Positions 1-64,000 of a DNA stretch of 64,000 bases are shown one piece after another. Location: the NCBI GenBank assembly GCA_001899805.1, contig MKWP01000014.1, forward strand, positions 372,001 through 436,000, in the 5' to 3' direction. The stretch comes from Lysobacterales bacterium 66-474 (GTDB taxonomy: Bacteria; Pseudomonadota; Gammaproteobacteria; Xanthomonadales; Rhodanobacteraceae). The translations under genes and the position numbers were made by a program. The notes below the pieces were generated by a model. The model made no database searches and was not told the origin of the DNA. It saw only the letters and a program-made list of their open reading frames with translations. The first letter of the stretch is position 1. Each line of letters starts with the position of its first letter.

Positions 1-1329
1 CTTTCCGAAGACCTGATCTCGATGCTGGGGCGGGTGCCCGAGTTGAAGGTGATCGGCCGCAATTCCTCGTTCCGGTTCCGCGGCGACCTGAGCGACAGCC
101 GTGGCATCGGCGCGAAGCTCGGCGTCGCGAACCTGCTGGAAGGCACCGTGCGCCGGCAGGGCGAGCGCGTGCGCATCGTCGCCAGCCTGGTCTCGGCGGC
201 GGACAGCCGCGTGATCTGGTCGCAGACCTACGATCGCGAGTTGAAGGACATCTTCGACGTGCAATCGGATATCGCGCAGTCCGTCGCAAGCTCCATGCGC
301 GCGACCTTGCTGGGCAAGACGATCGCGTCCACCGACGAACCGCCGGGCGGCAACCTGGCCGCCTACAACGCGTACCTGCAGGGCAATTTCTATCGCGCAC
401 GCAGCACCGAGGCCGACGACCGCACCGCGATCGCGCATTACGAGGAAGCGATCCGGATCGACCCGCGCTATGCCAGCGCCCACGCCGCGTTGTCCTACAC
501 TTGGACGATGCTGGCCGGCGCGTTCCTGGATGGCCCGGCCATGCAGCAAGCCTATGCCAGGGCGCGGACCGCGTCCGACACCGCGCTGTCGCTCGATCCC
601 GACCTGGCCGATGCCCACATCGCGCGCGGTGTCTTCCTCGACTGGGCGGAATTCGATTGGCGCGGCGCGGAAGCGGCGTTCCGGCGCGGGCTGCAACTGG
701 CGCCGAACGACGGCAATGCGATGAGTTTCCTGGCGGACCTTCTGGCCACGCGGGGGCGCCCGGACCAGGCGGTCGAGTGGAAACGGCGCGCGCTGGAAAA
801 GGATCCGTTGCACGCAACGTGGTACGAAGCACTGGCGAGTTACTACTCCGCGCTTGGCCAACTCGATGATGCGCAGCGCGCGATCGAGAAGGCCATCACG
901 TTGCAGCCGAATGCCGCGAGCTTCCATGAAACCCTCACCGTGATCGCCATCCGGCGCGGCGACGCGGCGACCGCCTTGCGTGTCGCGCAGCAAGGGCCGC
1001 CGGGTTCGTGGCGGGATGTCGCGGTCGCGCTGGCGCGCCAGATCGGTGGCGATCCGGCTGCGGCCGATGCGGCGCTGCAGGATGTGGTCGCCAGGTACGG
1101 CGACGGCAATGCCTACCAGATCGCCGAAATCTACGCGGTGCGCAAACAACCCGAGCCCATGTTCGCGTGGCTCGAGCGCGCGTGGAGCAATCGCGACCCG
1201 GGCATTTCGTACCTGCTCTACGACCCGTTCCTGCTCGCTTTCCGGGACGATCCCCGCTTCGCCGCGTTTTGCCGGAAGGTCGGCTTGCCGCCGCCGTCGC
1301 CGAGAAAAGGCGCAGATGCGGGGGCATGA
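1..1329 (+). CDS. TolB-like/TPR protein, 5'-truncated by window edge
   Basis: The reading frame is open from the first base, so the true start lies upstream and only the last 442 residues are present. The first ~100 visible residues resemble the TolB-like N-terminal domain found in bacterial adenylate-cyclase-like and winged-helix/TPR proteins (LSEDLISMLGRVPELKVIGR, then a GVANLLEGTVRR stretch). They are followed by at least five TPR-like helical repeats between visible residues ~130 and 310 (AIRIDPRYASAHAALSY, AAFRRGLQLAPNDGNA, RRALEKDPLHATWYEAL). Proteins of this architecture often have an N-terminal DNA-binding or cyclase/kinase domain, which cannot be seen here. Likely role: signalling or scaffold. 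The catalytic or DNA-binding half is unknown. Confidence 0.8.
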   Translation, partial: LSEDLISMLGRVPELKVIGRNSSFRFRGDLSDSRGIGAKLGVANLLEGTVRRQGERVRIVASLVSAADSRVIWSQTYDRELKDIFDVQSDIAQSVASSMRATLLGKTIASTDEPPGGNLAAYNAYLQGNFYRARSTEADDRTAIAHYEEAIRIDPRYASAHAALSYTWTMLAGAFLDGPAMQQAYARARTASDTALSLDPDLADAHIARGVFLDWAEFDWRGAEAAFRRGLQLAPNDGNAMSFLADLLATRGRPDQAVEWKRRALEKDPLHATWYEALASYYSALGQLDDAQRAIEKAITLQPNAASFHETLTVIAIRRGDAATALRVAQQGPPGSWRDVAVALARQIGGDPAAADAALQDVVARYGDGNAYQIAEIYAVRKQPEPMFAWLERAWSNRDPGISYLLYDPFLLAFRDDPRFAAFCRKVGLPPPSPRKGADAGA

Positions 1330-1404
1330 GCAGGCGAACGGGATGCCTCGATACGCCGAAGCCGGGGCGGCGTCGTATCCCCGGTTGCAAGAGGAGGGTG
1401 TGAC

Positions 1405-1554
1405 ATGGCTGACAATGACCAGATGCCGCAAGCGGTGTCGCCCGACGCCAAGAAGCAGGAGTTGCCGCAGCCGGTGACCGGGAAGCAGGGGCTGGTGTCA
1501 CCGGATGCCAAGAAGCAGGAAGGAGCGGCCCCGCTCGCGAAGAAACAGGAGTAG
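1405..1554 (+). CDS. small lysine/glutamine-rich repeat protein (49 aa)
   Basis: A 49-codon ATG...TAG frame is preceded by a good ribosome-binding site (GAGGAGGG at 1391-1398, about 6 bases before the start). The peptide contains the octamer SPDAKKQE twice, the related TGKQG between them, and ends in LAKKQE. It is highly charged, with no membrane segment and no cysteine. It lies 75 bases after the TPR gene on the same strand and could be co-transcribed. No family is recognised. The clean RBS and the protein-level repetition support translation, but a decaying short tandem repeat is an alternative. Confidence 0.5.
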   Translation: MADNDQMPQAVSPDAKKQELPQPVTGKQGLVSPDAKKQEGAAPLAKKQE

Positions 1555-1633
1555 TCCCGCCGGCGAGGGCGAAGGCGTGCGGCACCGAACCCGGGTCGTG
1601 CGCGTCGACTTGCCTGCGGATGGCGGGCGCGTC

Positions 1634-2557
1634 TTATTCGATGGCCTTGGATTCCGCCGTGCCCAGTATGGCTTCGGGCGGCTTGCCTGCGGGCCGGCGT
1701 ACCAGCAGGGGATGCACGAACACCGCGCCCAGGATGACCGCGACGCCCACGTAGAACCATGCGTCGAGCTGGTGCTGCTCGCCCAGCAGGAGCACCGCCA
1801 GCACGATCGCGTACACGGGCTCGAGGTTGGTCGCGAGTTGCACGGTGTACGCCGACAGCTTGCGCAGCACTGCCAGCGCGAGTGCGAACGGCAGCAACGT
1901 GCAGGCCAGCGCCAACGCGAGCAGCAGCAGCGCGTCCTGCAGGCCGGGCAGCACGAACGTGCCTTCGCCGTGCCAGAGCAAGGTGACAAGCGTCAGGAAA
2001 ACGGTGCCGGCGCCGAGTTCGAGGCAGGTCACCGTCAGTGCGCCATCGTGGCCGGCCATGCGCTTGTTGAACGCGCCGAAGATCGCGCACAGCGCCGCCG
2101 ACAGCACGCCCACCGCGACGCCGAGGCGCATGTCCGCGGGCACGCCGCCCACCACCAGCGCGACTCCGGGTACGACGGCCACGCCGATCAGCAATTCACG
2201 CGGGTCGAACTTGCGTCCCACCACCAGGGGTTCGATGACCGCGAGGAACACCGGCGCCAGCGCGATGCAGGTGGCCGCGACCGAGGCGTTGGCGAGCTTC
2301 ACCGCCGAATAGAACGTCAGCCAGTGCAGCGCCACCAGCACGCCGATGCCGGCGTAGGCCGCGACCCGGCGCGGCGGCATCGTGCGCAATCCGCGCCACA
2401 CCTTCGGCACCAGCAGCAGCGCCAGCGTCACCAGCAGCATCCGCCACCACACCAGTTGCAGCGCGGTGAGCGTGATCAGTTTGCCGAGGATCGCGGTGAA
2501 CCCCCACAGCAGCACGCAGAGATGCAGTTGCCAGTGGGCACGGGCGACGGAGGACAT
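1634..2557 (-). CDS. EamA/DMT-family transporter
   Basis: A 307-residue, strongly hydrophobic protein with about ten predicted membrane helices arranged as two EamA repeats, each of about five helices. Family-like features are the opening WQLHLCVLLWGFTAILGKL and the second-repeat LEPVYAIVLAVLLLGEQ. EamA proteins are inner-membrane exporters of metabolites and amino acids; the substrate here is unknown. The start MSSVARAHWQ at 2557 is preferred over an upstream in-frame Met at 2659, because the extra 34 residues are basic and Cys-rich and would overlap the promoter region of the divergent metallopeptidase gene. Confidence 0.88.
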   Translation of the reverse strand: MSSVARAHWQLHLCVLLWGFTAILGKLITLTALQLVWWRMLLVTLALLLVPKVWRGLRTMPPRRVAAYAGIGVLVALHWLTFYSAVKLANASVAATCIALAPVFLAVIEPLVVGRKFDPRELLIGVAVVPGVALVVGGVPADMRLGVAVGVLSAALCAIFGAFNKRMAGHDGALTVTCLELGAGTVFLTLVTLLWHGEGTFVLPGLQDALLLLALALACTLLPFALALAVLRKLSAYTVQLATNLEPVYAIVLAVLLLGEQHQLDAWFYVGVAVILGAVFVHPLLVRRPAGKPPEAILGTAESKAIE

Positions 2558-2706
2558 CGAGGTTTCGGGATGGGAAAGAAAATCGCCGCGCGGGGCGCAC
2601 GGCACGCGCATTCTGGCACAGTCGGGTGCGCACTTGCGCGCCGCCTGCGATTGCCGCAAAGTTTCCGTCGCCCGGCGCAGCGCGCCACGGGGAAAGGAGA
2701 ATCGCG

Positions 2707-3585
2707 ATGCTCTGGCAAAAAGGCCGTTCCAGCGACAACGTGGAAGAAGCGAGCGGCGGCGGTGGCGGCGGGTTCGGCATCGGCCGCATCCATCTCGGCC
2801 TCGGCGGCACCATCGTCGCGATCGTCATCGCGATGATCTTCCCCTCGACGCGCGGCATCATCTTCGGGTTGCTCACGGGCGGCGACGGTGGGGTGGCGCC
2901 GTCCAACACGCCCGCGCAGACCGCCAAAGCCGACATGAGCGATCCGCAGGTGCAGTTCGTCAGCAAGGTGCTGGGCAGCACCGAAGACGTGTGGACCGCG
3001 TACTTCCAGCAGGCCGGCCAGCGATACATCGATCCGAAACTCACGCTGTTCCATGGACAGGTCGCCACCGCCTGCGGCGGCGCGTCCGCGGCGGTCGGGC
3101 CGTTCTATTGCCCCGGCGACAAGCGCGTCTACCTCGACCTCGATTTCTTCCAGGAGTTGGCGACGCGCTTCCATTCCAACAGCGACTTCGCGCGCGCCTA
3201 CGTGATCGCCCACGAAGTCGGCCACCACGTGCAGGACCAACTCGGCATCATGGACATGGAGCAACGGCTCGCGCAGCAGGGCGAGCCGATGAAAGGCGCG
3301 GATGGGTTATCGGTTCGGCTCGAATTGCAAGCCGACTGCTTCGCCGGCGTGTGGGCCAACAAGTCGCAACAGCAGCTGCAATGGCTGCAACCCGGCGACA
3401 TCGAAAGCGCGCTGAATGCAGCCTCGCAAATCGGCGACGACACGCTGCAACGCGAAGCCCGCGGCACCGTCGTGCCCGATTCCTTCACCCACGGCAGTTC
3501 CGCGCAACGCGTGAAGTGGTTCAAGACCGGCTTTGAGGCCGGAGATATCAACGCCTGCGATACCTTCCACGCGCAGGCGCTGTGA
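2707..3585 (+). CDS. neutral zinc metallopeptidase, YpfJ family
   Basis: A 292-residue protein with a short Gly-rich head, one membrane helix (about residues 35-58, TIVAIVIAMIFPSTRGIIFG) and an external peptidase domain. The zinc motif HEVGHH is at residues 169-174 and is followed by VQDQLGI, typical of the neutral zinc metallopeptidase (YpfJ) family. The C-terminal RLELQADCFAGVWAN is also characteristic. The family is common in Proteobacteria and its physiological substrate is not well defined. The start at 2707 is chosen for its RBS (GGAAAGGAGA at 2691-2700). It is divergent from the EamA gene. Confidence 0.9.
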   Translation: MLWQKGRSSDNVEEASGGGGGGFGIGRIHLGLGGTIVAIVIAMIFPSTRGIIFGLLTGGDGGVAPSNTPAQTAKADMSDPQVQFVSKVLGSTEDVWTAYFQQAGQRYIDPKLTLFHGQVATACGGASAAVGPFYCPGDKRVYLDLDFFQELATRFHSNSDFARAYVIAHEVGHHVQDQLGIMDMEQRLAQQGEPMKGADGLSVRLELQADCFAGVWANKSQQQLQWLQPGDIESALNAASQIGDDTLQREARGTVVPDSFTHGSSAQRVKWFKTGFEAGDINACDTFHAQAL

Positions 3586-3590
3586 ACATC

Positions 3591-3669
3591 GTTGGGCTTC
3601 CCCCGGATCAAGCCCGGAGTCAGCCCAACCTACGCGTGTAGGTTGGCGCTGAGCGTAGCGAAGCCCAAC
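3591..3669. repeat. REP pair (REPIN-like), left of the RAYT
   Basis: Outer arms GTTGGGCTTC (3591-3600) and GAAGCCCAAC (3660-3669) are perfect inverted repeats. Inside them, AGCCCAACCTAC (about 3622-3633) pairs imperfectly with the GTAGGTTGG stretch from 3638. The result is a double-hairpin unit made of two oppositely oriented REP sequences, sitting directly in front of the transposase-like gene. Related copies occur at 4246-4337, 12459-12503, 27729-27768 and 28020-28115. Confidence 0.85.
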
Positions 3670-3705
3670 GCGCGGATTGGGCACAAGAGCGAGGGAGCGC
3701 AATCG

Positions 3706-4236
3706 ATGCGATACAGAAGGTCGGACGTCGCAGGCGGAACCTATTTCTTCACGGTCAACCTAGCTGATCGATTATCCCACCTGCTGGTCGAACACATCGA
3801 CGATTTACGCGCCGCGGTGAGAATCACCAAGCAGCGCCATCCGTTCGAAATCGTTGCGTGGGTGGTGCTGCCCGAACACATGCATGCGGTCTGGACGCTG
3901 CCTGATGACGATCGGGATTTTTCTGGACGCTGGAGCCTTATCAAGAGCGGCTTTTCGCGAACCGTTGCGCAAACCGATGCCGTCTCGGCCTCACGTGCAG
4001 GCAAGCGCGAGCGTGGGATATGGCAGCGCCGGTTCTGGGAACATCTGATTCGTGACGAGATGGATCTGCAGCGCCATGTCGATTACGTGCACATCAACCC
4101 CGTCAAACATGGGCATGTAAAGCGCGCGGCGGATTGGCCACACTCGTCCATCCATCGATACATCAAGGCAGGATGGTTGACTCGCGATTGGGCGAGCGAC
4201 GCCGAAGACGTAGGGATCGGTGGTGAGCGGGATTGA
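3706..4236 (+). CDS. REP-associated tyrosine transposase (RAYT), Y1 family
   Basis: A 176-residue HUH single-strand endonuclease/transposase. The metal motif HMH is at residues 58-60 (VVLPEHMHAVWTLP) and the nucleophile region YVHINPVKHG has Tyr127, both diagnostic of RAYT proteins. The WQRRFWEHLIRDE stretch between them is also typical. RAYTs are thought to cut and spread REP/REPIN elements, usually without moving themselves. Here the gene is bracketed by REP pairs at 3591-3669 and 4246-4337, which makes a complete REPtron. The start at 3706 (MRYRRSD) is preferred because the upstream Met at 3592 would translate the REP itself. Confidence 0.88.
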   Translation: MRYRRSDVAGGTYFFTVNLADRLSHLLVEHIDDLRAAVRITKQRHPFEIVAWVVLPEHMHAVWTLPDDDRDFSGRWSLIKSGFSRTVAQTDAVSASRAGKRERGIWQRRFWEHLIRDEMDLQRHVDYVHINPVKHGHVKRAADWPHSSIHRYIKAGWLTRDWASDAEDVGIGGERD

Positions 4237-4245
4237 GCGCGCCAC

Positions 4246-4337
4246 GTTGGGCTTCCCCGATGGAGCCGGGTCAGCCCAACCTACAGCGTCTTGGTAGGTT
4301 GGCGCTGACCCCGGACCTGACCCGGGGGAAGCCCAAC
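4246..4337. repeat. REP pair (REPIN-like), right of the RAYT
   Basis: Perfect 13-base outer arms GTTGGGCTTCCCC (4246-4258) and GGGGAAGCCCAAC (4325-4337) enclose an inner pair, CAGCCCAACCTAC and GTAGGTTGGCGCTG, around 4270-4305. It is the same family as 3591-3669. It lies in the 107-base gap between two convergent genes and could also act as a bidirectional transcription or mRNA-decay barrier. Confidence 0.85.
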
Positions 4338-4343
4338 GGCTCC

Positions 4344-5501
4344 TCAAGCGTTGCCGTAGAACAACTCGCGCCCGATCAGCATGCGCCGGATTTCGTTGGT
4401 GCCCGCGCCGATTTCGTACAACTTGGCATCGCGCAGGATGCGGCCGGTGGGGAATTCGTTGATGTAGCCGTTGCCGCCCAGTGACTGGATCGCTTCCAGC
4501 GCGACATCCACGGCGTTGCGCGACGACAGCAACAGGCACGAGGCCGGGTCGATGCGCGACTTCACGCCCGCGTCGAACTGCTGCGCGATCATGTACGCGT
4601 ACGCGCGCGCCGATTGCAGCGCGGTGTACATGTCGGCGATCTTGGCCTGCATGATTTCGAAGGTGCCGATCGGCGCGTTGAACTGCTTGCGCTCGCGCAC
4701 GTAGGGCAGGGTGACGTCGATGGCGGATTGCATCAGCCCGATCGGACCGCCCGACAGCACCAGCCGTTCGGTGTCGAGTCCGCCCATCAGCACGCGCACG
4801 CCTTCGTTGACTTCGCCCACCCGGTTGGCATCGGGAATTTCGCAATCCTCGAACACCAGCTCGCAGGTGTTGGAGCCACGCATGCCGAGCTTGTCGAGCT
4901 TCTGCGCGGTCGTGAAACCCTTGAAGCCCTTCTCGACGATGAAGGCGGTGATGCAGCGGCTGCCCGCGGTGCGGTCGGCGGTGCGCATGTAGACGAGCAC
5001 GACATCCGCGTCGGGGCCGTTGGTGATCCACATCTTGTTGCCGTTGGCGATCCAGTGGTCGCCGCGCTTCTCGGCCTTGCATTTCATCGAACCGACCACG
5101 TCAGAGCCCGCGCCGGGTTCGCTCATCGCCAGCGCGCCGACGAATTCGCCCGAGCACAACCTCGGCAAATATTTTTTGCGCTGTGCTTCGGTGCCGTTGT
5201 GGAAGATGTTGTTGACGCACAGGTTGGAATGCGCGCCGTACGACAAACCGACGGAACCCGAGGCGCGCGAGATTTCTTCCATCGCCACCACGTGCGCGAG
5301 GAAACCCAAGCCGCTGCCGCCGTATTCGGTCGGCACCGTGATGCCGAGCAAGCCCATGCCGCCCAGCTTCTTCCAGAGGTCGGACGGGAACAGGTTGTCG
5401 CGGTCGATCTGGTCGGCGCGCGGCGCGATTTCCTTCTCCGCGAAGGCGTGCACGCTTTCGCGCAGCAGGTCGATGTCTTCACCGAGTTGGAAAGGGCGCA
5501 T
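4344..5501 (-). CDS. ivd: isovaleryl-CoA dehydrogenase
   Basis: A 385-residue flavin acyl-CoA dehydrogenase that oxidises isovaleryl-CoA to 3-methylcrotonyl-CoA in leucine degradation. Recognition rests on [12 protein letters not shown], which is typical of isovaleryl-CoA dehydrogenases, on the FAD-loop [11 protein letters not shown], and on the catalytic base placed early in [14 protein letters not shown] (Glu245). At the C-terminal position where most family members carry the base, this protein has [13 protein letters not shown] instead. No liu-operon partners (carboxylase, hydratase, lyase) lie beside it. With the Leu/Val dehydrogenase at 5.8 kb and icmF at 14.8 kb it gives a branched-chain amino acid theme. 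Confidence 0.92.
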
Positions 5502-5547
5502 GGTTCAAGAGCCGGGAATGGGGAATTGGGAAAGGTGGCGCAGCCGA

Positions 5548-5630
5548 GTAGCCCGGATGCAGCGTAGCGGAATCCGGAGTTTTAGCGAACCCCGGATTGC
5601 GTCGCTGCGCGACTCCATCCGGGCTACACG
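5548..5630. repeat. imperfect palindromic extragenic repeat
   Basis: GTAGCCCGGATG near 5549 and CATCCGGGCTAC near 5616-5627 form the outer arms. GGAATCCGG and CCCCGGATTGCG form the inner pair. The sequence resembles common gammaproteobacterial extragenic repeats of the GTAGCCCGGATGCAGCG type. It sits in the 311-base gap between two genes on the minus strand. Confidence 0.7.
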
Positions 5631-5635
5631 TGTCC

Positions 5636-5767
5636 GTCATTCCGGCGTCGAGAGACCGATTGACTCGCGCCATCCATGGCGCTCGCCCTTCGGACCGCCT
5701 TTGGCGTTCGCGTTGGCTATCCTGCCAACGCAGTCGGGTTCACCCCTTCGGGGTACCCCGGAATGAC
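5636..5767. repeat. long inverted-repeat element with GTCATTCCGG ends
   Basis: The ends are GTCATTCCGG (5636-5645) and CCGGAATGAC (5758-5767). The interior contains ACCGATTGACTCGCGCCAT (5655-5673), which recurs base for base at 27875-27893 inside another element with the same ends. Together with 5548-5630 it fills almost the whole 5502-5812 intergenic region, in which no coding sequence is supported. Confidence 0.75.
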
Positions 5768-5812
5768 CATGAAGGGCGGAACGGCGCATTTTCCGGGTGC
5801 GAGTCCCAACGC

Positions 5813-6916
<1,104 letters not shown>

Positions 6917-7151
6917 CGCTGCTTGCTCCCGGAAGCGCCACATGCGTGGCGCGCGATTACGAGGAAGGCGCCCAGGGCGCCGCGGACGAAGCGCGTGCCC
7001 GGACCGCGAAGGGCGTCCTGCGTGCACGCAGCCGCCTAGTGTAGCCGGGACGCGTGGCGCAAGACAGGCTCGACCGGCATCTTCCCCTCAACATGCCGGC
7101 GTAACGCATTGGTTTTGTTGCAAGCTTCGGATCGTTGATGGGAAGCCGGGT

Positions 7152-7949
7152 TCACATCGAGCAGCGCGGAGCGCGTCCGTTGGCGCGTGCGCCGCGATAG
7201 GTGGGCTCGAGCGCCGGCGCGTTGGCGGAAAGTTTCGCGATGCGGTCGCCGGGTGAGGGATGCGTGGAAAGAAAGCTCGGTCCACGGTTGCCCGGATTGG
7301 CCTTTTCCATGTTCTGCCACAGCGTGACCGCGGCCTTCGGGTCGAAGCCGGCCGCGGCCATGTAGCGCTGGCCCAGCACGTCGGCTTCGCTTTCCTGCGC
7401 ACGCGAAAACGGCAACGTCACCAGGGTCTGCGCGCCGACGCCCAGCAAGGCCTGCAAGGTGTCGGGGTTCATGCCGCGGGCGACGCCGTAGGCGTTGGCG
7501 GCGCTCACCCCGATCTGGGTGGCCAGGTTGTCGGAAACGCGTTCGGCTGGATGGCGCGCGACCACGTGCGCGAGTTCATGCCCCAGCACGGCGGCGAGTT
7601 GATCCGGCGTCTGCGCGACCTTGAACAGGCCGCGGTTCACGCCGATGCGGCCACCGGGCAGGGCGAAGGCATTGGCGGTGTCGTCGTTGATGATCTCGAC
7701 ATCCCACTTCTCGGTATTCCACGGCGGCGGCAGCACGCCGATCAGCGCCGTGGCGACGCAGGTGGCGTAGGTGCGCTCGCGCGGCGCCTGCGCAAACTTG
7801 CCTTGCTCGCGCATCTGGTTGAACGATTCCAGGCCGAGCTGGCTCATCTGGGAACCCGAGACCAGCATCAACTGGCTGCGCCCGGTCGGGCTGGTGGCAC
7901 AGGCGCCGAGCAACAGTGCGACACAGGCGACGATGGCGAGGTTTCGCAT
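7152..7949 (-). CDS. M48-family metalloprotease, lipoprotein
   Basis: A 265-residue protein with a lipoprotein signal peptide (MRNLAIVACVALLLGAC, lipid Cys17) and a zinc-protease core. HELAH starts at residue 124 in AAVLGHELAHVVARH. The third-ligand region is RAQESEADVLGQRYM, and the family pattern LSTHPSPGDRIAKL lies near the C-terminus. It is probably anchored in the outer membrane facing the periplasm and involved in outer-membrane protein quality control, like BepA/YggG-type proteins. It lacks the long TPR tail of BepA. The start at 7949 has a strong RBS (GGGAGGAAGG on the minus strand). Confidence 0.9.
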   Translation of the reverse strand: MRNLAIVACVALLLGACATSPTGRSQLMLVSGSQMSQLGLESFNQMREQGKFAQAPRERTYATCVATALIGVLPPPWNTEKWDVEIINDDTANAFALPGGRIGVNRGLFKVAQTPDQLAAVLGHELAHVVARHPAERVSDNLATQIGVSAANAYGVARGMNPDTLQALLGVGAQTLVTLPFSRAQESEADVLGQRYMAAAGFDPKAAVTLWQNMEKANPGNRGPSFLSTHPSPGDRIAKLSANAPALEPTYRGARANGRAPRCSM

Positions 7950-8041
7950 GGTGCCTTCCTCCCGGCAGCGGACGGTGTCGCCACAGCTTAGCGCAGTGCC
8001 GTCGAACGCTCTGCCGAAGTTGCGCTCCCGGATGTTTGCAA

Positions 8042-8061
8042 AATAGTACGAACGTGCTATT
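8042..8061. promoter_or_regulatory. putative TetR operator within the 8071 gene promoter
   Basis: AATAGTACG-AA-CGTGCTATT is a 20-base inverted repeat with 9-base arms and one mismatch. It lies 9 bases before the regulator start. A possible -35 (TTTGCA, 8035-8040) and -10 (TATTGT, 8058-8063) with 17-base spacing overlap it, so binding would block the promoter. This is the classic layout of an autorepressor site. Confidence 0.7.
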
Positions 8062-8070
8062 GTAGCGCCC

Positions 8071-8664
8071 ATGGTTCTTGCAGCCGCCACCAGCAAGGGT
8101 GTCGCCACCCACGGCGCCATCGTCGAGCGGGCGATTGGCCTCGTGCGCAAGCAGGGGCTGGAAAGCCTGTCCATCGGCAGCGTCGCTCAGGCCGCGACGA
8201 TGTCCAAGAGCGGCGTGTTCGCGCACTTCGGCTCGCGCGAGGACATGCAGCTGGCGGTGCTGGATGCCGTGGCCGAGGACTTCAGCCAGCGCGTACTCGC
8301 GCCCGCGTTCCGCCAGCCGCGTGGCCTGAAGCGGCTGCGCGCCATCGTCTCCAACTGGATGGAGTGGGCGCATGACGGCTGTCCCATGATCGCCGCCACG
8401 ATCGAATATGACGACCGGCCCGGCGTCATCCGCGATCGCGTGGTGTATTGGCAGCGGCGCCTGCGTGAAGCCCTCGCGCGCGCGGTGGAACTGGCGGTCG
8501 AGGCGGGCGAACTGCGTGCCGACATCGATCCGGAACAAGTCGCCTTCGAGTTGTTCGGCATCGTCCTCGTGCTGCACCACGATTCACACCTGTTCGGGGC
8601 GACCGATGCGATCGCACGCGCCACGCGTGCGTTCGATCGCCTGTTCGCCAGCCACGCGAATTGA
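8071..8664 (+). CDS. TetR/AcrR-family transcriptional regulator
   Basis: A 197-residue repressor-type protein. The N-terminal helix-turn-helix spans about residues 10-57, including LESLSIGSVAQAATMSKSGVFAHFGSR split around the recognition helix (SKSGVFAHF). The C-terminal ligand-binding half is helical and contains WMEWAHDGCPMIAATIEYDDRPG, a pattern seen in the TetR_C_11-like group. It is followed after 24 bases by an alpha/beta hydrolase on the same strand, the likely regulated partner. No Shine-Dalgarno is visible and the putative -10 ends only 7 bases before the ATG, so the mRNA may be leaderless. Confidence 0.9.
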   Translation: MVLAAATSKGVATHGAIVERAIGLVRKQGLESLSIGSVAQAATMSKSGVFAHFGSREDMQLAVLDAVAEDFSQRVLAPAFRQPRGLKRLRAIVSNWMEWAHDGCPMIAATIEYDDRPGVIRDRVVYWQRRLREALARAVELAVEAGELRADIDPEQVAFELFGIVLVLHHDSHLFGATDAIARATRAFDRLFASHAN

Positions 8665-8688
8665 TTCCCCTTGCTTCGGATCACAACC

Positions 8689-9615
8689 ATGCCCATTGCC
8701 GCAAACACGAAAAGCACGGTCGTTCTAAATACGCTATCGTTCGCCGCCCTGCGGATGGCCAATCGCATCGGCGGCCAGCTCGCCCCCGACGCCACGGCCC
8801 GCCGCGCGGCGCGGCTGCTGTGCACGCCGTTCGCGGCCGGCCGCATGCGCGCACGCGACGCCGACGACGGTGGCGCGTTGCGCAGCGACATCGAAATCGA
8901 CGGGCGTCGCGTGGCCGTGTACCAATGGGGCGACGTGCAGACGCAACCGCGCGTGTTGCTCGCGCACGGCTGGTCCAGCTACGCGCTGCGTTTCCTGCCG
9001 TGGGTGCGCGCGCTGCGCGAAGCCGGTTACGCGGTGGTCGCGTTCGATCAGCCGGGCCACGGCCGCAGCGACGAAGGCCGCTGCACCTTGGCGTGCTTCG
9101 CCCGCACGCTGCGTGGCATCGCCGAGCGCCACGGCCCGTTCGCCGCGATCGTCGGCCATTCCATGGGCGGCACGGCGGCGATGCTGGCGCTGGCGGACGG
9201 CGCCGTCGCAAGGCGCATGCTGTTGATCTCGCCGGCGGCCGATCCCGATGCCGCGACCGCGCGCTTCGCGCGCAGGGTCGGCCTGGTCGGCGGCATCGTG
9301 CCGCGCATCCAGCGCCACCTCGAAGTGCAGACCGGCGTCACGGTGCGCGAGCTCACTGCGCACCTGCGGGTGCCGTCATTGGCGGTGCCGGCCCTCGTGA
9401 TCCACGACCTCGCCGATACCGAAGTGCCGTGGGAAGAGGGCGAAAGCTACGCGCGCCTGTGGCCGGGCGCGCGCCTGCTTAGCACCACGGGCCTGGGCCA
9501 CAGCCGCATCGTCAACGATCCCGCCACGATCGACGCCGGCCTGCGTTTCCTGCGCGGGGAATCGGTGGGCGAACGCGTGGTGTCGTCGCCGAACCTGCCG
9601 TTCGGCGTGGCGTAA
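8689..9615 (+). CDS. alpha/beta hydrolase
   Basis: A 308-residue serine hydrolase. The nucleophile elbow GHSMGG is near residue 161, an oxyanion LAHGWSS is near residue 88, a candidate acid is in IHDLADTEVPW, and the catalytic His is in TTGLGHSRIV near the C-terminus. There is no signal peptide, so it is probably cytoplasmic; the substrate is unknown. It is probably co-transcribed with the upstream TetR gene, a frequent pairing in which the hydrolase detoxifies the regulator's ligand (inference). The start ATG at 8689 is preferred over an in-frame TTG at 8671. It ends exactly where the convergent MocR gene ends, with no base between the stops. Confidence 0.87.
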   Translation: MPIAANTKSTVVLNTLSFAALRMANRIGGQLAPDATARRAARLLCTPFAAGRMRARDADDGGALRSDIEIDGRRVAVYQWGDVQTQPRVLLAHGWSSYALRFLPWVRALREAGYAVVAFDQPGHGRSDEGRCTLACFARTLRGIAERHGPFAAIVGHSMGGTAAMLALADGAVARRMLLISPAADPDAATARFARRVGLVGGIVPRIQRHLEVQTGVTVRELTAHLRVPSLAVPALVIHDLADTEVPWEEGESYARLWPGARLLSTTGLGHSRIVNDPATIDAGLRFLRGESVGERVVSSPNLPFGVA

Positions 9616-11145
9616 TCAACCCGTGTACTGTTGGACGACACGCTTCAGGCTGCGCACGCCGGCGTCGATCGCGCGCTCGTCGACCGAACCGTAACCGAAG
9701 ATCAAGCCGCTGCGCGCCCCCGGGTGTCCGTAGCATTGCGAGAGCGGCCGTACCGACACGCCAATTTGCGCGGCATGCTGCGACACCGCCATGTCATCCG
9801 TGCCGTCCGGCAGCAGCGCCGACAACTGCATGCCGGCGTCGGCGCCCGTTGCCTGCAAGGTGTGCGGCAAATGTTTCGCGATGGCATCGAGCAGCGCCGT
9901 GCGTCGCGCCGCGTACAACCCGCGCATGCGGCGGATGTGCCGCGCGAAATGTCCTTCGCGGATGAAGTCGTTGAGGGCCTTCTGCGACAGCGTGGGCGAG
10001 CAGGTATCCATCGCATCTCGGCAGGCGCGGAACCCCGGCAGCAGGTCTTTCGGCACCACCAGGTAGCCTAGCCGCAGGGCGGGAAACATCACCTTGCTGA
10101 AAGTGCCCATGTAGATCACCCGCGCGTCCGCATCCAGCCCCTGCAGCGACGCGATCGGCTTGCTGTCGAAGCGGTATTCGCTGTCGTAGTCGTCCTCGAC
10201 GATCCAGCTTCCCGCGCGCGCCGCCCATTGCAGCAACTCGATCCGCCGCGCGGCGCTCAGGGTGGCGCCGAGCGGAAACTGGTGCGAAGGCGTGATGAAG
10301 GCCACCCGCGCCGACGACGCGCGGCGCAATCCCTCCGCCGCGTCCAGGCCATCCCGATCGACCGGGACTTGTATGGCCACGGCGCCGACCGTCGCCAAGG
10401 CCTGCCAGGTGCCGGAGTAACACGGCTCCTCCACCCACGCCTCGTCGCCGGGGTCGAGCAGCGCGTGCGCGCAAATCTGCAGCCCGTGCTGGATGCCGGC
10501 GGTGATCAGCACCTGCGAAGCATCGGCACGCACCGCGCGTGCCACCGCGAGGTAGTCGGCGATGGCTTCGCGCAGCGGCAGGTATCCCATGGGATCGCCG
10601 TAGGCCAACGCCTCGGCATCGGCGTGGCGTGCATGGCGGTGGATCAGGCGCGACCAGGTGCGCAAGGGAAACCGGTCCAGCGCCGGCACGCCGACGCGGA
10701 AGGCGCCCTGGGTCTCCAGCCACATCTGCGGTGGGGCCGCCATCGCGGTCGCGCGGGCGGCCATGCGGCGCGCAGCCGGCCGGGCAGGCGTGGTTGACGC
10801 GCCCCGGCGGGTCTTGCGGCGCAACGCGTCGGCCGCGGCCTGCGGAATGGTGGCGGCGACGCAGGTGCCGGCGCCGGTGAAGGTTTCGAGGTAACCCTCG
10901 GCGTGCAGTTGTTCGTAGGCGCTGAAGATCGGCAAGCGCGAAACCTTGAGCTCCGACGCCAGTGCGCGCGTGGACGGCACCCGCTGTCCGGGTCGGAGCT
11001 GGCCCTCGGCGATCGCACGGCGGAACCAATCCGACACCTGCACGTAGATCGGCGCGCCGCCGGTTTCCAGGGCGATCGGCGGCAGCAGGCTGGCGGCTAC
11101 GCGTTGCATGTTTTTCGCATCGTGGCGGGCGGGCAAAGTGGCCAT
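9616..11145 (-). CDS. MocR-type PLP-dependent GntR regulator
   Basis: A 509-residue fusion of an N-terminal winged-helix GntR domain (about residues 30-100; GQLRPGQRVPSTRALASELK, SRLPIFSAYEQLHAEGYLET) to a fold-type I aminotransferase domain. The PLP-binding lysine is Lys351 in MGTFSKVMFPALRLGY, and the cofactor-contacting EPCYSGTWQAL is also present. MocR proteins usually use the aminotransferase part as a sensor, as in PdxR or GabR. The divergent gene at 11231 encodes an outer-membrane protein and is the likely co-regulated target. A CATAGC/GCTATG palindrome lies just upstream. Confidence 0.9.
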   Translation of the reverse strand: MATLPARHDAKNMQRVAASLLPPIALETGGAPIYVQVSDWFRRAIAEGQLRPGQRVPSTRALASELKVSRLPIFSAYEQLHAEGYLETFTGAGTCVAATIPQAAADALRRKTRRGASTTPARPAARRMAARATAMAAPPQMWLETQGAFRVGVPALDRFPLRTWSRLIHRHARHADAEALAYGDPMGYLPLREAIADYLAVARAVRADASQVLITAGIQHGLQICAHALLDPGDEAWVEEPCYSGTWQALATVGAVAIQVPVDRDGLDAAEGLRRASSARVAFITPSHQFPLGATLSAARRIELLQWAARAGSWIVEDDYDSEYRFDSKPIASLQGLDADARVIYMGTFSKVMFPALRLGYLVVPKDLLPGFRACRDAMDTCSPTLSQKALNDFIREGHFARHIRRMRGLYAARRTALLDAIAKHLPHTLQATGADAGMQLSALLPDGTDDMAVSQHAAQIGVSVRPLSQCYGHPGARSGLIFGYGSVDERAIDAGVRSLKRVVQQYTG

Positions 11146-11152
11146 GCGAAAT

Positions 11153-11170
11153 CATAGCGAAGTGGCTATG
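11153..11170. promoter_or_regulatory. putative MocR operator
   Basis: CATAGC-GAAGTG-GCTATG, with 6-base arms and a 6-base spacer, begins 8 bases before the MocR start and is followed by a partial direct repeat GCTATGGCTACA. The location in the divergent promoter region suggests an autoregulatory site. The exact binding unit is unknown. Confidence 0.45.
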
Positions 11171-11230
11171 GCTACAAACCGCTGTCGCGGCTAACGTGCG
11201 CGCCTCCGAACGCAACGGACGGAGATGGAA

Positions 11231-12226
11231 ATGGCGTGGGCTTTGACGTTGGACACGGCGCAGCGGCGGCCGATCGTCCGCATGTTCCGGTGTTTTGCAC
11301 TTCTGGTGGCGTGGCTCGGTGTCGCTGTCGCGGCGCACGCACAATCGGCGGATGGCAGCTATCGCCAGTCGCGCGACGATGCCTGGTGGACCGGCCCGAT
11401 GCTGGCCAATTCCGCCGATACCCTGCCGCGCGGGCACGTCCTGATCGAACCCTATCTTTACGACGTCGCGTCGAAGGGCGCCGACCGTTTCGGTTCACGC
11501 GCCTACGTGTTGTATGGACTCACGGACCGGCTCACGGTCGGCCTGATTCCCATCATCGGCTACAACCGCATCAGCGGCGCCCCGGACAGTTCGCGGGTGG
11601 GCTTTGCCGACCAGATCCTGCAGGCGCAATTCCGGCTCACCCGGTTCCAGGAAGGCAGCCGGCTGCCCACGATCTCGCTGCTGTTGCAGGAGAGCGTGCC
11701 CACCGGCCGTTACGATCGCCTGCAGCGGGCCAGCGACGGCATGGGGCAGGGCGCCTGGGCGACCACGCTGGGTGTCAACGCGCAGAGTTATTTCTGGATG
11801 CCCAACGGCCGCATCCTGCGCGTGCGGCTGAACCTCGCCCGCACGTTCGCGAGCCACGCCGACGTCGACGGCGCCAGCGTGTTCGGCACCGGTTCCGATT
11901 TTCAAGGCAGGGCTTCACTCGGCGCGGGGTATTCCATCGACACCGCGTTCGAATACAGCCTGACGCGCCGCTGGGTGCTGGCGCTGGACCTGTTCCACAG
12001 CCACAACGATGCGACCCATCTGGTTGGTCATGACGACACCCCTGGTTTGCCTCGCATGCCGGTGCGCACGCGCATTGGTGCCTCGGATGCCTTCGGTTAT
12101 GCCCCCGCGGTGGAATACAACTTCTCGCCCACCCTCGGCGTGCTGCTCGGCGTGCGCGTGATCACGGGTGGCCACAACACGCAGCGTTCGGTGACGCCAG
12201 CCATCGCGGTCAACTACGTGCATTGA
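11231..12226 (+). CDS. putative outer-membrane beta-barrel protein (phenol_MetA_deg-like)
   Basis: About 331 residues. A signal peptide (FRCFALLVAWLGVAVAAHA, cleaved near AHA|QS) is followed by alternating aromatic and polar strands with a transmembrane-barrel look, starting HVLIEPYLYDV and YGLTDRLTVGLIPIIGYN and ending EYNFSPTLGVLLGVRVITG. This resembles the family named after the meta-pathway of phenol degradation, whose function is poorly known. ATG 11231 has a GGAG six bases upstream; ATG 11225 (adjacent GGAG) and 11282 (shorter signal peptide, no RBS) are alternatives. It is divergent from the MocR regulator. Confidence 0.75.
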   Translation: MAWALTLDTAQRRPIVRMFRCFALLVAWLGVAVAAHAQSADGSYRQSRDDAWWTGPMLANSADTLPRGHVLIEPYLYDVASKGADRFGSRAYVLYGLTDRLTVGLIPIIGYNRISGAPDSSRVGFADQILQAQFRLTRFQEGSRLPTISLLLQESVPTGRYDRLQRASDGMGQGAWATTLGVNAQSYFWMPNGRILRVRLNLARTFASHADVDGASVFGTGSDFQGRASLGAGYSIDTAFEYSLTRRWVLALDLFHSHNDATHLVGHDDTPGLPRMPVRTRIGASDAFGYAPAVEYNFSPTLGVLLGVRVITGGHNTQRSVTPAIAVNYVH

Positions 12227-12319
12227 GCGGCGCGGGCCGGGATTGCAAGAAACCGCCGCTCAGGCGAAGGCCGGGGCCTGGAGCAACTTCGGTTTTGATG
12301 GTTACGAAAAGCACCCCCA

Positions 12320-12425
12320 TCCGCCTTCGGCACCTTCCCCCGCGCTATGCGCAGGGGAAGGAAATGCTTTGCTTCCCCCGCTTGCGGGGGAAGCTGCCCG
12401 AAGGGCTGAAGGGGACCTTCTCGTC
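12320..12425. repeat. CTTCCCCCGC palindromic repeats between genes
   Basis: Two related hairpins stand in tandem. The second, GCTTCCCCCGC-TT-GCGGGGGAAGC (12371-12394), is perfect. The 22 bases 12372-12393 recur identically inside icmF at 16534-16555, and the next ~20 bases (TGCCCG.AGGGC) are also similar. With the REP at 12459-12503 and the terminator at 12517-12545 these occupy the 343-base gap 12227-12569, which holds no supported gene. Confidence 0.8.
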
Positions 12426-12458
12426 AGCCCTTGAGTCGAAAGTGCTCTAGCTCCAGCA

Positions 12459-12503
12459 GGTTGGGCCTCCCCCGGATCGGGTCCGGGCTCAGCGCCAACC
12501 TAC
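12459..12503. repeat. single REP-like element
   Basis: AGGTTGGGCCTCCCCC starts the element and GCGCCAACCT ends it, enclosing GGATCGGGTCCGGGCTC. Both halves are variants of the REP pairs that flank the RAYT at 3.7 kb, so this looks like a dispersed copy. Confidence 0.7.
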
Positions 12504-12516
12504 AAAGCATTCCGGC

Positions 12517-12545
12517 AAAAAAAGCCCGGCGATGCGCGCCGGGCT
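12517..12545 (-). terminator. rho-independent terminator of the YXWGXW gene
   Basis: AGCCCGGCG (12523-12531) pairs perfectly with CGCCGGGCT (12537-12545) around a 5-base loop. On the minus strand the stem is followed by a run of seven T. It lies 25 bases past the stop of the minus-strand gene at 12570. Confidence 0.85.
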
Positions 12546-12569
12546 CGGATGTGAAACGCGGGAAGGCGA

Positions 12570-12989
12570 TCAATCCTGGTCGTCGTTGTCGCCGTGGTGG
12601 TCGTGGTCACCGTGGTGTTTGTACCAGCCGCGGTGCCGGCCGTTGTCATGGCGACCGCGCCAATGCTCGTCCCTGCCCCAGTAGGCGCGGCGCATCCGCC
12701 AATGATCGCCGTCACGCTCCCAGCGCGGCTGGTAATAGACATAGCCGGGGCGGTCGCGGTACCAGTTGCCGCCGACCCATACATAGCCCGAACCGCCCCA
12801 GTTCCAGTAGCCCGGCGCCCAGACGTAACCTGGACGCGGCGCCGGCACCATTTCATAACGCATCGGTGGCGGCGGCGTGCCGACGCTGATGCCGATACTG
12901 ACCTGCGCGGATGCCGGTGGCGTGATCGCCAACGTGGCGCCGCCTGCGATGGCCAGCGCGGCGAGCAATGCAAGATTGCGTGGTTGCAC
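12570..12989 (-). CDS. YXWGXW repeat-containing secreted protein
   Basis: A 139-residue exported protein. The signal peptide covers about residues 1-28 (NLALLAALAIAGGATLAITPP, then ASAQ), followed by a PPPP linker and the Tyr/Trp repeats of the YXWGXW family: GYVWAPGYWNWGG, GYVWVGGNWY, GYVYYQPRWERDGDHW. The tail is a His/Asp-rich stretch (WYKHHGDHDHHGDNDDQD) that could bind metal. Family members are small envelope proteins of unknown function, common in Beta- and Gammaproteobacteria. It has its own terminator at 12517-12545. Confidence 0.85.
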   Translation of the reverse strand: MQPRNLALLAALAIAGGATLAITPPASAQVSIGISVGTPPPPMRYEMVPAPRPGYVWAPGYWNWGGSGYVWVGGNWYRDRPGYVYYQPRWERDGDHWRMRRAYWGRDEHWRGRHDNGRHRGWYKHHGDHDHHGDNDDQD

Positions 12990-13168
12990 GAGACACCTCC
13001 TTCATGTTCGGCCAATCTTGGCCTCGGCCCGAGAATAGCCAGGGAATTCTTTGCCTACGCTTTTTTATCACCCGTTCATTCAGATTGCATCGGGTTCGGG
13101 TGTGTTCACGCTACACCACACTCGATGACTGCAACGCGACGTCGGTCGCACTGCACGCCGGCGCCGTT

Positions 13169-14707
13169 TCAAAGTTGCGTCTCGATCGGCAGCCACCGCA
13201 GCACTTTCGCGATGACGCGGCGTGCGAGTGTCGCATCCGGTTCGCGTTCGAGGATCGCGGGTGGCTGCCGGACAGCGTCTTCCCAACGCAACTTGCCGTT
13301 CGCATCCAGGCGTACTGTGTAACTCAACGCAGGGTCCGCCAGCCGCCGGAATTCGTCCTCAAGGGATTTGCCAAGTTCGGCGTCGTCGAACAACACACCC
13401 ATTTCGGTATTGAGCGTGGCCGAACGCATGTCCAGGTTGAACGAACCGATGAAGCCGTCGTGCCCGTCGATCACGAAGGCCTTGGTGTGCAGGCTGGCGC
13501 CGGAGCTGCCGAACAACCCTGCGCTGCCGGGGTGTCCCTGCGCGCGGAGTTCATACAGTTTCACGCCACCTTCGAGCAGCGGCTTGCGGTAGCGCGCGTA
13601 ACCGGCGTGCACGGCGGGCACGTCGTTGGCGGCCAGCGAGTTGGTCACCACGCGCACGTCCACACCCTTGCGTGCCAGATCCAGCAGTTGGCGGGTGCCG
13701 TGCTTGCCGGGCACGAAGTAGGGCGAGATCAGCCACGCGCGCGTCGTGGCCGTTCCGATCGCATCGACCAGGCGCCGCACCAGCCATTCCCCGCGATCGT
13801 CGCGGCGCCACTTCGCCGGCGGATCCGCGACCACTTCGATCTTGTCGACCCACGCCAGGTGTCGTTGGCCCTTCAGGAAGGCTTCGACCCCGCGCGCGGA
13901 TTCCACCTGCGCCAAGTATTCGCGCGCTCGATCGCTGGTGGACTCGCCGCGGACGTCGTCCCGCAGTTGCCGCATGCGTTCGGGGTCCTGATTCCCCAGC
14001 GCCTTCAGCGGAACCACCGTGTCGCTGTTCCAGTAGCGATCGAAGATGCCTTCGGCGTCGGCCACCACCGGACCCATCAGCAACACATCGAGGTCGCGGA
14101 AATTGGTGCCGCTGGCGGCATTGAAATATTCCTCGCCGATGTTGCGGCCACCGACGATCGCGATGCGGCCATCCGCGATCCACGACTTGTTGTGCATGCG
14201 GTGGTTGATGCGCAGCGCGCGCACCACGGTTTCCAGCAGCCGCCACAGGCCGGAGCGGTTGCGGAACGGGTTGTACACCCGGATCTCGATGTTGGGATGG
14301 GCGTCCAGCGCAAGCATCTGCTGGTCGAGCCCGTAGGCATTCATGTCGTCCAGCAGCATGCGCACGCGCACGCCACGATCCGCCGCGCGCGCGACCTCGC
14401 GCGCCAGCAGGCGTCCGCACAGGTCGTCGTGCCACATGTAGTACTGCAGGTCCAGGCTGCGGCCGGCATCGCGGGTGCATAGTGCGCGCGACGCAAACGC
14501 AGTCGGTCCGTCGTTGAGCATCACTGCGCCGCTCAAGTCCGGGTGCGCGGCCAGCAACGGCGCGACCGCGCGGTCGAGTGGGGTTGCATCCGGCTGGATG
14601 GGCAGCGTACGGGACGGCTCGCCCGACGCCTTGGGCGCGAGGCGATCGGCGAGGATGGCGCCGGCCACCACCAGGACCAGCAGGATGAGGATGATCGCGA
14701 CCAGCAT
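13169..14707 (-). CDS. phospholipase D-family protein, cardiolipin synthase-like
   Basis: A 512-residue protein with one N-terminal membrane helix ([19 protein letters not shown]) and two HKD catalytic motifs: HNKSWIAD starting at His172 and HTKAFVID starting at His407. Each is followed by the typical GGRNIGEEY or GSFNLDMRS. The two motifs together form one PLD active site that transfers phosphatidyl groups, as in ClsB/ClsC-type cardiolipin synthases, probably at the inner membrane. The start at 14707 is chosen because the helix begins there; the longer frame to 14860 would overlap the icmF promoter and start. Confidence 0.9.
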
Positions 14708-14841
14708 GGCGGGTCCCGTTGCGTGCCTGCCGCGAACATGCCACAAGTCGTGCCGCAGGTGAAGGTGGTCTGCCGGAATGCGGGGCCGCAGGCCGTCGCG
14801 CGGTACAATCGGGTGGTTCCAAAGCTGCAACTGCGAGCCGA

Positions 14842-17800
14842 ATGATGAGTGCCCCCGCATCCCGAGTTCCCGCCCACGAACCGCAGGCCGACACCACGCC
14901 GCTGCGCTTCGTCACCGCGGCCAGCCTGTTCGACGGGCACGACGCGGCCATCAACATCATGCGGCGGATCATCCAGTCGCAGGGCGCGGAGGTGATCCAC
15001 CTCGGCCACAACCGTTCGGTGGAAGACGTGGTGCGCGCGGCGCTGCAGGAAGACGCCGACGGCATCGCGCTGTCGAGTTACCAGGGCGGCCACGTCGAAT
15101 ACTTCAAGTACATGGTGGACATGCTGCGCGAGCGCGGCGCCGGCCATATCCGCGTGTTCGGCGGCGGCGGCGGCACCATCACGCCCGAGGAAATCAAACA
15201 GCTCGAAGACTACGGCGTCGAGCGCATCTACCACCCCAACGACGGCATGCACATGGGGCTGGTGCACATGATCGAGGACGTGGTGGCGCGGGCGAAGCAC
15301 GCACGGGACCAGGGACAGGGGACCGGGGACCGGCAGAAGCAGGGACCGGGAACCGGGGACCGGGGACCAGTGGTTGGTGCGTTCGCAAATATTGATGACG
15401 AAATAAGTGTCGGTCGGGTTCTCAGTGAAATTGAAGACGGCGGATTTTCCGAGGCCGAACTGAAGTTGTTGCGCAAGCAGTGGGCCAGTGCACATCCGGT
15501 CCCCGGTCCCCGGTCCCCGGTCCCCGTCATTGGCATCACCGGCACCGGCGGCGCGGGCAAGTCGTCTGTCGTCGATGAACTGCTGTTGCGCTTCCTGCAC
15601 GCGTTCCCCGAAATGCGGATCGCGGTGCTGGCGGTCGATCCGACCCGCCGCAAGGGCGGCGGCGCATTGCTGGGCGACCGCATCCGCATGAACGCGCTGC
15701 GCTCGCACCGCGTGTTCATGCGTTCGATGGCGACGCGTCGCGCGCACGTCGCGACCAACGCGGTCCTGCACGACTGCATCGCATTCCTGAAATCGCTGCC
15801 GTTCGACCTCGTGATCGTTGAAACCGCCGGCATCGGGCAGGCCGACACCGAAATCGTGGACCTCGTCGATTTCCCGGTGTACGTGATGACCAGCGACTAC
15901 GGCGCGGCGTCGCAGCTCGAAAAGATCGACATGCTGGATTTCGCCCAACTCGTCGTGCTCAACAAGTACGACCGCCGCGGCGCCGAAGACGCGCTGCGCG
16001 ACGTGCGCAAGCAGTGGAAGCGCAACCACACCGCGTTCCAGATGCCGGACGAAGACGTGCCGGTGTATCCGACCATCGCCAGCCAGTTCAACGACCCCGG
16101 CGTCACCTGGATGTTCGCGAACCTGTGCCGGTTGCTGCGCGAGAAGGTTTTGCATTCATCTCCCTCTGCGGCGTCGCTTCCCGCTCCGGGCGAAGCGGCT
16201 TTGCATCCCTCTCCCCCCGGGAGAGGGACCGAGGGTGAGGGTACGGTCTCGCACTGCGACTTCAACCCGCACCTCGACACCACGCTGAAGGAACCGCGCG
16301 CCACCGTACTGATCCCCGGCAAGCGCGTGCGCTACCTCGCCGAAATCGCCGAACAAGGCAGGGGCATCAACGTCGATGCCAAGCGCATGGCCGAGGCCGC
16401 GTCGAAGGCGCAGCACTATTACGAGTCGTTGAAGGAACTCGACGATCCGGCGTTGCCGAAGCCGCTCGATCTTTACGACAACCAGTATCTTTCCCTTCCC
16501 CCGCTTGCGGGTACGCATCCAACTGAGCGTTCCCTTCCCCCGCTTGCGGGGGAAGGTGCCCGCAGGGCGGATGGGGGGAACACCGCGACGTCTTCGCAAG
16601 CTTCCCCCCACCCCAACCCTCCCCCGCATGCGGGGGAGGGAGACGCGCGCTCTGCGCGCGTGGGAGGGGGCAATGATGTTTCCTCGCAAGCGGGGGAGAG
16701 GGCAAATTCAAAAACCGTTCGCGCTGAGCGTAGCTCCCCGCAGGCGAGCGAAGTCGAAGCGCAGGAGCAGATGGATTCCCGCGTGCGCGGGAATGACGAC
16801 GAAGTAGATGGCAGCGTTCTGCTCCTGCGTCAACGCTACAACGAAGCGGTGAAGGAACTCTCGGCGGACGCCATCCACGCCCTGCGCGACTGGCCCGCAC
16901 GCCGCGAATCGGTCCAAGCCGAATTCAACGAATACACGGTGCGCGGCAAGGCCATCAAGGTGGACAACTACCGCGAAACCCTGTCGCACCAAAAGGTGCC
17001 GAAGATCGCGCCGCCCACGACCAACGATTGGGGCGAGCAGCTCAAGTACCTGATGCTGGAAAACCTGCCGGGGGCGTACCCGTACACCGGCGGCGTGTAC
17101 CCGTACCGGCGCAGCGGCGAAGACCCGACCCGCATGTTCGCGGGCGAGGGCACGCCCGAGCGCACCAACCGCCGCTTCCATTACCTCAGCCTCGGCCAGC
17201 CCGCCGCGCGGCTTTCCACCGCGTTTGATTCGGTCACCCTGTACGGCGAAGACCCGGCGCCGCGCCCGGACATCTACGGCAAGATAGGCAACTCCGGCGT
17301 GTCCATCGCGACGCTGGTGGACATGAAGAAGCTGTATTCCGGCTTCGACCTGTGCAACCCCAAGACCAGCGTGTCGATGACCATCAACGGCCCCGCGCCG
17401 ATGATCCTCGCGATGTTCATGAACACCGCGATCGACCAGCAGGTCGAGAAATACCTGAAGGAAGACGCGGCGCGCTGGGCCACGGCGGAAAAGAAGATTG
17501 CCGAACTCCTCAAAGGCAAGCCGCAGCCGAAGTACCACGGCGATCTGCCGCAAGGCAACGACGGCCTCGGCCTCGCGCTGCTCGGCGTCACCGGCGACCA
17601 GCTTGTCGACTCCGAAACCTACGCGCGCATCAAGGAACACACGCTCTCCACCGTGCGCGGCACCGTGCAGGCCGACATCCTGAAGGAAGACCAGGCGCAG
17701 AACACCTGCATCTTCTCCACCGAATTCGCGCTGCGCATGATGGGCGACATCCAGCAGTATTTCGTCGACCACAAGGTGCGCAACTTCTATTCGGTGTCGA

Positions 17801-18891
17801 TCTCGGGCTACCACATCGCCGAGGCCGGGGCGAACCCGATCTCGCAGCTCGCCTTCACGCTGTCGAACGGCTTCACCATCGTCGAGTACTACCTCGCGCG
17901 CGGCATGCAGATCGACGACTTCGCGCCCAACCTGTCGTTCTTCTTCTCCAACGGCATGGACCCGGAATACAGCGTGATCGGCCGCGTCGCGCGGCGCATC
18001 TGGGCGCGCGCGATGCGCGAGCGCTACGGCGCGTCACCGCGCAGCCAGATGCTGAAGTACCACATCCAGACCTCCGGGCGATCCCTCCATGCCCAGGAAA
18101 TCCAGTTCAACGACATCCGCACCACGCTGCAGGCGCTGTACGCGCTGTTCGACAACTGCAATTCACTACATACGAACGCCTACGACGAAGCCATCACCAC
18201 GCCCACCGAGGAATCCGTGCGCCGCGCGGTCGCCATCCAGCTCATCATCAACCACGAGCTGGGGCTCAACTTCAACGAAAACCCGTGGCAGGGCAGCTAC
18301 GTCATCGAGGCGCTCACCGACCTCGTGGAAGAGGCCGTGTACAAGGAGTTCGAAGCCATCAGCGACCGCGGCGGCGTGCTGGGCGCGATGGACACCATGT
18401 ACCAGCGCGGCAAGATCCAGGAAGAATCGCTGTACTACGAACACAAGAAACACGACGGCTCGCTGCCGCTGATCGGCGTCAACACCTTCCTGCCCAAGGA
18501 ACACGCCGGCGAAACTGCCACCACCATCGAGCTGATCCGCTCGACCGAAGAAGAAAAACACCAGCAGATCGACAACGTGCAGGCCTTCCAGCAAGCCCGC
18601 AACGCGCTGGCGCCGTCAGGCGAAACCGACCGCACGCACGAAGTCGATTCCGCCGATGACGCGAGCGACGGCCAACAAAACACCGTTCGCCCTGAGCGTA
18701 GCTCGCCGAAGGCGAGCGAAGTCGAAGGGCATAATGCGGCGCAAGGACACGGCCTGCGCTATCTTCAGGACACCGCGCGTGAACGCCGCAACGTGTTCGA
18801 GGCGCTGATGGAAGCTGTGAAGACCCACTCGCTGGGGCAGATCAGTCATGCCTTGTACGATGTGGGTGGGGAGTACCGGCGGAATATGTAG
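14842..18891 (+). CDS. icmF: fused isobutyryl-CoA mutase (IcmF) with repeat-derived inserts
   Basis: A 1349-residue B12 enzyme that interconverts isobutyryl-CoA and n-butyryl-CoA or related acyl-CoAs. Domain order: B12-binding domain (residues ~20-150, FDGHDAAIN with His33, then [11 protein letters not shown]); MeaI-type G-protein chaperone (P-loop [12 protein letters not shown] from residue 231); linker; and mutase TIM barrel (~695-1275, with [12 protein letters not shown] and [11 protein letters not shown]). Characterised IcmF proteins have about 1,090 residues. The excess lies in low-complexity segments at residues ~154-176, 219-230, 439-470, 551-655 and 1275-1300, all encoded by repeats that are otherwise intergenic. 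The frame stays open through all of them. The start is ATG 14842 or the next codon, 14845. Divergent from the PLD gene. Confidence 0.93.
15304..15525. repeat. GGGACCG repeats in inverted blocks inside icmF
   Basis: GGGACCGGG-type units repeat several times at about 15304-15368, and their reverse complement (GGTCCCC units) repeats at about 15499-15525. The two blocks flank about 43 normal codons and could pair into a long stem in the mRNA. They encode [17 protein letters not shown] and VPGPRSPVP, low-complexity linkers between the B12 and G domains. Confidence 0.8.
16156..16245. repeat. repeat-derived insert in icmF, G-domain/linker junction
   Basis: Sequence of the kind CATCCCTCTCCCCCCGGGAGAG, typical of an intergenic hairpin, encodes [20 protein letters not shown] and [10 protein letters not shown] between the G domain ([10 protein letters not shown]) and the linker ([14 protein letters not shown]). 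It is read in frame. Confidence 0.75.
16491..16803. repeat. ~310-base block of nested repeats inserted in icmF
   Basis: The block contains a 21-base direct repeat (16491-16511 and 16530-16550), a perfect hairpin identical to the intergenic copy at 12372-12393 (16534-16555), a CCCCGCATGCGGGG hairpin near 16621-16638, a CGTTCGCGCTGAGCGTAGC element near 16715 that recurs near 18683, and a CCCGCGTGCGCGGGAATGAC unit near 16778. It encodes about 104 low-complexity residues between LYDNQYL and LLRQRYNEA. Confidence 0.85.
18664..18735. repeat. repeat-derived insert near the 3' end of icmF
   Basis: CCGTTCGCCCTGAGCGTAGC and GCGAAGTCGAAGGGC frame a hairpin-like unit related to the copy at ~16715-16765. 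It encodes [18 protein letters not shown]; the earlier copy reads [18 protein letters not shown], so both copies are in the same reading frame. Confidence 0.8.
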
Positions 18892-18932
18892 TTTGTTGTG
18901 CGCGCAATGCGAATGGGAGCAGGGAGAACAAG

Positions 18933-20036
18933 ATGAGTGACCGCAGCGCCTTGAAAGAAATAGAAATGAGCTTTTTCCAGGAGGATTCGGAACAGCCGAT
19001 TCCGCCTGATAATGTAGTCGCGTACAATGAATTGCGTTCATGCGCGGACCTGAATCGTATGTATGGCGCTGGGAGTGGAAAGCTTGAGCTTCAGCCAGAT
19101 TTTCAGCGTGAGGTTGTGTGGAAGCGGTCAGAACAAGCACGATTCATTGATTCGCTCGTTAAGCGCCTCCCGATTCCAAGCATGTGTTTTAGTCTTGATG
19201 CAAAAACCCAGAAGTGGAAAGTAATAGATGGCCTGCAGAGAATGACCACTATTACCCAATTCTTGGGGACCGCGGAGTGGAGAATTGATAATTTAGACGA
19301 TATTCATCCGTTGTTAAAAGGTGCTACAAACTATCAACTTAAGAATGGCGATGAAGCACAAAAGTCAATATACGCAAGTGTTGAAGATATAAGTATACCA
19401 ATTACTGTGATCCGATGTGATTATGAAAATGACAGTCATACTAGATATTTATTTACGATATTCAATCGCCTAAATTCTGGCGGCGTTAGGTTGAACAACC
19501 AAGAAATTAGAAACTGCATATATTCAGGTCATTTTAATGATGAACTAAAAAAATTTGATCGCACGGACAGAAATTGGTCTCAGATCAAACGCAATATTTG
19601 GGGGCCAGTGGATCGATTTCGCTCGGTCGAGGTGGCGCTACGCGCGTTGGCGTTTACCGCCGGCTTGAAAAATTACGAAGGGAACCTTGCGGGATTTCTA
19701 AACATATTCATGCAAAAAGCGTCGAAGGCTTCTGTTGAACAAACTGCTGAGGTAATTACACAGTTGACAGAAGGCGCGGAGGGGGCGGCCGTGGTGTTGC
19801 GCGCACTAGGATCAACGAAAAAGGCCTTAACGCTGGTGGAGGCGGTCTTGGTCGGAGTCCTTTCTAATGTCGATACGATCCGGGATCGTGCTGACCGAGA
19901 TCAGTTTCTAGTTGATGCAGGAGCGCGTCTTTTACGTGAGCCTGAGTTTGCTGAAGGCGCGCGGTATGCCCTCGCTAGCGCTAAGACGGTGAAGGCAAGG
20001 CTGGAGAAGGCGGTGGCAATCTTCGGGCGGCCGTAA
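18933..20036 (+). CDS. DUF262 (ParB/GmrS-like) domain protein
   Basis: A 367-residue protein with an N-terminal DUF262 domain: LQPDFQREVVWK near residue 53, then IDGLQRMTTITQF with the DGxQR nucleotide-binding signature at residues 99-103, and FNRLNSGGVRLNNQEIRNC. DUF262 proteins include the GmrS half of type IV restriction systems and ParB-like NTPases. This one lacks the C-terminal HNH (DUF1524) nuclease of fused GmrSD. Base composition is clearly AT-richer than the neighbours, especially 19180-19580, which suggests horizontal transfer. RBS AGGGAGA precedes ATG 18933. The stop overlaps the next start (TAATG), implying translational coupling. Confidence 0.88.
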   Translation: MSDRSALKEIEMSFFQEDSEQPIPPDNVVAYNELRSCADLNRMYGAGSGKLELQPDFQREVVWKRSEQARFIDSLVKRLPIPSMCFSLDAKTQKWKVIDGLQRMTTITQFLGTAEWRIDNLDDIHPLLKGATNYQLKNGDEAQKSIYASVEDISIPITVIRCDYENDSHTRYLFTIFNRLNSGGVRLNNQEIRNCIYSGHFNDELKKFDRTDRNWSQIKRNIWGPVDRFRSVEVALRALAFTAGLKNYEGNLAGFLNIFMQKASKASVEQTAEVITQLTEGAEGAAVVLRALGSTKKALTLVEAVLVGVLSNVDTIRDRADRDQFLVDAGARLLREPEFAEGARYALASAKTVKARLEKAVAIFGRP

Positions 20037-20557
20037 TGTCGATCGAAGAGCTGCTCGCTGAGCTGGACTCCTGGTTCAACGAGCCGCATTTGACGCCACC
20101 CCGCGCCAAGTTTTTGTCAAAATTGGCGACACTCGAGTATTGTGGGTGGTTGGAAGAGCGTTTTGACGAATTGGTCATAAATGTTTCGATAGAGTGTGGC
20201 GTCCGTGATAATGAGGCGATCAAGGCGGTTATTAAAGCTACGCACGGGTTCACTTACAAATCGCATTTGCGCGAGATGTTGGTCGCGGCGATCGGCGAGC
20301 GTGGGGTCGACGCGGCCGAGAGGGCGATGTGTTTAGCGCATCCGAACCAGTTGGATACGTTGGTATCAGCGCTGTCTACATTGAAAATTGCTAGAGGTCA
20401 TTTGGCACATAATTCCAGCTTGGCCACGGTGCCTCAGCAGATAACCATTTACGCGCCGAGCTGGTGTATCAATCAGCAACGCATTGTTGCCAAGCAAATT
20501 AGTCATTTTGAGGTTTGTTTGCTTGCCGTTTCGCGTGCCATCCATGCTGCGGTTTGA
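20036..20557 (+). CDS. HEPN-like protein (MAE_28990/MAE_18760 type), partner of DUF262
   Basis: A 173-residue, mostly helical protein. It carries Arg120-GHLA-His125-Asn126 in a helix preceded by LDTLVSALSTLKIA, matching the R-x4-6-H motif of HEPN ribonucleases. The whole resembles the MAE_28990-like HEPN group (recognition from memory; a profile search would decide). HEPN proteins commonly act as RNA-cleaving toxins or effectors in defence and toxin-antitoxin systems. The start codon shares one base with the DUF262 stop codon, and the gene shares its AT-rich composition, so the two were probably acquired as a unit. Confidence 0.65.
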   Translation: MSIEELLAELDSWFNEPHLTPPRAKFLSKLATLEYCGWLEERFDELVINVSIECGVRDNEAIKAVIKATHGFTYKSHLREMLVAAIGERGVDAAERAMCLAHPNQLDTLVSALSTLKIARGHLAHNSSLATVPQQITIYAPSWCINQQRIVAKQISHFEVCLLAVSRAIHAAV

Positions 20558-20741
20558 AAGACAGCAAGGAACACTTGAAATTGGGGGCGGACGAACAAGA
20601 GGGGGTAAAAAAGAGAGGACGAAAAAAGGGGGCGGAGATACTTAACTTGGCCAGCGGCGGACCGAACGGCGTAGCGTCAGCCGTTGAAGAATTGCCCGTG
20701 TGCAGGCGTCCTCGCGGGGTGTGGGGATCAGGGGAGAATCG

Positions 20742-21620
20742 ATGAACGCATTGGTTCCAGTGCTGCTCGTTCTTGTTGCGTTGGCGGTTGGCTTGCTGCC
20801 CGTGCTTTTTCTCGTGTCCTGGGTTTGGTGGCAGCGCCGGCGCGATGCGCGCCGCTCGCCGCTCACCGATGAGTTGATGCACCTTCCCGGTGAACAGGCG
20901 CAGCGTGAAGCCGATCGCCTGATGGATGTCGCTGACGAGCGAATGCTGATCGCGGTCTTGATCGGCCCCATGATTCTTGCAGCTTGGTCGCTGCAAAAGC
21001 TTGGTGCCCGCTCTTTCCACTTCGGGATCACCGAGGCGGTTCTTCTGGCCTTGGTTTTGATTGTGGGGGTCTGGGCAACATGGTCGGCGTCGAAGGTGCT
21101 GCGTGCGCGGCGCAAGTACCTCGAAGGTCGCGCGGCGGAGCGCGCAACGGCGCAGGCATTGGCGTCGCTGGTGTCCAAGGGCTGTGCGGTCTACCACGAC
21201 ATTCCTGCAGACAAGTTCAACCTTGATCACGTGGTGGTGGGTCCAGGCGCGGTTTTCATGATCGAGACCAAGTCACGTCGCAAGCCCGCGACTCGCGGAA
21301 AAGCGAGTGTTGCGGTCAAGTTCAATGGCGAAGCGCTCGAATTTCCCGGTTGGCGCGAAACGAAGATGCTTGAACAGGCCCGCGCGCAGACTCGTTGGCT
21401 GAGTGACCTTCTGTACCGCAAGACGGGTGAGCGTGTACCGGTTGAGCCCGTGTTGGCGCTGCCGGGCTGGTATGTGACGTGTTCGGTGCCGTCGCCGAAT
21501 GTTCACGTCATCAACCCGAAGATGTGCCACTTCATGGCGGACGGCAAGGGCAAGCAGATCCCCGAGCCCCAGCGGCGCCGCATCATGACCGCGATCGAGG
21601 AGTGCTACAGCCGCGGTTGA
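20742..21620 (+). CDS. NERD-domain membrane protein
   Basis: A 292-residue protein. The first ~115 residues have a membrane helix at the extreme N-terminus (LVPVLLVLVALAVGLLPVLF) and two more near residues 70-115. The NERD (nuclease-related) domain follows, with ERATAQALASLVSKGCAVYH and a restriction-like NLDHVVVGPGAVFMIETKS that carries the D...ExK pattern. NERD proteins are predicted nucleases or DNA-processing factors and have been noted in defence contexts. The start at 20742 is set by GGGGAGAATCG. The 184 bases upstream (20558-20741) are purine-rich and hold no gene. Confidence 0.85.
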   Translation: MNALVPVLLVLVALAVGLLPVLFLVSWVWWQRRRDARRSPLTDELMHLPGEQAQREADRLMDVADERMLIAVLIGPMILAAWSLQKLGARSFHFGITEAVLLALVLIVGVWATWSASKVLRARRKYLEGRAAERATAQALASLVSKGCAVYHDIPADKFNLDHVVVGPGAVFMIETKSRRKPATRGKASVAVKFNGEALEFPGWRETKMLEQARAQTRWLSDLLYRKTGERVPVEPVLALPGWYVTCSVPSPNVHVINPKMCHFMADGKGKQIPEPQRRRIMTAIEECYSRG

Positions 21621-21654
21621 TCGTCCTCCGGGCGGACTCCCAATCTCAGCTTGG

Positions 21655-23676
21655 CTACAGCGTCGGGATGCCAAGACCGGCAAGCAGGTGGAATGCGGGA
21701 TCGTAGTAAGCCGGCGCGCGACTCGGATCGTCGACGCTGCCTTCCGGCACAACGATGACCATGCCTTGGCGCGCACGCGTAAGCAGCACACGGTAGGCGT
21801 TCAGGAGGTAGCGCTGGCGCGTGTCGCTGCGTACGTGTTCCCAACGCTTGCCTTTGAAGCTGAAGTGATCCCATTGACCGCCATTGATGCGCAGGTCGCC
21901 ATCCCATACAACGCACGTCCAGTCGAGCTCCAATCCTTGCACATGGAATTCCGTTGCCACGTCTTCGAGGTAGTAGGAAGACCGCACGTCCTGCTTGCTT
22001 TCGAGGAACCAGCGGACCGGGTCGACCTTGACGCGGACGTCGATCGCGTGCGGCTTCAGTCGCTGCGCCTGTGACGAGACGACGATGCCGTAGCGCTCGT
22101 TGCCGCGTGCCTGTTGGCGCAACCATGCTTTCGCGTGGTCCAGATGGCGGGTCAATCGGATCGGAAAATGAGGCAGTACGTCGGAGAGGGTTGCGCGTGC
22201 CGCTTCCACTTCCAGTGCCAGCAGCAAATTGACGAACTCGGAAACGCGTTCAGAGCGGAACGAGCGCATGGACGTGGCGAGGTGCAGTGCACTATCCCAA
22301 TGCGCACGCGGACTCGATCGAAGTGCTTCAAGCTCTGCGTCAGCGTGGTACTCGATTTCACGCAGTCGGGGTGACAGGTAAGTCTGCCAGTTGTCGAAGC
22401 ACGCGCGGATAGCGGCCAGCCATTCGCTGATACCCGCTTCGCCGGTGTTGATTTCCTGCCCGCTGCCAACGAGACAGACGACAACCGCCCAATCGTCATG
22501 CCGGTCCAGACAGGAGATGAGGAACTCGGGTTCGGACTCGCTGAAGCCTTCCACTCCCTTCTTTTGGCGCATGAAGCTGGACGTTTGGTGCAGGTCCCAT
22601 GCGCGCTGGGCTTCGTCGAACAGCGCGATGTGTTCAATGGGCGCGCCCGCGCTCGCGAGACAGTCATCGCGAAAATGATGCACGTTCTGGATGAATTGCT
22701 TGACGGCGCTGCGGGCTTCGCCAATGCGCAGTGCCTTTCCCGATTGCTTTGCGCGTGTCACCTGATCCCGTGCCAGCGCTTCATGTAGCACGCTCACCAG
22801 TGGGCCGTTTCCGGACAGGTACACGCTGTAGAGATTGTCTTCCTTGTCGGTATGCCGGTTGGCGATATCCAAGCCAACCAGCGTCTTGCCGGCACCCGGC
22901 ACGCCGGTCACGAAAAAGATGGCCTTTTCACCGCGGTGGCGTGCTTCGGCAATTAGTTCCGCAAGTCGATTCGCAGTGACCGTCAGGTTTTCGGCGCCGG
23001 CGTCGCTGCGGGAGATTTCCTCGACCGTATGTCCGGCATACAAGGCTCGCGCCGCTTCCACGATGGTGGGCGTGGGGTGGTAACGGCCGTGCTGCCATCT
23101 GTCAGGATCAATTTGCTCAGGTTGAAAGTGTTTCAGTCCGAGCTGGATGGCATCCGCCAGACTTTCGGAACTGCAGCGTAACGGCAGTGGAACGCCATCT
23201 TGGTGATGCCCGATCTCGATGCGCAGCGTCGTTGCGCCAGCTTTTGTGGCGACGAGTATCGGAACGATCGGAATCCGGTGGCTGGCTTCATGGAAGTTCT
23301 TGAGGTCCAGCGCGTAATCCCAGACTTGATCGATCGCGTCGCGCGTGTAATCGCGTGCGCCCACCTTGAACTCGAGGACGAACAAGACGTGCTCAAGCAG
23401 GAGCGCCGTGTCGACACGCAAACCCAGTCGCGGAATGTCGTATTCGAAGAACAGGGCGCCGTTGGCTGCGGCATACGGTGTGAGCAGTTTCTTCAGGATG
23501 GAGATTTGCTCCAGCCACGCCGCCTTTTGCGTGGTTTCGTCCGCGAAGCTGGACCAGCTTGCGAGTGCACCGATGATCAGGCGTGGGTCGTCCGCAAGGA
23601 ATTGCGGAATCGACGCTCCGTAGCCCCACCGCTTGCGCGATGCCGATTTGATGGCATGGTCCACCGGCTCCCCCAT
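21655..23676 (-). CDS. nuclease-helicase fusion (DUF2075, Schlafen-like helicase)
   Basis: A 673-residue protein. The N-terminal ~200 residues contain a restriction-endonuclease-like core, RVDTALLL (Asp89) followed by LEFKVG (Glu102, Lys104). A superfamily-1-type ATPase follows: Walker A GVPGAGKT with Lys264, Walker B ALFDEAQRAWD, a motif HVQGLELDWTCVVWDGDL, and the terminal YRVLLTRARQGMVIVVPEGS typical of DUF2075. Such proteins are predicted DNA/RNA helicases, often in defence islands. It is convergent with the NERD gene, 34 bases apart. Confidence 0.88.
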   Translation of the reverse strand: MGEPVDHAIKSASRKRWGYGASIPQFLADDPRLIIGALASWSSFADETTQKAAWLEQISILKKLLTPYAAANGALFFEYDIPRLGLRVDTALLLEHVLFVLEFKVGARDYTRDAIDQVWDYALDLKNFHEASHRIPIVPILVATKAGATTLRIEIGHHQDGVPLPLRCSSESLADAIQLGLKHFQPEQIDPDRWQHGRYHPTPTIVEAARALYAGHTVEEISRSDAGAENLTVTANRLAELIAEARHRGEKAIFFVTGVPGAGKTLVGLDIANRHTDKEDNLYSVYLSGNGPLVSVLHEALARDQVTRAKQSGKALRIGEARSAVKQFIQNVHHFRDDCLASAGAPIEHIALFDEAQRAWDLHQTSSFMRQKKGVEGFSESEPEFLISCLDRHDDWAVVVCLVGSGQEINTGEAGISEWLAAIRACFDNWQTYLSPRLREIEYHADAELEALRSSPRAHWDSALHLATSMRSFRSERVSEFVNLLLALEVEAARATLSDVLPHFPIRLTRHLDHAKAWLRQQARGNERYGIVVSSQAQRLKPHAIDVRVKVDPVRWFLESKQDVRSSYYLEDVATEFHVQGLELDWTCVVWDGDLRINGGQWDHFSFKGKRWEHVRSDTRQRYLLNAYRVLLTRARQGMVIVVPEGSVDDPSRAPAYYDPAFHLLAGLGIPTL

Positions 23677-23715
23677 TCGCCCAGGGTAACCGAAAGCGAA
23701 AAGAGCAAAAAGGCG

Positions 23716-24483
23716 TCAGGGACAATTTTCTGACAGGGCGACGGACACCTCGACTGAAACTCGGTCAGGCGCGTCCTTATAACCGGAGCCTTCCGCGAGC
23801 ATCCAGTCCACGGCGGCCTGGCAGTGGAGTTCGGTGGTGTCGACGCGCGGGATGTCCGGCGCGTCCCCTGCGCGCAACAGCATGCCGAACTCCGTGCAGC
23901 CGAGGATCACCGCCTGCGCGCCCGCGGCGTGCATCCGGCGCATGATCGTGATGAAGCGTTCGCGCGATGCCGCTTCCACGCGCCCCTTCACCAGCTCGTC
24001 GAAGATGATCTGGTGCAGCGCGTCCTGTTCTTCCGGCGTCGGCACGCTGATGGACAGGCCGTCGCGTTCCAGCCGTTCGCGGTAGAACGGCTGGGCCATG
24101 GTGAAGCGGGTGCCGAGCAACGCGGCGCTGCGGTGGCCGTCGGCCAGCAAGGCGTGGGCGGTGATGTCGGCAAGGTGCAGCACCGGAACGCTGACGGCCG
24201 CCTCGACCGCAGGCGCCACCCGATGCATCGTGTTGGCGCAGATCAACATGCCTTCGGCCCCGGCGTGTTCCAGCCGGCGCGCGGCATCCGCGAGGATGCG
24301 GCCGGCCGCATCCCAGTCATCGGCGTGTTGCAGGCGCGCGATCTCGGCGAACTCGACACTCCACAGCAACAACCTGGCCGAGTGCAGGCCGCCCAGGCGC
24401 GCGGCCACCAGCTCGTTGATGCGCTGGTAGTAGTGCAGGGTGGATTCCCAGCTCATGCCACCGATCAGCCCGATGGTTTTCAT
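23716..24483 (-). CDS. aspartate/glutamate racemase family protein
   Basis: A 255-residue cofactor-independent racemase-type enzyme. The paired catalytic cysteines are Cys82 in MLICANTMH and Cys196 in VILGCTEFGML. The N-terminus MKTIGLIGGMSWESTLHYYQ is typical of the YgeA/aspartate racemase group. It probably interconverts L- and D-amino acids in the cytoplasm. The start at 24483 is the family start. The gap to the next gene (24484-24695) contains no recognisable feature. Confidence 0.9.
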   Translation of the reverse strand: MKTIGLIGGMSWESTLHYYQRINELVAARLGGLHSARLLLWSVEFAEIARLQHADDWDAAGRILADAARRLEHAGAEGMLICANTMHRVAPAVEAAVSVPVLHLADITAHALLADGHRSAALLGTRFTMAQPFYRERLERDGLSISVPTPEEQDALHQIIFDELVKGRVEAASRERFITIMRRMHAAGAQAVILGCTEFGMLLRAGDAPDIPRVDTTELHCQAAVDWMLAEGSGYKDAPDRVSVEVSVALSENCP

Positions 24484-24695
24484 GCCGTGCAACGCCCGAT
24501 GGATGAAAGCGGGAATTCTCGCATAAGGAAAAACAGGGCTCACCGTCGACTGTCCAGCAGGTCGCCGGTTTCGATGGAGGTCTTTTAGGTCGGCCGATCT
24601 TCCTTGGCCCGAACTCCCGGCCCAGTTGCCGCTCGATCATTCGGCGGAAGCAGTCGGGGTCAAGGCCAGGAAACCAGGAGGGCAGCGTCGACGCT

Positions 24696-24986
24696 TTACG
24701 CAGCGATCCGCTCGATCCGCGCGACTTTCTTGCCCAGTGCGCGATGCGCTTCTTCGAGGTCGTAGTCGGCCTGCAGGCCCAGCCAGAAGCGCTCGCTGGT
24801 GCCGAGCGCGACGGCGAGTCGCACGGCGGTGTCGGCGCTGACGCCGCGCTTGCCCAGCACGATTTCGTTGATGCGGCGCGGTGGCACGCTGGCAGCGCGG
24901 GCGAGGGCGTTCTGGCTGATGCCAAGTGGCGCAAGGAATTCTTCGAGCAGCACTTCGCCGGGGTGGATGTTGGGCAGGGTGTTCAT
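24696..24986 (-). CDS. HigA-family antitoxin, second tandem copy
   Basis: A 96-residue helix-turn-helix protein of the HigA/VapI type: IHPGEVLLEEFLAPLGIS, then QNALARAASVPPRRINEIV and SERFWLGLQADYDLEEA. It lies 31 bases after another HigA gene and has no toxin gene of its own, giving the order HigB-HigA-HigA. It may be a divergent duplicate, an orphan from a lost module, or a second regulator of the same promoter. The two HigA proteins differ substantially in sequence, so the copy is not recent. Confidence 0.87.
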   Translation of the reverse strand: MNTLPNIHPGEVLLEEFLAPLGISQNALARAASVPPRRINEIVLGKRGVSADTAVRLAVALGTSERFWLGLQADYDLEEAHRALGKKVARIERIAA

Positions 24987-25017
24987 CGTGGGGAATGCAG
25001 CAGGGGAAACGGTGCTC

Positions 25018-25311
25018 TCAGGCTGCAGCGAGCTTGAGCTTGCCGACCTTTTGCAAATCGACTTGTTGCCGTGCCAGCCAGAGGTCATGGTTGTCCTGCA
25101 TGGTCAACCAGCTTTCCGGCGAACGGCCCAGTGCCTTGGAGAGGCGCAGCGCCATCTCGGGCGTAACGCGGCTGCTGCCGTTGAGGACACGGCTGAGTGT
25201 CGACGCCGCCACGCCCAGCTTGTCGGCGAGCACCCGCCCGCTGATGCCGTTCGGATCGAGATAGACGTTGGTGATGAACTCACCGGGGTGGGGAGGGTTG
25301 TACATGGCCAT
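25018..25311 (-). CDS. higA: HigA antitoxin
   Basis: A 97-residue HTH_XRE antitoxin beginning MAMYNPPHPGEFITNVYLDP, with recognition region LADKLGVAASTLSRVLNGSS and the family ending SPESWLTMQDNHDLWLARQ. It neutralises the upstream RelE-like toxin and probably represses the operon. Its start codon overlaps the toxin stop (TGATG), so the two are translationally coupled in the inverted toxin-first order usual for higBA. Confidence 0.92.
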   Translation of the reverse strand: MAMYNPPHPGEFITNVYLDPNGISGRVLADKLGVAASTLSRVLNGSSRVTPEMALRLSKALGRSPESWLTMQDNHDLWLARQQVDLQKVGKLKLAAA

Positions 25312-25589
25312 CAGTGATAATCCTCGTAATCCAGAACGTAGGCGTTGCCATCGCGGAATTCGAACGTGACCCGCCAGTTGCCATTGACCGAAATGGACCA
25401 GCGTCCACGCATGGCGCCCTTGAGCGGGTGCAAGCGGAAACCGGCAATGTCCATGTCGTCGATCGTCAGCGCGGTGTCAAGTGCTGCCAGTTGCATCCGG
25501 AGCCGCTTGGCGTGGCTGGCCTGGACGCCAGACGTTGTTCCGGTTTCGAACAGCCGGCGCAGGCCCTTGTGCCGGAACGATTTGATCAT
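25311..25589 (-). CDS. higB: HigB toxin, RelE/ParE superfamily
   Basis: A 92-residue toxin of the type that cleaves mRNA on the ribosome. It begins MIKSFRHKGLRRLFETG and contains the core FRLHPLKGAMRGRWSISVNG and the end NWRVTFEFRDGNAYVLDYEDYH, all diagnostic of the HigB group of plasmid-maintenance killer proteins. First gene of the higB-higA-higA set. The GCAAC/GTTGC palindrome directly upstream (25593-25610) is the likely operator. Confidence 0.92.
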   Translation of the reverse strand: MIKSFRHKGLRRLFETGTTSGVQASHAKRLRMQLAALDTALTIDDMDIAGFRLHPLKGAMRGRWSISVNGNWRVTFEFRDGNAYVLDYEDYH

Positions 25590-25592
25590 GCC

Positions 25593-25610
25593 GCAACTGT
25601 ATCATGTTGC
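25593..25610. promoter_or_regulatory. putative HigA operator
   Basis: GCAAC-TGTATCAT-GTTGC is an 18-base site with perfect 5-base arms, four bases upstream of higB. A palindrome at the start of the toxin gene is the usual HigA autorepression site. Contact bases are unknown. Confidence 0.5.
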
Positions 25611-25726
25611 GCACCACGCAACAAGCAGCGGCCGGCGTCGGCTCGCCGGGCATGGCCCTGCACGTGCGAGCCCAGGTCTCCGCTGCTATGTTCGCCGCGG
25701 TCCGGGTGAATGAAAGGGGTGCCGCA

Positions 25727-27724
25727 ATGAAAGGTCCGATCCGCCATCGGTGGCCGCTTCTGTTCGCGTTGTTGCTCTGCGCAGCCTGCGCCAGTGCCGC
25801 CGACAATCCGCCCCCGAAGTATCCGTCGCTGCCGAGCGAAACCCCGGCGCACTTCACGCCGGACCATTCCAGCTTCGGCTACACGATCCGCGACGTGATG
25901 ATCCCGATGCGCGACGGCGTCAAGTTGCACACGGTGATCATGCTTCCCAAGGGCGCGCACGATGCGCCGATGCTGCTCACGCGCACGCCTTACGACGCGG
26001 GCAGCATGGTGGCCCAGACCGAACACGACCAGCTCAGTGGCAACATGGGCACGGCGCTGCAAAGCCATGACGGTTTCGACAACGCGGTGCCGGTGATCGT
26101 CGAGGGCGGGTACATCCGCGTGATCCAGGATGTGCGCGGCAAGTACGGTTCCGAGGGCGACTTCGTGATGAACCGTCCGCTGCGCGGGCCGCTCAACGAC
26201 ACGCCGGTGGATGAGGCGACCGACACCTGGGACACGATCGACTGGCTGGTCAAGCACGTGCCGGAAAGCAACGGCAAGGTCGGAGACCTTGGCATTTCCT
26301 ACGACGGCTACGAGGCGCTGGTCGCCATGGTCCACCCGCACCCCGCGCTGAAAGTGGTGGTGCCGATGAATCCGATGGTCGACGGCTGGATGGGCGACGA
26401 CTGGTTCCACAACGGCGCGTTCCGCCAGCAGAACCTGCCTTACGTGTACGACCAGGTGGCGACCCGCGACAACAAGGCGGTGTGGTGGAGCAACTACTAC
26501 GACGATTACGACCTGTACATGCACTACGGTTCGGCCGGCGCCATGGGCAAGGCATACGCGATGGGGCAGCTCGGTTTCTGGAACAAGCTGACCGCGCACC
26601 CGGCCTACGACAGTTTCTGGAGCGCGCAGGCGATGGACAAGATCCTCGCCAAGCTGCCTTTGCAGGTACCCGTGATGCTGGTCCATGGGCTGTGGGACCA
26701 GGAGGACATCTACGGCCCGATCGCGGTGTACAAGGCCATCAAGCCGAAGGACACCGGCAACGACATGGTGTACCTCGTGATCGGGCCATGGCATCACGGC
26801 CAGCAGGTCGAACCCGGCAGCCATCTCGGCGCCATCCACTTCGGCAGCGAAACCGGCACGTATTTCATGCAGCACATCCTGGCGCCGTTCCTCGCGCATT
26901 ACCTGAAGGACGACGCGCCGGCCAATCCGGTCGCGCCGGTGACGGCGTTCCGCACCGGCAGCAACCAATGGGAGCGCCTGACGGCATGGCCGCAAGGTTG
27001 CGCTACCGGCTGCGGCATCAAGCCCACGCCGTTCTACCTGCACGCCGGCGGCAACGCGGGCTTCACGGCGCCCACCGCAACCGAGGCCCAAGACACGAGT
27101 TACGTATCCGACCCCGCCAAGCCGGTGCCGTACCGCACGCGCCCGGTGCTGCCCGTGGGTTACAGCGGCGAGATGACATGGCCGCGCTGGTTGGTGGACG
27201 ACCAGCGCGAGTTCTCGGGACGCACCGACGTGGCGACCTTCGAGTCGGCGGTGCTCGACCACGACGTCACCATCGCCGGCCAACCCAAGGTGCACCTGGT
27301 CGCCGCCACCAGCGGGACCGATTCGGACTGGGTGGTGAAGCTGATCGACGTCTACCCGGACCAGGTTGCCGCGGAGCCGGATTCGGGACTGCAGCGCCTG
27401 GGCGGCTACCAGCTCGGGATTGCGATGGATATCTTCCGCGGCCGCTACCGCACCAGTTTCTCCACGCCGCACGCGTTGGCGCCGAACCAGCCGTTGCTGT
27501 ACCGCTTCGAGCTGCCCACCGCCAACCACGTGTTCCGCGCCGGCCACCGCATCATGGTGCAGGTGCAGTCGAGCTGGTTTCCGCTGTACGACCGCAACCC
27601 GCAGACCTATGTCAAAAACATCTTCTTCGCGCAGCCCGCCGACTACGTGAAGGCGACGCAAAGCATCTACCACGCACCCGGCGAGGCGAGCTACATCGAG
27701 CTGCCGGTGGTGCAGATGCATTAA
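25727..27724 (+). CDS. CocE/NonD-type hydrolase, alpha-amino-acid ester hydrolase-like
   Basis: A 665-residue secreted enzyme with an apparent signal peptide (WPLLFALLLCAACASA) and an S15/CocE alpha/beta-hydrolase core. Ser191 sits in GISYDGYEAL, Asp324 in VHGLWDQED and His356/357 in IGPWHHGQQ. A C-terminal jelly-roll domain (LDHDVTIAGQPKVHL onward) is typical of cocaine esterase, alpha-amino-acid ester hydrolases and glutaryl-7-ACA acylases. A likely role is hydrolysis of acyl or aminoacyl esters or peptides in the periplasm; the exact substrate is unknown. The start at 25727 is chosen for the GAAAGGGG RBS and signal peptide. Confidence 0.9.
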   Translation: MKGPIRHRWPLLFALLLCAACASAADNPPPKYPSLPSETPAHFTPDHSSFGYTIRDVMIPMRDGVKLHTVIMLPKGAHDAPMLLTRTPYDAGSMVAQTEHDQLSGNMGTALQSHDGFDNAVPVIVEGGYIRVIQDVRGKYGSEGDFVMNRPLRGPLNDTPVDEATDTWDTIDWLVKHVPESNGKVGDLGISYDGYEALVAMVHPHPALKVVVPMNPMVDGWMGDDWFHNGAFRQQNLPYVYDQVATRDNKAVWWSNYYDDYDLYMHYGSAGAMGKAYAMGQLGFWNKLTAHPAYDSFWSAQAMDKILAKLPLQVPVMLVHGLWDQEDIYGPIAVYKAIKPKDTGNDMVYLVIGPWHHGQQVEPGSHLGAIHFGSETGTYFMQHILAPFLAHYLKDDAPANPVAPVTAFRTGSNQWERLTAWPQGCATGCGIKPTPFYLHAGGNAGFTAPTATEAQDTSYVSDPAKPVPYRTRPVLPVGYSGEMTWPRWLVDDQREFSGRTDVATFESAVLDHDVTIAGQPKVHLVAATSGTDSDWVVKLIDVYPDQVAAEPDSGLQRLGGYQLGIAMDIFRGRYRTSFSTPHALAPNQPLLYRFELPTANHVFRAGHRIMVQVQSSWFPLYDRNPQTYVKNIFFAQPADYVKATQSIYHAPGEASYIELPVVQMH

Positions 27725-27728
27725 GGCG

Positions 27729-28115
27729 ATGGGCTTCCCCCGGATCATGTGCGGGGTCAACCCAACCGGCCTTGCTGGAGGAGTCGCGTTTGGATGGAAT
27801 CTTGTCATTCCGGGGCTGTCCGCGCCGGTAGCGGGCAGAACCCGGAATCGGTATTGCACGCGGCAGCCTTTCAAACCGATTGACTCGCGCCATGGACTGC
27901 GTGAGCCAATCGGTGTGGTTGTCCTTCAGACCGATTCCGGGTTCGCCCCTGCGGGGCGCCCCGGAATGACGAGCGTGGAGAAGGCGGGACGCCCCGGAAT
28001 GACGACGTCAGGTTGGCTGTAGGTTGGGCTGACCGGCTTCATCGGGAAGCCCAACTTGGTTTTGTGACTACGCGTTGGGCTTCGCCCGGATCAAGTGCGG
28101 GTCAACCCACCTACC
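27729..28115. repeat. cluster of REP-like and GTCATTCCGG repeats
   Basis: The region holds a REP-like unit at 27729-27768, an element with ends GTCATTCCGGGG (27804-27815) and CCCCGGAATGAC (27959-27970), an extra CCCCGGAATGAC at 27992-28003, and two opposed REPs at 28020-28054 and 28074-28115 that form a REPIN-like pair. The 19 bases at 27875-27893 match 5655-5673 exactly. With the doubtful ORF below it, this fills the 608-base gap 27725-28332. Confidence 0.8.
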
Positions 28116-28202
28116 TTGCTGGGTGCCGGAAGACGCGGTTATGCGGCCGCCAGGCGCGCCGGCACCGCAGGGACGTTCATCAGCGTGTTTCGCGCGGACC
28201 CG

Positions 28203-28280
28203 ATGCGCGTGATGACCGTGCTGGGCATACTCCTCGCGTTGGGCCTGGTGGCGCTTCCGGTCATCCTGTTGCGGGGTTGA
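28203..28280 (+). CDS. possible single-helix membrane micropeptide
   Basis: The frame reads MRVMTVLGILLALGLVALPV and ends ILLRG-stop, one hydrophobic helix with a basic N-terminus. It can be extended upstream in frame to TTG 28116 or GTG 28095, but no good RBS is seen. It may be a real micropeptide, the tail of a decayed gene, or chance. It lies beside a repeat cluster. Confidence 0.25.
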   Translation: MRVMTVLGILLALGLVALPVILLRG

Positions 28281-28332
28281 CAGCAAGCACGGCTCACCCC
28301 CTGTCGGTTGACGGGAAGACTTTGGACGCAAG

Positions 28333-29289
28333 TCAGCGGGAAGCCGCAGTTCGAATGGGCGGCAGGGGTTTGTAATCGGGATTCGGGCGGGCGAATACCC
28401 CGAGGTTGACACCGACCGCGCGCGCTTCACCGGCATCCCCATCCGCTTTGTGATCGCTCGGGAAATTGATGATCCGCGGGCGGGGATCGGCGATCGCCAT
28501 GGTGGTGGAACCACCTCCATCGAAATTGAGCGCCTCGACCGCGCCATGCGCAACCAGGAACCGGGCCACCTCTTGCAGGCTCATCCCTTCGCTGAATCCG
28601 GGTTGGCGGCCGTCGACGGTCATCAACAGCAGGCGACCCTGCCGTGTGACCGCGACCGCCGTGCGCGGAGGGTGGCTGTCGTCGAATTTGGATCCGGTCG
28701 GTGCGACAACCTTTCCTTGTTCCACAAGCAGGTCCGAACCGGCGATCGTGTCATGGAGTCGGGCCCCCGGTTTGCCAACCTCGCTGGCGGTGACCTTGCG
28801 GATCTGGACGTGATGGTCGGGCGTGATGTTGAGGACCCAGGCGCGATGCGGATCCAGCGGAGAGATGACGTGGCCGCCCGAGATCACCAGTGACACGTCA
28901 TCCGTGTCCAGCGAATGTTTGACGAAGGTGAAGAACGATCCGTTGATTCCGAGCTGCGCGTGTTGCCGGGTAATGAACTGCAGGGTCGTCTCGCGGGTGG
29001 TTTCGAGATTGGGGTCGCCCGGCAGCGGTCCGTTCGGATCACCATTGGACGGGGTGACGAGAAAGCGAATGCCGGGTGCCTCGGGATCGATGATTGCGAG
29101 GTGGATGATTTCCGGCCTTGGCTTCGACCTCACGATCCGTTCCAGTTGCACCCCCACGAATGGCTCGCTGGTCTGTACCGCGGCCGTGGACAGGCTTGGT
29201 GCCAGCAGCAACGCCCACATGAATGGCACGTACCGGAAACGGGCAGGACTCCGGGCGTTGCGTGTGCGGTTCAAAACAAGGTACTCCAC
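28333..29289 (-). CDS. phosphodiester glycosidase family protein (NAGPA/DUF2233)
   Basis: A 318-residue exported protein with a hydrophobic signal (VPFMWALLLAPSLSTAA) and the NAGPA domain found in the enzyme that uncovers mannose-6-phosphate and in bacterial exopolysaccharide proteins. The QLGINGSFFTF region, GRLLLMTVDGRQPGFSEGMS and the active-site-like ALNFDGGGSTTM are all typical. In bacteria these proteins are thought to hydrolyse sugar-phosphodiester bonds in the envelope; the substrate is unknown. An internal Met in the signal region (MWALLL) is an alternative start. Confidence 0.87.
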   Translation of the reverse strand: MEYLVLNRTRNARSPARFRYVPFMWALLLAPSLSTAAVQTSEPFVGVQLERIVRSKPRPEIIHLAIIDPEAPGIRFLVTPSNGDPNGPLPGDPNLETTRETTLQFITRQHAQLGINGSFFTFVKHSLDTDDVSLVISGGHVISPLDPHRAWVLNITPDHHVQIRKVTASEVGKPGARLHDTIAGSDLLVEQGKVVAPTGSKFDDSHPPRTAVAVTRQGRLLLMTVDGRQPGFSEGMSLQEVARFLVAHGAVEALNFDGGGSTTMAIADPRPRIINFPSDHKADGDAGEARAVGVNLGVFARPNPDYKPLPPIRTAASR

Positions 29290-29510
29290 AGGATCGGCAA
29301 AGCAGCGGTCGGAATCGGGTTTCGGGCAGGTTGGTAAACGGGGGCAGATGCACTTCCTCCGTTCTTCCCTTTACTTTAGCGCGCCGGATTTCATGCCGGA
29401 CCCCCGGTGGTGGGCTGCCGCCTGTTCTGGTCCTTGGACCCCTTGGCGATTTCGCGGTTGCCTGTCCTATACTCCGGCGCACGGGAGCATCGACACGGGA
29501 GGGTGTGGAC

Positions 29511-30353
29511 ATGTCCGACAACAAGCCGGCCGAACAAACCGACGTCACCAAGGCGTGGCGTGCCTCGCAGGGCCAGAAGTCCGCCGCCACGCGCCTGCGC
29601 ATTTTCGCGGTGGTCGCGTGGATCATTGCCATCGCGGGCGAAGTCGTCGCGATCGTCCTGCTCTACAGGCACAAGTTCGACCACGGCAATCTCGGGCTGC
29701 TGATCGGCATCCTGGTCGGGATCGCGATCTTCGCGATCGCCGGCAACCTGTTGTGGAAGGCGGCCAACAAGCAGGACCCGGCCAGCAGGGCCGACGGCTT
29801 CAAGTTCTTCGTCCAGAACCAGCTCGGCGCGATCATCACGCTGATTGCCTTCGTGCCGCTGGTTGTCCTGATCTTCATGGACAAGGACATGGATCCGAAG
29901 AACAAGAAGGTCGCCGGCGGCGTGGGCGCGGTGCTGGCCATCATCGCCGCGTTGATCGGCGTGAGCTACAAGCCGCCGTCGGTCGAGCAGTACACGCAGG
30001 ACATGAACCAGTGCGCGGCGCAGATCAAGGCCAACCAACCGACCACGGCCTGTTCACCCGAGGTCGCCCAGCAGGCGCAGGACATCGCCCGCGATTCCAG
30101 CGCGATCGCCGACGCGACGAAGACCGCCGCGAACCCGGCCGGGCAGGATGTCGTGTACTGGATCGCCCCGGAGAACGGCGCGCAGAAGTCGTCGACGCCG
30201 CACGTCTTCCACCTCTGCGCGGGCGTGAGTCCGCTGCGCGGCAAGACCGTGAACCACGGTTCCGTGACGCAGGCCTACGCGGAGAACGCCACCCGCATCA
30301 CCAAGCAGATTTCGATGGAGCAGAAGCAGTGCGGGTTTGCGGCTTCGGAGTGA
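29511..30353 (+). CDS. uncharacterised membrane protein
   Basis: A 280-residue protein with four predicted membrane helices in the first half (RIFAVVAWIIAIAGEVVAIV, LGLLIGILVGIAIFAIAG, LGAIITLIAFVPLVVLIFM, GGVGAVLAIIAALIGVSY). A soluble C-terminal half has several Cys residues (CAAQIK, TACSPE, HLCAGVSP, KQCGF) and is likely periplasmic. No family with a known function is recognised. The start at 29511 follows GGGAGGGTGTGGAC, and a TATACT -10-like box lies at 29468-29473. Confidence 0.8.
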   Translation: MSDNKPAEQTDVTKAWRASQGQKSAATRLRIFAVVAWIIAIAGEVVAIVLLYRHKFDHGNLGLLIGILVGIAIFAIAGNLLWKAANKQDPASRADGFKFFVQNQLGAIITLIAFVPLVVLIFMDKDMDPKNKKVAGGVGAVLAIIAALIGVSYKPPSVEQYTQDMNQCAAQIKANQPTTACSPEVAQQAQDIARDSSAIADATKTAANPAGQDVVYWIAPENGAQKSSTPHVFHLCAGVSPLRGKTVNHGSVTQAYAENATRITKQISMEQKQCGFAASE

Positions 30354-30385
30354 GCTGAGCGGAGGGTGGCGCCTCGGGTTTCAGG

Positions 30386-31297
30386 TCAGGATGGGCGACG
30401 CTTGGCGGACCGCGCCCTCTTTTTCCCCGCAAGCTCGGTCAGCGCGTGCTCGGTCACCGTGCGACGCAACTCCTTCAACGCGGGTGACGCCGGATCGCCG
30501 CCGGCATGCAGGCAGACATCGACGCGCGGCAACGGCGGCAGTCCGTACTTGCCGTCCAGCCTCCTCAGCTGGGGTGGGATGCCTGCGCTGGTGCGCAAGG
30601 TGATGCCGAGCCCGGCGGCGACGCCTGCCCACAGGCTTTGCAGGCTGGCCGTGACGAAGGCCGGCCGCCAGGCCATGCAGGCCTTGTCCAGCGCCCGCGT
30701 GCCGGCCTCGCGAAAGAAGCACGGCGGGTGGTAAAGCGCCATGTCGATCACGTCGCTCGATCGCAACCGCTTGCCCGCGTCCACGGCGCCCACCCACGTC
30801 ATCGGCAGTGTCGCGAGTCGTTCGGCATCGGCGCGCCGGGCATGGCCCATCGCCAGTACCAGGTCCAGCTCTCCGCGATCCAGCCGTTCCAGCAGCGCGT
30901 TGTTGCGCTCGACTGCGACGTCCACGCGCACCGCCGGATACGCCTTCTTGAATTGCCCCAGCGCCGCCGGCAACCAGGATTCCGCGAAATCCCCGGGTAG
31001 GCCGAACCGCACCGTGCCGCCGATCGATGCGCCATGCACGGCGTGCACCGCCTCGTCATTGAGCGCAAGGATGCGCAGCGCGTACGCATGCACGCGGTCG
31101 CCCGCTTCGGTCAGCACCACCCGGCGCCCCTGCTTGCGAAACACCGGCTGCCCCAGTTGCGATTCCAGCTTGCGCATCTGCTGGCTGACCGCCGATTGCG
31201 AGCGGTTCACGCGTTCGGCCGCGCGGGCCAGGCTGCCCAGGCGAAGGATCGCGGCCAGCGTGCGCAGCGCATCCATGTCGAGGTTGGGGAGATTCAT
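30386..31297 (-). CDS. LysR-family transcriptional regulator
   Basis: A 303-residue regulator with an N-terminal winged helix (MDALRTLAAILRLGSLARAA, NRSQSAVSQQMRKLE) and a periplasmic-binding-like effector domain from about residue 95. The start at 31297 is chosen because the 27-residue upstream extension crosses the palindrome at 31331-31347. Divergent from a lipocalin-like protein 345 bases away. It is clearly paralogous to the LysR protein at 39516-40394 along the whole N-terminal half. Confidence 0.9.
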   Translation of the reverse strand: MNLPNLDMDALRTLAAILRLGSLARAAERVNRSQSAVSQQMRKLESQLGQPVFRKQGRRVVLTEAGDRVHAYALRILALNDEAVHAVHGASIGGTVRFGLPGDFAESWLPAALGQFKKAYPAVRVDVAVERNNALLERLDRGELDLVLAMGHARRADAERLATLPMTWVGAVDAGKRLRSSDVIDMALYHPPCFFREAGTRALDKACMAWRPAFVTASLQSLWAGVAAGLGITLRTSAGIPPQLRRLDGKYGLPPLPRVDVCLHAGGDPASPALKELRRTVTEHALTELAGKKRARSAKRRPS

Positions 31298-31330
31298 GCT
31301 GAAGAATTTCTGATGGATAGGTAGCGAAGT

Positions 31331-31347
31331 ATTCCATTTTATGGAAT
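31331..31347. promoter_or_regulatory. putative LysR box
   Basis: ATTCCAT-TTT-ATGGAAT is a perfect 17-base palindrome, 33 bases upstream of the LysR start. It has the T-N11-A spacing (ATTCC-N7-GGAAT) expected for a LysR-type recognition site. Confidence 0.65.
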
Positions 31348-31449
31348 TGTTGTCAGGCGTAGGATGCATGACGGTCACGTTGAAGGCGTGGCTGTTGACG
31401 TACCACCAAAAGAGACCTGACTAGCGCTGGAACGCAACCAGACCACCTC

Positions 31450-31571
31450 GTCATTCCGGGGCCATCGCCAGCTCCATCGGCGATGGAACCCGGAATCCAG
31501 CTCTTACTCGATGCGCAAGAAGCTGGATTCCGGGTTCTACCCGCGAAAGGCGCGGGCAGCCCCGGAATGAC
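31450..31571. repeat. nested inverted repeat with GTCATTCCGGGG ends
   Basis: Outer arms GTCATTCCGGGG (31450-31461) and CCCCGGAATGAC (31560-31571) enclose a perfect 16-base inner inverted repeat, AACCCGGAATCCAGCT (31487-31502) with AGCTGGATTCCGGGTT (31521-31536). The end motifs are shared with the elements at 5636-5767 and 27804-27970. Apart from this and the LysR box, the 31298-31641 gap holds nothing recognisable. Confidence 0.8.
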
Positions 31572-31641
31572 GATCTTTGGGAATCGTCGCGACGATCAGG
31601 ACAGGTGAGTCTCAGCGCCAATGAGGAAAGGAGAACAACCC

Positions 31642-32163
31642 ATGCGCATGCATTCCCATCTCATTGCTACGGCATTGATGGTCGCCGGCGTCGCCTCGGC
31701 TGGCGGGGCCTCGGCCGCTGGCGCCCCCCATCATTCCCCGCTGGCCGGAACCTGGACGCTGGTGGCCGCCGACGTCATCCATCCGGATGGATCACGCACC
31801 AGCGACTACGGCGCGTCTCCGAAGGGCCTGCTGATGGTCGACCGCTCGGGGCGCTATTCGCTGCAAATTTTTCGCAGCGACCGCCCGCGCTTCACGGGCG
31901 CGAAGGCCGACGGCACTCCCGCCGAATACCGCGCTGCGGTGATGGGTTCGAGCGCCCATTACGGCACGCTCGCGGTCGAACCGGGCAAGCACCAGTTGGT
32001 GTTCCATATCGACGGCGCCTCCTTTCCCAACTGGGAAGGGCAGACACAAATCCGAACCTTCGAATTGCACGGCGACACGCTCAGCTATCGCGTGCCGCCA
32101 CGCCCGAACGGTGATGTGCCGATTTCGGTTTGGAAGCGCGTCGAGGGTGGCGCGGCACATTGA
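31642..32163 (+). CDS. lipocalin-like domain protein, exported
   Basis: A 173-residue protein with a signal peptide (HLIATALMVAGVASAGGASAA) and a lipocalin_5-like domain: SPLAGTWTLVAADV, GLLMVDRSGRYSLQI, and TFELHGDTLSYRVPP. Such proteins are small beta-barrels presumed to bind hydrophobic ligands or to be stress-related; the ligand is unknown. ATG 31642 is preferred over 31621 for its RBS (AAAGGAGAA). It is the likely target of the divergent LysR regulator. Confidence 0.83.
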   Translation: MRMHSHLIATALMVAGVASAGGASAAGAPHHSPLAGTWTLVAADVIHPDGSRTSDYGASPKGLLMVDRSGRYSLQIFRSDRPRFTGAKADGTPAEYRAAVMGSSAHYGTLAVEPGKHQLVFHIDGASFPNWEGQTQIRTFELHGDTLSYRVPPRPNGDVPISVWKRVEGGAAH

Positions 32164-32194
32164 CCCTGGAGAAGGTTCGATCAGCTTCCTTTCC

Positions 32195-32220
32195 GTCATT
32201 CCGGCGAAGGCCGGAATGAC
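32195..32220. repeat. short GTCATTCCGGC hairpin
   Basis: GTCATTCCGGC (32195-32205) and GCCGGAATGAC (32210-32220) form a compact 11-base-arm hairpin 31 bases after the lipocalin gene. It shares its ends with the longer elements and may act as a terminator-like structure, although it has no T-run. Except for the doubtful ORF at 32301, the rest of the 32164-32551 gap is featureless. Confidence 0.7.
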
Positions 32221-32300
32221 GAGTGGCTGGATTGACCAGAGATTCCTTGAGTGCGATCTGATCGGAGGTGCCTGTTTTGGCCCGCTCATCGGAGACGTGC

Positions 32301-32405
32301 ATGAGTTCACCCTGGACGAACCTGCTGTTGCTGCACGGCCATATCCATGATCCGGAGGTGGTCCGCCGCCTGGGGGACATGCCTTCCGCACCACCGCCAG
32401 GATAA
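32301..32405 (+). CDS. possible 34-residue ORF or gene remnant
   Basis: The frame begins MSSPWTNLLLLHGHIHDPEV and ends with a Pro-rich tail before TAA. GGAGACGTGC precedes the ATG, and codon third positions are mostly G or C as in real genes of this genome. The peptide is not recognised. It could be a true small protein or the leftover 5' end of a decayed gene. Confidence 0.35.
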   Translation: MSSPWTNLLLLHGHIHDPEVVRRLGDMPSAPPPG

Positions 32406-32518
32406 TCGGGCTGCAAGCGGGAGCGCATGCGTCCGTCGCTTGCTACCGTCGCCGCGCGACAAGCGCGAGTGGTCGACCGCCATTGCGGCCTCGGTTTGTC
32501 GCCGGGGCGATCCCGGAG

Positions 32519-32542
32519 TACCATAACGGCATACCATAACGG
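32519..32542. promoter_or_regulatory. tandem operator of the VapBC-type module
   Basis: TACCATAACGG occurs twice, at 32519-32529 and 32532-32542, with a 13-base period, immediately before the antitoxin gene. Tandem direct repeats of this kind are typical ribbon-helix-helix antitoxin binding sites. Confidence 0.6.
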
Positions 32543-32551
32543 ACAAGCATC

Positions 32552-32839
32552 ATGGGCCGCATGACCATTCGCGCGACGTACGCGCTGGATAGCGAAACCG
32601 ACCATCGGATCAGAAGCCTGGCCAAGCAATGGGATGTTTCCCAGGCGGAGGTCATCCGGCGCTCCGTGCGCGCGGCGGTTGAACAGAATTCGCAAGTCTT
32701 GAGTCCGCGCGACGTGGTGCAGCGCTATGCCAAGGGGCCACTGCCGCGAAGCAGGACCCGCACCCGCGAAGTGGTTCGCGCGCTGCGTTCGTGGCGGCAT
32801 GAGGATGACAAGCGTCGCGCAAGTCCGCGCGCACGATGA
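32552..32839 (+). CDS. ribbon-helix-helix antitoxin (VapB-like)
   Basis: A 95-residue protein. A ribbon-helix-helix fold is predicted for residues 3-45 (MTIRATYALDSETDHRIRSL and QAEVIRRSVRAAVEQ), followed by a basic, probably disordered tail that would wrap the toxin (LPRSRTRTREVVRALRSW). Its stop overlaps the toxin start by four bases (ATGA). An in-frame Met at 32561 is an alternative start. It probably represses its operon through the tandem repeats just upstream. Confidence 0.85.
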   Translation: MGRMTIRATYALDSETDHRIRSLAKQWDVSQAEVIRRSVRAAVEQNSQVLSPRDVVQRYAKGPLPRSRTRTREVVRALRSWRHEDDKRRASPRAR

Positions 32840-33219
32840 TTCATTTCGACACCAATGCGCTCGTCGCTTTGCCGCAATGGGCGCGTGACGGCAACGAGGT
32901 GGTGAAGCGCGTCGTCGCGGGCGAGGCTGCCGCCGCGTGCGTGGTGGTCTGGTACGAATTCCTGCTTGGGCCGCTGGCAGACGATGAGGCCGAGTTGGCG
33001 CATGCGTTCATCGGTGGCCGCGTCGAGCCGATGACGGAGGCTGACGCCGAACTTGGCGCCCGATTGTTCAATGCCTGTGGCCGCCGGCGCACGCTGAAAA
33101 CAGACGCCCTCATCGCGGCCACGGCCATTCGGGCGAAGGCGGATTTCGTGACCTTGAACGTTGCCGATTTCAAGCCATTCGTCGCGCACGGCCTGCGCTT
33201 GGTCCCGGCATCGCTCTGA
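32836..33219 (+). CDS. PIN-domain toxin (VapC-like)
   Basis: A 127-residue PIN ribonuclease. The acidic active-site positions are visible: Asp5 in MIHFDTNALVAL, Glu41 in VVWYEFLLGP, Asp in LKTDALIAATAI, and the final Asp in VTLNVADFKPF. VapC toxins cleave specific tRNAs or rRNA and are held by the partner antitoxin. It overlaps the antitoxin gene by four bases, so expression is translationally coupled. Confidence 0.9.
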   Translation: MIHFDTNALVALPQWARDGNEVVKRVVAGEAAAACVVVWYEFLLGPLADDEAELAHAFIGGRVEPMTEADAELGARLFNACGRRRTLKTDALIAATAIRAKADFVTLNVADFKPFVAHGLRLVPASL

Positions 33220-33238
33220 TCGGGCGACGAACAAAAGA

Positions 33239-33270
33239 CGGAGGCAATTAAACTGAATTGGTTGCCTCCG
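33239..33270. repeat. CGGAGGCAA inverted repeat
   Basis: CGGAGGCAA (33239-33247) and TTGCCTCCG (33262-33270) are perfect 9-base arms with a 14-base AT-rich loop, preceded by AAAAGA. It lies between the PIN toxin and the RNA ligase-like gene. There is no T-run, so it is a weak terminator candidate. Similar GACGGAGGC strings occur at ~36789 and ~51874. Confidence 0.6.
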
Positions 33271-33289
33271 CCCGCTCTTCCATCGCCAC

Positions 33290-33880
33290 ATGCCGGACCT
33301 GTTTCCCGAGTCGTTCCAACCCGAGGCGTTGGGGGATGACATCCTTCCGTACCTGCGTCCCGTCTTCTTTGCCCTCTATCCTGCGGATGGGGACAAGCCG
33401 CGCGTCGCCGCGTGGCGGAAGCGGCTTTGCGTGGGCCTGTCGCCTGCCATCTCGCTGCGGCCTGCGGGATTGCTGCACGTCAGCGTGGCGGCCTGTGGCC
33501 GTCCTGCACGCAAACGCCAGCCCCTGCAGGAAGCTTTGCGGGAGGCTGCCCGGCACTTTTCCTTCCAGCCTTTCGACCTGACGTTCGAAGCAACCGCACG
33601 CTTCGGCCAGGATAATCGCGCGTTCGTGGCGATCGCCGATGAATCCAGCCAACGGCGAGTCGACGAACTGCGAATGGCGCTGGCAGATGCCCAGCGCTGG
33701 GCAGGGTTGTCGGGATCCCGCGGCAGTCACGCCGCACACCTGACGCTCGGCTACGGGGACCTGCCCGAAGAGCGCAGGCCGATCCCGCCATTCCGCTTCC
33801 ATGTGGGCGCCGTCAATCTGGTGATGAGCGACACCGGCCGATCCGAACACGTCCGGCTGGATCGTTGGTTGCTTCGCTAG
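33290..33880 (+). CDS. 2'-5' RNA ligase / LigT-family protein
   Basis: A 196-residue member of the 2H phosphoesterase superfamily, with the two HxS/Tx motifs HVSVA (His63) and HLTLGY (His150). Family members ligate or hydrolyse 2'-5' RNA bonds or cyclic phosphates. The N-terminal PVFFALYPADGDKPRVAAW is typical of LigT/ThpR. It stands alone and no tRNA-processing partner is adjacent. Confidence 0.88.
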   Translation: MPDLFPESFQPEALGDDILPYLRPVFFALYPADGDKPRVAAWRKRLCVGLSPAISLRPAGLLHVSVAACGRPARKRQPLQEALREAARHFSFQPFDLTFEATARFGQDNRAFVAIADESSQRRVDELRMALADAQRWAGLSGSRGSHAAHLTLGYGDLPEERRPIPPFRFHVGAVNLVMSDTGRSEHVRLDRWLLR

Positions 33881-33960
33881 GATCGATTGCCTTCGTCCCT
33901 CTGCAGACGCGGTTGGCACCAATCCTGCACGCCAGGAACGAGCCACGCTGAACCCGAACG

Positions 33961-34869
33961 ATGACCACGACACTTCCCCCATTGACTGAGGTGCTCGACC
34001 TCATGCCCGATGCGGTCTGTGTCGTCGATCCCGAGGGGCGGCTGCTGTTCGTCAATGCAAGCTTCCAGCGCATTTTCGGTTACGCGCCGGAAGAAGTGCT
34101 GGGCAGGCAGATCTTCAGCCTGGTCCACCCGGATGACTTGGAGGCGACGGCGGAGCAGGCCGAGCGGGTGATGGCGGGTGAATTGCAGCGCCACTTCCGC
34201 AATCGCTACGTCCACAAGGACGGGCATACCGTGGATATCCAGTGGTCGGCGCGCTGGCTGCCGGAGCATCGCGTGCGGATCGGGGTTGGCCACGAAGTGA
34301 CCGACTTGCGGCACGCCGAGCGCGAGCTCGAACACCGCGCCAACCACGATTCATTGACGGGACTCGTCAATCGCGACCGCTTGCGGGTGGAACTGCAAGC
34401 AGCGATCGATGATGCGGCCGACGAAGGCGGCGGGCTCGCGCTTTTGTACATCGACCTCGACGGGTTCAAGCGCGTCAACGACCGCGCCGGCCATGCCGTC
34501 GGCGACCGCTTGCTGCGCGAACTTGCCGAACGCATGCAGCATGCGGTCCGGCAAAACGACCTGGTCGCGCGCGTCGGCGGCGACGAGTTCGTGGTGCTGC
34601 TGCCCGATTGCCGCGACGCGCAGGCCGCGCGGGAAGTGGCCGACAGCTTGCGGGCGCGCCTGACGGCGCCGTGCCGGCTGCCGGAAGGCCTGTTTCAGCT
34701 GGACGCGAGCATCGGCGTGGCCGCGTTTCCCGCCGACGGCGCCGATGCGGATGCTTTGCTGATGCACGCCGACCGGGCGATGTATGCCGCCAAGCATGCT
34801 GGGCGCGCTCGTGATGAAAGTGCAGTCATTGAGGAACAAAAAAGGGGATCAAAGAGGGGAGGGACGTAG
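33961..34869 (+). CDS. PAS-GGDEF diguanylate cyclase
   Basis: A 302-residue cytoplasmic sensor cyclase. The PAS domain spans about residues 8-122 (VLDLMPDAVCVVDPEGRLLF, FGYAPEEVLGRQIFSLVHPD). The GGDEF domain follows, with HDSLTGLVNRDRL and the intact active site GGDEF at residues 206-210. An RxxD inhibitory site (RQND) stands just before it, so product inhibition by c-di-GMP is likely. The last ~15 residues (EEQKRGSKRGG) come from a purine-rich run. The stop abuts the stop of the convergent PH-domain gene with no intervening base. Confidence 0.92.
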   Translation: MTTTLPPLTEVLDLMPDAVCVVDPEGRLLFVNASFQRIFGYAPEEVLGRQIFSLVHPDDLEATAEQAERVMAGELQRHFRNRYVHKDGHTVDIQWSARWLPEHRVRIGVGHEVTDLRHAERELEHRANHDSLTGLVNRDRLRVELQAAIDDAADEGGGLALLYIDLDGFKRVNDRAGHAVGDRLLRELAERMQHAVRQNDLVARVGGDEFVVLLPDCRDAQAAREVADSLRARLTAPCRLPEGLFQLDASIGVAAFPADGADADALLMHADRAMYAAKHAGRARDESAVIEEQKRGSKRGGT

Positions 34870-36282
34870 TCAAGCCCGGTCCGGCAGGTTGACGACCTCC
34901 GCCCCCGTTCTTGAATTGCGGCACGCCGCGCATTGCGCAGGCAGCCGGGTCAGCAGCTCCAGCGCCTCGCCGGTGTCGCGATCCTGCAGGGTTGCACAAG
35001 CGCCCGCGCCGGCGACGTCGAGATGCACGGTGGTGAGCCCGAGGCGGCGCTGCACGGGTCCTTCGGTGGCGCGGATGCTTTGCACCTTGGCCAGCGGCAC
35101 CCAGGTGGTGGTTGCGCGGAGGCGTCCGAGGCGGGCCGCGACGTAGCGTTGATTGCTGCCGATGGCGAGGAAACGCATGCTGAGCGGTGCTTTCCAGATG
35201 GCACGCCGTGGGGCCTTGAGCGAACATTCCGGGGCTCCGGGCGCGACGTTCGCGATGATCGCCTTGCCGATTTCCAGGCGCCCGACGGCGAGCAGTGGAC
35301 GCGATACCTGACCTTCCGCGCGGTTTTCCTTTTTCACCTTGGTGCCGGCAACCTCGACCTCGACGCGGCACCAGCCGAAGCGGCGCCACAACAGCGGCTG
35401 GCACAGGCGCACGAGTTGGATGCGGTCGCGACTGATGGTTTCCGAGGTCGTTTGTACCAGTCCCGAGCGCAACTGGAAGCCCGCGTCCGTGGCGTGGATG
35501 GTGAGCCTGTAATCGCCGTTGAAGCGCTTCCACAGCGCGCCGGCAAGCCCGATGATCGGCCAGATGCCGCCCGCCGCGATGCCTTTGGCGGCGGCAGGGA
35601 ACATCGCGAGCCCGATGGCGAAAGCCACGCACGCGATCACGGCGACAGGACCGATGCCGGCTGTGAGTGTGCCGAGGATGAGCCGGACGGGATGCGTGAC
35701 CACGAGCGGTTCACCCGTTCCCGGATCCTCGACGATGTCGGCACCCGGTGCTGCGGCCAGGGCTGATCCGGCGACCCGCCCGGACTCCCCGGGTTCTTCG
35801 CGCTCGGCGCGCGCGATGGCGAGCAGTTCGTTGCGAAGCCGCGTGGCATGCTCGAGTGTCAGGCACGCGAGGCGCCCCGTGTCGCCGCCGCCCGACGCCA
35901 TGCGAAGGCGCAGCTCGGCGAGCCCCAGGATGCGGGCAAGGCCGCTCTGGGCGATGTCGATGGCCTGCACGCGGTTCAGCGGATAGCGGCTGGAATTGCG
36001 ACTGAGAAGGCCGCTTTCGATGTGCAGCACACCATCGACCAGGCGCCAGCGAGTCACCAGCCACGTGACGACGCCGGCGACGATCGCGATGCCGATGGCA
36101 ATGAGTTCCCAGCGGGGATCGCCATGGGCATGTCGACTGCCCACGAGGCCTGCAAGAATGATGAGGCCGATGGAAATCAGATGCCGTCCGGCACGCACGA
36201 CGGGCGAAAGGGGGTGCAGGCGCTGCCACGGCGTGGTTGCGTGGGGGTCGGCATCGATCACCGGGGCACCCCGCCCACTCAC
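34870..36282 (-). CDS. PH-domain membrane protein, YdbT type
   Basis: A 470-residue membrane protein with several hydrophobic pairs (GRHLISIGLIILAGLVGS, WELIAIGIAIVAGVVTWL, LTAGIGPVAVIACVAFAIGL, GIWPIIGLAGALW) and repeated bacterial PH (bPH2) domains with the telltale RYPLNRVQAIDIAQSGLARI, SRDRIQLVRLCQPLLWRRF and WVPLAKVQSIRATEGPVQRR. YdbT-like proteins act with YdbS at the membrane in an ill-defined envelope role. It starts four bases inside the upstream YdbS-like gene (ATGA overlap). Confidence 0.87.
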   Translation of the reverse strand: MSGRGAPVIDADPHATTPWQRLHPLSPVVRAGRHLISIGLIILAGLVGSRHAHGDPRWELIAIGIAIVAGVVTWLVTRWRLVDGVLHIESGLLSRNSSRYPLNRVQAIDIAQSGLARILGLAELRLRMASGGGDTGRLACLTLEHATRLRNELLAIARAEREEPGESGRVAGSALAAAPGADIVEDPGTGEPLVVTHPVRLILGTLTAGIGPVAVIACVAFAIGLAMFPAAAKGIAAGGIWPIIGLAGALWKRFNGDYRLTIHATDAGFQLRSGLVQTTSETISRDRIQLVRLCQPLLWRRFGWCRVEVEVAGTKVKKENRAEGQVSRPLLAVGRLEIGKAIIANVAPGAPECSLKAPRRAIWKAPLSMRFLAIGSNQRYVAARLGRLRATTTWVPLAKVQSIRATEGPVQRRLGLTTVHLDVAGAGACATLQDRDTGEALELLTRLPAQCAACRNSRTGAEVVNLPDRA

Positions 36283-36770
36283 AGGCCTGCCGCGCGCGCT
36301 TCACCCAGTCGGCTCAATGCGTCGCGCAGGCGTTGTGCTTCCTCGCGGTTGAGCCCCGGAATCACCGCGTCGCTCGCGGCTGCCGCCGTATGCATGTGCA
36401 GCGTGCTGATGCCGAACATGCGCTCCAGCGGTCCGGCCACGACATCCACGAATTGCATGCGTCCGTAAGGCACCACGGAAAGGCGCCTGACAAGCAGGCC
36501 GCGCTCGACCATGAGATCGTCGTCGCGTTCGAGGTATTGCCATGAATGGACCCGGCGGCGCAGGGCGCGCAATGCGAGCAATGCCAAGCCGAGAGCGACG
36601 GCCGCGGCAACGAGCCCCAGCCACCATGCCGTGAAGGCGCCCACCACTACACCCGCCACGGCCGTCGCGATCGCCGCAAACATGCCACCCTGGATGCGCC
36701 GCAGTCGCCACAACTGTGGCGATGGGTGGAGCCATTTCCTGCCTGCATCAAAGTCGCTCAGTGAGGCCAT
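36279..36770 (-). CDS. PH-domain membrane protein, YdbS type
   Basis: A 163-residue protein with two membrane helices (FAAIATAVAGVVVGAFTAWW, LVAAAVALGLALLALRAL) and one bPH2 domain (VERGLLVRRLSVVPYGRMQF, VVAGPLERMFGISTLHMHTA). First gene of the YdbS-YdbT pair; its stop overlaps the YdbT start. The start at 36770 (MASLSDFD) is preferred; the extension to 36800 adds ten unlikely residues. Confidence 0.86.
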   Translation of the reverse strand: MASLSDFDAGRKWLHPSPQLWRLRRIQGGMFAAIATAVAGVVVGAFTAWWLGLVAAAVALGLALLALRALRRRVHSWQYLERDDDLMVERGLLVRRLSVVPYGRMQFVDVVAGPLERMFGISTLHMHTAAAASDAVIPGLNREEAQRLRDALSRLGEARAAGL

Positions 36771-36873
36771 GGTTCTCTCGCGATAATGAAACGGAGGCAC
36801 AATCGATTTGCGGAAGGTCGTCCTGTTGCCCCTGCAGTGGCGCCGGCCGGCAAATCCAATCGCGCCGTTTCAA

Positions 36874-38397
36874 TTACCGCAGGCCCGGGGCGATGGAAAA
36901 CGTTTCGACCCTGCCCACTTTCTGCAGGGCGGCTTGCACGTCAGGCCGCGCGACAACGGTGTTCCAACGGTCGTGGATGGTCTTTTCCATCGGCGTCATG
37001 ATGATATCGGCGTAGTGCTGCATGTCGACCAGTGCGTCGTTTCTCCACTCCGGATCTTCCAGTCGATCGATCAGCAGGGCGGCGGCTTCGTCGAGGTTCC
37101 CCCTGAGCAGCAAGGCATCCTGCAACGTATCCGGTTCTTCGGCCCGGTGCGCGCGCAGATAGGCCATCGCGGCGGATGCCGCCGGTTCGTCGTGCCTGTC
37201 CACGGCGATGCGAAGCTTCACGCCTTCCAGTTGCATCCGGCCAATGGGGCTCAAGTCGCCAAGCTGGATGATCGCGGTCGCCGCGTTGTCCGGCTGGCCC
37301 AGTTCCGCGTAAAGCTCGCCGAGGTTGATCGACTGGCTTACGTTGATGCCGCCATGTTCGGGAAGCCGCGCCGCCAACACCTCCGTTGCGATGGCCTTGT
37401 CCCATTGCGCCTGGCGCTTGAATGCGCGCGAACGGTTGTCGAGGACCCAGTTGTAGCGGTCACTGAAATCGGTGTACGCCTTGGCACCCTCGCGCTTTTC
37501 CGTGCGCGCGACGACCGCATCGCTGATCGAAAGCACTTTCGGGTACTGACCGGTCAGCAGGAACAGTTCCTGCAAATCGGTGATGGGCTGCAGTTGGTCC
37601 GGATGCGCCGCCATCCGCGCCCTGGTCGCCGTGATTTCCGCAGCCACCAGGCGATCGACGTCGAACGCACCGCGGTGGGGGAGGGTAATGGCATCGAAAC
37701 GTTTGTCCACCTGCATGCTCAAGGCGACCTGGCCGGAGGTGATGCGCAAGGCCACCTTCGTTGCACGCGCGACTTCACCGCGCTGCAGGTGCTTCAGCGC
37801 AAGGTCACGCCACAGGTTGCTCGGCTCGACGCCTTCGATTTGCCAGCCGGCATCGAACAGTTCGTCCAGCATCAGGCGATCGGTTTCGTCCTCGTGCGCG
37901 AGCTTCAGCTGGTAGTGAAGCTGCATGACGGCGCCCGGGACGACGTCGCCGAGCTTCGCGGGCCAGCGCTGGGTGAACATCGTAAGGCTGTATGCCGCGT
38001 CGCCGAAGTTCTTGATGGCGAACGCCGACGAAAAGCGGGTCAACCATGCGACGTTGTCGGCTTCCGGGAAGCGGGTAGCCTGCACGGCCAGGCCGTGTGC
38101 CTTGTCGTACTTGCCGGTTTCCCATGCGATCAGGCTGGCCATGAAGATGGTCTCGTGGCGCACTTCTTCCGGCAAGCCGGCGAAGCCTTGGGCATGCAGC
38201 GCCTTGTCGAGTTCCGGTCCGGCGTCGTTGTTGTTGTGTCGGACATCCTCGAACGCCCGCTGCACCAACTCCATCGCGTCCGTGACCGCAGCGGAGGGGC
38301 CGTCCTTGACCGCCTGTGTTGGCGGGACGGTCGCGTGCGCGGCACATGCGATCAGCAACAACATGGCCGCTGCCGCAACGAGAGGCCTTGTCTTCAT
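36874..38397 (-). CDS. exported helical-repeat protein of unknown function
   Basis: A 507-residue protein with a signal peptide (RPLVAAAAMLLLIACAAHA) followed by a helical, TPR-like body. The best repeat-like stretch is SINLGELYAELGQPDNAATA and nearby segments. There are few cysteines and no enzyme motif. No domain family is recognised. It lies 55 bases downstream of the BPSS1780-like membrane protein on the same strand and may be co-expressed with it. Confidence 0.75.
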   Translation of the reverse strand: MKTRPLVAAAAMLLLIACAAHATVPPTQAVKDGPSAAVTDAMELVQRAFEDVRHNNNDAGPELDKALHAQGFAGLPEEVRHETIFMASLIAWETGKYDKAHGLAVQATRFPEADNVAWLTRFSSAFAIKNFGDAAYSLTMFTQRWPAKLGDVVPGAVMQLHYQLKLAHEDETDRLMLDELFDAGWQIEGVEPSNLWRDLALKHLQRGEVARATKVALRITSGQVALSMQVDKRFDAITLPHRGAFDVDRLVAAEITATRARMAAHPDQLQPITDLQELFLLTGQYPKVLSISDAVVARTEKREGAKAYTDFSDRYNWVLDNRSRAFKRQAQWDKAIATEVLAARLPEHGGINVSQSINLGELYAELGQPDNAATAIIQLGDLSPIGRMQLEGVKLRIAVDRHDEPAASAAMAYLRAHRAEEPDTLQDALLLRGNLDEAAALLIDRLEDPEWRNDALVDMQHYADIIMTPMEKTIHDRWNTVVARPDVQAALQKVGRVETFSIAPGLR

Positions 38398-38452
38398 GCC
38401 GGCGTACCTTGATGACGCTTCACCCGGCCCGGGTCGATCGACCTTCCGCATG

Positions 38453-39352
38453 TCACGCGGCGATGGTTTGGGTTGTGCCGGGCACGGTGTCGCCCCCGCA
38501 CACGTCGCGCCACAGGTAATACATCACCCCGAACATGGCCGCGAACACCACCAGCGCGAGGGCGACGTAAACCGGAATGATCGCCACCCACATCAGCCAT
38601 TCCCCGACGAGCATGCCGAGCAAGGCGAAGACGAAGACCACGATTGCGATCACGATCACCGCGAGGATCCACGCAATGACAAGCGATATCGCGAGCACGA
38701 GCAACGGCAGCAGGTTTTTCAGCGCGCCCAGGAAGCCATCGCCGATGGCGTTGAACACGCCACGGCGGCGCAGCGCGACCTGGCCAAGGCTGACCGAATA
38801 GAAACCCATCATGAAAAGGCCCATCACCGTAAGCAGCGCCATGGCGATACCGAAGCCTTGTGGCAATCCCGGCGGCGCCAAGTGGTTGGCCTGTGCCGCC
38901 AGCACTTGCATGTACCAACCGACGATGCCGCGCCCCGCCGCCAGGATGATGATCGTCAGCAATGCGAAGTAGATGACGACCAGCGCGATCCCGTAACCGA
39001 TCAGGCGCAAGGAGTCGCCCTGGCGGTACGGGTTGAAGATGTCGATGACACGGGCCGGTAGTCCGCGCTCGATCGCATCAAACACCTGCAGGTAGCCCGC
39101 GTACAGCGGCACCACCAGCAAACCGAGCAACATCGATCCGGTCATGAACCCGATGAGGAGGGCAGGATTCGGCGGCGTGCCGGTGGTTCGCAGATGGAAC
39201 TGGAACGGCAGCATGACCAGCGATGGCACCATCACGATCAACAGCAGGATGAGGGCGCCCCCGAAAATCGGTTTCGGATGGCGGTAGCCCGCGCTGACGC
39301 CACGTTGCAGCCAGCCGAAGCCGGCCATTGGCCCCTTGGATTCTATCGTCAC
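38453..39352 (-). CDS. BPSS1780-like multi-pass membrane protein
   Basis: About 299 residues with six or more membrane helices (PIFGGALILLLIVMVPSLVM, LLIGFMTGSMLLGLLVVPLY, IALVVIYFALLTIIILAAG, LLVLAISLVIAWILAVIVIA, and others). It has the VFDAIERGLPARVIDIFNPY loop and VALRRRGVFNAIGDGF found in the family called BPSS1780. Function unknown. The start is taken as GTG 39352, preceded by AGGGGTGGCATC; ATG 39328 is an alternative. Confidence 0.75.
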   Translation of the reverse strand: MTIESKGPMAGFGWLQRGVSAGYRHPKPIFGGALILLLIVMVPSLVMLPFQFHLRTTGTPPNPALLIGFMTGSMLLGLLVVPLYAGYLQVFDAIERGLPARVIDIFNPYRQGDSLRLIGYGIALVVIYFALLTIIILAAGRGIVGWYMQVLAAQANHLAPPGLPQGFGIAMALLTVMGLFMMGFYSVSLGQVALRRRGVFNAIGDGFLGALKNLLPLLVLAISLVIAWILAVIVIAIVVFVFALLGMLVGEWLMWVAIIPVYVALALVVFAAMFGVMYYLWRDVCGGDTVPGTTQTIAA

Positions 39353-39515
39353 GATGCCACCCCTGATGACCGGCGTCCCCACGCCGCGTGGCTTGAATAT
39401 AGCGCGATACGCCGCATTTTCGCGACTGGAGATTGACGCGCGTCGCGGCGGACCGGCGCGACGCTGTGCGTGGGTTCGATGTTTTACCGAAAGGAAACGC
39501 GCCTCTGCCGCGCCG

Positions 39516-40394
39516 TCACCGCCCCGCCAGCGTGCGTTGGATGATGTCGGCCAGTTGCACCACCGCGGACGAGGGTTCCGCTTCGGCGCGATGCAGTGCC
39601 AGCCCAAGCATGGGCAGGGCAGGCAGGCCGGCTTGCTTCGCGGTCAATGCGCGCACGTTGTTCGGCAGGCCGAGGGAGGTGCGCACGCTCACGCCCAATC
39701 CGGCATTCACCGCGGCCCAGGTTCCGGCAAGGCTGGCGCTGCTGAAGGCGATGCGCCAGGCAATGCCGGCGCGATCCAGTGCCGCGATGGCCGCGCTGCG
39801 CAGCAGGCAGGGGGCGTCCAGTACCGCCAGCGGCAACGGTTCGCCACGCTGGCGCAGTTTCACCCTCGATGCATCGGCCGCGACGATCCAGCGCATCGGC
39901 CAGCGCCCGACGCGCACGGCGTACGGGCTTCCTGTACCGGCTTCCCATGCCAGCGCGAGGTCGAGCTTTCCCTTGTTGACGCCGTCGAGCAACTCCGCGT
40001 TGCGCGCGATGCGAGCCTCGATGCGCAGCTTGGGGTGCGTCCGCGCGAAACGGCCGAGTACCGCGGGCAGCAAGCTTTCGCCGAAATCCTCCTGCATGCC
40101 CAGCCGCACACGCCCCGCCAGTTCCACGCCGCGGATGGCGGCGACGGCCTCGTCGTTCAACTCCAGCAGGCGCCGCGCGTAGCCCAGCATCGTTTCGCCC
40201 GCCTCGGTGAGGACCATGCCGCGACCCGCCTTGCGCAGCAGCGGGGTGCCGGCCTGCCGTTCCAGCTTCTTGAGCTGCGCGCTCACCGCCGAGGTGGAGC
40301 GGTTCAGGCGTTCGGCCGCCTGCGCGAAGCTGCCCAGCTCGATGCCGGTCGCGAAGCTGCGCAGGGTGTCGACGTCGAAGTTGACGCGGGGCAT
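39516..40394 (-). CDS. LysR-family transcriptional regulator
   Basis: A 292-residue LysR protein with a winged helix (VDTLRSFATGIELGSFAQAA, NRSTSAVSAQLKKLE) and an effector domain. Its N-terminal half closely parallels the LysR protein at 30386-31297. It is divergent from the carboxymuconolactone decarboxylase-family/DUF4865 pair at 40502, the likely target, and has a palindrome 7 bases upstream of its start. Confidence 0.9.
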   Translation of the reverse strand: MPRVNFDVDTLRSFATGIELGSFAQAAERLNRSTSAVSAQLKKLERQAGTPLLRKAGRGMVLTEAGETMLGYARRLLELNDEAVAAIRGVELAGRVRLGMQEDFGESLLPAVLGRFARTHPKLRIEARIARNAELLDGVNKGKLDLALAWEAGTGSPYAVRVGRWPMRWIVAADASRVKLRQRGEPLPLAVLDAPCLLRSAAIAALDRAGIAWRIAFSSASLAGTWAAVNAGLGVSVRTSLGLPNNVRALTAKQAGLPALPMLGLALHRAEAEPSSAVVQLADIIQRTLAGR

Positions 40395-40401
40395 GGCAAT
40401 G

Positions 40402-40418
40402 ATCCTGTTTTTCAGGAT
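40402..40418. promoter_or_regulatory. putative LysR box
   Basis: ATCCTG-TTTTT-CAGGAT is a perfect 17-base palindrome in the divergent promoter region. It has the same length and T-rich centre as the palindrome beside the paralogous LysR gene (31331-31347). Its closeness to the start codon suggests autorepression. Confidence 0.65.
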
Positions 40419-40501
40419 GATGAGGACTGAATTTACCGATTTACGGGATCATCATCGAACGTTATCGTGGCCCCGTCAATTCCACGACGAGGACCGCACG
40501 C

Positions 40502-40828
40502 ATGGCCCATGATTCCCATTACGCACGCAAGGGCATCGGCGACATCGCCCCGAAACTGGCTGCCCTCACCGACGAGGTGCTGTTCGCCGACGTCTGGTCG
40601 CGCATTGAGCTGCGCCCGCGCGAACGCAGCATCGCCACGCTGGCGACACTGGTTGCGCTGAATCGCACCGGGCAGTTGCCGTTCCACTTCAAGCGTGCCC
40701 GCGACAACGGCCTCGACGACGGGGAACTGGTCGAACTCGTCACGCATCTCGCGTTCTACGCTGGCTGGCCCTGCGCGTTCTCGGCCATCGGCGTGCTGCG
40801 CCAGGTGCAGGCGGAACGCGCGCCATGA
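40502..40828 (+). CDS. carboxymuconolactone decarboxylase family protein
   Basis: A 108-residue all-helical protein with the family core DVWSRIELRPRERSIATLAT and LVTHLAFYAGWPCAFSAI. It lacks the CxxC of AhpD peroxidases. Members can be lactone decarboxylases or ring-modifying enzymes; the reaction here is not known. It overlaps the next gene by four bases (ATGA) and is probably controlled by the divergent LysR regulator. Confidence 0.87.
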   Translation: MAHDSHYARKGIGDIAPKLAALTDEVLFADVWSRIELRPRERSIATLATLVALNRTGQLPFHFKRARDNGLDDGELVELVTHLAFYAGWPCAFSAIGVLRQVQAERAP

Positions 40829-41388
40829 TCGCGATGCAATACACCATCGTGCTGCCCGCCGATTACGACATGGCGATCATCCGCCGCCGCATCGCGGACA
40901 AGGGCCACCTGCTGGACGATTTCCCCGGCCTCGCGTTCAAGGCATGGCTGCATGCCGCGTGTGACGACGACGCATTGCCCGGCTGCGACAACCTGTATGC
41001 GCCGTTCTACCTGTGGCGCGACAGCGAGGGCATGAACACCTTCCTCAACGGCGCAGGCTTCGCCGCGCTGTCGCACGACTTCGGGCGTCCCGTGGTGCGC
41101 AACTGGGTGCCGTGGCAGGTGGAACTGGCCGGCGACCTACGCGGCGCCGCCTGCGCCACGCGCGAAATCGTGACGCTGCCCGATCACGCGGATCTCGCGG
41201 CATCGCAACGCGCGGAAGCCGCAACCGCGCGCGCCGCCATGGCCGATGGCGCGCTCGCCGCGGTGACCGCCTGCAACCCGGCCGACTGGACGCTGGTGCG
41301 CTTTCGGCTGTGGCCCGAAGCGCGTGCCGGCTTCGCCGGCACGGGATGCCAGGTCTACCGCGTCGGCCGTGTGTCGCAGCCGCGCTGA
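40825..41388 (+). CDS. DUF4865 family protein
   Basis: A 187-residue protein starting MIAMQYTIVLPADYDMAIIR, followed by GHLLDDFPGLAFKAWL and LYAPFYLWRDSEGMNTFLNG, the signature of DUF4865. No biochemical function is established. Co-occurrence with LysR and a carboxymuconolactone decarboxylase-family gene suggests a small redox or detoxification operon (inference). Confidence 0.83.
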   Translation: MIAMQYTIVLPADYDMAIIRRRIADKGHLLDDFPGLAFKAWLHAACDDDALPGCDNLYAPFYLWRDSEGMNTFLNGAGFAALSHDFGRPVVRNWVPWQVELAGDLRGAACATREIVTLPDHADLAASQRAEAATARAAMADGALAAVTACNPADWTLVRFRLWPEARAGFAGTGCQVYRVGRVSQPR

Positions 41389-41537
41389 CATCCGCGCGCA
41401 ACCTGCTGGAGACGGCGAAACAGAACTGGTCGTTCGGCAACGGCATCGCGCAATACGCGTGATGGCCGATGTCCTGCGGATCGGGTGGGTCGATCGATTG
41501 CGCGTGCCGGGCAGGCGCGGGTGCCGCCGAACGGCGC

Positions 41538-43208
41538 TCAGTAGCGCGCTGCGGTCAAGGGCGCGTCGGCCCATTGCCACGCGTCGGCCTGACGCTTCGA
41601 CGTTTCGCGCGCGGCATCGGCTTGCCCGAGTTCCCGTTGCGCTTGCGCCAGGCCGTACAGCGACCAGCCGTTGAGTGGATAGGTCTTCAGGTCCTGGTTG
41701 AACGCTTCCGCCGCGCCCTTGGCATCGCCTGCTTCGAGCAGTGCGGCGCCGAGGTAGGGACGCACCGGCAACGGCCAGTCGGCGGGTTCGTTGTAGGCCA
41801 GCGCGTCTTCGGCGGCCACCGCTTCGCGCAGCGCGGCGATGGCTTGTGTGTGTTGGCCTTGCGTGCGCAACAATTCGCCGCGCAGCAGGGCATCGGCGAC
41901 GCGCAGCACGCCGTCGGCGTGGTTGATGTCGAAGAAACCTACCTTCGCCATGGCCGGATCGACGGCGATCGCATGCAGGGCGTCGGCGTCGCGCGCGGCT
42001 TCGGCCAAGTCGCCCTTGCGCAGGTGCGCCATGCCGCGGGCGAAGTGCCGGATCGCGGCCGGGTACGGCGGTTCCGATGGCGCGGCGGTGTCGGCGAGGA
42101 TCGCATCCCAGTCGCCGAAGCGGACCTGGGTGAGTGGTGGCGCGACCACGTATTGCTGCATGAACTCCATCGGTGCCTCGCCCATCACGGCGCGGTCGGC
42201 GCGCTTGGCCGTCTGCTCCGCCGCGTGCAGTGCCAGCCTGCGTGAGCCGGTCAGGCTGGTCGTCATCGTCGCGAAGTGCCAGTTGTGCGGGACGTAGCCC
42301 AGCGGGTAGACGCCGTTGCTGCCGTGGCAGACCGCCAGGAAATCCGTGTCCGCGGTGGCGGCGGTGAGGTTGGTCATGGTCGCATCGTGGTAGCGGCCGA
42401 CGCGGATGTAAGTGTGCGCGGGCATGTGCACCAGATGGCCGGAACCGGGCGCGAGCGCCGCCAGCGCATCGGCCCATGGTTCGGCGCGTTGCGGTTCGGG
42501 CGAGGCCTCGGTGGCATGGATGTAGTAGTGGATCGCGCCGATGTGGCGCGGGTTGCGCGCCAGCACGCGCTCCAGTTCGCCGAGCAGTCGCGGGGTGAAC
42601 TCGGCCGGCGCACCATCCTTTTGCCAGTACGCCCACGGCGACAGATCCATCAACGCTTCCGCGTACAGCGTCGCGGCATCGTCGTCATCGGGGAACTGCT
42701 CGACGACGCGCGCCATCGCGTCGGCGTAGGCGCGGTCCAGCGGCGCGCGATCGTCAGGTGCCGGGTCGGCGTAACGTGCCTGCAGCGCATGGATCAGCGC
42801 ACGGTCGGCCGGACGCGCCGTTGCAGCGAGGCCCGCCGCGCGCGCGGCGAGCGCCGTGGCATCCTTCGCGTGCGCCGGGTCCATCGGCAGGTTGATGTTG
42901 GGTCCCAGCACCAGCGCCTGGCCCCACACGCACATCGCGCATTGCGGGTCCAGCCGCGCCGCTTCGGCGAAGGAACGGCCGGCCGCCTCGTGGTTGAACC
43001 CGTAGGCCATGCGCAGGCCCTGGTCGAAATAGCGTTGCGCGGCGGGCACGCGGGTGGCCACGTCGCGGTGCAGGTCACCGAAGGTATCGAACAGGGGCGG
43101 GGCCGTGGTTGCGGGGGCGGAAGCGGTGTCGCCGGCGGTCTTCTGTGCCGGGGCGCAACCCACCAGCAGGACCGCAAGCAGCGGCAGCAGCAGGGCTCGA
43201 CGCATCAT
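41538..43208 (-). CDS. TPR-containing lipoprotein
   Basis: A 556-residue lipoprotein (MMRRALLLPLLAVLLVGC, lipid Cys18) with helical repeats throughout (EAAGRSFAEAARLDPQCAMC, GELERVLARNPRHIGAIHYY, GAAEAFNQDLKTYPLNGWSL). HYYIHATEASPEPQRAEPWA and LVHMPAHTYIRVGRYHDA are His-rich and conserved-looking, hinting at metal or ligand binding, but no enzyme family is recognised. Probably periplasmic and anchored in the outer membrane. MetMet start: 43208 or 43205. Confidence 0.82.
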   Translation of the reverse strand: MMRRALLLPLLAVLLVGCAPAQKTAGDTASAPATTAPPLFDTFGDLHRDVATRVPAAQRYFDQGLRMAYGFNHEAAGRSFAEAARLDPQCAMCVWGQALVLGPNINLPMDPAHAKDATALAARAAGLAATARPADRALIHALQARYADPAPDDRAPLDRAYADAMARVVEQFPDDDDAATLYAEALMDLSPWAYWQKDGAPAEFTPRLLGELERVLARNPRHIGAIHYYIHATEASPEPQRAEPWADALAALAPGSGHLVHMPAHTYIRVGRYHDATMTNLTAATADTDFLAVCHGSNGVYPLGYVPHNWHFATMTTSLTGSRRLALHAAEQTAKRADRAVMGEAPMEFMQQYVVAPPLTQVRFGDWDAILADTAAPSEPPYPAAIRHFARGMAHLRKGDLAEAARDADALHAIAVDPAMAKVGFFDINHADGVLRVADALLRGELLRTQGQHTQAIAALREAVAAEDALAYNEPADWPLPVRPYLGAALLEAGDAKGAAEAFNQDLKTYPLNGWSLYGLAQAQRELGQADAARETSKRQADAWQWADAPLTAARY

Positions 43209-43385
43209 CGTGGTTCTCCCAGGGTCGGTCAGGCGATCAGTGGGGGACGCTGAGTACAGGGTAGCCTTTCCCGCGGACGCTTGAAAGCACGAAAACAGGA
43301 TGGTTCGCCTGTCGTCGCACCCGGTCGGCGCGGGTTCCTTCGCGCAACACGATCAGGTCGATTTTCCGGCCTTGCCAGGCCGGTT

Positions 43386-44549
43386 TCAGTTCAACGATTC
43401 CAGGTGTCGCAGCTTGGCCGCGTAGATCGCGCGCGATTCCGGGGTGGTGCTGTTCTGCTCCGCGAGTTCCAGTTGCTGGCGAGCGCGCCGCAGGTCGCCA
43501 AGGTGCGCCGCGGCGATCGCCAGCGCGAAGTGGGACGGCACGTCGTAGGGGCGCTCCGAAAGCGCCTTCTCGAACAGCCGCGCTGCTTCCCTGAATTGAC
43601 CCGTCCGCATCGCCTCCATGCCGCGATCGTAGAATTCGAACGGCGGATGGCGCTGGAGCTGGGCCAGCCTTTGTTCCAGTGCCCGTGCCTCCGCGGTGCG
43701 GCCTTCCCTCGCAAGCAACGTCGACAGGTTGGTGATCGCCGAGATGTTGTCGGGCTCGCGTTGCAACGCGTAACGCATCGCGCGTTCGGCCGGCGCCCGA
43801 TGGTTTCGCTCGAGGTAGATGACGCCGAGCGTATTGGCGGCATCCGAGAATCCGGGGTCGGCCTCGATCGCCGCGCGGGCGAACCAGTAGGCACGGTCGA
43901 TGTCGCCGCCGATCATCACTTCGGCTGCGCGATTGTTCATGTACATCGCGACGACGGTTTGCTCCGGGATTGGCCGGGTCGCGGCGTTGGCCACCTGCCG
44001 TGGCGGCAGGAAATCCACGATCATGGGTGTTGCGTCGCCTTGGTAAAACCGGAGGTTCGACACGCGCGGCCCGAGCACCAGGTTCACGTGCTGGCTCAGG
44101 ATGGCGAATCCGGCATCGCGCGACCAGGTGTCGAAGTCATACACCTCCTGATAGGTCACCCGGATGTCGAGCTGTTTGGCCAAGGCAGCCGCCATGATCA
44201 CCAGTGACAGGCAATTGCCTTCGTGCGCCGCGAAGGTTTGCGACGCGGTGCGGGTCATCTCGGAGTCGTAATCGATCAGGAGCTTGCCATGCAGCGCGTC
44301 GAGCAGGGCTTGTCGCGGATCCTTGCGGCGTGTCTGCGGAATGATTTCCTCGGCAAGGAAGCGCCGCATCGAAGCATCGACGGCAAAAATCGTCCGGCTG
44401 TCGATCGGCTCGGCCGGTGGCTTGAACAGTGCGTCCCGGAACAGCGGCGTGACGTCGCCGGTACTGGCGGTGGGCACGTGCGCGCAACCTGCCAGTGATG
44501 CCGCGAACAGGACTGCACCGGCCCATGACAGCAAGATGAAGGTTTTCAC
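43386..44549 (-). CDS. lipoprotein with transglutaminase-like head and TPR tail
   Basis: A 387-residue protein. The start is GTG 44549 with an excellent GGAGG six bases upstream; this yields the signal peptide VKTFILLSWAGAVLFAASLA and lipid Cys in AGC. Residues ~100-180 (TFAAHEGNCLSLVIMAAALA, QLDIRVTYQEV) resemble the bacterial transglutaminase-like fold with Cys in NCLS, and TPRs follow (YWFARAAIEADPGFSDAANT, APAERAMRYALQREPDNIS). It may bind peptides or peptidoglycan-associated proteins. Function unproven. Confidence 0.8.
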   Translation of the reverse strand: MKTFILLSWAGAVLFAASLAGCAHVPTASTGDVTPLFRDALFKPPAEPIDSRTIFAVDASMRRFLAEEIIPQTRRKDPRQALLDALHGKLLIDYDSEMTRTASQTFAAHEGNCLSLVIMAAALAKQLDIRVTYQEVYDFDTWSRDAGFAILSQHVNLVLGPRVSNLRFYQGDATPMIVDFLPPRQVANAATRPIPEQTVVAMYMNNRAAEVMIGGDIDRAYWFARAAIEADPGFSDAANTLGVIYLERNHRAPAERAMRYALQREPDNISAITNLSTLLAREGRTAEARALEQRLAQLQRHPPFEFYDRGMEAMRTGQFREAARLFEKALSERPYDVPSHFALAIAAAHLGDLRRARQQLELAEQNSTTPESRAIYAAKLRHLESLN

Positions 44550-44758
44550 CTTCGCCTCCGCAGCGGGCCTGTATCCGCTTGGCGGGCATTCGATGGCCTG
44601 CTGCAAGCGCACTATACACCCGGCTCGACCGCGAGAAGATGGAAAAAAGAGGGAGCAGGTTCATGTAACGGCGGTGGGCTGGCGGGAGTCAGCACCGATA
44701 TGCAAAGACATGCATGCAAGGCACGCCCGGCGACAAGGGGCCTGAGGTGGGGTCCGGT

Positions 44759-45163
44759 TCAGACTTCGCCCCGCATGACCTCGACCAGCGCATTCAAGGC
44801 GTCGGTGAGGGTGAAGATGCCGAGATACTCACCGCTTTCCTCGTAGACCAGGACACTGCCGATCTTGCGTTCGGACATGTTGAACGCGACTTCGTCGAGC
44901 GGCGTGTCGGCCAGCACCGAGATCGGGTCGGTGGCCATGATGTCGCGGGCCGTGACCTGGTTCCTGCGCTCGGCGCTCAAGCCGCGCGCCACGCGCAGGT
45001 CACGATCGCTGACCACGCCGACGACGCCGCCATCGTGCGCGATCGGCAGGTGGCGGACGCCGTGTTTCTCCATCAGTTCGAACATTGCGTCGATGGATGC
45101 ACTGTCCGGCACCATCACCGGGTCGGGTGTGGTGAACGCTTCGACTGGCACATTCAATTTCAT
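44759..45163 (-). CDS. CBS-domain pair protein
   Basis: A 134-residue protein composed of two CBS motifs: MVPDSASIDAMFELMEKHGV through GVVSDRDLR, and DPISVLADTPLDEVAFNM through GIFTLTDALNALV. Such proteins bind adenine nucleotides and regulate partners. The start at 45163 fits the family; the longer upstream frame belongs to another gene's shadow. It is last in the run of seven co-directional genes beginning at 50748. Confidence 0.88.
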   Translation of the reverse strand: MKLNVPVEAFTTPDPVMVPDSASIDAMFELMEKHGVRHLPIAHDGGVVGVVSDRDLRVARGLSAERRNQVTARDIMATDPISVLADTPLDEVAFNMSERKIGSVLVYEESGEYLGIFTLTDALNALVEVMRGEV

Positions 45164-45234
45164 CGCATTGCCTGCTTGTCGTGGAGGATGGCCTGCAAGC
45201 CGGCGGAGGCTCGACGCGGGCATGCGCGGTGGAG

Positions 45235-45690
45235 TCACGGGCAAGTGACCAAATCGGCGTGCCCGAACCCCAGCGTGTAGTCGAGCACGGAGATCACGCT
45301 CGGCTCGATGCGGAACAGGCTCACGTCGTCGGGTGTCGGCATCGCGACCGGCAGTGCCTTCTGTTCGGGGTACTTCGCCGGCATCAGGCGCAGCACTTTC
45401 TCGGCTTCGGCGCGGTTGGTGACCGGGATCGCGTGGGCGGCCATCGACAGACCCGTGATGGCCATGATGTCCGACGGATCGCCGTTGATGGTCAGCGACA
45501 CGCGATCGTCGCGCGCGAGATTGGTCGCCTTCTGGCTGTCGCGGCCACACAGGAACCAGATCGCGAGGCCGTCGTTGACGTACCCGACGGTCGTCGCCTG
45601 CGGCCATCCATCGGATCGCAGCGTCGCGATCGACATGATCCGGTTTGCATCCAGCACGTCGAGGATACGTTTCCTGGTCGCTTTGTCCAT
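45235..45690 (-). CDS. pyridoxamine 5'-phosphate oxidase-fold protein
   Basis: A 151-residue split-barrel flavin- or F420-type protein: MSIATLRSDGWPQATTVGYV, AIWFLCGRDSQKATNLARDD and RVSLTINGDPSDIMAITGLS. Family members bind FMN or heme or are general stress proteins. It is 71 bases upstream of the CBS gene on the same strand. The start at 45690 follows from the family alignment; the RBS is not conspicuous. Confidence 0.85.
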   Translation of the reverse strand: MDKATRKRILDVLDANRIMSIATLRSDGWPQATTVGYVNDGLAIWFLCGRDSQKATNLARDDRVSLTINGDPSDIMAITGLSMAAHAIPVTNRAEAEKVLRLMPAKYPEQKALPVAMPTPDDVSLFRIEPSVISVLDYTLGFGHADLVTCP

Positions 45691-45837
45691 GGGCGTCGTT
45701 CGTTGGCGCAGGAAGCTTCACGTTAGGCGTTCCGGGAGGTGCGGAGTTGACGAGGGTCAATCCAGCAGCGGTTCGAACGGTGGCATCGGGCAGATCTGGG
45801 TGCAGGATCACTGCGCCGCCGGAGTGACCAGGCTTGT

Positions 45838-46569
45838 TCACCGCGGTGGTTCAGGGTCGGATGGTTTGCGGGTCTCGATGAGGTACGTCGGTGCCCACGG
45901 CCCACCCCACCACATGCGCCAGCCGAGGTTGCGGCGAATCACTTTGGCACCTTTCGATTCCAGCCGCTTGCGATACTGTCGGCTTCGGGCGATGTCCGCG
46001 ATCAGCAGGCGCCCGCCGGGGCGCAGCACGCGCCATGCCTCGTCGATAGCGTCGTCGCGACCGGCGCGTTCGCCGATGTTGTGGATGGCGACATTGGAAA
46101 CGATCGCATCGAAGGTGCAGTCCGCGAACGGCAGCTTGCGCATGTCGACGGTATGCAGCTCGACGCGCTCCGCGACGCCTTCGGCCACGGCGTTGGCGCA
46201 CGCCATGTCCATTGCGTTGCCGGACTGGTCCTTGGTGCTCCAGATATCCACGCCGACGGCGCGGCCATGGGCCAGGTATTCGGCCGCCATCAGCAACACC
46301 GCACCGCGACCGCAGCCGAGGTCCAGCACGCGTTCGTCGCTTTTGAACCGCATGCCGTCGAGCAGTTTGCGCCAGGCGACGAACTTCCCGTGCATGGTCG
46401 TGTGCAAGTAGACGCTTGCAAGGACCAGGAGGATGGCGACCGTGACCCACAGCGGTCGGACCTGCGCAAACACCGCCGCCGCGGTACAGCAGGCGGCGCC
46501 GGCGAGCATGCCCGCAGGCGCGTAGGGTGCATCGATGCCGTAGCGGCCTCGGCGACCCGAGAGTGTCAT
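45838..46569 (-). CDS. membrane-anchored SAM-dependent methyltransferase
   Basis: A 243-residue protein. Two hydrophobic helices lie in the first ~60 residues (AGMLAGAACCTAAAVFA, PLWVTVAILLVLASVYL), followed by a class I methyltransferase: VLDLGCGRGAVLLMAAEYL (motif I), PFADCTFDAIVSNVAIHNIG and EAWRVLRPGGRLLIADIA. Substrate unknown; the membrane anchor suggests a lipid or quinone-like substrate (inference). It is 87 bases downstream of another methyltransferase gene. Confidence 0.85.
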   Translation of the reverse strand: MTLSGRRGRYGIDAPYAPAGMLAGAACCTAAAVFAQVRPLWVTVAILLVLASVYLHTTMHGKFVAWRKLLDGMRFKSDERVLDLGCGRGAVLLMAAEYLAHGRAVGVDIWSTKDQSGNAMDMACANAVAEGVAERVELHTVDMRKLPFADCTFDAIVSNVAIHNIGERAGRDDAIDEAWRVLRPGGRLLIADIARSRQYRKRLESKGAKVIRRNLGWRMWWGGPWAPTYLIETRKPSDPEPPR

Positions 46570-46656
46570 GGTGCAGGACCCTGCAGTCGTTGCGGGCGGA
46601 GGCAGCGAACCCGTCAAACGAGTGCCGGATTCGCAACGCCTAGCGTACATACGCCC

Positions 46657-47493
46657 CTATTTTCGCTCGATCACCACTTCCATGTATTCGCCCGGTACAA
46701 CCAGCGTGCCATCGTCTGCGCGGTTGTGTTGTTCAAGCAATGCAAACAACTCGCGTGTCAAGCCGGCCTGGCGTTCCGCATCCAGCGCGGCATACAGCTT
46801 GTGTACCGGGCCGTAGCAGGTGCGGAACACTTCGATGAAATGCGCGGGCGAACGGTAGCGGAACACGAAGTCGCGGCTTTGCGTGCGGATGGTGCGGGCA
46901 CTCGGCCCGAACTGCGCATCCAGCCACGCTCGCGTGCCCCACGACATCGGCGACGGCACGCCGGGCGGCGGTGGCAGATGGCGGGCTACCACCCGGAACA
47001 TCTGCCCGATGAAGCCATCCGGCGTCCAGTTCGCCAGTCCGATGCGTCCGCCTGGACGGCATACGCGCAGCAGTTCGCGGGCGGCCTGCACCTGGTTCGG
47101 GGTGAACATCACGCCGAACGTGGACAGCACCCCATCGAACGAGGCGTCGGCAAAGGGCAGGTGTTCGGCATCGGCCCGCTTGAAAAGAACGTGGTGGCCT
47201 TCTGCTTCGGCGCGCGCGCGGCCGACTTCGAGCAATGCGAGCACGTAGTCGGTGGAGGTGACCCTGCACCAGCGGCGTGCGGCAGCAAGCGTGGCATTGC
47301 CGTTGCCGGCGGCGACATCCAGAACCTTGCTGCCGGCGTGCAGGTCGACCGCTTCGCACAGGGTTTCGCCGACGATCTGGAGCGTGGTGCCGACCACCGC
47401 GTAGTCGCCCGAGGACCAGATGGCCTGCTGGCGTGTCTTGACGGCCGCGAGGTCCACGGTGGGTGAGGAAGGAAGAGGGGTTGCTGCGGACAT
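46657..47493 (-). CDS. SAM-dependent methyltransferase (UbiE/COQ5-like)
   Basis: A 278-residue class I methyltransferase: VLDVAAGNGNATLAAARRW (motif I), AEHLPFADASFDGVLSTFGV and LLRVCRPGGRIGLANWTPDG. This layout resembles ubiquinone-type and small-molecule methyltransferases. The start at 47493 has AGGAG upstream. Part of the AraC-opposed run; whether it acts on the product of the adjacent PLP decarboxylase is an open question. Confidence 0.87.
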   Translation of the reverse strand: MSAATPLPSSPTVDLAAVKTRQQAIWSSGDYAVVGTTLQIVGETLCEAVDLHAGSKVLDVAAGNGNATLAAARRWCRVTSTDYVLALLEVGRARAEAEGHHVLFKRADAEHLPFADASFDGVLSTFGVMFTPNQVQAARELLRVCRPGGRIGLANWTPDGFIGQMFRVVARHLPPPPGVPSPMSWGTRAWLDAQFGPSARTIRTQSRDFVFRYRSPAHFIEVFRTCYGPVHKLYAALDAERQAGLTRELFALLEQHNRADDGTLVVPGEYMEVVIERK

Positions 47494-47667
47494 CTGTTGA
47501 TGACTCCTGTTGGATGGATGGCGCGTGCTCCGATGGGGATTCCAGTATTCATCGCCGGCCCGCCGGATGTCCCGGCCGAAACGCCGCCGTTCATGTCCGG
47601 AACGCCGTGATGCAGGAAGAGGCACGCCTGCGCGTGCCGTGTCCCGCCCGGCTCAAAACCGCGATGA

Positions 47668-49083
47668 TCAACGTGAAGAAGCGGCGGCCCTTTTTTCGCG
47701 CAGGCTGCGGTACACGCGCAGCATCGCGTCGGTGCTGAAGTTGACGTCGCCTTCGCTGGTCGCCCAATTGGATACCGAAATGCGCATGGCGGCCCGGCCA
47801 TGCCAGGTGGTGCCGCCGGCCCAGCAAGTGCCGTCGGCCTGTACGCCGGCAATGACGTCGCGTGTGAGTTCGTCTTCGTCTCCGAAGCGAACGAGTACCT
47901 GGTTGAGGACGACATCCGTGAGGATGGCGACGCCGGGTTCAACGGACAGCCGGTCGGCGAACTGGCGGGCGCGGGCACAGCAGCGATCAACTAGATCGGC
48001 GACGCCATCGTGGCCGAGTGCGCGCAGCGCGGCGTACACCGGGATGCCGCGGGCACGGCGGGAGAACTCGGGCACCCAGTCGACGGCATCGCGCTCCGCG
48101 CCGCGGGTCTGGACCAGGTAGGCGGCCGCGGATGTCATGGCGTCGTGGTGATCCGTGCTATTGCGCACGATGGCTACGCCGCTGTCGTAGGGTACGTTGA
48201 GCCATTTGTGCGCGTCGGTGGCCCAGGAGTCTGCGAGCTCGATGCCGTCGGCGATCGCGTGCAATGCCGTGCTGGCGCGCGACCACAGGCCGAAGGCGCC
48301 ATCGACGTGCAGCCAACCGCCATGCACGCGCGTGGCATCGGCAATCTCGCGCAGCGGATCGAAGGCGCCGGTGTTCACGTTGCCGGCTTGCGCGCAGACG
48401 ATGACCGGACCCTGCAGCGCCGGCAGGATTTCGCGCAGGCGGTCGGCGCGCATGCGGCCCTGGGCATCCGACTCGACGTGCACCAGCGCGCTTGTGCCGA
48501 ACCCGAGGTAGCGCAGGGCGACATCGACGGTTATGTGTGCTTCCTGCGAAGCGACGACATGGACGCGCGGCGCACCATTGAGGCCATCGGTCTCGACGTC
48601 CCAACCCGCCCTGCGCAGTACGCCATGGCGCGCTGCGGCGAGACAAGTGAAGTGCGCCATCTGGCAGCCGGTGACGAAGCCAACGCTGCTCTCGCGCGGC
48701 AGGTCGAACAGGTCCAGCAACCAGCGCGCGGCGATCTCCTCCATCGCGGCGGCAAGCGGCGATATGACGTGGATGCCGGCGTTCTGGTCCCAGGTCGACA
48801 CCAGCCAATCCGCTGCCAGCGCCACGGGCAGCGATCCTCCGATGACGAACCCGAAATAGCGCGGTGCGGCGCAAGCGGAAGCGCCGCGTTCGACGTTGCG
48901 CGCGAGCAGGTCGAGCACCGCGGCGGGATCTTCGCCGTGCCGCGACAGCGGTGCGTCGAGCGCGGCCATCATCTCCTCGCGCCCCGCGCGTGCGCCAACG
49001 AAGCGCTGCGACAGTCCGCCAAGGAAGGCATGCGCGTGGGCGTGGGCGCGGGACAGCAGCGGCTCGAAGTCTTCAAAGGTCAT
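47668..49083 (-). CDS. PLP-dependent amino acid decarboxylase, AADC family
   Basis: A 471-residue fold-type I group II decarboxylase. PLP is held by Lys293 in DSWATDAHKWLNVPYDSG, Asp261 in LHVDGAFGLWS and the stacking His183 in SQEAHITVD; GNVNTGAFDPL is also present. Relatives decarboxylate aromatic amino acids, glutamate or diaminobutyrate, and some act as aldehyde synthases. The substrate cannot be read from sequence alone. It sits in the middle of the seven-gene run together with a diiron protein and two methyltransferases, a combination common in small-molecule biosynthesis. Confidence 0.88.
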   Translation of the reverse strand: MTFEDFEPLLSRAHAHAHAFLGGLSQRFVGARAGREEMMAALDAPLSRHGEDPAAVLDLLARNVERGASACAAPRYFGFVIGGSLPVALAADWLVSTWDQNAGIHVISPLAAAMEEIAARWLLDLFDLPRESSVGFVTGCQMAHFTCLAAARHGVLRRAGWDVETDGLNGAPRVHVVASQEAHITVDVALRYLGFGTSALVHVESDAQGRMRADRLREILPALQGPVIVCAQAGNVNTGAFDPLREIADATRVHGGWLHVDGAFGLWSRASTALHAIADGIELADSWATDAHKWLNVPYDSGVAIVRNSTDHHDAMTSAAAYLVQTRGAERDAVDWVPEFSRRARGIPVYAALRALGHDGVADLVDRCCARARQFADRLSVEPGVAILTDVVLNQVLVRFGDEDELTRDVIAGVQADGTCWAGGTTWHGRAAMRISVSNWATSEGDVNFSTDAMLRVYRSLREKRAAASSR

Positions 49084-49245
49084 GGTGGTTCCAGCAGTGG
49101 TGGGTGGCGCGAACCATTGGAAATGAAAAAGCCCGACGAAACAACGAACGAAAGGGGTGTCGACCCGATACGCGGCAGGCGAAACGGAGCGGAAGAAGCC
49201 AGGTCGATGGCGATTGTGCCTCCGACCCGTTTTGGGGTGCGTTGG

Positions 49246-49659
49246 CTAGCGAATGATGATGACGATCAGCGCGAAGAAGCAGACCAGCTGGACCAGCAGG
49301 AACGAGAACCGCACGGCGACCACGGCACTGGTTTGTCGCAGGCACACGTGCACCAGCGATTGCATCACCCGGGCGGCCAGGACGATGATCGAAGCGAAGT
49401 CCACGACCGGTCCGCCCATCCCGCCGGCGTAAAGCGCAAACACGATGGCGCCGAACACTGGAAGGTTTTCGATGCAGTTGGCGTGGGCGCGCATCGAACG
49501 CTTGTACCAGTCGGCGCCTTCGGGCTGCTCGGCGCGAAATCCGTTCACCGGCATTCGTCCGGCGAAGATCAGAACCCACCGGTACATCCCGATGGTCGAA
49601 GCCAGCAGCAGGATCGTCCAGGCGGCGAAGCCCAGAAGCATCCAGATCGGTATGGCCAT
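49246..49659 (-). CDS. MAPEG-family membrane protein
   Basis: A 137-residue, four-helix membrane protein (WMLLGFAAWTILLLASTIGM, LPVFGAIVFALYAGG, IVLAARVMQSLVHVC, FSFLLVQLVCFFALIVIIIR) with the MAPEG-typical RAHANCIENLPVFGAIVF. The family includes glutathione-dependent peroxidases/isomerases and eicosanoid enzymes; bacterial members are mostly uncharacterised. The start at 49659 is preferred; a strong hairpin at 49690-49737 lies directly upstream. Confidence 0.85.
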   Translation of the reverse strand: MAIPIWMLLGFAAWTILLLASTIGMYRWVLIFAGRMPVNGFRAEQPEGADWYKRSMRAHANCIENLPVFGAIVFALYAGGMGGPVVDFASIIVLAARVMQSLVHVCLRQTSAVVAVRFSFLLVQLVCFFALIVIIIR

Positions 49660-49689
49660 GGAAGACACTCCGGCATGGTGTCGAGGTGT

Positions 49690-49737
49690 GGCGCACCCGG
49701 TTCCCGCCAGGAAGGGAAGTGCGGGAACCGGGGCGCC
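49690..49737. other. long stable hairpin between co-directional genes
   Basis: CCCGGTTCCCGC (49696-49707) pairs perfectly with GCGGGAACCGGG (49721-49732). GGCGC (49690-49694) and GCGCC (49733-49737) extend the stem past a single bulged base; the loop is 13 bases. No T-run follows on either strand, so it is more likely an mRNA processing or stability element, or an attenuator, between the diiron and MAPEG genes than a simple terminator. Confidence 0.7.
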
Positions 49738-49806
49738 ACGGTTGCGCGTGGACATGTCTGCCAGCCTGCGGCGGGTGCGGATTACACGCGCCGCCGCCGG
49801 CTCGGA

Positions 49807-50748
49807 TCAGTGCGTGTTGTTGATCGGCGCAAGGGCGGAGCTGATTTGTTCCGCCTGTTCCGGCGTGATCATGTCGCCGAGTATCCGCATGAAGCGCGGC
49901 TCCTGGACGCCCGACACGATGTATTGCCAGCGATAGGCTTTCAGGACCAGCGTGCGCACTTTGTTCGCTTCGTCCGCGCTCAAGGAACGTCCGCAGTGGC
50001 GCAGGAAGTAGTCCACGTCGCTGGCCGCCTGCACTTGCAGCAAACCATCCACCGCGGCGACGAGGTCGATGAGGTCGTCGACCGCTAGGTCGCGCTGGGA
50101 CGGCGAGAGCGAGGCATCTTCCCTCCGCCACTCCAACTCGTCGAGGATCGCGTGCTGGGATTCCTCGCGCCAGTGGTAGAGGAACACATCCTTGTACAGT
50201 TCGGACAGGTTTTCCTCCGGTTCGATGCTTTGCCGATAGTGGGCCTGGGTGAAGAGTTCGATGTGGCAGGTGAGTGCGAGGACGGCCCAGCTCGATTTGC
50301 CGAGTACCACCGACGCGACTTCGTTCGGTTGCGGCACGAACGCATAGCCATCGGGCATTTCGGCCGCGGTCATGCGCTCGATGCGGCGGAACAGTTCCTG
50401 GTGCTTCAATTCCTCGTCGCTGAAGCGGACAAGTGCTTCGAGCTTGGTCTGGTCGCCGAGCCAGTACCCCTGGGTCACTTCGAGCACCTTCGCGCCAATG
50501 AAGCGCTCGACCAGTCCGAACATGTTCGCATACGTGCGGCCCTGGATCTGCGAGAGGAAGCGCCGTTCGTCGACACTCAGGAACTGGAGTTCGTTGACCT
50601 TCGAAATCGCGTCGGGAAGGAACTTCATCGAGAAATCGAATTGGCGTCCGCGGATGACGTCGCGGTCGATGTCCCAGCGAACGCGTTTCGAAACATCGAT
50701 GCATTTCGCGTACTGCTGGTTGCCGTTTTCGAGAGTTGTGGCTTGCAT
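49807..50748 (-). CDS. ferritin-like diiron protein, putative oxygenase
   Basis: A 313-residue helical protein with a complete duplicated carboxylate-bridged diiron motif: Glu81 (LVERFIG), Glu113-xx-His116 (DEELKHQELF), Glu164 (CHIELFTQ) and Glu196-xx-His199 (REESQHAILDE). The spacing is 32 residues in both halves, as expected for a four-helix-bundle diiron site. Relatives include oxygenases such as AurF/CmlI-type N-oxygenases as well as non-oxygenase ferritin-like proteins. The reaction is unknown. It is the first gene of the minus-strand run and directly opposite the AraC regulator. Confidence 0.82.
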   Translation of the reverse strand: MQATTLENGNQQYAKCIDVSKRVRWDIDRDVIRGRQFDFSMKFLPDAISKVNELQFLSVDERRFLSQIQGRTYANMFGLVERFIGAKVLEVTQGYWLGDQTKLEALVRFSDEELKHQELFRRIERMTAAEMPDGYAFVPQPNEVASVVLGKSSWAVLALTCHIELFTQAHYRQSIEPEENLSELYKDVFLYHWREESQHAILDELEWRREDASLSPSQRDLAVDDLIDLVAAVDGLLQVQAASDVDYFLRHCGRSLSADEANKVRTLVLKAYRWQYIVSGVQEPRFMRILGDMITPEQAEQISSALAPINNTH

Positions 50749-50910
50749 TGCATGATTTCCTGGGATGTTGGTCAGCGGTGGGGTGCTTCGCACGGGTCGA
50801 CTTCGTCGTCGGCGGCACGGGTGCTACTATCCGGGCGACTCGCGCGTCCGCCCATGACTGGACCGCCGGATTTCATGACCGGAACGCCGCGGGCAAATTC
50901 CGGAGGTTTG

Positions 50911-51888
50911 GTGGACGCGCTTTCCGACGTGCTGCGACTCGTGCGCCTGACGGGTGCCGTGTTTCTCGACGCGGAGTTCACCGCGCCGTGGTGCATCAAC
51001 GCTCCTTCCGGCGTCAGGGTTTGCACGCAACACATGCCGCAGGCGCAGCACGTCGCGACCTACCATCTGGTTACGTCGGGAAGCTGTGAAGTGATGTTCG
51101 ACGGCGATGCGCCGCAGCACGCACGGGCGCACGACCTGATCGTCATTCCGGGCGGCGATGCGCACCTCCTCGGCAGCGACCTGGCCGCACCGCCTACGGA
51201 CATGACACGCTTGGTCGCGGAGACGAACTCCGATCAGGTGCCGCGCGTCAGTCACGGAGGAGGCGGCGAAATGACACGGCTCGTGTGCGGCTATCTCGCG
51301 TGCGACTCTGCGTTGTTCAAGACGCTGCTGGCCGCGTTGCCGCGCCTGATGATCATCGGCATGCAGGAAGGCGGTGTACGCGGAGCATGGCTGGAGTCTT
51401 CGATCCAGTTCAGCCTCGCCGAGTACTCCGTGCCCACGGCGGGCGCAAGCGCGGTGCTTGCGAAACTGTCGGAGCTCCTGTTCGTCGAAGCGATCCGCCG
51501 CCACGCCGAGCGCCTGCCGCCCGGACAGAGCGGGTGGCTCGCCGGATTGCGGGACCGTTATGTCGGCAGGGCACTTTCGCTGATGCACTCGCAGCCGGCC
51601 CATGCATGGACGGTGGACGAACTGGCCGATCGCGTGGGGTTGTCGCGTTCGGCGCTAGGCGAGAAATTCACCGCACTCGTTGGCCTGCCGCCGATGCAAT
51701 ACCTTGCGCGCTGGCGCCTCCAGCTTGCCGCTGATCTGCTGCAAGGCAGCCGTCGCACCATCGGCGCGATCGCCGCCCACATCGGCTACGAGTCGGAGGC
51801 CGCGTTCAGTCGCGCATTCAAGCGGGAGCTCGGTGCGGCACCGGCGGCCTGGCGCCGATCTCAAATGCAAAAAGGAGACGGAGGCTGA
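50911..51888 (+). CDS. AraC-family regulator with cupin sensor
   Basis: A 325-residue regulator. The start is taken as GTG 50911, because GGAGG ends four bases before it and the encoded VDALSDVLRLVRLTGAVFLD is the usual beginning of this family; ATG 50854 is an upstream alternative. A cupin_6 sensor domain covers residues ~10-190 (HDLIVIPGGDAHLLG). The C-terminal double helix-turn-helix (WTVDELADRVGLSRSALGEK, TIGAIAAHIGYESEAAFSRA) binds DNA. It is divergent from the diiron gene, the probable target. Confidence 0.9.
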   Translation: MDALSDVLRLVRLTGAVFLDAEFTAPWCINAPSGVRVCTQHMPQAQHVATYHLVTSGSCEVMFDGDAPQHARAHDLIVIPGGDAHLLGSDLAAPPTDMTRLVAETNSDQVPRVSHGGGGEMTRLVCGYLACDSALFKTLLAALPRLMIIGMQEGGVRGAWLESSIQFSLAEYSVPTAGASAVLAKLSELLFVEAIRRHAERLPPGQSGWLAGLRDRYVGRALSLMHSQPAHAWTVDELADRVGLSRSALGEKFTALVGLPPMQYLARWRLQLAADLLQGSRRTIGAIAAHIGYESEAAFSRAFKRELGAAPAAWRRSQMQKGDGG

Positions 51889-52130
51889 GGCTGAGGATTC
51901 CCGATGGTTGCTACCGTCGAGTCAGTGGTTTACGTGATTGGATCGATTACGTGCACCGCCGCCGATCGTGATCGACCGAGTGAGTGAGCGTGCATGCTTG
52001 ACGCAGTCCACCCGCGCCACCGCGTGCCTGCGATTGGCGCCGACGCGGATTGCCTGAATGGCGCGTTTCGTGCATAAAACGAATAGCCCCCGTGTCGTTG
52101 CCTGCTTCGGAACGGCGCCTTGTTTGCACC

Positions 52131-53228
52131 ATGTCCCGGATCATGCACCAAGAGAGTCTGACGCCGCCTTCCGCCGACCGCTTCAGGCGCTCCGTGTTGA
52201 TGGTGATCATCACGGTGAGCGTGCTGGGCACGCTCAGCGGGTGGTACATCATGGGGGTGCGCGGGCTGTTGTCGCCCGTCCTGCATGCGGTGCAGGCGGT
52301 GACCCTCGTGGTGCTGCTGGCGCTGTTCCTGGCCGCATGGCTGGAGTTGCTGCCGCAGCGCTTCCTCGAATTGTCCTGCCTGGTGTATGCGGCGGCCATT
52401 TGCGTGGTGTGCATGGCGCTGCGCATGTACTTGCCCCGGTACGGCGCGGCCATCGACCTCGAACCACTGTATCTGTGGATACCGATGGTGTACGTCTTCG
52501 CCTTCATGCTGACGAACCACAAGACCGGACTGGTCGTGTCGTCGGGGATCTTCGGGCTGTTCCTGTGCGTCAGCCTGCCTTATCTCGTGCAGCACATCGA
52601 CGGACCCTACGCCAATTTCACCGTCCAGTTGCATGTCGTGTCGGCGGCACTGATCGCCACGCTGTATTTCTTTTCCAGCTACCAGCAGCGCCTGCGACTC
52701 GTGCAGGTGAAGGCCGACCAGCTTGCCCACCTTTCCAACACGGATGAACTCACCAAGCTGCCGAACCGCCGCCACATGGCCTCGGTGATCGACGGGGAAT
52801 TGGCGCGCGTTGCGGCGGGCCGTGGCGGATTCGCGCTGATGTTGTTCGACATCGACCATTTCAAGGCCATCAACGACCGGTTCGGACACCGCGCGGGCGA
52901 CGGTGCGCTGGTCGGATTGGCGGCGTGTGCAACGGAGGTGTTCCGGGGCGTGGGTGCCCTGGCCCGCTGGGGCGGCGACGAATTCATGGCGCTGGTCCGC
53001 GACCTCGGCTCCGCGGACGCGGAACGCGTGGCCGATGCGCTGTGTGCCCAGGTTGCAGCGTCGTCCCGGCCCGGTGGCCAATCCATCACGATCAGTTGCG
53101 GCGTAACGGTTGCCATCAGGAGCGACAGCATCGACAGCTTGCTCCAGCGCGCCGATGCAGCGCTGTATGCAGCCAAGCGCGCGGGTCGCGATCGCGCGGA
53201 AAGCCTCCTGGAAACGCAGGCTGGTTGA
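52131..53228 (+). CDS. membrane-bound diguanylate cyclase (GGDEF)
   Basis: A 365-residue protein. Six predicted membrane helices (from RRSVLMVIITVSVLGTLSGW to LHVVSAALIATLYFFS) form a MASE-like sensor region. A GGDEF domain follows, with NTDELTKLPNRRHM and the intact GGDEF at residues 281-285. The RxxD inhibitory site is missing (RGVG at that place), so product inhibition is unlikely. Start ATG 52131; 52143 is an alternative. Confidence 0.9.
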   Translation: MSRIMHQESLTPPSADRFRRSVLMVIITVSVLGTLSGWYIMGVRGLLSPVLHAVQAVTLVVLLALFLAAWLELLPQRFLELSCLVYAAAICVVCMALRMYLPRYGAAIDLEPLYLWIPMVYVFAFMLTNHKTGLVVSSGIFGLFLCVSLPYLVQHIDGPYANFTVQLHVVSAALIATLYFFSSYQQRLRLVQVKADQLAHLSNTDELTKLPNRRHMASVIDGELARVAAGRGGFALMLFDIDHFKAINDRFGHRAGDGALVGLAACATEVFRGVGALARWGGDEFMALVRDLGSADAERVADALCAQVAASSRPGGQSITISCGVTVAIRSDSIDSLLQRADAALYAAKRAGRDRAESLLETQAG

Positions 53229-53322
53229 AGACGCGGCGGGGACGATTCCCGACCGAAGGAGGGATCAGGTTCGCTTGCTCGATCCCGCATCGTTTGCGGC
53301 GCACCCGGATTGGAGGCATGAA

Positions 53323-53344
53323 AAAGCCCGCCGAGGCGGGCTTT
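53323..53344. terminator. terminator of the cold-shock gene (possibly bidirectional)
   Basis: AAAGCCCGCC-GA-GGCGGGCTTT is a perfect 10-base-arm hairpin. On the minus strand it is followed by five T, 22 bases past the csp stop. On the plus strand it lies 94 bases after the GGDEF gene and may serve both. Confidence 0.85.
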
Positions 53345-53366
53345 CCCACAAGCTTGGCAGGGAGGC

Positions 53367-53576
53367 TTACGCCACCTGCACCTGGTCCGCCTGCATGCCC
53401 TTCGGGCCCTTCACCGCGATGAAAGTGACCTTCTGGCCTTCCTGCAGCGACTTGAAGCCGTTGCCCTGGATGGCGCGGAAGTGGACGAACAAGTCGTCAC
53501 CACTTTCCGGGGTGATGAAGCCGAAGCCCTTGGCATCGTTGAACCACTTGACTGTACCGCTCTGGCGATCCGCCAT
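53367..53576 (-). CDS. cold-shock protein, CspA family
   Basis: A 69-residue OB-fold RNA chaperone with both RNA-binding motifs, [15 protein letters not shown] and DLFVHFRAI, and the ending [13 protein letters not shown]. It binds single-stranded RNA and DNA and melts mRNA structure. The long region upstream (53577-53803) holds no gene and is a plausible structured 5' leader, common for csp genes. Confidence 0.97.
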
Positions 53577-53803
53577 GACACTTGACCTTTGAAAAATGTG
53601 GATGATTCACGGCATCGAGTGAGGCGAACTCGCCGCAAAGAGGTGCAGTGCATCCGAAGTTGCCTCAAGCGCTGCCCGGCCATTGTACTGGACAATTGGC
53701 CCGTGCGCCCATGCCCACGAGCGGAGCCGGTCATGGGTTCAGGTTCCCCGGGTCCTTTGAGCGGGCAAGTTCTTTGCAGGGCCTTCGACCTCTGGGTAGT
53801 CGA

Positions 53804-55855
53804 TTACCTCAGTTGATTACCTTCGCCCCTTGTTCGATTTTTCGATGCCAGGCGGGCTTCCTTCTTCACGTCGGCGCCGTAATGGAGTTTCAGCTTGGCC
53901 TCGGCCATGAAGATGGCCGCGTCGAGGTTGTTGCGGATGCGCCGGTAATCCTCGATCCACTGCTGCCGGTCGGGATAGGCCGCGTCCTGCAGCACGCGCA
54001 GCAGGGCTATCTGGATGAATCCGATTTGCGACCGGTCGATGGGCCCCTCGCGGACTTGCTTGCGGCGATAGATGCCGTCGACCTTGGCCGTCCTCATCTC
54101 GGCCAGCTTCGCCCGGAGGATCACGCCGGTTTCATCGTCTTCGTCGTCGCAAGCGAGCGGGGGAAGATCGGCGGCGACCGGAGAGAGCGTGAGCGGCGCA
54201 TCGGTCCGCGGCGTGCCGAGCGACACCAGCGGCAGCAGGTCGGCCGCGGCGGCGTCGCGGCGGGTGAGGTGGCCCATTCCGAACAGCTTCTGCACGGTGG
54301 CCAGCGTCGAGGTGTGGTCGCGCTCGGTGTGGTCGATCACGCCTCTCCGGACCAACGGCGAGATCACCAGCGTCGGCACCCGCACGCCGTAACGGTCGAA
54401 CCGGAAATGATGCTGGATGTAATCCTGGGTGAAAACATCGCCCGGCGGCACGGCTGCCGTGGGCGCCACGTGGTCGTAAAAGCCGCCGTGCTCGTCGAAG
54501 GTCACGATCAGCAGGCTTCTTTCCCAATGCGGCGAGTTGCGGATGACCTCGTAAACCTTCTTGATCAACTTTTCACCGCGCCGCACGTCATCCAGCGGAT
54601 GCATGGAGTTGCCGCAGGTGAAATTGCCGGGGCCGGTGATGTCGAACTTGTCGGCGCCGTATCTGGGTTCGATCCAGACGAATTTCTTGTCGAACCCGGT
54701 GTCGTTGACCTCGCTTTCGAAATCGTCGAAGCCGGTCAGGCGTCCCTGCAATTCGTTGAGGTTCATGCCGCTCAGCAGGAAGGCGGCGGGGAAGTCATCG
54801 CCGCGGTAAATCCGCCATGGCAGGCAATATTGGTCAAGCTGGTCGAAGATGTTGCCGTTCTCGAAACGGTAGCCTTCGAAACCCGTGGCAATGACGGTTT
54901 CGAGATCGCTGGGGCTGCCGTCGAGCCCGCCCGAGGTCGCCGCCATCGCGAAGAAGCGGTTGGGAAACGTGGGGCCGGGAAGGGACGAGAACCAGCGATC
55001 GCAGATGGCGAACTCGCTGGCAAGCTGGTTCATCACCGGCAACTGCTCGCGGCCGTAGCAGTGCATGATCCGTCCCGGGGTGCTGGCGTTGGAGGCGATG
55101 TAATCAGCGATGAAGCCCAGGTTGTCGATGGCGGGGTAAGCACCGCCCGGCGTGTAGGTCGCGCCCTTGCCGCAAAGTTGCGTGACCACGTTTTCGAATT
55201 CGTGGCCGGGACCCTCGTCGATGCCCGACAGGAAGTAATCGGCCGGAGCGCTGACCGACACGTCGGGCGCGGGATCAGTGCGTGTATCGGGGTTGGTGTT
55301 GACGTTGACGGCGACCCCGTCGGCGGTGGTCGGGTTGCCATCGATATCCACGCCGGCAAGATCACTCAGGCCCAGCATGTGGTCGAAGGAACGGTTCTCG
55401 AGCATGAGTACGAAGACGTGTTCGATTTGCGGTTTCCTGTCGCCACGTCCGCGGCCGAACAGCGACACGATCCAGCGCCACAGACCGAGCAGGGCGCAGC
55501 GGATGGTGTCCCAGGCCTTGCAGACCAGTTGCGATATCCATCCGAACAGGACGCAGAACTTTTCCACCACCCAGGCGAAGGCCTTGCAGACCCACTTGGC
55601 GACCCAGTACCAAGCCTTGCACACCCATTTCGCCACCCAGTACCAGGCGCGGCAGAAGAATCCGGCGATGCAGTTCCAGGGCGTGTACCAATGGCATTTG
55701 CTCCAGGAGGTACATTGGCTGGAGCCTTCGTCGGCCCATTGCGAACATTGGTCCGAACCTTCGTCCGCCCAGCTCGTGCATTCGTAGTCGGTCTTCGACG
55801 CCCAGTTCTTGCAGGTGATGACGGTTTGGGTCACCCAGTTCGTGCAGGTCGTCAT
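53804..55855 (-). CDS. phosphoesterase (phospholipase C/AcpA type) with Cys/Trp repeat head
   Basis: A 683-residue protein. From about residue 143 it is a metal-dependent phosphoesterase of the phospholipase C/acid phosphatase AcpA family: FVLMLENRSFDHMLG, SSLPGPTFPNRFFAM, TFDEHGGFYDHVAP, and DHTSTLATVQKLFGMG. The N-terminal 120 residues are highly unusual: cysteines at 4, 15, 26, 37, 48 and again at 68, 79, 90, 101, 112 recur every 11 residues, mostly as C-x-x-W. No standard signal peptide is visible. It probably forms an operon with the small membrane protein 13 bases upstream. Confidence 0.85.
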   Translation of the reverse strand: MTTCTNWVTQTVITCKNWASKTDYECTSWADEGSDQCSQWADEGSSQCTSWSKCHWYTPWNCIAGFFCRAWYWVAKWVCKAWYWVAKWVCKAFAWVVEKFCVLFGWISQLVCKAWDTIRCALLGLWRWIVSLFGRGRGDRKPQIEHVFVLMLENRSFDHMLGLSDLAGVDIDGNPTTADGVAVNVNTNPDTRTDPAPDVSVSAPADYFLSGIDEGPGHEFENVVTQLCGKGATYTPGGAYPAIDNLGFIADYIASNASTPGRIMHCYGREQLPVMNQLASEFAICDRWFSSLPGPTFPNRFFAMAATSGGLDGSPSDLETVIATGFEGYRFENGNIFDQLDQYCLPWRIYRGDDFPAAFLLSGMNLNELQGRLTGFDDFESEVNDTGFDKKFVWIEPRYGADKFDITGPGNFTCGNSMHPLDDVRRGEKLIKKVYEVIRNSPHWERSLLIVTFDEHGGFYDHVAPTAAVPPGDVFTQDYIQHHFRFDRYGVRVPTLVISPLVRRGVIDHTERDHTSTLATVQKLFGMGHLTRRDAAAADLLPLVSLGTPRTDAPLTLSPVAADLPPLACDDEDDETGVILRAKLAEMRTAKVDGIYRRKQVREGPIDRSQIGFIQIALLRVLQDAAYPDRQQWIEDYRRIRNNLDAAIFMAEAKLKLHYGADVKKEARLASKNRTRGEGNQLR

Positions 55856-55868
55856 GGCAGTCCCTCCC

Positions 55869-56189
55869 TCAAGTCGGGATGCGGCGGATCAGCGATCGAT
55901 GCAGGAGCCGGAGCCTCGTCCTCGCCCAGCCGACACCGATCGCCTTGCCCAGCAGGCCGGCGCAGAAAACGCCGGTCGCGCCGAGCGGGATCAGGATCCA
56001 GGAAAAACGGTCGGCAAGGACGAGGCTGGCGAGACAGGCCAGCAGTGCGAACACGGAAAAGGCACCACCGAGGGCACAGCCGCAAGCGTGGGCGTAGCGA
56101 CGCGCGCGTCCCCGTACCCGCGCTTTCTCGCCGTCATCCCAAGGCATGCGGGCAATCGCCACATCGACCTGATCGAGGACTCGGTTCAC
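55869..56189 (-). CDS. small two-helix membrane protein
   Basis: A 106-residue protein. A basic, soluble N-terminus (RMPWDDGEKARVRGRARRYA) is followed by two hydrophobic helices (ALGGAFSVFALLACLASLVL, WILIPLGATGVFCAGLLG) and a basic tail. No family is recognised. It lies 13 bases upstream of the Cys/Trp-headed phosphoesterase on the same strand and may anchor or export it (inference). Confidence 0.7.
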   Translation of the reverse strand: MNRVLDQVDVAIARMPWDDGEKARVRGRARRYAHACGCALGGAFSVFALLACLASLVLADRFSWILIPLGATGVFCAGLLGKAIGVGWARTRLRLLHRSLIRRIPT

Positions 56190-56304
56190 GGGTCACCACC
56201 CGAAGGGTGAATCATCGCGATCTTCGGTGCGCAGGCAGTATGGGCCGTCAGGGAGACCGAGGCAATTGAGGCAAAATGGTGGCCTTCGTTCCTTCGATCC
56301 CGCC

Positions 56305-57012
56305 ATGAACAGACTTTCGATCGTGCTGTGCAGCCTCATCCTGCTTGGCGCGTTCGGCGCCTCCGTCCAGGCAGCCGATGCGCAGGGTCCCGCCGAACGC
56401 ACCATCGTGCTCGTTCGCCACGGCCATTACATTTCCGACCCGAGGATTGACGAAAAGATCGGCCCGCACCTGTCGCCGCTGGGTTCGGCACAGGCGCACC
56501 TCGCCGGTGCGCGGCTGGCCGGGATGCCGGGTCGTTTCGACGGGATGTACGTGAGCCCGATGCAGCGTGCACGCGATACCGCGGCGATCATCGGCCAAAG
56601 TTTCCCCGACCGGCATTTCGAAGTGGTGGACGACCTGGCCGAATGCGTGCCGCCCACGTGGCGCACCGATGTGATCAAGGATTATTCGCGCAAGGAACAG
56701 GCGGACTGCAAGGCGCAACTCGATCGCGACTTCGCGCGTTTCTTCAAGCCGGCGATCGGAAGCCCGCAACGTGACCTGCTGGTGTGCCACGGCGACGTGA
56801 TCCGTTACCTGGTGACGCGCGCGTTGCGGGTGGACACGAAAGCGTGGCTGGAAATGTCGGTGGGCAATGCCAGCATCACCGTGGTCCGCGTGCAGCCCGA
56901 CGGCCGCATGAAGGTGATCTCGGTGGGCGACGTCGGCCACATTCCGCCGAACCTGCAAAGCGGCGCCACCGGCGATCCCGATCGCAGCCTCGCGGTGCCG
57001 GCCTTGCGGTGA
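56305..57012 (+). CDS. exported histidine phosphatase family protein
   Basis: A 235-residue protein with a signal peptide (LSIVLCSLILLGAFGASVQA) and the phosphoglycerate-mutase-like phosphatase core: VLVRHGHY with nucleophile His39, YVSPMQRARDTAAI and the second His in LLVCHGDVIRYL. Probably a periplasmic phosphatase; substrate unknown. The start at 56305 is chosen for the signal peptide. It converges on terC. Confidence 0.88.
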   Translation: MNRLSIVLCSLILLGAFGASVQAADAQGPAERTIVLVRHGHYISDPRIDEKIGPHLSPLGSAQAHLAGARLAGMPGRFDGMYVSPMQRARDTAAIIGQSFPDRHFEVVDDLAECVPPTWRTDVIKDYSRKEQADCKAQLDRDFARFFKPAIGSPQRDLLVCHGDVIRYLVTRALRVDTKAWLEMSVGNASITVVRVQPDGRMKVISVGDVGHIPPNLQSGATGDPDRSLAVPALR

Positions 57013-57049
57013 ATGTCGCCGCGGTCGCCCGCGGCGCAATGCCGCGCGG

Positions 57050-58039
57050 TCAACCGGCGGCGGAGCGGCCGGCGTCCAGGTGGCTCTTGAGCAAGCTCGC
57101 GATGGTGGTCACCCCAAGGATCGAGAGGATGATGACCAGCGACAACCAGGTCGGAATTTCCGGGAGCAGGTGGATCGGTTCGCCGCCGTTGAGGAACGGC
57201 AGGTTGTTGGTGTGCATCGCCTCGATGATCAGCTTGACCCCGATGAAAGCCAGCACCACCGCGAGGCCCAGGCCAAGGTACACCAGTCGTTTCAGCAGGC
57301 CGCCGATCAGGAAGTACAGCTCGATCAGGCCGAGCAGGGCGAAGGCGTTGGCGGTGAACACGATGTAGGGCGCGTCGGTGAGCCCGTAGATCGCGGGGAT
57401 CGAATCCAGCGCGAACAGGATGTCGGTCATGCCGATGGCCAGCATCACCATCATCATCGGCGTCATGTAGCGCTTGCCGTCGATGACCGTGGTGAGTTTC
57501 GCGCCGTCGTAGCGGTCGGTCGTCGGCAGCACCTTTTGCACGAGCCGCACCAGGAAGTTGGGTTCGTAGGCTTCGTCGGTGTCGTGCTTCTCGAACGCCA
57601 GCTTGACCCCGGTGAGGATCAGGAACAGGCCGAAGATGTAGAACACCCAGCTGAAACGCGCGATGGCCGCGGCGCCGAGCAGGATGAAGATGGTGCGCAG
57701 GATCAGCGCGACGATGATGCCCACCAGCAGCACCTTCTGCTGGTACGCGCGCGGCACACCGAAGCTCGACATGATGATCACGAACACGAACAGGTTGTCG
57801 ATCGACAGGCTGTATTCGGTGATGTAGCCGGCGAAAAACTCGATGCCGCGGTCCCGGCCCGCCACCAGCGTCAGGCCCACCCCGAACAGGATGGACAGGG
57901 CGACGAAGAACGCCGTCCACGCGCCGGCCTCCTTGATGGTGGGTTCGTGCGCATTGCGGATGTGGGTGAAGAAGCTCAGCGCCAGCAGCGCGGCGACACC
58001 CGCAGCCGTGGCCAGCCATATCCAGAGGGGTACATGCAT
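57050..58039 (-). CDS. TerC/Alx-family integral membrane protein
   Basis: A 329-residue protein with about nine membrane helices. Family motifs are YITEYSLSIDNLFVFVII, MTDILFALDSIPAIYGLTD and LGLIELYFLIGGLLKRL, with conserved Asp/Glu in the helices. TerC/Alx proteins handle manganese or other metal export and assist metalation of exoenzymes. The start at 58039 (MHVPLWIWLA) opens directly with the first helix. Confidence 0.92.
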   Translation of the reverse strand: MHVPLWIWLATAAGVAALLALSFFTHIRNAHEPTIKEAGAWTAFFVALSILFGVGLTLVAGRDRGIEFFAGYITEYSLSIDNLFVFVIIMSSFGVPRAYQQKVLLVGIIVALILRTIFILLGAAAIARFSWVFYIFGLFLILTGVKLAFEKHDTDEAYEPNFLVRLVQKVLPTTDRYDGAKLTTVIDGKRYMTPMMMVMLAIGMTDILFALDSIPAIYGLTDAPYIVFTANAFALLGLIELYFLIGGLLKRLVYLGLGLAVVLAFIGVKLIIEAMHTNNLPFLNGGEPIHLLPEIPTWLSLVIILSILGVTTIASLLKSHLDAGRSAAG

Positions 58040-58110
58040 GGAGCGCCTCGGGCCTGGGTCCGCAAGGAAGGATGGGGTGGTGACTTTCCGGCAGGTAGCG
58101 AGCGTGGCGG

Positions 58111-59430
58111 CTACATGCCTGCAGCGCCGGCCTTGCCTGCGGCGTCCATCCCGATCGTCGCATGCGACGGCGCTTCCTGCTCCTGCAGGCGTGCGGCGGC
58201 CTGTTCGGCTTCGCGCATCACGCGCAACAGGTTGCGGCCGGCGAGGTCGGCGAGTTCGTCGTCGCTCCAGCCGCGGCGCGCGAGTTCCACGAACAGCGCA
58301 GGGTATTTGTCGACGCCGTCGAGGCCCACCGGCGTGGCGTCGATGCCATCGAAGTCGCTGCCGATACCGACGCTTTCGACGCCGGCGATCTTGCGGATGT
58401 GGTCGATGTGGTCGGCGACCTGCGCGATGGTCGCCCTGGGCTGCGGGTGCGCCTTCGCCCATTGGTCCATCGCGGCCCTGGCGCGGTCGGGTTGGCCGGT
58501 GTACAGCGTGTCGAAGCGTGCGACCGCGCCGGCGCGATCGGCATCCCAGCGCGCGACGGCTTGCGAAATGAACATGGGATAGAAGTTCACCATCACCACG
58601 CCGTGGTTTTGCCTGACCAGGCGCAGCACGTCGTCGGGCACGTCGCGCGGATGATCGTCCAGCGCGCGCGCGCTGGAGTGCGAGAAGATCACCGGCGCCC
58701 GGGTCGTTTCGAGTGCGGCCTTCATGGTGTCGGGCGATACGTGCGAGAGATCCACCAGCATGCCCAGCCGGTTCATCTCGCGTACGACGGCGCGGCCGAA
58801 CGGCGTCAAGCCATGGTGCACCGGCTTGTCGGTGGCCGAATCCGCCCAGTCGGTGTTCTTGCCGTGGGTCAGCGTCATGTAGCGCACGCCCAGCGCGTAG
58901 TAGTCGCGCAGCACCGCCATCGAGTTGTTGATCTGATGGCCACCCTCGACGCCGATCAGGCTGGCGATGCGCCCGGATTTCTCGATGCGCTGGATGTCGT
59001 CGGCGGTGGACGCCATTTCGAAATCCTTCGGATACTTGGCCACCATCGTGCGCACGATGTCGATCTGTTCCAGCGTGGTCTGCACGGCTTCCGGGCCGGT
59101 GATGGTGGCGGGAATCCAGACCGACCAGAACTGCGCGCCGAGGTGCCCCTTGCGCGCGCGCGGGATGTCGGTCATGAAATGCGCGTCGCGATCGCCAGTC
59201 TTGCTCCGCAACTTGGAAGTGTCGGCAGCGAGATCGATGTTGCCGACGTTGCCGAAATCCTCGCGGATGCCCCACGGCAGATCGTTGTGGCCGTCGATCA
59301 CCGGCGTTTCGGTGAGCACTTGATCGATCCGTGCCGACAGGGCCTCGTCCTTCGCCGGCTGCCGCGCGGCAAGGGCGATGCAGGGCAGGGCGGCGAGCAG
59401 GCAGGCAATGATGCGAGGGTGCTTGGTCAT
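58111..59430 (-). CDS. membrane dipeptidase, peptidase family M19
   Basis: A 439-residue exported zinc dipeptidase with a signal peptide (RIIACLLAALPCIALAA). Zinc-site motifs are in order: DGHNDLPWG, LIGVEGGHQINN, LVDLSHVSPDT, VIFSHSSARALDDHPR and VGIGSDFDGID. It cleaves dipeptides, possibly D-amino-acid-containing ones, in the periplasm. It is 71 bases upstream of terC on the same strand and follows an S9 peptidase and a D-amino-acid enzyme, giving a peptide-use neighbourhood. The start at 59430 is chosen for the signal. Confidence 0.92.
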   Translation of the reverse strand: MTKHPRIIACLLAALPCIALAARQPAKDEALSARIDQVLTETPVIDGHNDLPWGIREDFGNVGNIDLAADTSKLRSKTGDRDAHFMTDIPRARKGHLGAQFWSVWIPATITGPEAVQTTLEQIDIVRTMVAKYPKDFEMASTADDIQRIEKSGRIASLIGVEGGHQINNSMAVLRDYYALGVRYMTLTHGKNTDWADSATDKPVHHGLTPFGRAVVREMNRLGMLVDLSHVSPDTMKAALETTRAPVIFSHSSARALDDHPRDVPDDVLRLVRQNHGVVMVNFYPMFISQAVARWDADRAGAVARFDTLYTGQPDRARAAMDQWAKAHPQPRATIAQVADHIDHIRKIAGVESVGIGSDFDGIDATPVGLDGVDKYPALFVELARRGWSDDELADLAGRNLLRVMREAEQAAARLQEQEAPSHATIGMDAAGKAGAAGM

Positions 59431-59500
59431 GGCGTCCACGTACATTTCGGCGGGAAAGCCGAAGTGTGCCATGGTACGCGGTACGCCAACACCTTGAGCC

Positions 59501-61522
59501 TCAATGCTGCAGGGGCGCTCCCGGACCGATGTATTTCCCGAGGAAGGCCTGCATCCGGGTCAGGAAGTCGGCGCGGTCGGCTTCGGTGTAGAAGCCGTGG
59601 CCTTCGTGTGGCACCGCCATCCATTCACAGGTCTTGTGCGCGGCATCGAGAGCATCGCGCATGGCTTCGGCCTGCGCGAACGGCGCGCGCTGGTCGTCCT
59701 TGCCGTGGGCGAGGAACACTGGAACGTCGATCCTGTCGGCCAGCTTGTCCGGCGAATTGGCATCGAGCTCGGCGTCATCCTTGCCGATCACGGTGGAGAG
59801 ATAGCTGCGGCCGAATTGACTGGACCGGATATCGCCTTTCTCGTACATCATCTTCAGGTCGTAGATGCCTGCGTAGCCGATCGCGCATTTGAACAGGTGC
59901 GGTGCGCGGATCACCGACATCAGCGCCGAATAGCCGCCGAAGCTGCCGCCGTAGACACAGATGCGGCTGGCGTCGGCGTAGTGCTGGTCGATCGCCCACT
60001 TCACGCCGTCGATCAGGTCCTGCTGGATGCGCGTGCCCCATTTGAGGTAACCCGAATGTTCGAAACCGGGGCCGCGGCCGCCGGACCCGCGGTAGTTCAC
60101 CTGCAGGACCAGATAGCCGCGGCTGGCAAGAAACTGTGCGTCGTCGTCATAGAACCAGTCGTCTTTCACGCCGTGCGGACCGCCGTGCGGAACCAGCACC
60201 ATTGGCAGGTTGGCCAGGTCGCGGTGGGGCGGGATGGTCAGGAATCCATCCAGTTCCACGCCGTCGCCGGCCTTGAAGCGGATCGGGCGACGCTCGGCCA
60301 TGTCGGCGGGTTTGATCCACTGTTCGACCGCCAGCAGTTTGTTCGCGTTGTGCGTTTTGGCGTCGAACAGGTACCAGGCGCCCGGATCGCGGTCGCTGGA
60401 AACGAAGAACAGCAGCTTGTTGCCGTCTTCGCTGAAGTTGATGAAATCGACGAACTCGCCCGGGAAGTTTTTTGCCAGCGCCTGGTAGAGCTGGGCGGCG
60501 GGCAGGTTGGCATCGATGAAAATCGGTCGGGGGATGCCGCTTTCGGTGATGGCCGCGAACGGTTGGCGCGGCGGCGCCGTCCATTGCAGGTCGCCGATGT
60601 TCGCGAAACCGTCCTGGGCGAGGATCTTGCGATCGGCGCCATTCTGGTTTTCCTGGATCAACGCCAGAGGACCACCGTCCTTGCTCCACCACGCGTAGAT
60701 GTTTTGCCCGTCGGGCGCATAGTCGAACGGCGCAAACCGTTGCCCGACCTGTTGCGCGTCGAGCGGCTTCCACTGGCCGTCGACATGCCGGTAAGCCACG
60801 TACTCGAAGTCGGAGTTGTCGCCGAAAGCGAAAGTGGCCTTGCCTTCGGGGTCGATCAGGAAATTCATGTTGGCCACGTTCATGTCGGTGACGAGGTCGC
60901 GCGTGTCGTGCTCGGCGTTGACCTTGTAGACCAGGCTTCGGTTCTCGTGGCCCCATGGCTGTTCGCCGAGGTAGAAGCTGCCGTCGGCCTTCGCCGGCAG
61001 GCCGACGATGGAACCGAAACCCTCGTCTTCCTGGCCCGCCGCTGCGCGCCGGCTGACCGGCTTGTAGCCATACAGGTAATGCTGGCGCTTGCCGTCGATG
61101 CTGGAAGAGATGACTTCACCCGTCGCCATCGGCTGGTCCAACGAGCCGAATTCCTTGCCCAACTCCACCACGAGCCAACCCGGGCTGACCCACACCGTGT
61201 TCACCGGCACCTCGTAAATCGGCAAGCGCAGCAGGCTGACCACCTTCATGTCCGACAGGCGATAGATGGCCAGCGCATGCATGTCGCCGGAGGGGCTGTC
61301 CGTGCGCACCGACAGGTATTGCCCGTCCGGTGACAGCCGCGGGCTGCCGACCAGGGAACGGCTGGCGAAAGCGCTGACCGGAAGCGGTGCAGCGGATTCG
61401 GTTGCACCGGAAGCAGGTGCGTCCGTATCGGCGGCGGATGCCGCAGCGCTGCCCAAAACACACGCAAATCCGAGCAACATCGTTGCAACAAGATTGCGGA
61501 CGAACATTCGACGGCCCCCCAT
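59501..61522 (-). CDS. S9-family prolyl oligopeptidase-type peptidase
   Basis: About 673 residues: a signal peptide (FVRNLVATMLLGFACVLGSA), a beta-propeller-like N-terminal domain starting SRSLVGSPRLSPDGQYLSV, and an alpha/beta-hydrolase peptidase domain. Ser527 is in YGGSFGGYSAL, Asp609/610 in LAHGKDDQRAP and His642 in VPHEGHGFY. HGGPHGVKDDW supplies the oxyanion loop. An acylaminoacyl- or dipeptidyl-peptidase, probably periplasmic. Start 61522, with GGGGA upstream; 61507 is equally compatible. Confidence 0.9.
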   Translation of the reverse strand: MGGRRMFVRNLVATMLLGFACVLGSAAASAADTDAPASGATESAAPLPVSAFASRSLVGSPRLSPDGQYLSVRTDSPSGDMHALAIYRLSDMKVVSLLRLPIYEVPVNTVWVSPGWLVVELGKEFGSLDQPMATGEVISSSIDGKRQHYLYGYKPVSRRAAAGQEDEGFGSIVGLPAKADGSFYLGEQPWGHENRSLVYKVNAEHDTRDLVTDMNVANMNFLIDPEGKATFAFGDNSDFEYVAYRHVDGQWKPLDAQQVGQRFAPFDYAPDGQNIYAWWSKDGGPLALIQENQNGADRKILAQDGFANIGDLQWTAPPRQPFAAITESGIPRPIFIDANLPAAQLYQALAKNFPGEFVDFINFSEDGNKLLFFVSSDRDPGAWYLFDAKTHNANKLLAVEQWIKPADMAERRPIRFKAGDGVELDGFLTIPPHRDLANLPMVLVPHGGPHGVKDDWFYDDDAQFLASRGYLVLQVNYRGSGGRGPGFEHSGYLKWGTRIQQDLIDGVKWAIDQHYADASRICVYGGSFGGYSALMSVIRAPHLFKCAIGYAGIYDLKMMYEKGDIRSSQFGRSYLSTVIGKDDAELDANSPDKLADRIDVPVFLAHGKDDQRAPFAQAEAMRDALDAAHKTCEWMAVPHEGHGFYTEADRADFLTRMQAFLGKYIGPGAPLQH

Positions 61523-61723
61523 CGATTCCCCGACGCAAGCATAGCCCAAGCCTTGTCGCGCGGCATGGGATGCAATGGGAGGGGACCGTCGCCGTGTTCC
61601 CGGGCGGGGTTTCATTGCCTCGCGATGGCCGGAAAGAAAAGCGTCCCGCATGTGGATGGCGCGTCAAGCTTGCGTCTGTCTGTTCTCCCACCGCAGCGGA
61701 GCAAACTATGAAGGTGGAAGACC

Positions 61724-62923
61724 CTAGAACCAGGTCGGCATCGTTTCCAGCACCTGCAACTTGTCGTCGACCAGCAGTACCTGGCGCCATTTGTCGAAGG
61801 TAAGGCAGGGGTGCGATGCGCCGAACGACACGATGTCGCCGACGCGCAGGCCTGCGTGTTCTGGGATCGCCATCATCGCGTGCTGGTCCATGACCTTGCG
61901 GATGCTGCAGCCGGTCAGCGACCGCGCCGGTTCGTCGCGACGATGCAACTGCAGCGGGATCGGCAGGTCGGGATCGACGGAGATGTCGCGCTTGCCCATC
62001 GCGACCACGGCAAGGCCAGGCTCGGGCAGCGACTGCACGTGCGCGAACACGGCGAGCGCTGGTTGCAGTTCGCCTTCCAGTTCGGGATGGCGCGCTTTCA
62101 CTTCGGCCATCGCATCGCGATACGAGCGGTGGTCGTGCACGACATAGCAACCCGGCCGCAGCACCGGCGTGCAGCGATCGCGCAAGTCCGCCTGGTCGAA
62201 GGCTTCGGCGATCAGGTCGAACCATTGCGAGCCCGCGGCGGTGACGATCGGCTTGCGTTCGCCGAATGCGTCGGCATCGCGCAGCCTGCGCACCGTGCCG
62301 ACCAGCCGCTGCGCGTAATCGCGAATGGAGTCGACGGCGTGTGCGCCGCCGATCAGGCCTTCGTAGCCTTCGATGCCGCACAGCGCGAGGGCAGGCGAGG
62401 CAACGATCGCATCCACGAGCGTGTCGAGTCCGGAATCGTTGCGCGCCCCGCAACGGCCGCCGGGCACGCCGAGTTCGATCAGTACCTGTACGGGGAGACG
62501 GCGTCGACCGAAATATTCGTCCAGCGCCGCCACGTTGGCCGCACTGTCGGCAAGGCAGTAGTAATCCGCACCGCGCTCGATCAGGCCCGCGACGATCGCC
62601 ATGTTGGGCGCACCCACCAACTGGTTAGCCATCAACAGGCGTGTCGCCCCGTGCTCGAACGCCGCGGCGCACTGGACGGCGTTCGCCAGCGTGATGCCCC
62701 ACGCGCCCGCGTCGAGCTGGCGCCGGAACAATGCGGGCGTCATCGTGGTCTTGCCGTGCGGCGCGAGTTTCGCGCCATGGGCGTCGGCGAAACATTGCAT
62801 CCAGGCGATGTTGTGCGCCAACGGCGTGTCGAAGATCACCACCGCGGGCAGGCTCACGTCTTCGAGCAGCGAACGGCCGTCGATGGGCGTGCCTTTCTCA
62901 AGCTGGTGCGGCTTGCGGGTCAT
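61724..62923 (-). CDS. DSD1-like PLP enzyme (alanine racemase-fold amino acid deaminase/aldolase)
   Basis: A 399-residue fold-type III PLP protein. The Schiff-base lysine is Lys58 in KLAPHGKTTMTP, followed by GAWGITLANAVQ. The C-terminal zinc ligands are His371 and Cys373 in FGASHPCLTFDKW, as in D-serine dehydratase (DSD1) and D-threonine aldolase. It probably degrades a D-hydroxy-amino acid; the exact substrate is uncertain. It lies upstream of the S9 and M19 peptidases on the same strand. Confidence 0.88.
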   Translation of the reverse strand: MTRKPHQLEKGTPIDGRSLLEDVSLPAVVIFDTPLAHNIAWMQCFADAHGAKLAPHGKTTMTPALFRRQLDAGAWGITLANAVQCAAAFEHGATRLLMANQLVGAPNMAIVAGLIERGADYYCLADSAANVAALDEYFGRRRLPVQVLIELGVPGGRCGARNDSGLDTLVDAIVASPALALCGIEGYEGLIGGAHAVDSIRDYAQRLVGTVRRLRDADAFGERKPIVTAAGSQWFDLIAEAFDQADLRDRCTPVLRPGCYVVHDHRSYRDAMAEVKARHPELEGELQPALAVFAHVQSLPEPGLAVVAMGKRDISVDPDLPIPLQLHRRDEPARSLTGCSIRKVMDQHAMMAIPEHAGLRVGDIVSFGASHPCLTFDKWRQVLLVDDKLQVLETMPTWF

Positions 62924-63100
62924 GGGGTCGTCCGGATCGTCGGTGCGATTGTGGCATTGCCGCCCGGGTCGCGGCCACCGGGGTCAGGAATCGCCTACAC
63001 GTTTTTCGGAAAAAGGATGTCCCATGCAGGACCTGCAACCGGTGGCATGGTTCGGCGTGAAGCACGAGACTCCGTGTTTTCGATGTTCGGGGAGACGACC

Positions 63101-64000
63101 ATGCGACCGATGCGATGGGTCATGCTGGCCATTGTTGCGTGGGGTTTGGCGTTGGCGGCCCCGGCGCGAGCCGCCACGCCGCCGCCGGTCGAGCTGGTCG
63201 ACGTCTACCACGGCGGAGTCGACCTGTCCCGTTACTGGGTCAGCGAGAAATTCGACGGCGTGCGCGGTTACTGGAACGGACACCAGTTGTTGACACGTGG
63301 CGGCGCCGTCGTGCACGTGCCCGCGTGGTTCACGAAGGGCTGGCCGAAGACGCCCATGGATGGCGAGCTGTGGGTCGGCTACGGAAAGTTCTCGCGCGCT
63401 TCCGCGATCGTGCGCACGGCGGATTCCAGCGATCCGGCGTGGCGCGAAGTGACCTATCGGGTGTTCGACCTGCCGGCGCACGGAGGCGATTTCGATGCGC
63501 GGGTGCCGGCCATTCGGAGCACGGTCGCCGCCATCGGCGATCCCTGGGTCGTGGCGATCCGGCAGTTCCACGTCGCCAACGAAGCGCAGCTCCATGCCGA
63601 GCTCGAGCGCGTGGTGGACAAGGGCGGGGAAGGCCTGGTGTTGCATCGCGGCGACACGCCATACCGAATGGGGCGTGGCGTCGGCCTGCTCAAGCTGAAA
63701 CCCTACGAAGACGCCGAAGCGCCGGTGGTCGCGATCCGTCCTGGCCAGGGCCGGCTCGAGGGCAAGATGGGGTCGATCGAGGTGCGCACCCAGGATGGTC
63801 GCCGCTTCTCGATCGGCTCGGGGTTCTCCGATGACGATCGCGCCGACCCGCCACCCGTCGGATCGTGGGTGACCTATCGGTTCAACGGTTTGACGGCCGG
63901 CGGGTTGCCGCGCTTTGCACGCTTCCTGCGCAGGCGTCCGGACGGCCCGCCACCCGAACCCGTCGCGCCCCGGGACGTGGTGCATCCGGTGCAGCGCTGA
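63101..64000 (+). CDS. periplasmic-type ATP-dependent DNA ligase (LigE-like)
   Basis: A 299-residue minimal ligase with an N-terminal signal peptide (WVMLAIVAWGLALAAPARA). The adenylation lysine is Lys50 in SEKFDGVRGYW (KxDG); other nucleotidyltransferase motifs are MDGELWVGYG, GGEGLVLHRGD and LLKLKPYEDAEA, followed by an OB-fold (GKMGSIEVRTQDGRRFSIG). Lig E enzymes seal nicks outside the cytoplasm and have been proposed to act on DNA during uptake or in biofilm. GGGGAGACGACC precedes the ATG. The stop codon is the last three bases of the window. Confidence 0.92.
   Translation: MRPMRWVMLAIVAWGLALAAPARAATPPPVELVDVYHGGVDLSRYWVSEKFDGVRGYWNGHQLLTRGGAVVHVPAWFTKGWPKTPMDGELWVGYGKFSRASAIVRTADSSDPAWREVTYRVFDLPAHGGDFDARVPAIRSTVAAIGDPWVVAIRQFHVANEAQLHAELERVVDKGGEGLVLHRGDTPYRMGRGVGLLKLKPYEDAEAPVVAIRPGQGRLEGKMGSIEVRTQDGRRFSIGSGFSDDDRADPPPVGSWVTYRFNGLTAGGLPRFARFLRRRPDGPPPEPVAPRDVVHPVQR

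Follow-up and report, generated by a model that had tools for sequence, protein, structure and literature searches.

Several families of dispersed repeats occur in frame in the linkers of a bacterial fused isobutyryl-CoA mutase

The icmF gene of Lysobacterales bacterium 66-474 was found to encode a fused isobutyryl-CoA mutase that is intact and contains five expanded linkers, which are built largely from at least five families of repeats that are dispersed in the genome. Very probably, such repeats insert widely and selection retains the frame-preserving copies in flexible linkers; scattered repeat DNA now appears to be part of working proteins. The gene lies in a window of 64,000 nucleotides, to which all positions refer, from a 3.73-Mb draft genome with 16 contigs and 66% GC (the source genome, G000). 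It starts with the ATG at 14842 and extends on the forward strand to 18891 (14842..18891), encoding a fused isobutyryl-CoA mutase/GTPase of 1349 residues. The full-length product scored 1633.8 bits against the NCBIfam model NF045497 (cut-off 1500), and the Pfam domains B12-binding, MeaB and MM_CoA_mutase were all detected, so the B12-binding, GTPase and mutase domains required of an IcmF protein are present. The nearest solved structure was PDB 4xc6.

The initial annotation had placed the product about 250 residues above characterized IcmF proteins, which agrees with our comparison: the NCBIfam model spans 1076 positions, and the IcmF of C. metallidurans has 1093 residues according to the residue numbering given in PMC10481361, corresponding to 256 extra residues here. 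The five linkers (S1 to S5) account for approximately 200 of these residues, so the proposal that the excess lies in low-complexity segments holds for most of it but not for all. We defined S1 to S5 as variable stretches on 41 orthologues from relatives (some ended by contig ends), taken from the 49 other genomes that matched icmF. Further genes came from named loci, where a motif search recovered the icmF open reading frame in 68 of 80 (12 had no such frame). Summed, the linkers comprise 245 residues here versus 43-51 in the gammaproteobacterial outgroup rows (L129-L131 and L134-L138, including Steroidobacteraceae, Woeseiaceae and one named Xanthomonadales), in which S1 measured 12-15, S2 8, S3 5-6, S4 9-17 and S5 8 residues. 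S1 of two Bacteroidota rows (L152 and L162) was 36 and 33 residues long and had no repeat character. S1 to S4 are located between domains, as had been proposed for all of the insertions, and S5 is instead a loop near the C-terminus.

Each linker was found to carry its own set of repeat units, all described here on the forward strand unless noted. S1 (30 residues, 151-180; 15292..15381) contains G-rich heptamer arrays of the GGGGACC type at 15312-15368. It is followed by a conserved 35-residue coding segment (15382..15486; modelled helices at residues 187-198 and 204-216) and then by S2 (15 residues, 216-230; 15487..15531), where a heptamer array on the opposite strand at 15496-15525 forms the inverted partner of that in S1, with 93% complementarity over 29 nt. 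These arrays in S1 and S2 were missing from the repeats listed in the initial annotation. S3 (37 residues, 436-472; 16147..16257) contains a repeat that runs from CCCTCTCCC to GGGAGAGGG at 16204-16241. S4 is the longest (111 residues, 551-661; 16492..16824) and consists of a cluster of repeat units: CTTCCCCCGC-type units at 16491-16556, 16618-16639 and 16682-16698, a unit running from CCGTTCGC to GTAG at 16715-16763, and a unit running from ATTCCCGC to GCGGGAAT at approximately 16770-16800. S5 (52 residues, 1252-1303; 18595..18750) contains a second CCGTTCGC unit at 18683-18730, which was present only in the source genome among five aligned sequences, and a GETDxxHEVDSAD stretch, a lineage extension that has no repeat character. 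As noted at the outset, the CCGTTCGC units of S4 and S5 are alike; they were 91% identical over 54 nt (16710-16763 and 18678-18731). Likewise, the reported identity of 16534-16555 to an intergenic hairpin (12372..12393) was exact over 22 nt and was not reproduced in any of 100 shuffles, even when up to three mismatches were allowed. No match to Rfam was found over 12000-19000 at the gathering thresholds.

The linkers also stood apart from the rest of the gene in coding signal and in RNA folding. In a hexamer coding score calculated per 150 nt and trained on the source genome, icmF mostly scored 11-34, and the signal fell to approximately zero across parts of S1/S2, S4 and S5 (-2.6 to 2.2 in the windows starting at 15262-15382, 16522-16702 and 18622, of which the first group, over S1, gave -2.6 to 2.1). 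The score remained at 13-24 around S3 and was 12 and 14 in two windows that include S2 (starting at 15442 and 15502). As anticipated from their hairpin-rich DNA, the segments folded stably as RNA, with z-scores of -7.9 for 16480-16830 (S4; no equally stable fold in 100 shuffles) and -4.2 for 15290-15540 (S1-S2; one in 200). Ribosomal bypass elements are known, and strong in-frame hairpins of this kind might suggest post-transcriptional removal of the inserts, or ribosomal skipping of a similar kind. We consider this highly implausible; as claimed previously, a single reading frame of 1349 residues stays open throughout the inserts, so skipping is not needed. In an AlphaFold model of residues 1-770 (56 sequences, mean pLDDT 73.6, pTM 0.65), a range that ends before S5, pLDDT fell below 50 at residues 168-171 in S1, 455-465 in S3, and 556-637 and 649-651 in S4. 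S2 was not low, most of the domains were high, and values below 50 were also found outside the linkers at the N-terminus (1-13), at 489-492 and at the C-terminal end of the modelled part (746-770). The low predicted confidence in parts of S1, S3 and S4 is consistent with disorder without proving it.

The repeats in icmF are dispersed in the source genome, in agreement with the expectation on which the initial annotation had rested its case. Six repeat queries from icmF were matched 94 times in 864 kb of this genome (E ≤0.01), at 52 places of which six lie within icmF itself, and the same queries gave no hits in one third-order Markov shuffle of the 864 kb. According to an in-house approximate gene caller, with which some of the inside cases lie near a possibly too-early start, 22 places were intergenic, 23 were inside and seven were at the edge of predicted genes. 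Genome-wide, and including the icmF copies, we found CCGTTCG in 25 distinct places (34 rows merged by hand), CCCCCGCNNGCGGGGG in 39 places and ATTCCCGC in nine places, with zero hits for each reversed control. A reading of the inserts as assembly error, a pseudogene or chance GC-rich linker is thus largely refuted and almost certainly wrong: the source genome is a draft in 16 contigs, which would favor it, but the product matches its family over the full length above the cut-off, a related S4 insert was found in the single-contig genome G014, and the shuffled controls gave no matches.

A library of intergenic repeats built in an unbiased manner under strict criteria identified an internal repeat with coding signal on both sides in five of 632 predicted genes; of its 85 places, six were internal to genes, 57 were intergenic and 22 had no coding signal on one side. 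Because this library misses heptamers and clustered inserts, five of 632 is a floor. The heptamer consensus sequences (three main variants) were open in all six reading frames and the other five repeat consensus sequences in five or six of six, an excess that by rough estimate is only mildly above expectation at 66% GC. Within 18683-18730, GTAG is followed by the stem CTCGCC-GAA-GGCGAG, matching the end tetranucleotide and stem of GTAG REPs, and the GTAG was absent from some genomic copies of the CCGTTCGC unit. In the GTAG REP superfamily, an associated tyrosine transposase is frequent but not obligatory. The family of RAYT transposases, PF01797, had no match in the source genome, and the control was positive in five of 14 genomes; mobilization by RAYT was therefore dropped for the source genome. 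We saw no target-site duplication at the inserts and identified neither a mobilizing enzyme nor an insertion event; at S5, divergence of the flanks left no clean empty site.

The linkers were found to differ in length and sequence even among close species, and the linker sequences were not common to the orthologues, both of which support the earlier suggestion that repeats colonize this coding gene. The S4 of G014 shared approximately its last 100 nt with the source genome, with CTTCCCCC units that differed in number and order, and its S3 held a heptamer pair, while G004 had no S4 cluster. Across 71 icmF genes (41 from the genomes of relatives and 30 named loci, leaving out G016, whose gene is split over two frames, and L109, a duplicate of G025), at least one of S1 to S4 exceeded its length limit (20, 12, 12 and 22 residues, respectively) in 39, and mapping this state on the tree gave 17 changes. 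The criterion is one of length, and linkers can pass it without being repeats; the S3 of L111, for instance, does not look like one. The remaining 32 showed no expansion. Cultured relatives with expanded linkers include Luteimonas gilva (L110) and Pseudoxanthomonas mexicana (L119). S4 alone was over its limit in 26 of the 71, with 18 changes. Each such change could be a gain or a loss, and the diversity of the linker repeats argues for repeated gain.

As the domains of IcmF move apart (PMC10481361), longer flexible linkers could be selected at the protein level because they tune the movement of the cobalamin, G-protein and mutase domains, and the location of the inserts in linkers is in line with this idea. 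We regard it as very unlikely, since neither the sequence nor the length of the inserts is conserved between close species and the same repeats are present in unrelated proteins. In the source genome, the same repeat families were found in frame in sucB, metG, dnaE, ileS, thiL and ribD, with two in-frame copies in an N6/N4 DNA methylase gene, and polA, nadE (with a heptamer pair), nuoG and valS likewise contain in-frame repeats (families assigned by NCBIfam or Pfam; 864 kb plus further stretches). In ccmE, ribE, sufS and argG (the last named from sequence, without a family search), the repeats lie close to the predicted gene ends, which may differ from the true start or stop. The inserts are therefore not peculiar to icmF, which is the most loaded of the genes matched in the 864 kb, with six places compared with two in the next genes. 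Orthologues of sucB, polA and dnaE were also compared, and their inserts were in frame and differed from species to species. In particular, the dnaE insert was present in two of 13 aligned species, ten of which had four residues at the site (G015 and G011 had no open reading frame in this alignment), and a third species had another insert there, one that contained heptamers.

The heptamer arrays showed a regular layout. As in xanthomonads, they consist of at least two tandem 7-mers starting with GGGA or GGGG, here GGGGACC and GGGACTC. Neighboring opposite arrays were ordered G-rich then C-rich in all 26 cases among the typed hits of four genomes, not every variant having been typed in each, and in 11 of 11 pairs in the stretches of G000 examined. 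Loose orientation flags in G013, G058, L115 and L132 were read as units with both GGG and CCC or as chance. The reversed-pattern control gave zero hits in G000, 38 in G049, 18 in G059 and single hits in a few others. Heptamers were found in icmF in 11 of 16 heptamer-rich genomes versus none of 26 poor ones, a count uncorrected for relatedness. Both the S1 and S2 arrays were present in 16 of the 71 icmF genes and S1 alone in two; the two changed together in approximately 6.8 of eight phylogenetically independent contrasts and in opposite directions in none (p 0.016).

Moreover, the arms of a pair match each other. Among the icmF genes of 16 species, the mean own-pair score was 47.2 versus 29.5 for permuted pairs (0 of 20000 permutations), and for the pairs of G000 it was 50.2 versus 39.3 (51 of 20000), the arrays in both tests having been picked by periodicity. 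Two variants coexist in G000, and the general repertoire of that genome does not explain the matching within its pairs. Own arms scored 46.4 (n=17: 11 icmF, five polA, one sucB), compared with 39.7 for arms of another gene in the same genome (n=12) and 28.9 for the same gene in another genome (n=130); the contrast across genes is thus smaller, and some of the matching is common to the whole genome. In sucB, the own-arm score was well above the mean of the others in G000, G014, G013 and G009 and more weakly so in G032 and G012, without permutation, and the arms were unmatched in G011 (12 versus 17.2). Several species show the inverted layout in sucB and polA as well. Conserved coding DNA lies between the arms in icmF and sucB, and a variable linker in polA; the segment bracketed in SucB is the E3-binding domain and that in IcmF the 35-residue segment. 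Arm matching was also found in intergenic pairs. The idea that a pair and its loop form one homologous element was rejected after comparison of nine G000 pairs, in which strong blast hits fell on the arms and none confined to the loop was seen.

Template switching between inverted arms homogenizes the arms in yeast coding DNA (PMC8604942), and it is our preferred and simplest candidate cause of arm matching here. As the icmF and sucB pairs bracket conserved segments, it is tentatively conceivable, if doubtful, that arms evolving in step preserve a long nucleic-acid hairpin within the coding region of essential enzymes even as the sequence changes, and that this hairpin pauses or protects at a domain boundary. 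Selection for mRNA hairpins at domain boundaries in particular, for example as a translation pause or mRNA stabilizer, would fit the stable folds of S1-S2 and S4, the co-varying arms, the joint changes of the S1 and S2 arrays and the recurrence in sucB and polA, but we find it unlikely: template switching would yield the same matching, any palindromic DNA is expected to fold stably, matching arms occur in intergenic pairs as well, the sucB arms of G011 do not match, and many orthologues lack the pair altogether. Whether inverted repeats are kept by template switching or by selection on RNA structure could be tested directly on the arm-matched heptamer pairs within genes.

Under the preferred explanation of insertion and retention, several unrelated families of short, GC-rich and mostly palindromic repeats, which are dispersed in the source genome largely between genes, would occasionally insert into genes, and selection would purge insertions that disrupt the reading frame or a folded domain. 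The survivors would have a net length that is a multiple of three and no stop, would sit in a flexible linker, and would be translated as a nearly neutral, disordered spacer. Such a process would explain where the inserts lie, why they keep the frame and how they turn over between species. A repeat-bearing linker would then keep changing by slippage, template switching and new insertions, and this may account for the S4 cluster and the matching inverted arms of S1 and S2. If so, in-frame insertion is a recurrent source of protein linkers, and the linkers of core enzymes in a lineage other than Rickettsia are fed repeatedly by repeat DNA, with unrelated repeats arriving at shared sites.

Inserts of this kind are already known, as in-frame GTAG/CGTC REPs were reported in 2013 in the genes for DNA polymerase I, DnaE/DnaE2 and tRNA synthetases (Di Nocera et al. 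2013, PMC3733652). Its authors also noted that recB carries distinct REPs at nearly the same position in two species of Xanthomonas, and they discussed the neutrality of linkers. The palindromes in polA, dnaE and tRNA synthetase genes resemble those cases, but here several unrelated families, heptamer arrays included, occur in one gene, and the source genome has no RAYT-family gene. The available text of PMC3733652 does not name icmF, sucB or nadE as REP targets, the word 'mutase' is absent from its main text, and no title on repeat inserts in icmF was found in the literature searched, a search outside of which most subscription journals lie. Relative to that text and literature, three aspects were not seen before and are apparently new: the recurrent targeting of icmF, the co-occurrence of unrelated families within a single gene, and heptamer pairs with matching arms on either side of coding segments. 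The G-rich arrays in convergent inverted pairs resemble the GGGAATC heptamers of xanthomonads, which Rehm et al. (2015, PMC4692102) described as mostly intergenic, with 70 and 75 convergent inverted pairs in two species and 11% and 7% of the heptamers at least partly overlapping open reading frames. In contrast, the GGGGACC and GGGACTC arrays in icmF and sucB are in frame, bracket conserved segments and have arms that match within a pair. The comparison with Rickettsia palindromic elements made in the initial annotation is fair as an analogy, and the intragenic REPs are the closer precedent. The Rickettsia elements (Ogata et al. 2000, 2002) and the inserts here both involve in-frame palindromic insertion in conserved protein genes; the Rickettsia elements are described as approximately 150 bp (PMC10969869, PMC3733652), whereas the units here are approximately 20-50 bp, belong to unrelated families and are likened to them by description rather than sequence, with copies between genes about as numerous as, or more numerous than, those within genes.

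The longer inserts found in the icmF linkers of relatives, one in L072 (G009, linker S2) and one in L112 (a Thermomonas MAG, linker S1), carried terminal inverted repeats (AAAAGGGGTCAGAGTC.. and AAAAGGTGTCAGGGACAATTT..) and were MITE-like. Both insert sites corresponded to linkers that were also expanded in the window genome (S2, 15487-15531; S1, 15292-15381). Adjoining the repeat in the S4 region of icmF, CGCAGGAGCAG (16760-16770) was the exact inverse of CTGCTCCTGCG (16819-16829), which lies 48 nt downstream in conserved coding DNA, and the pair is possibly a trace of fold-back templating. At the counterpart of this pair in the relative G014, the pairing was imperfect.

No icmF match at 1e-100 was present in seven genomes of the window's genus (G001-G003, G006-G008 and G010), some of which are incomplete, reflecting either gene loss or gaps. 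In G016, icmF (L076) was split between two reading frames, through either a MAG error or a real frameshift.

Among the tandem heptamer arrays of the window genome, GGGACTC was the commoner variant compared with GGGGACC. Upon inspection of L188-L247, GGGGACC appeared to be the main variant in arrays flanked on both sides by coding signal (icmF, sucB, nadE, nuoG and thiL); the GGGACTC arrays mostly had no two-sided coding signal, with the exception of polA. Additionally, a DNA methylase gene (L198:6069-9074) contained two near-identical, in-frame PSPSGRGAGGEG inserts approximately 750 residues apart.
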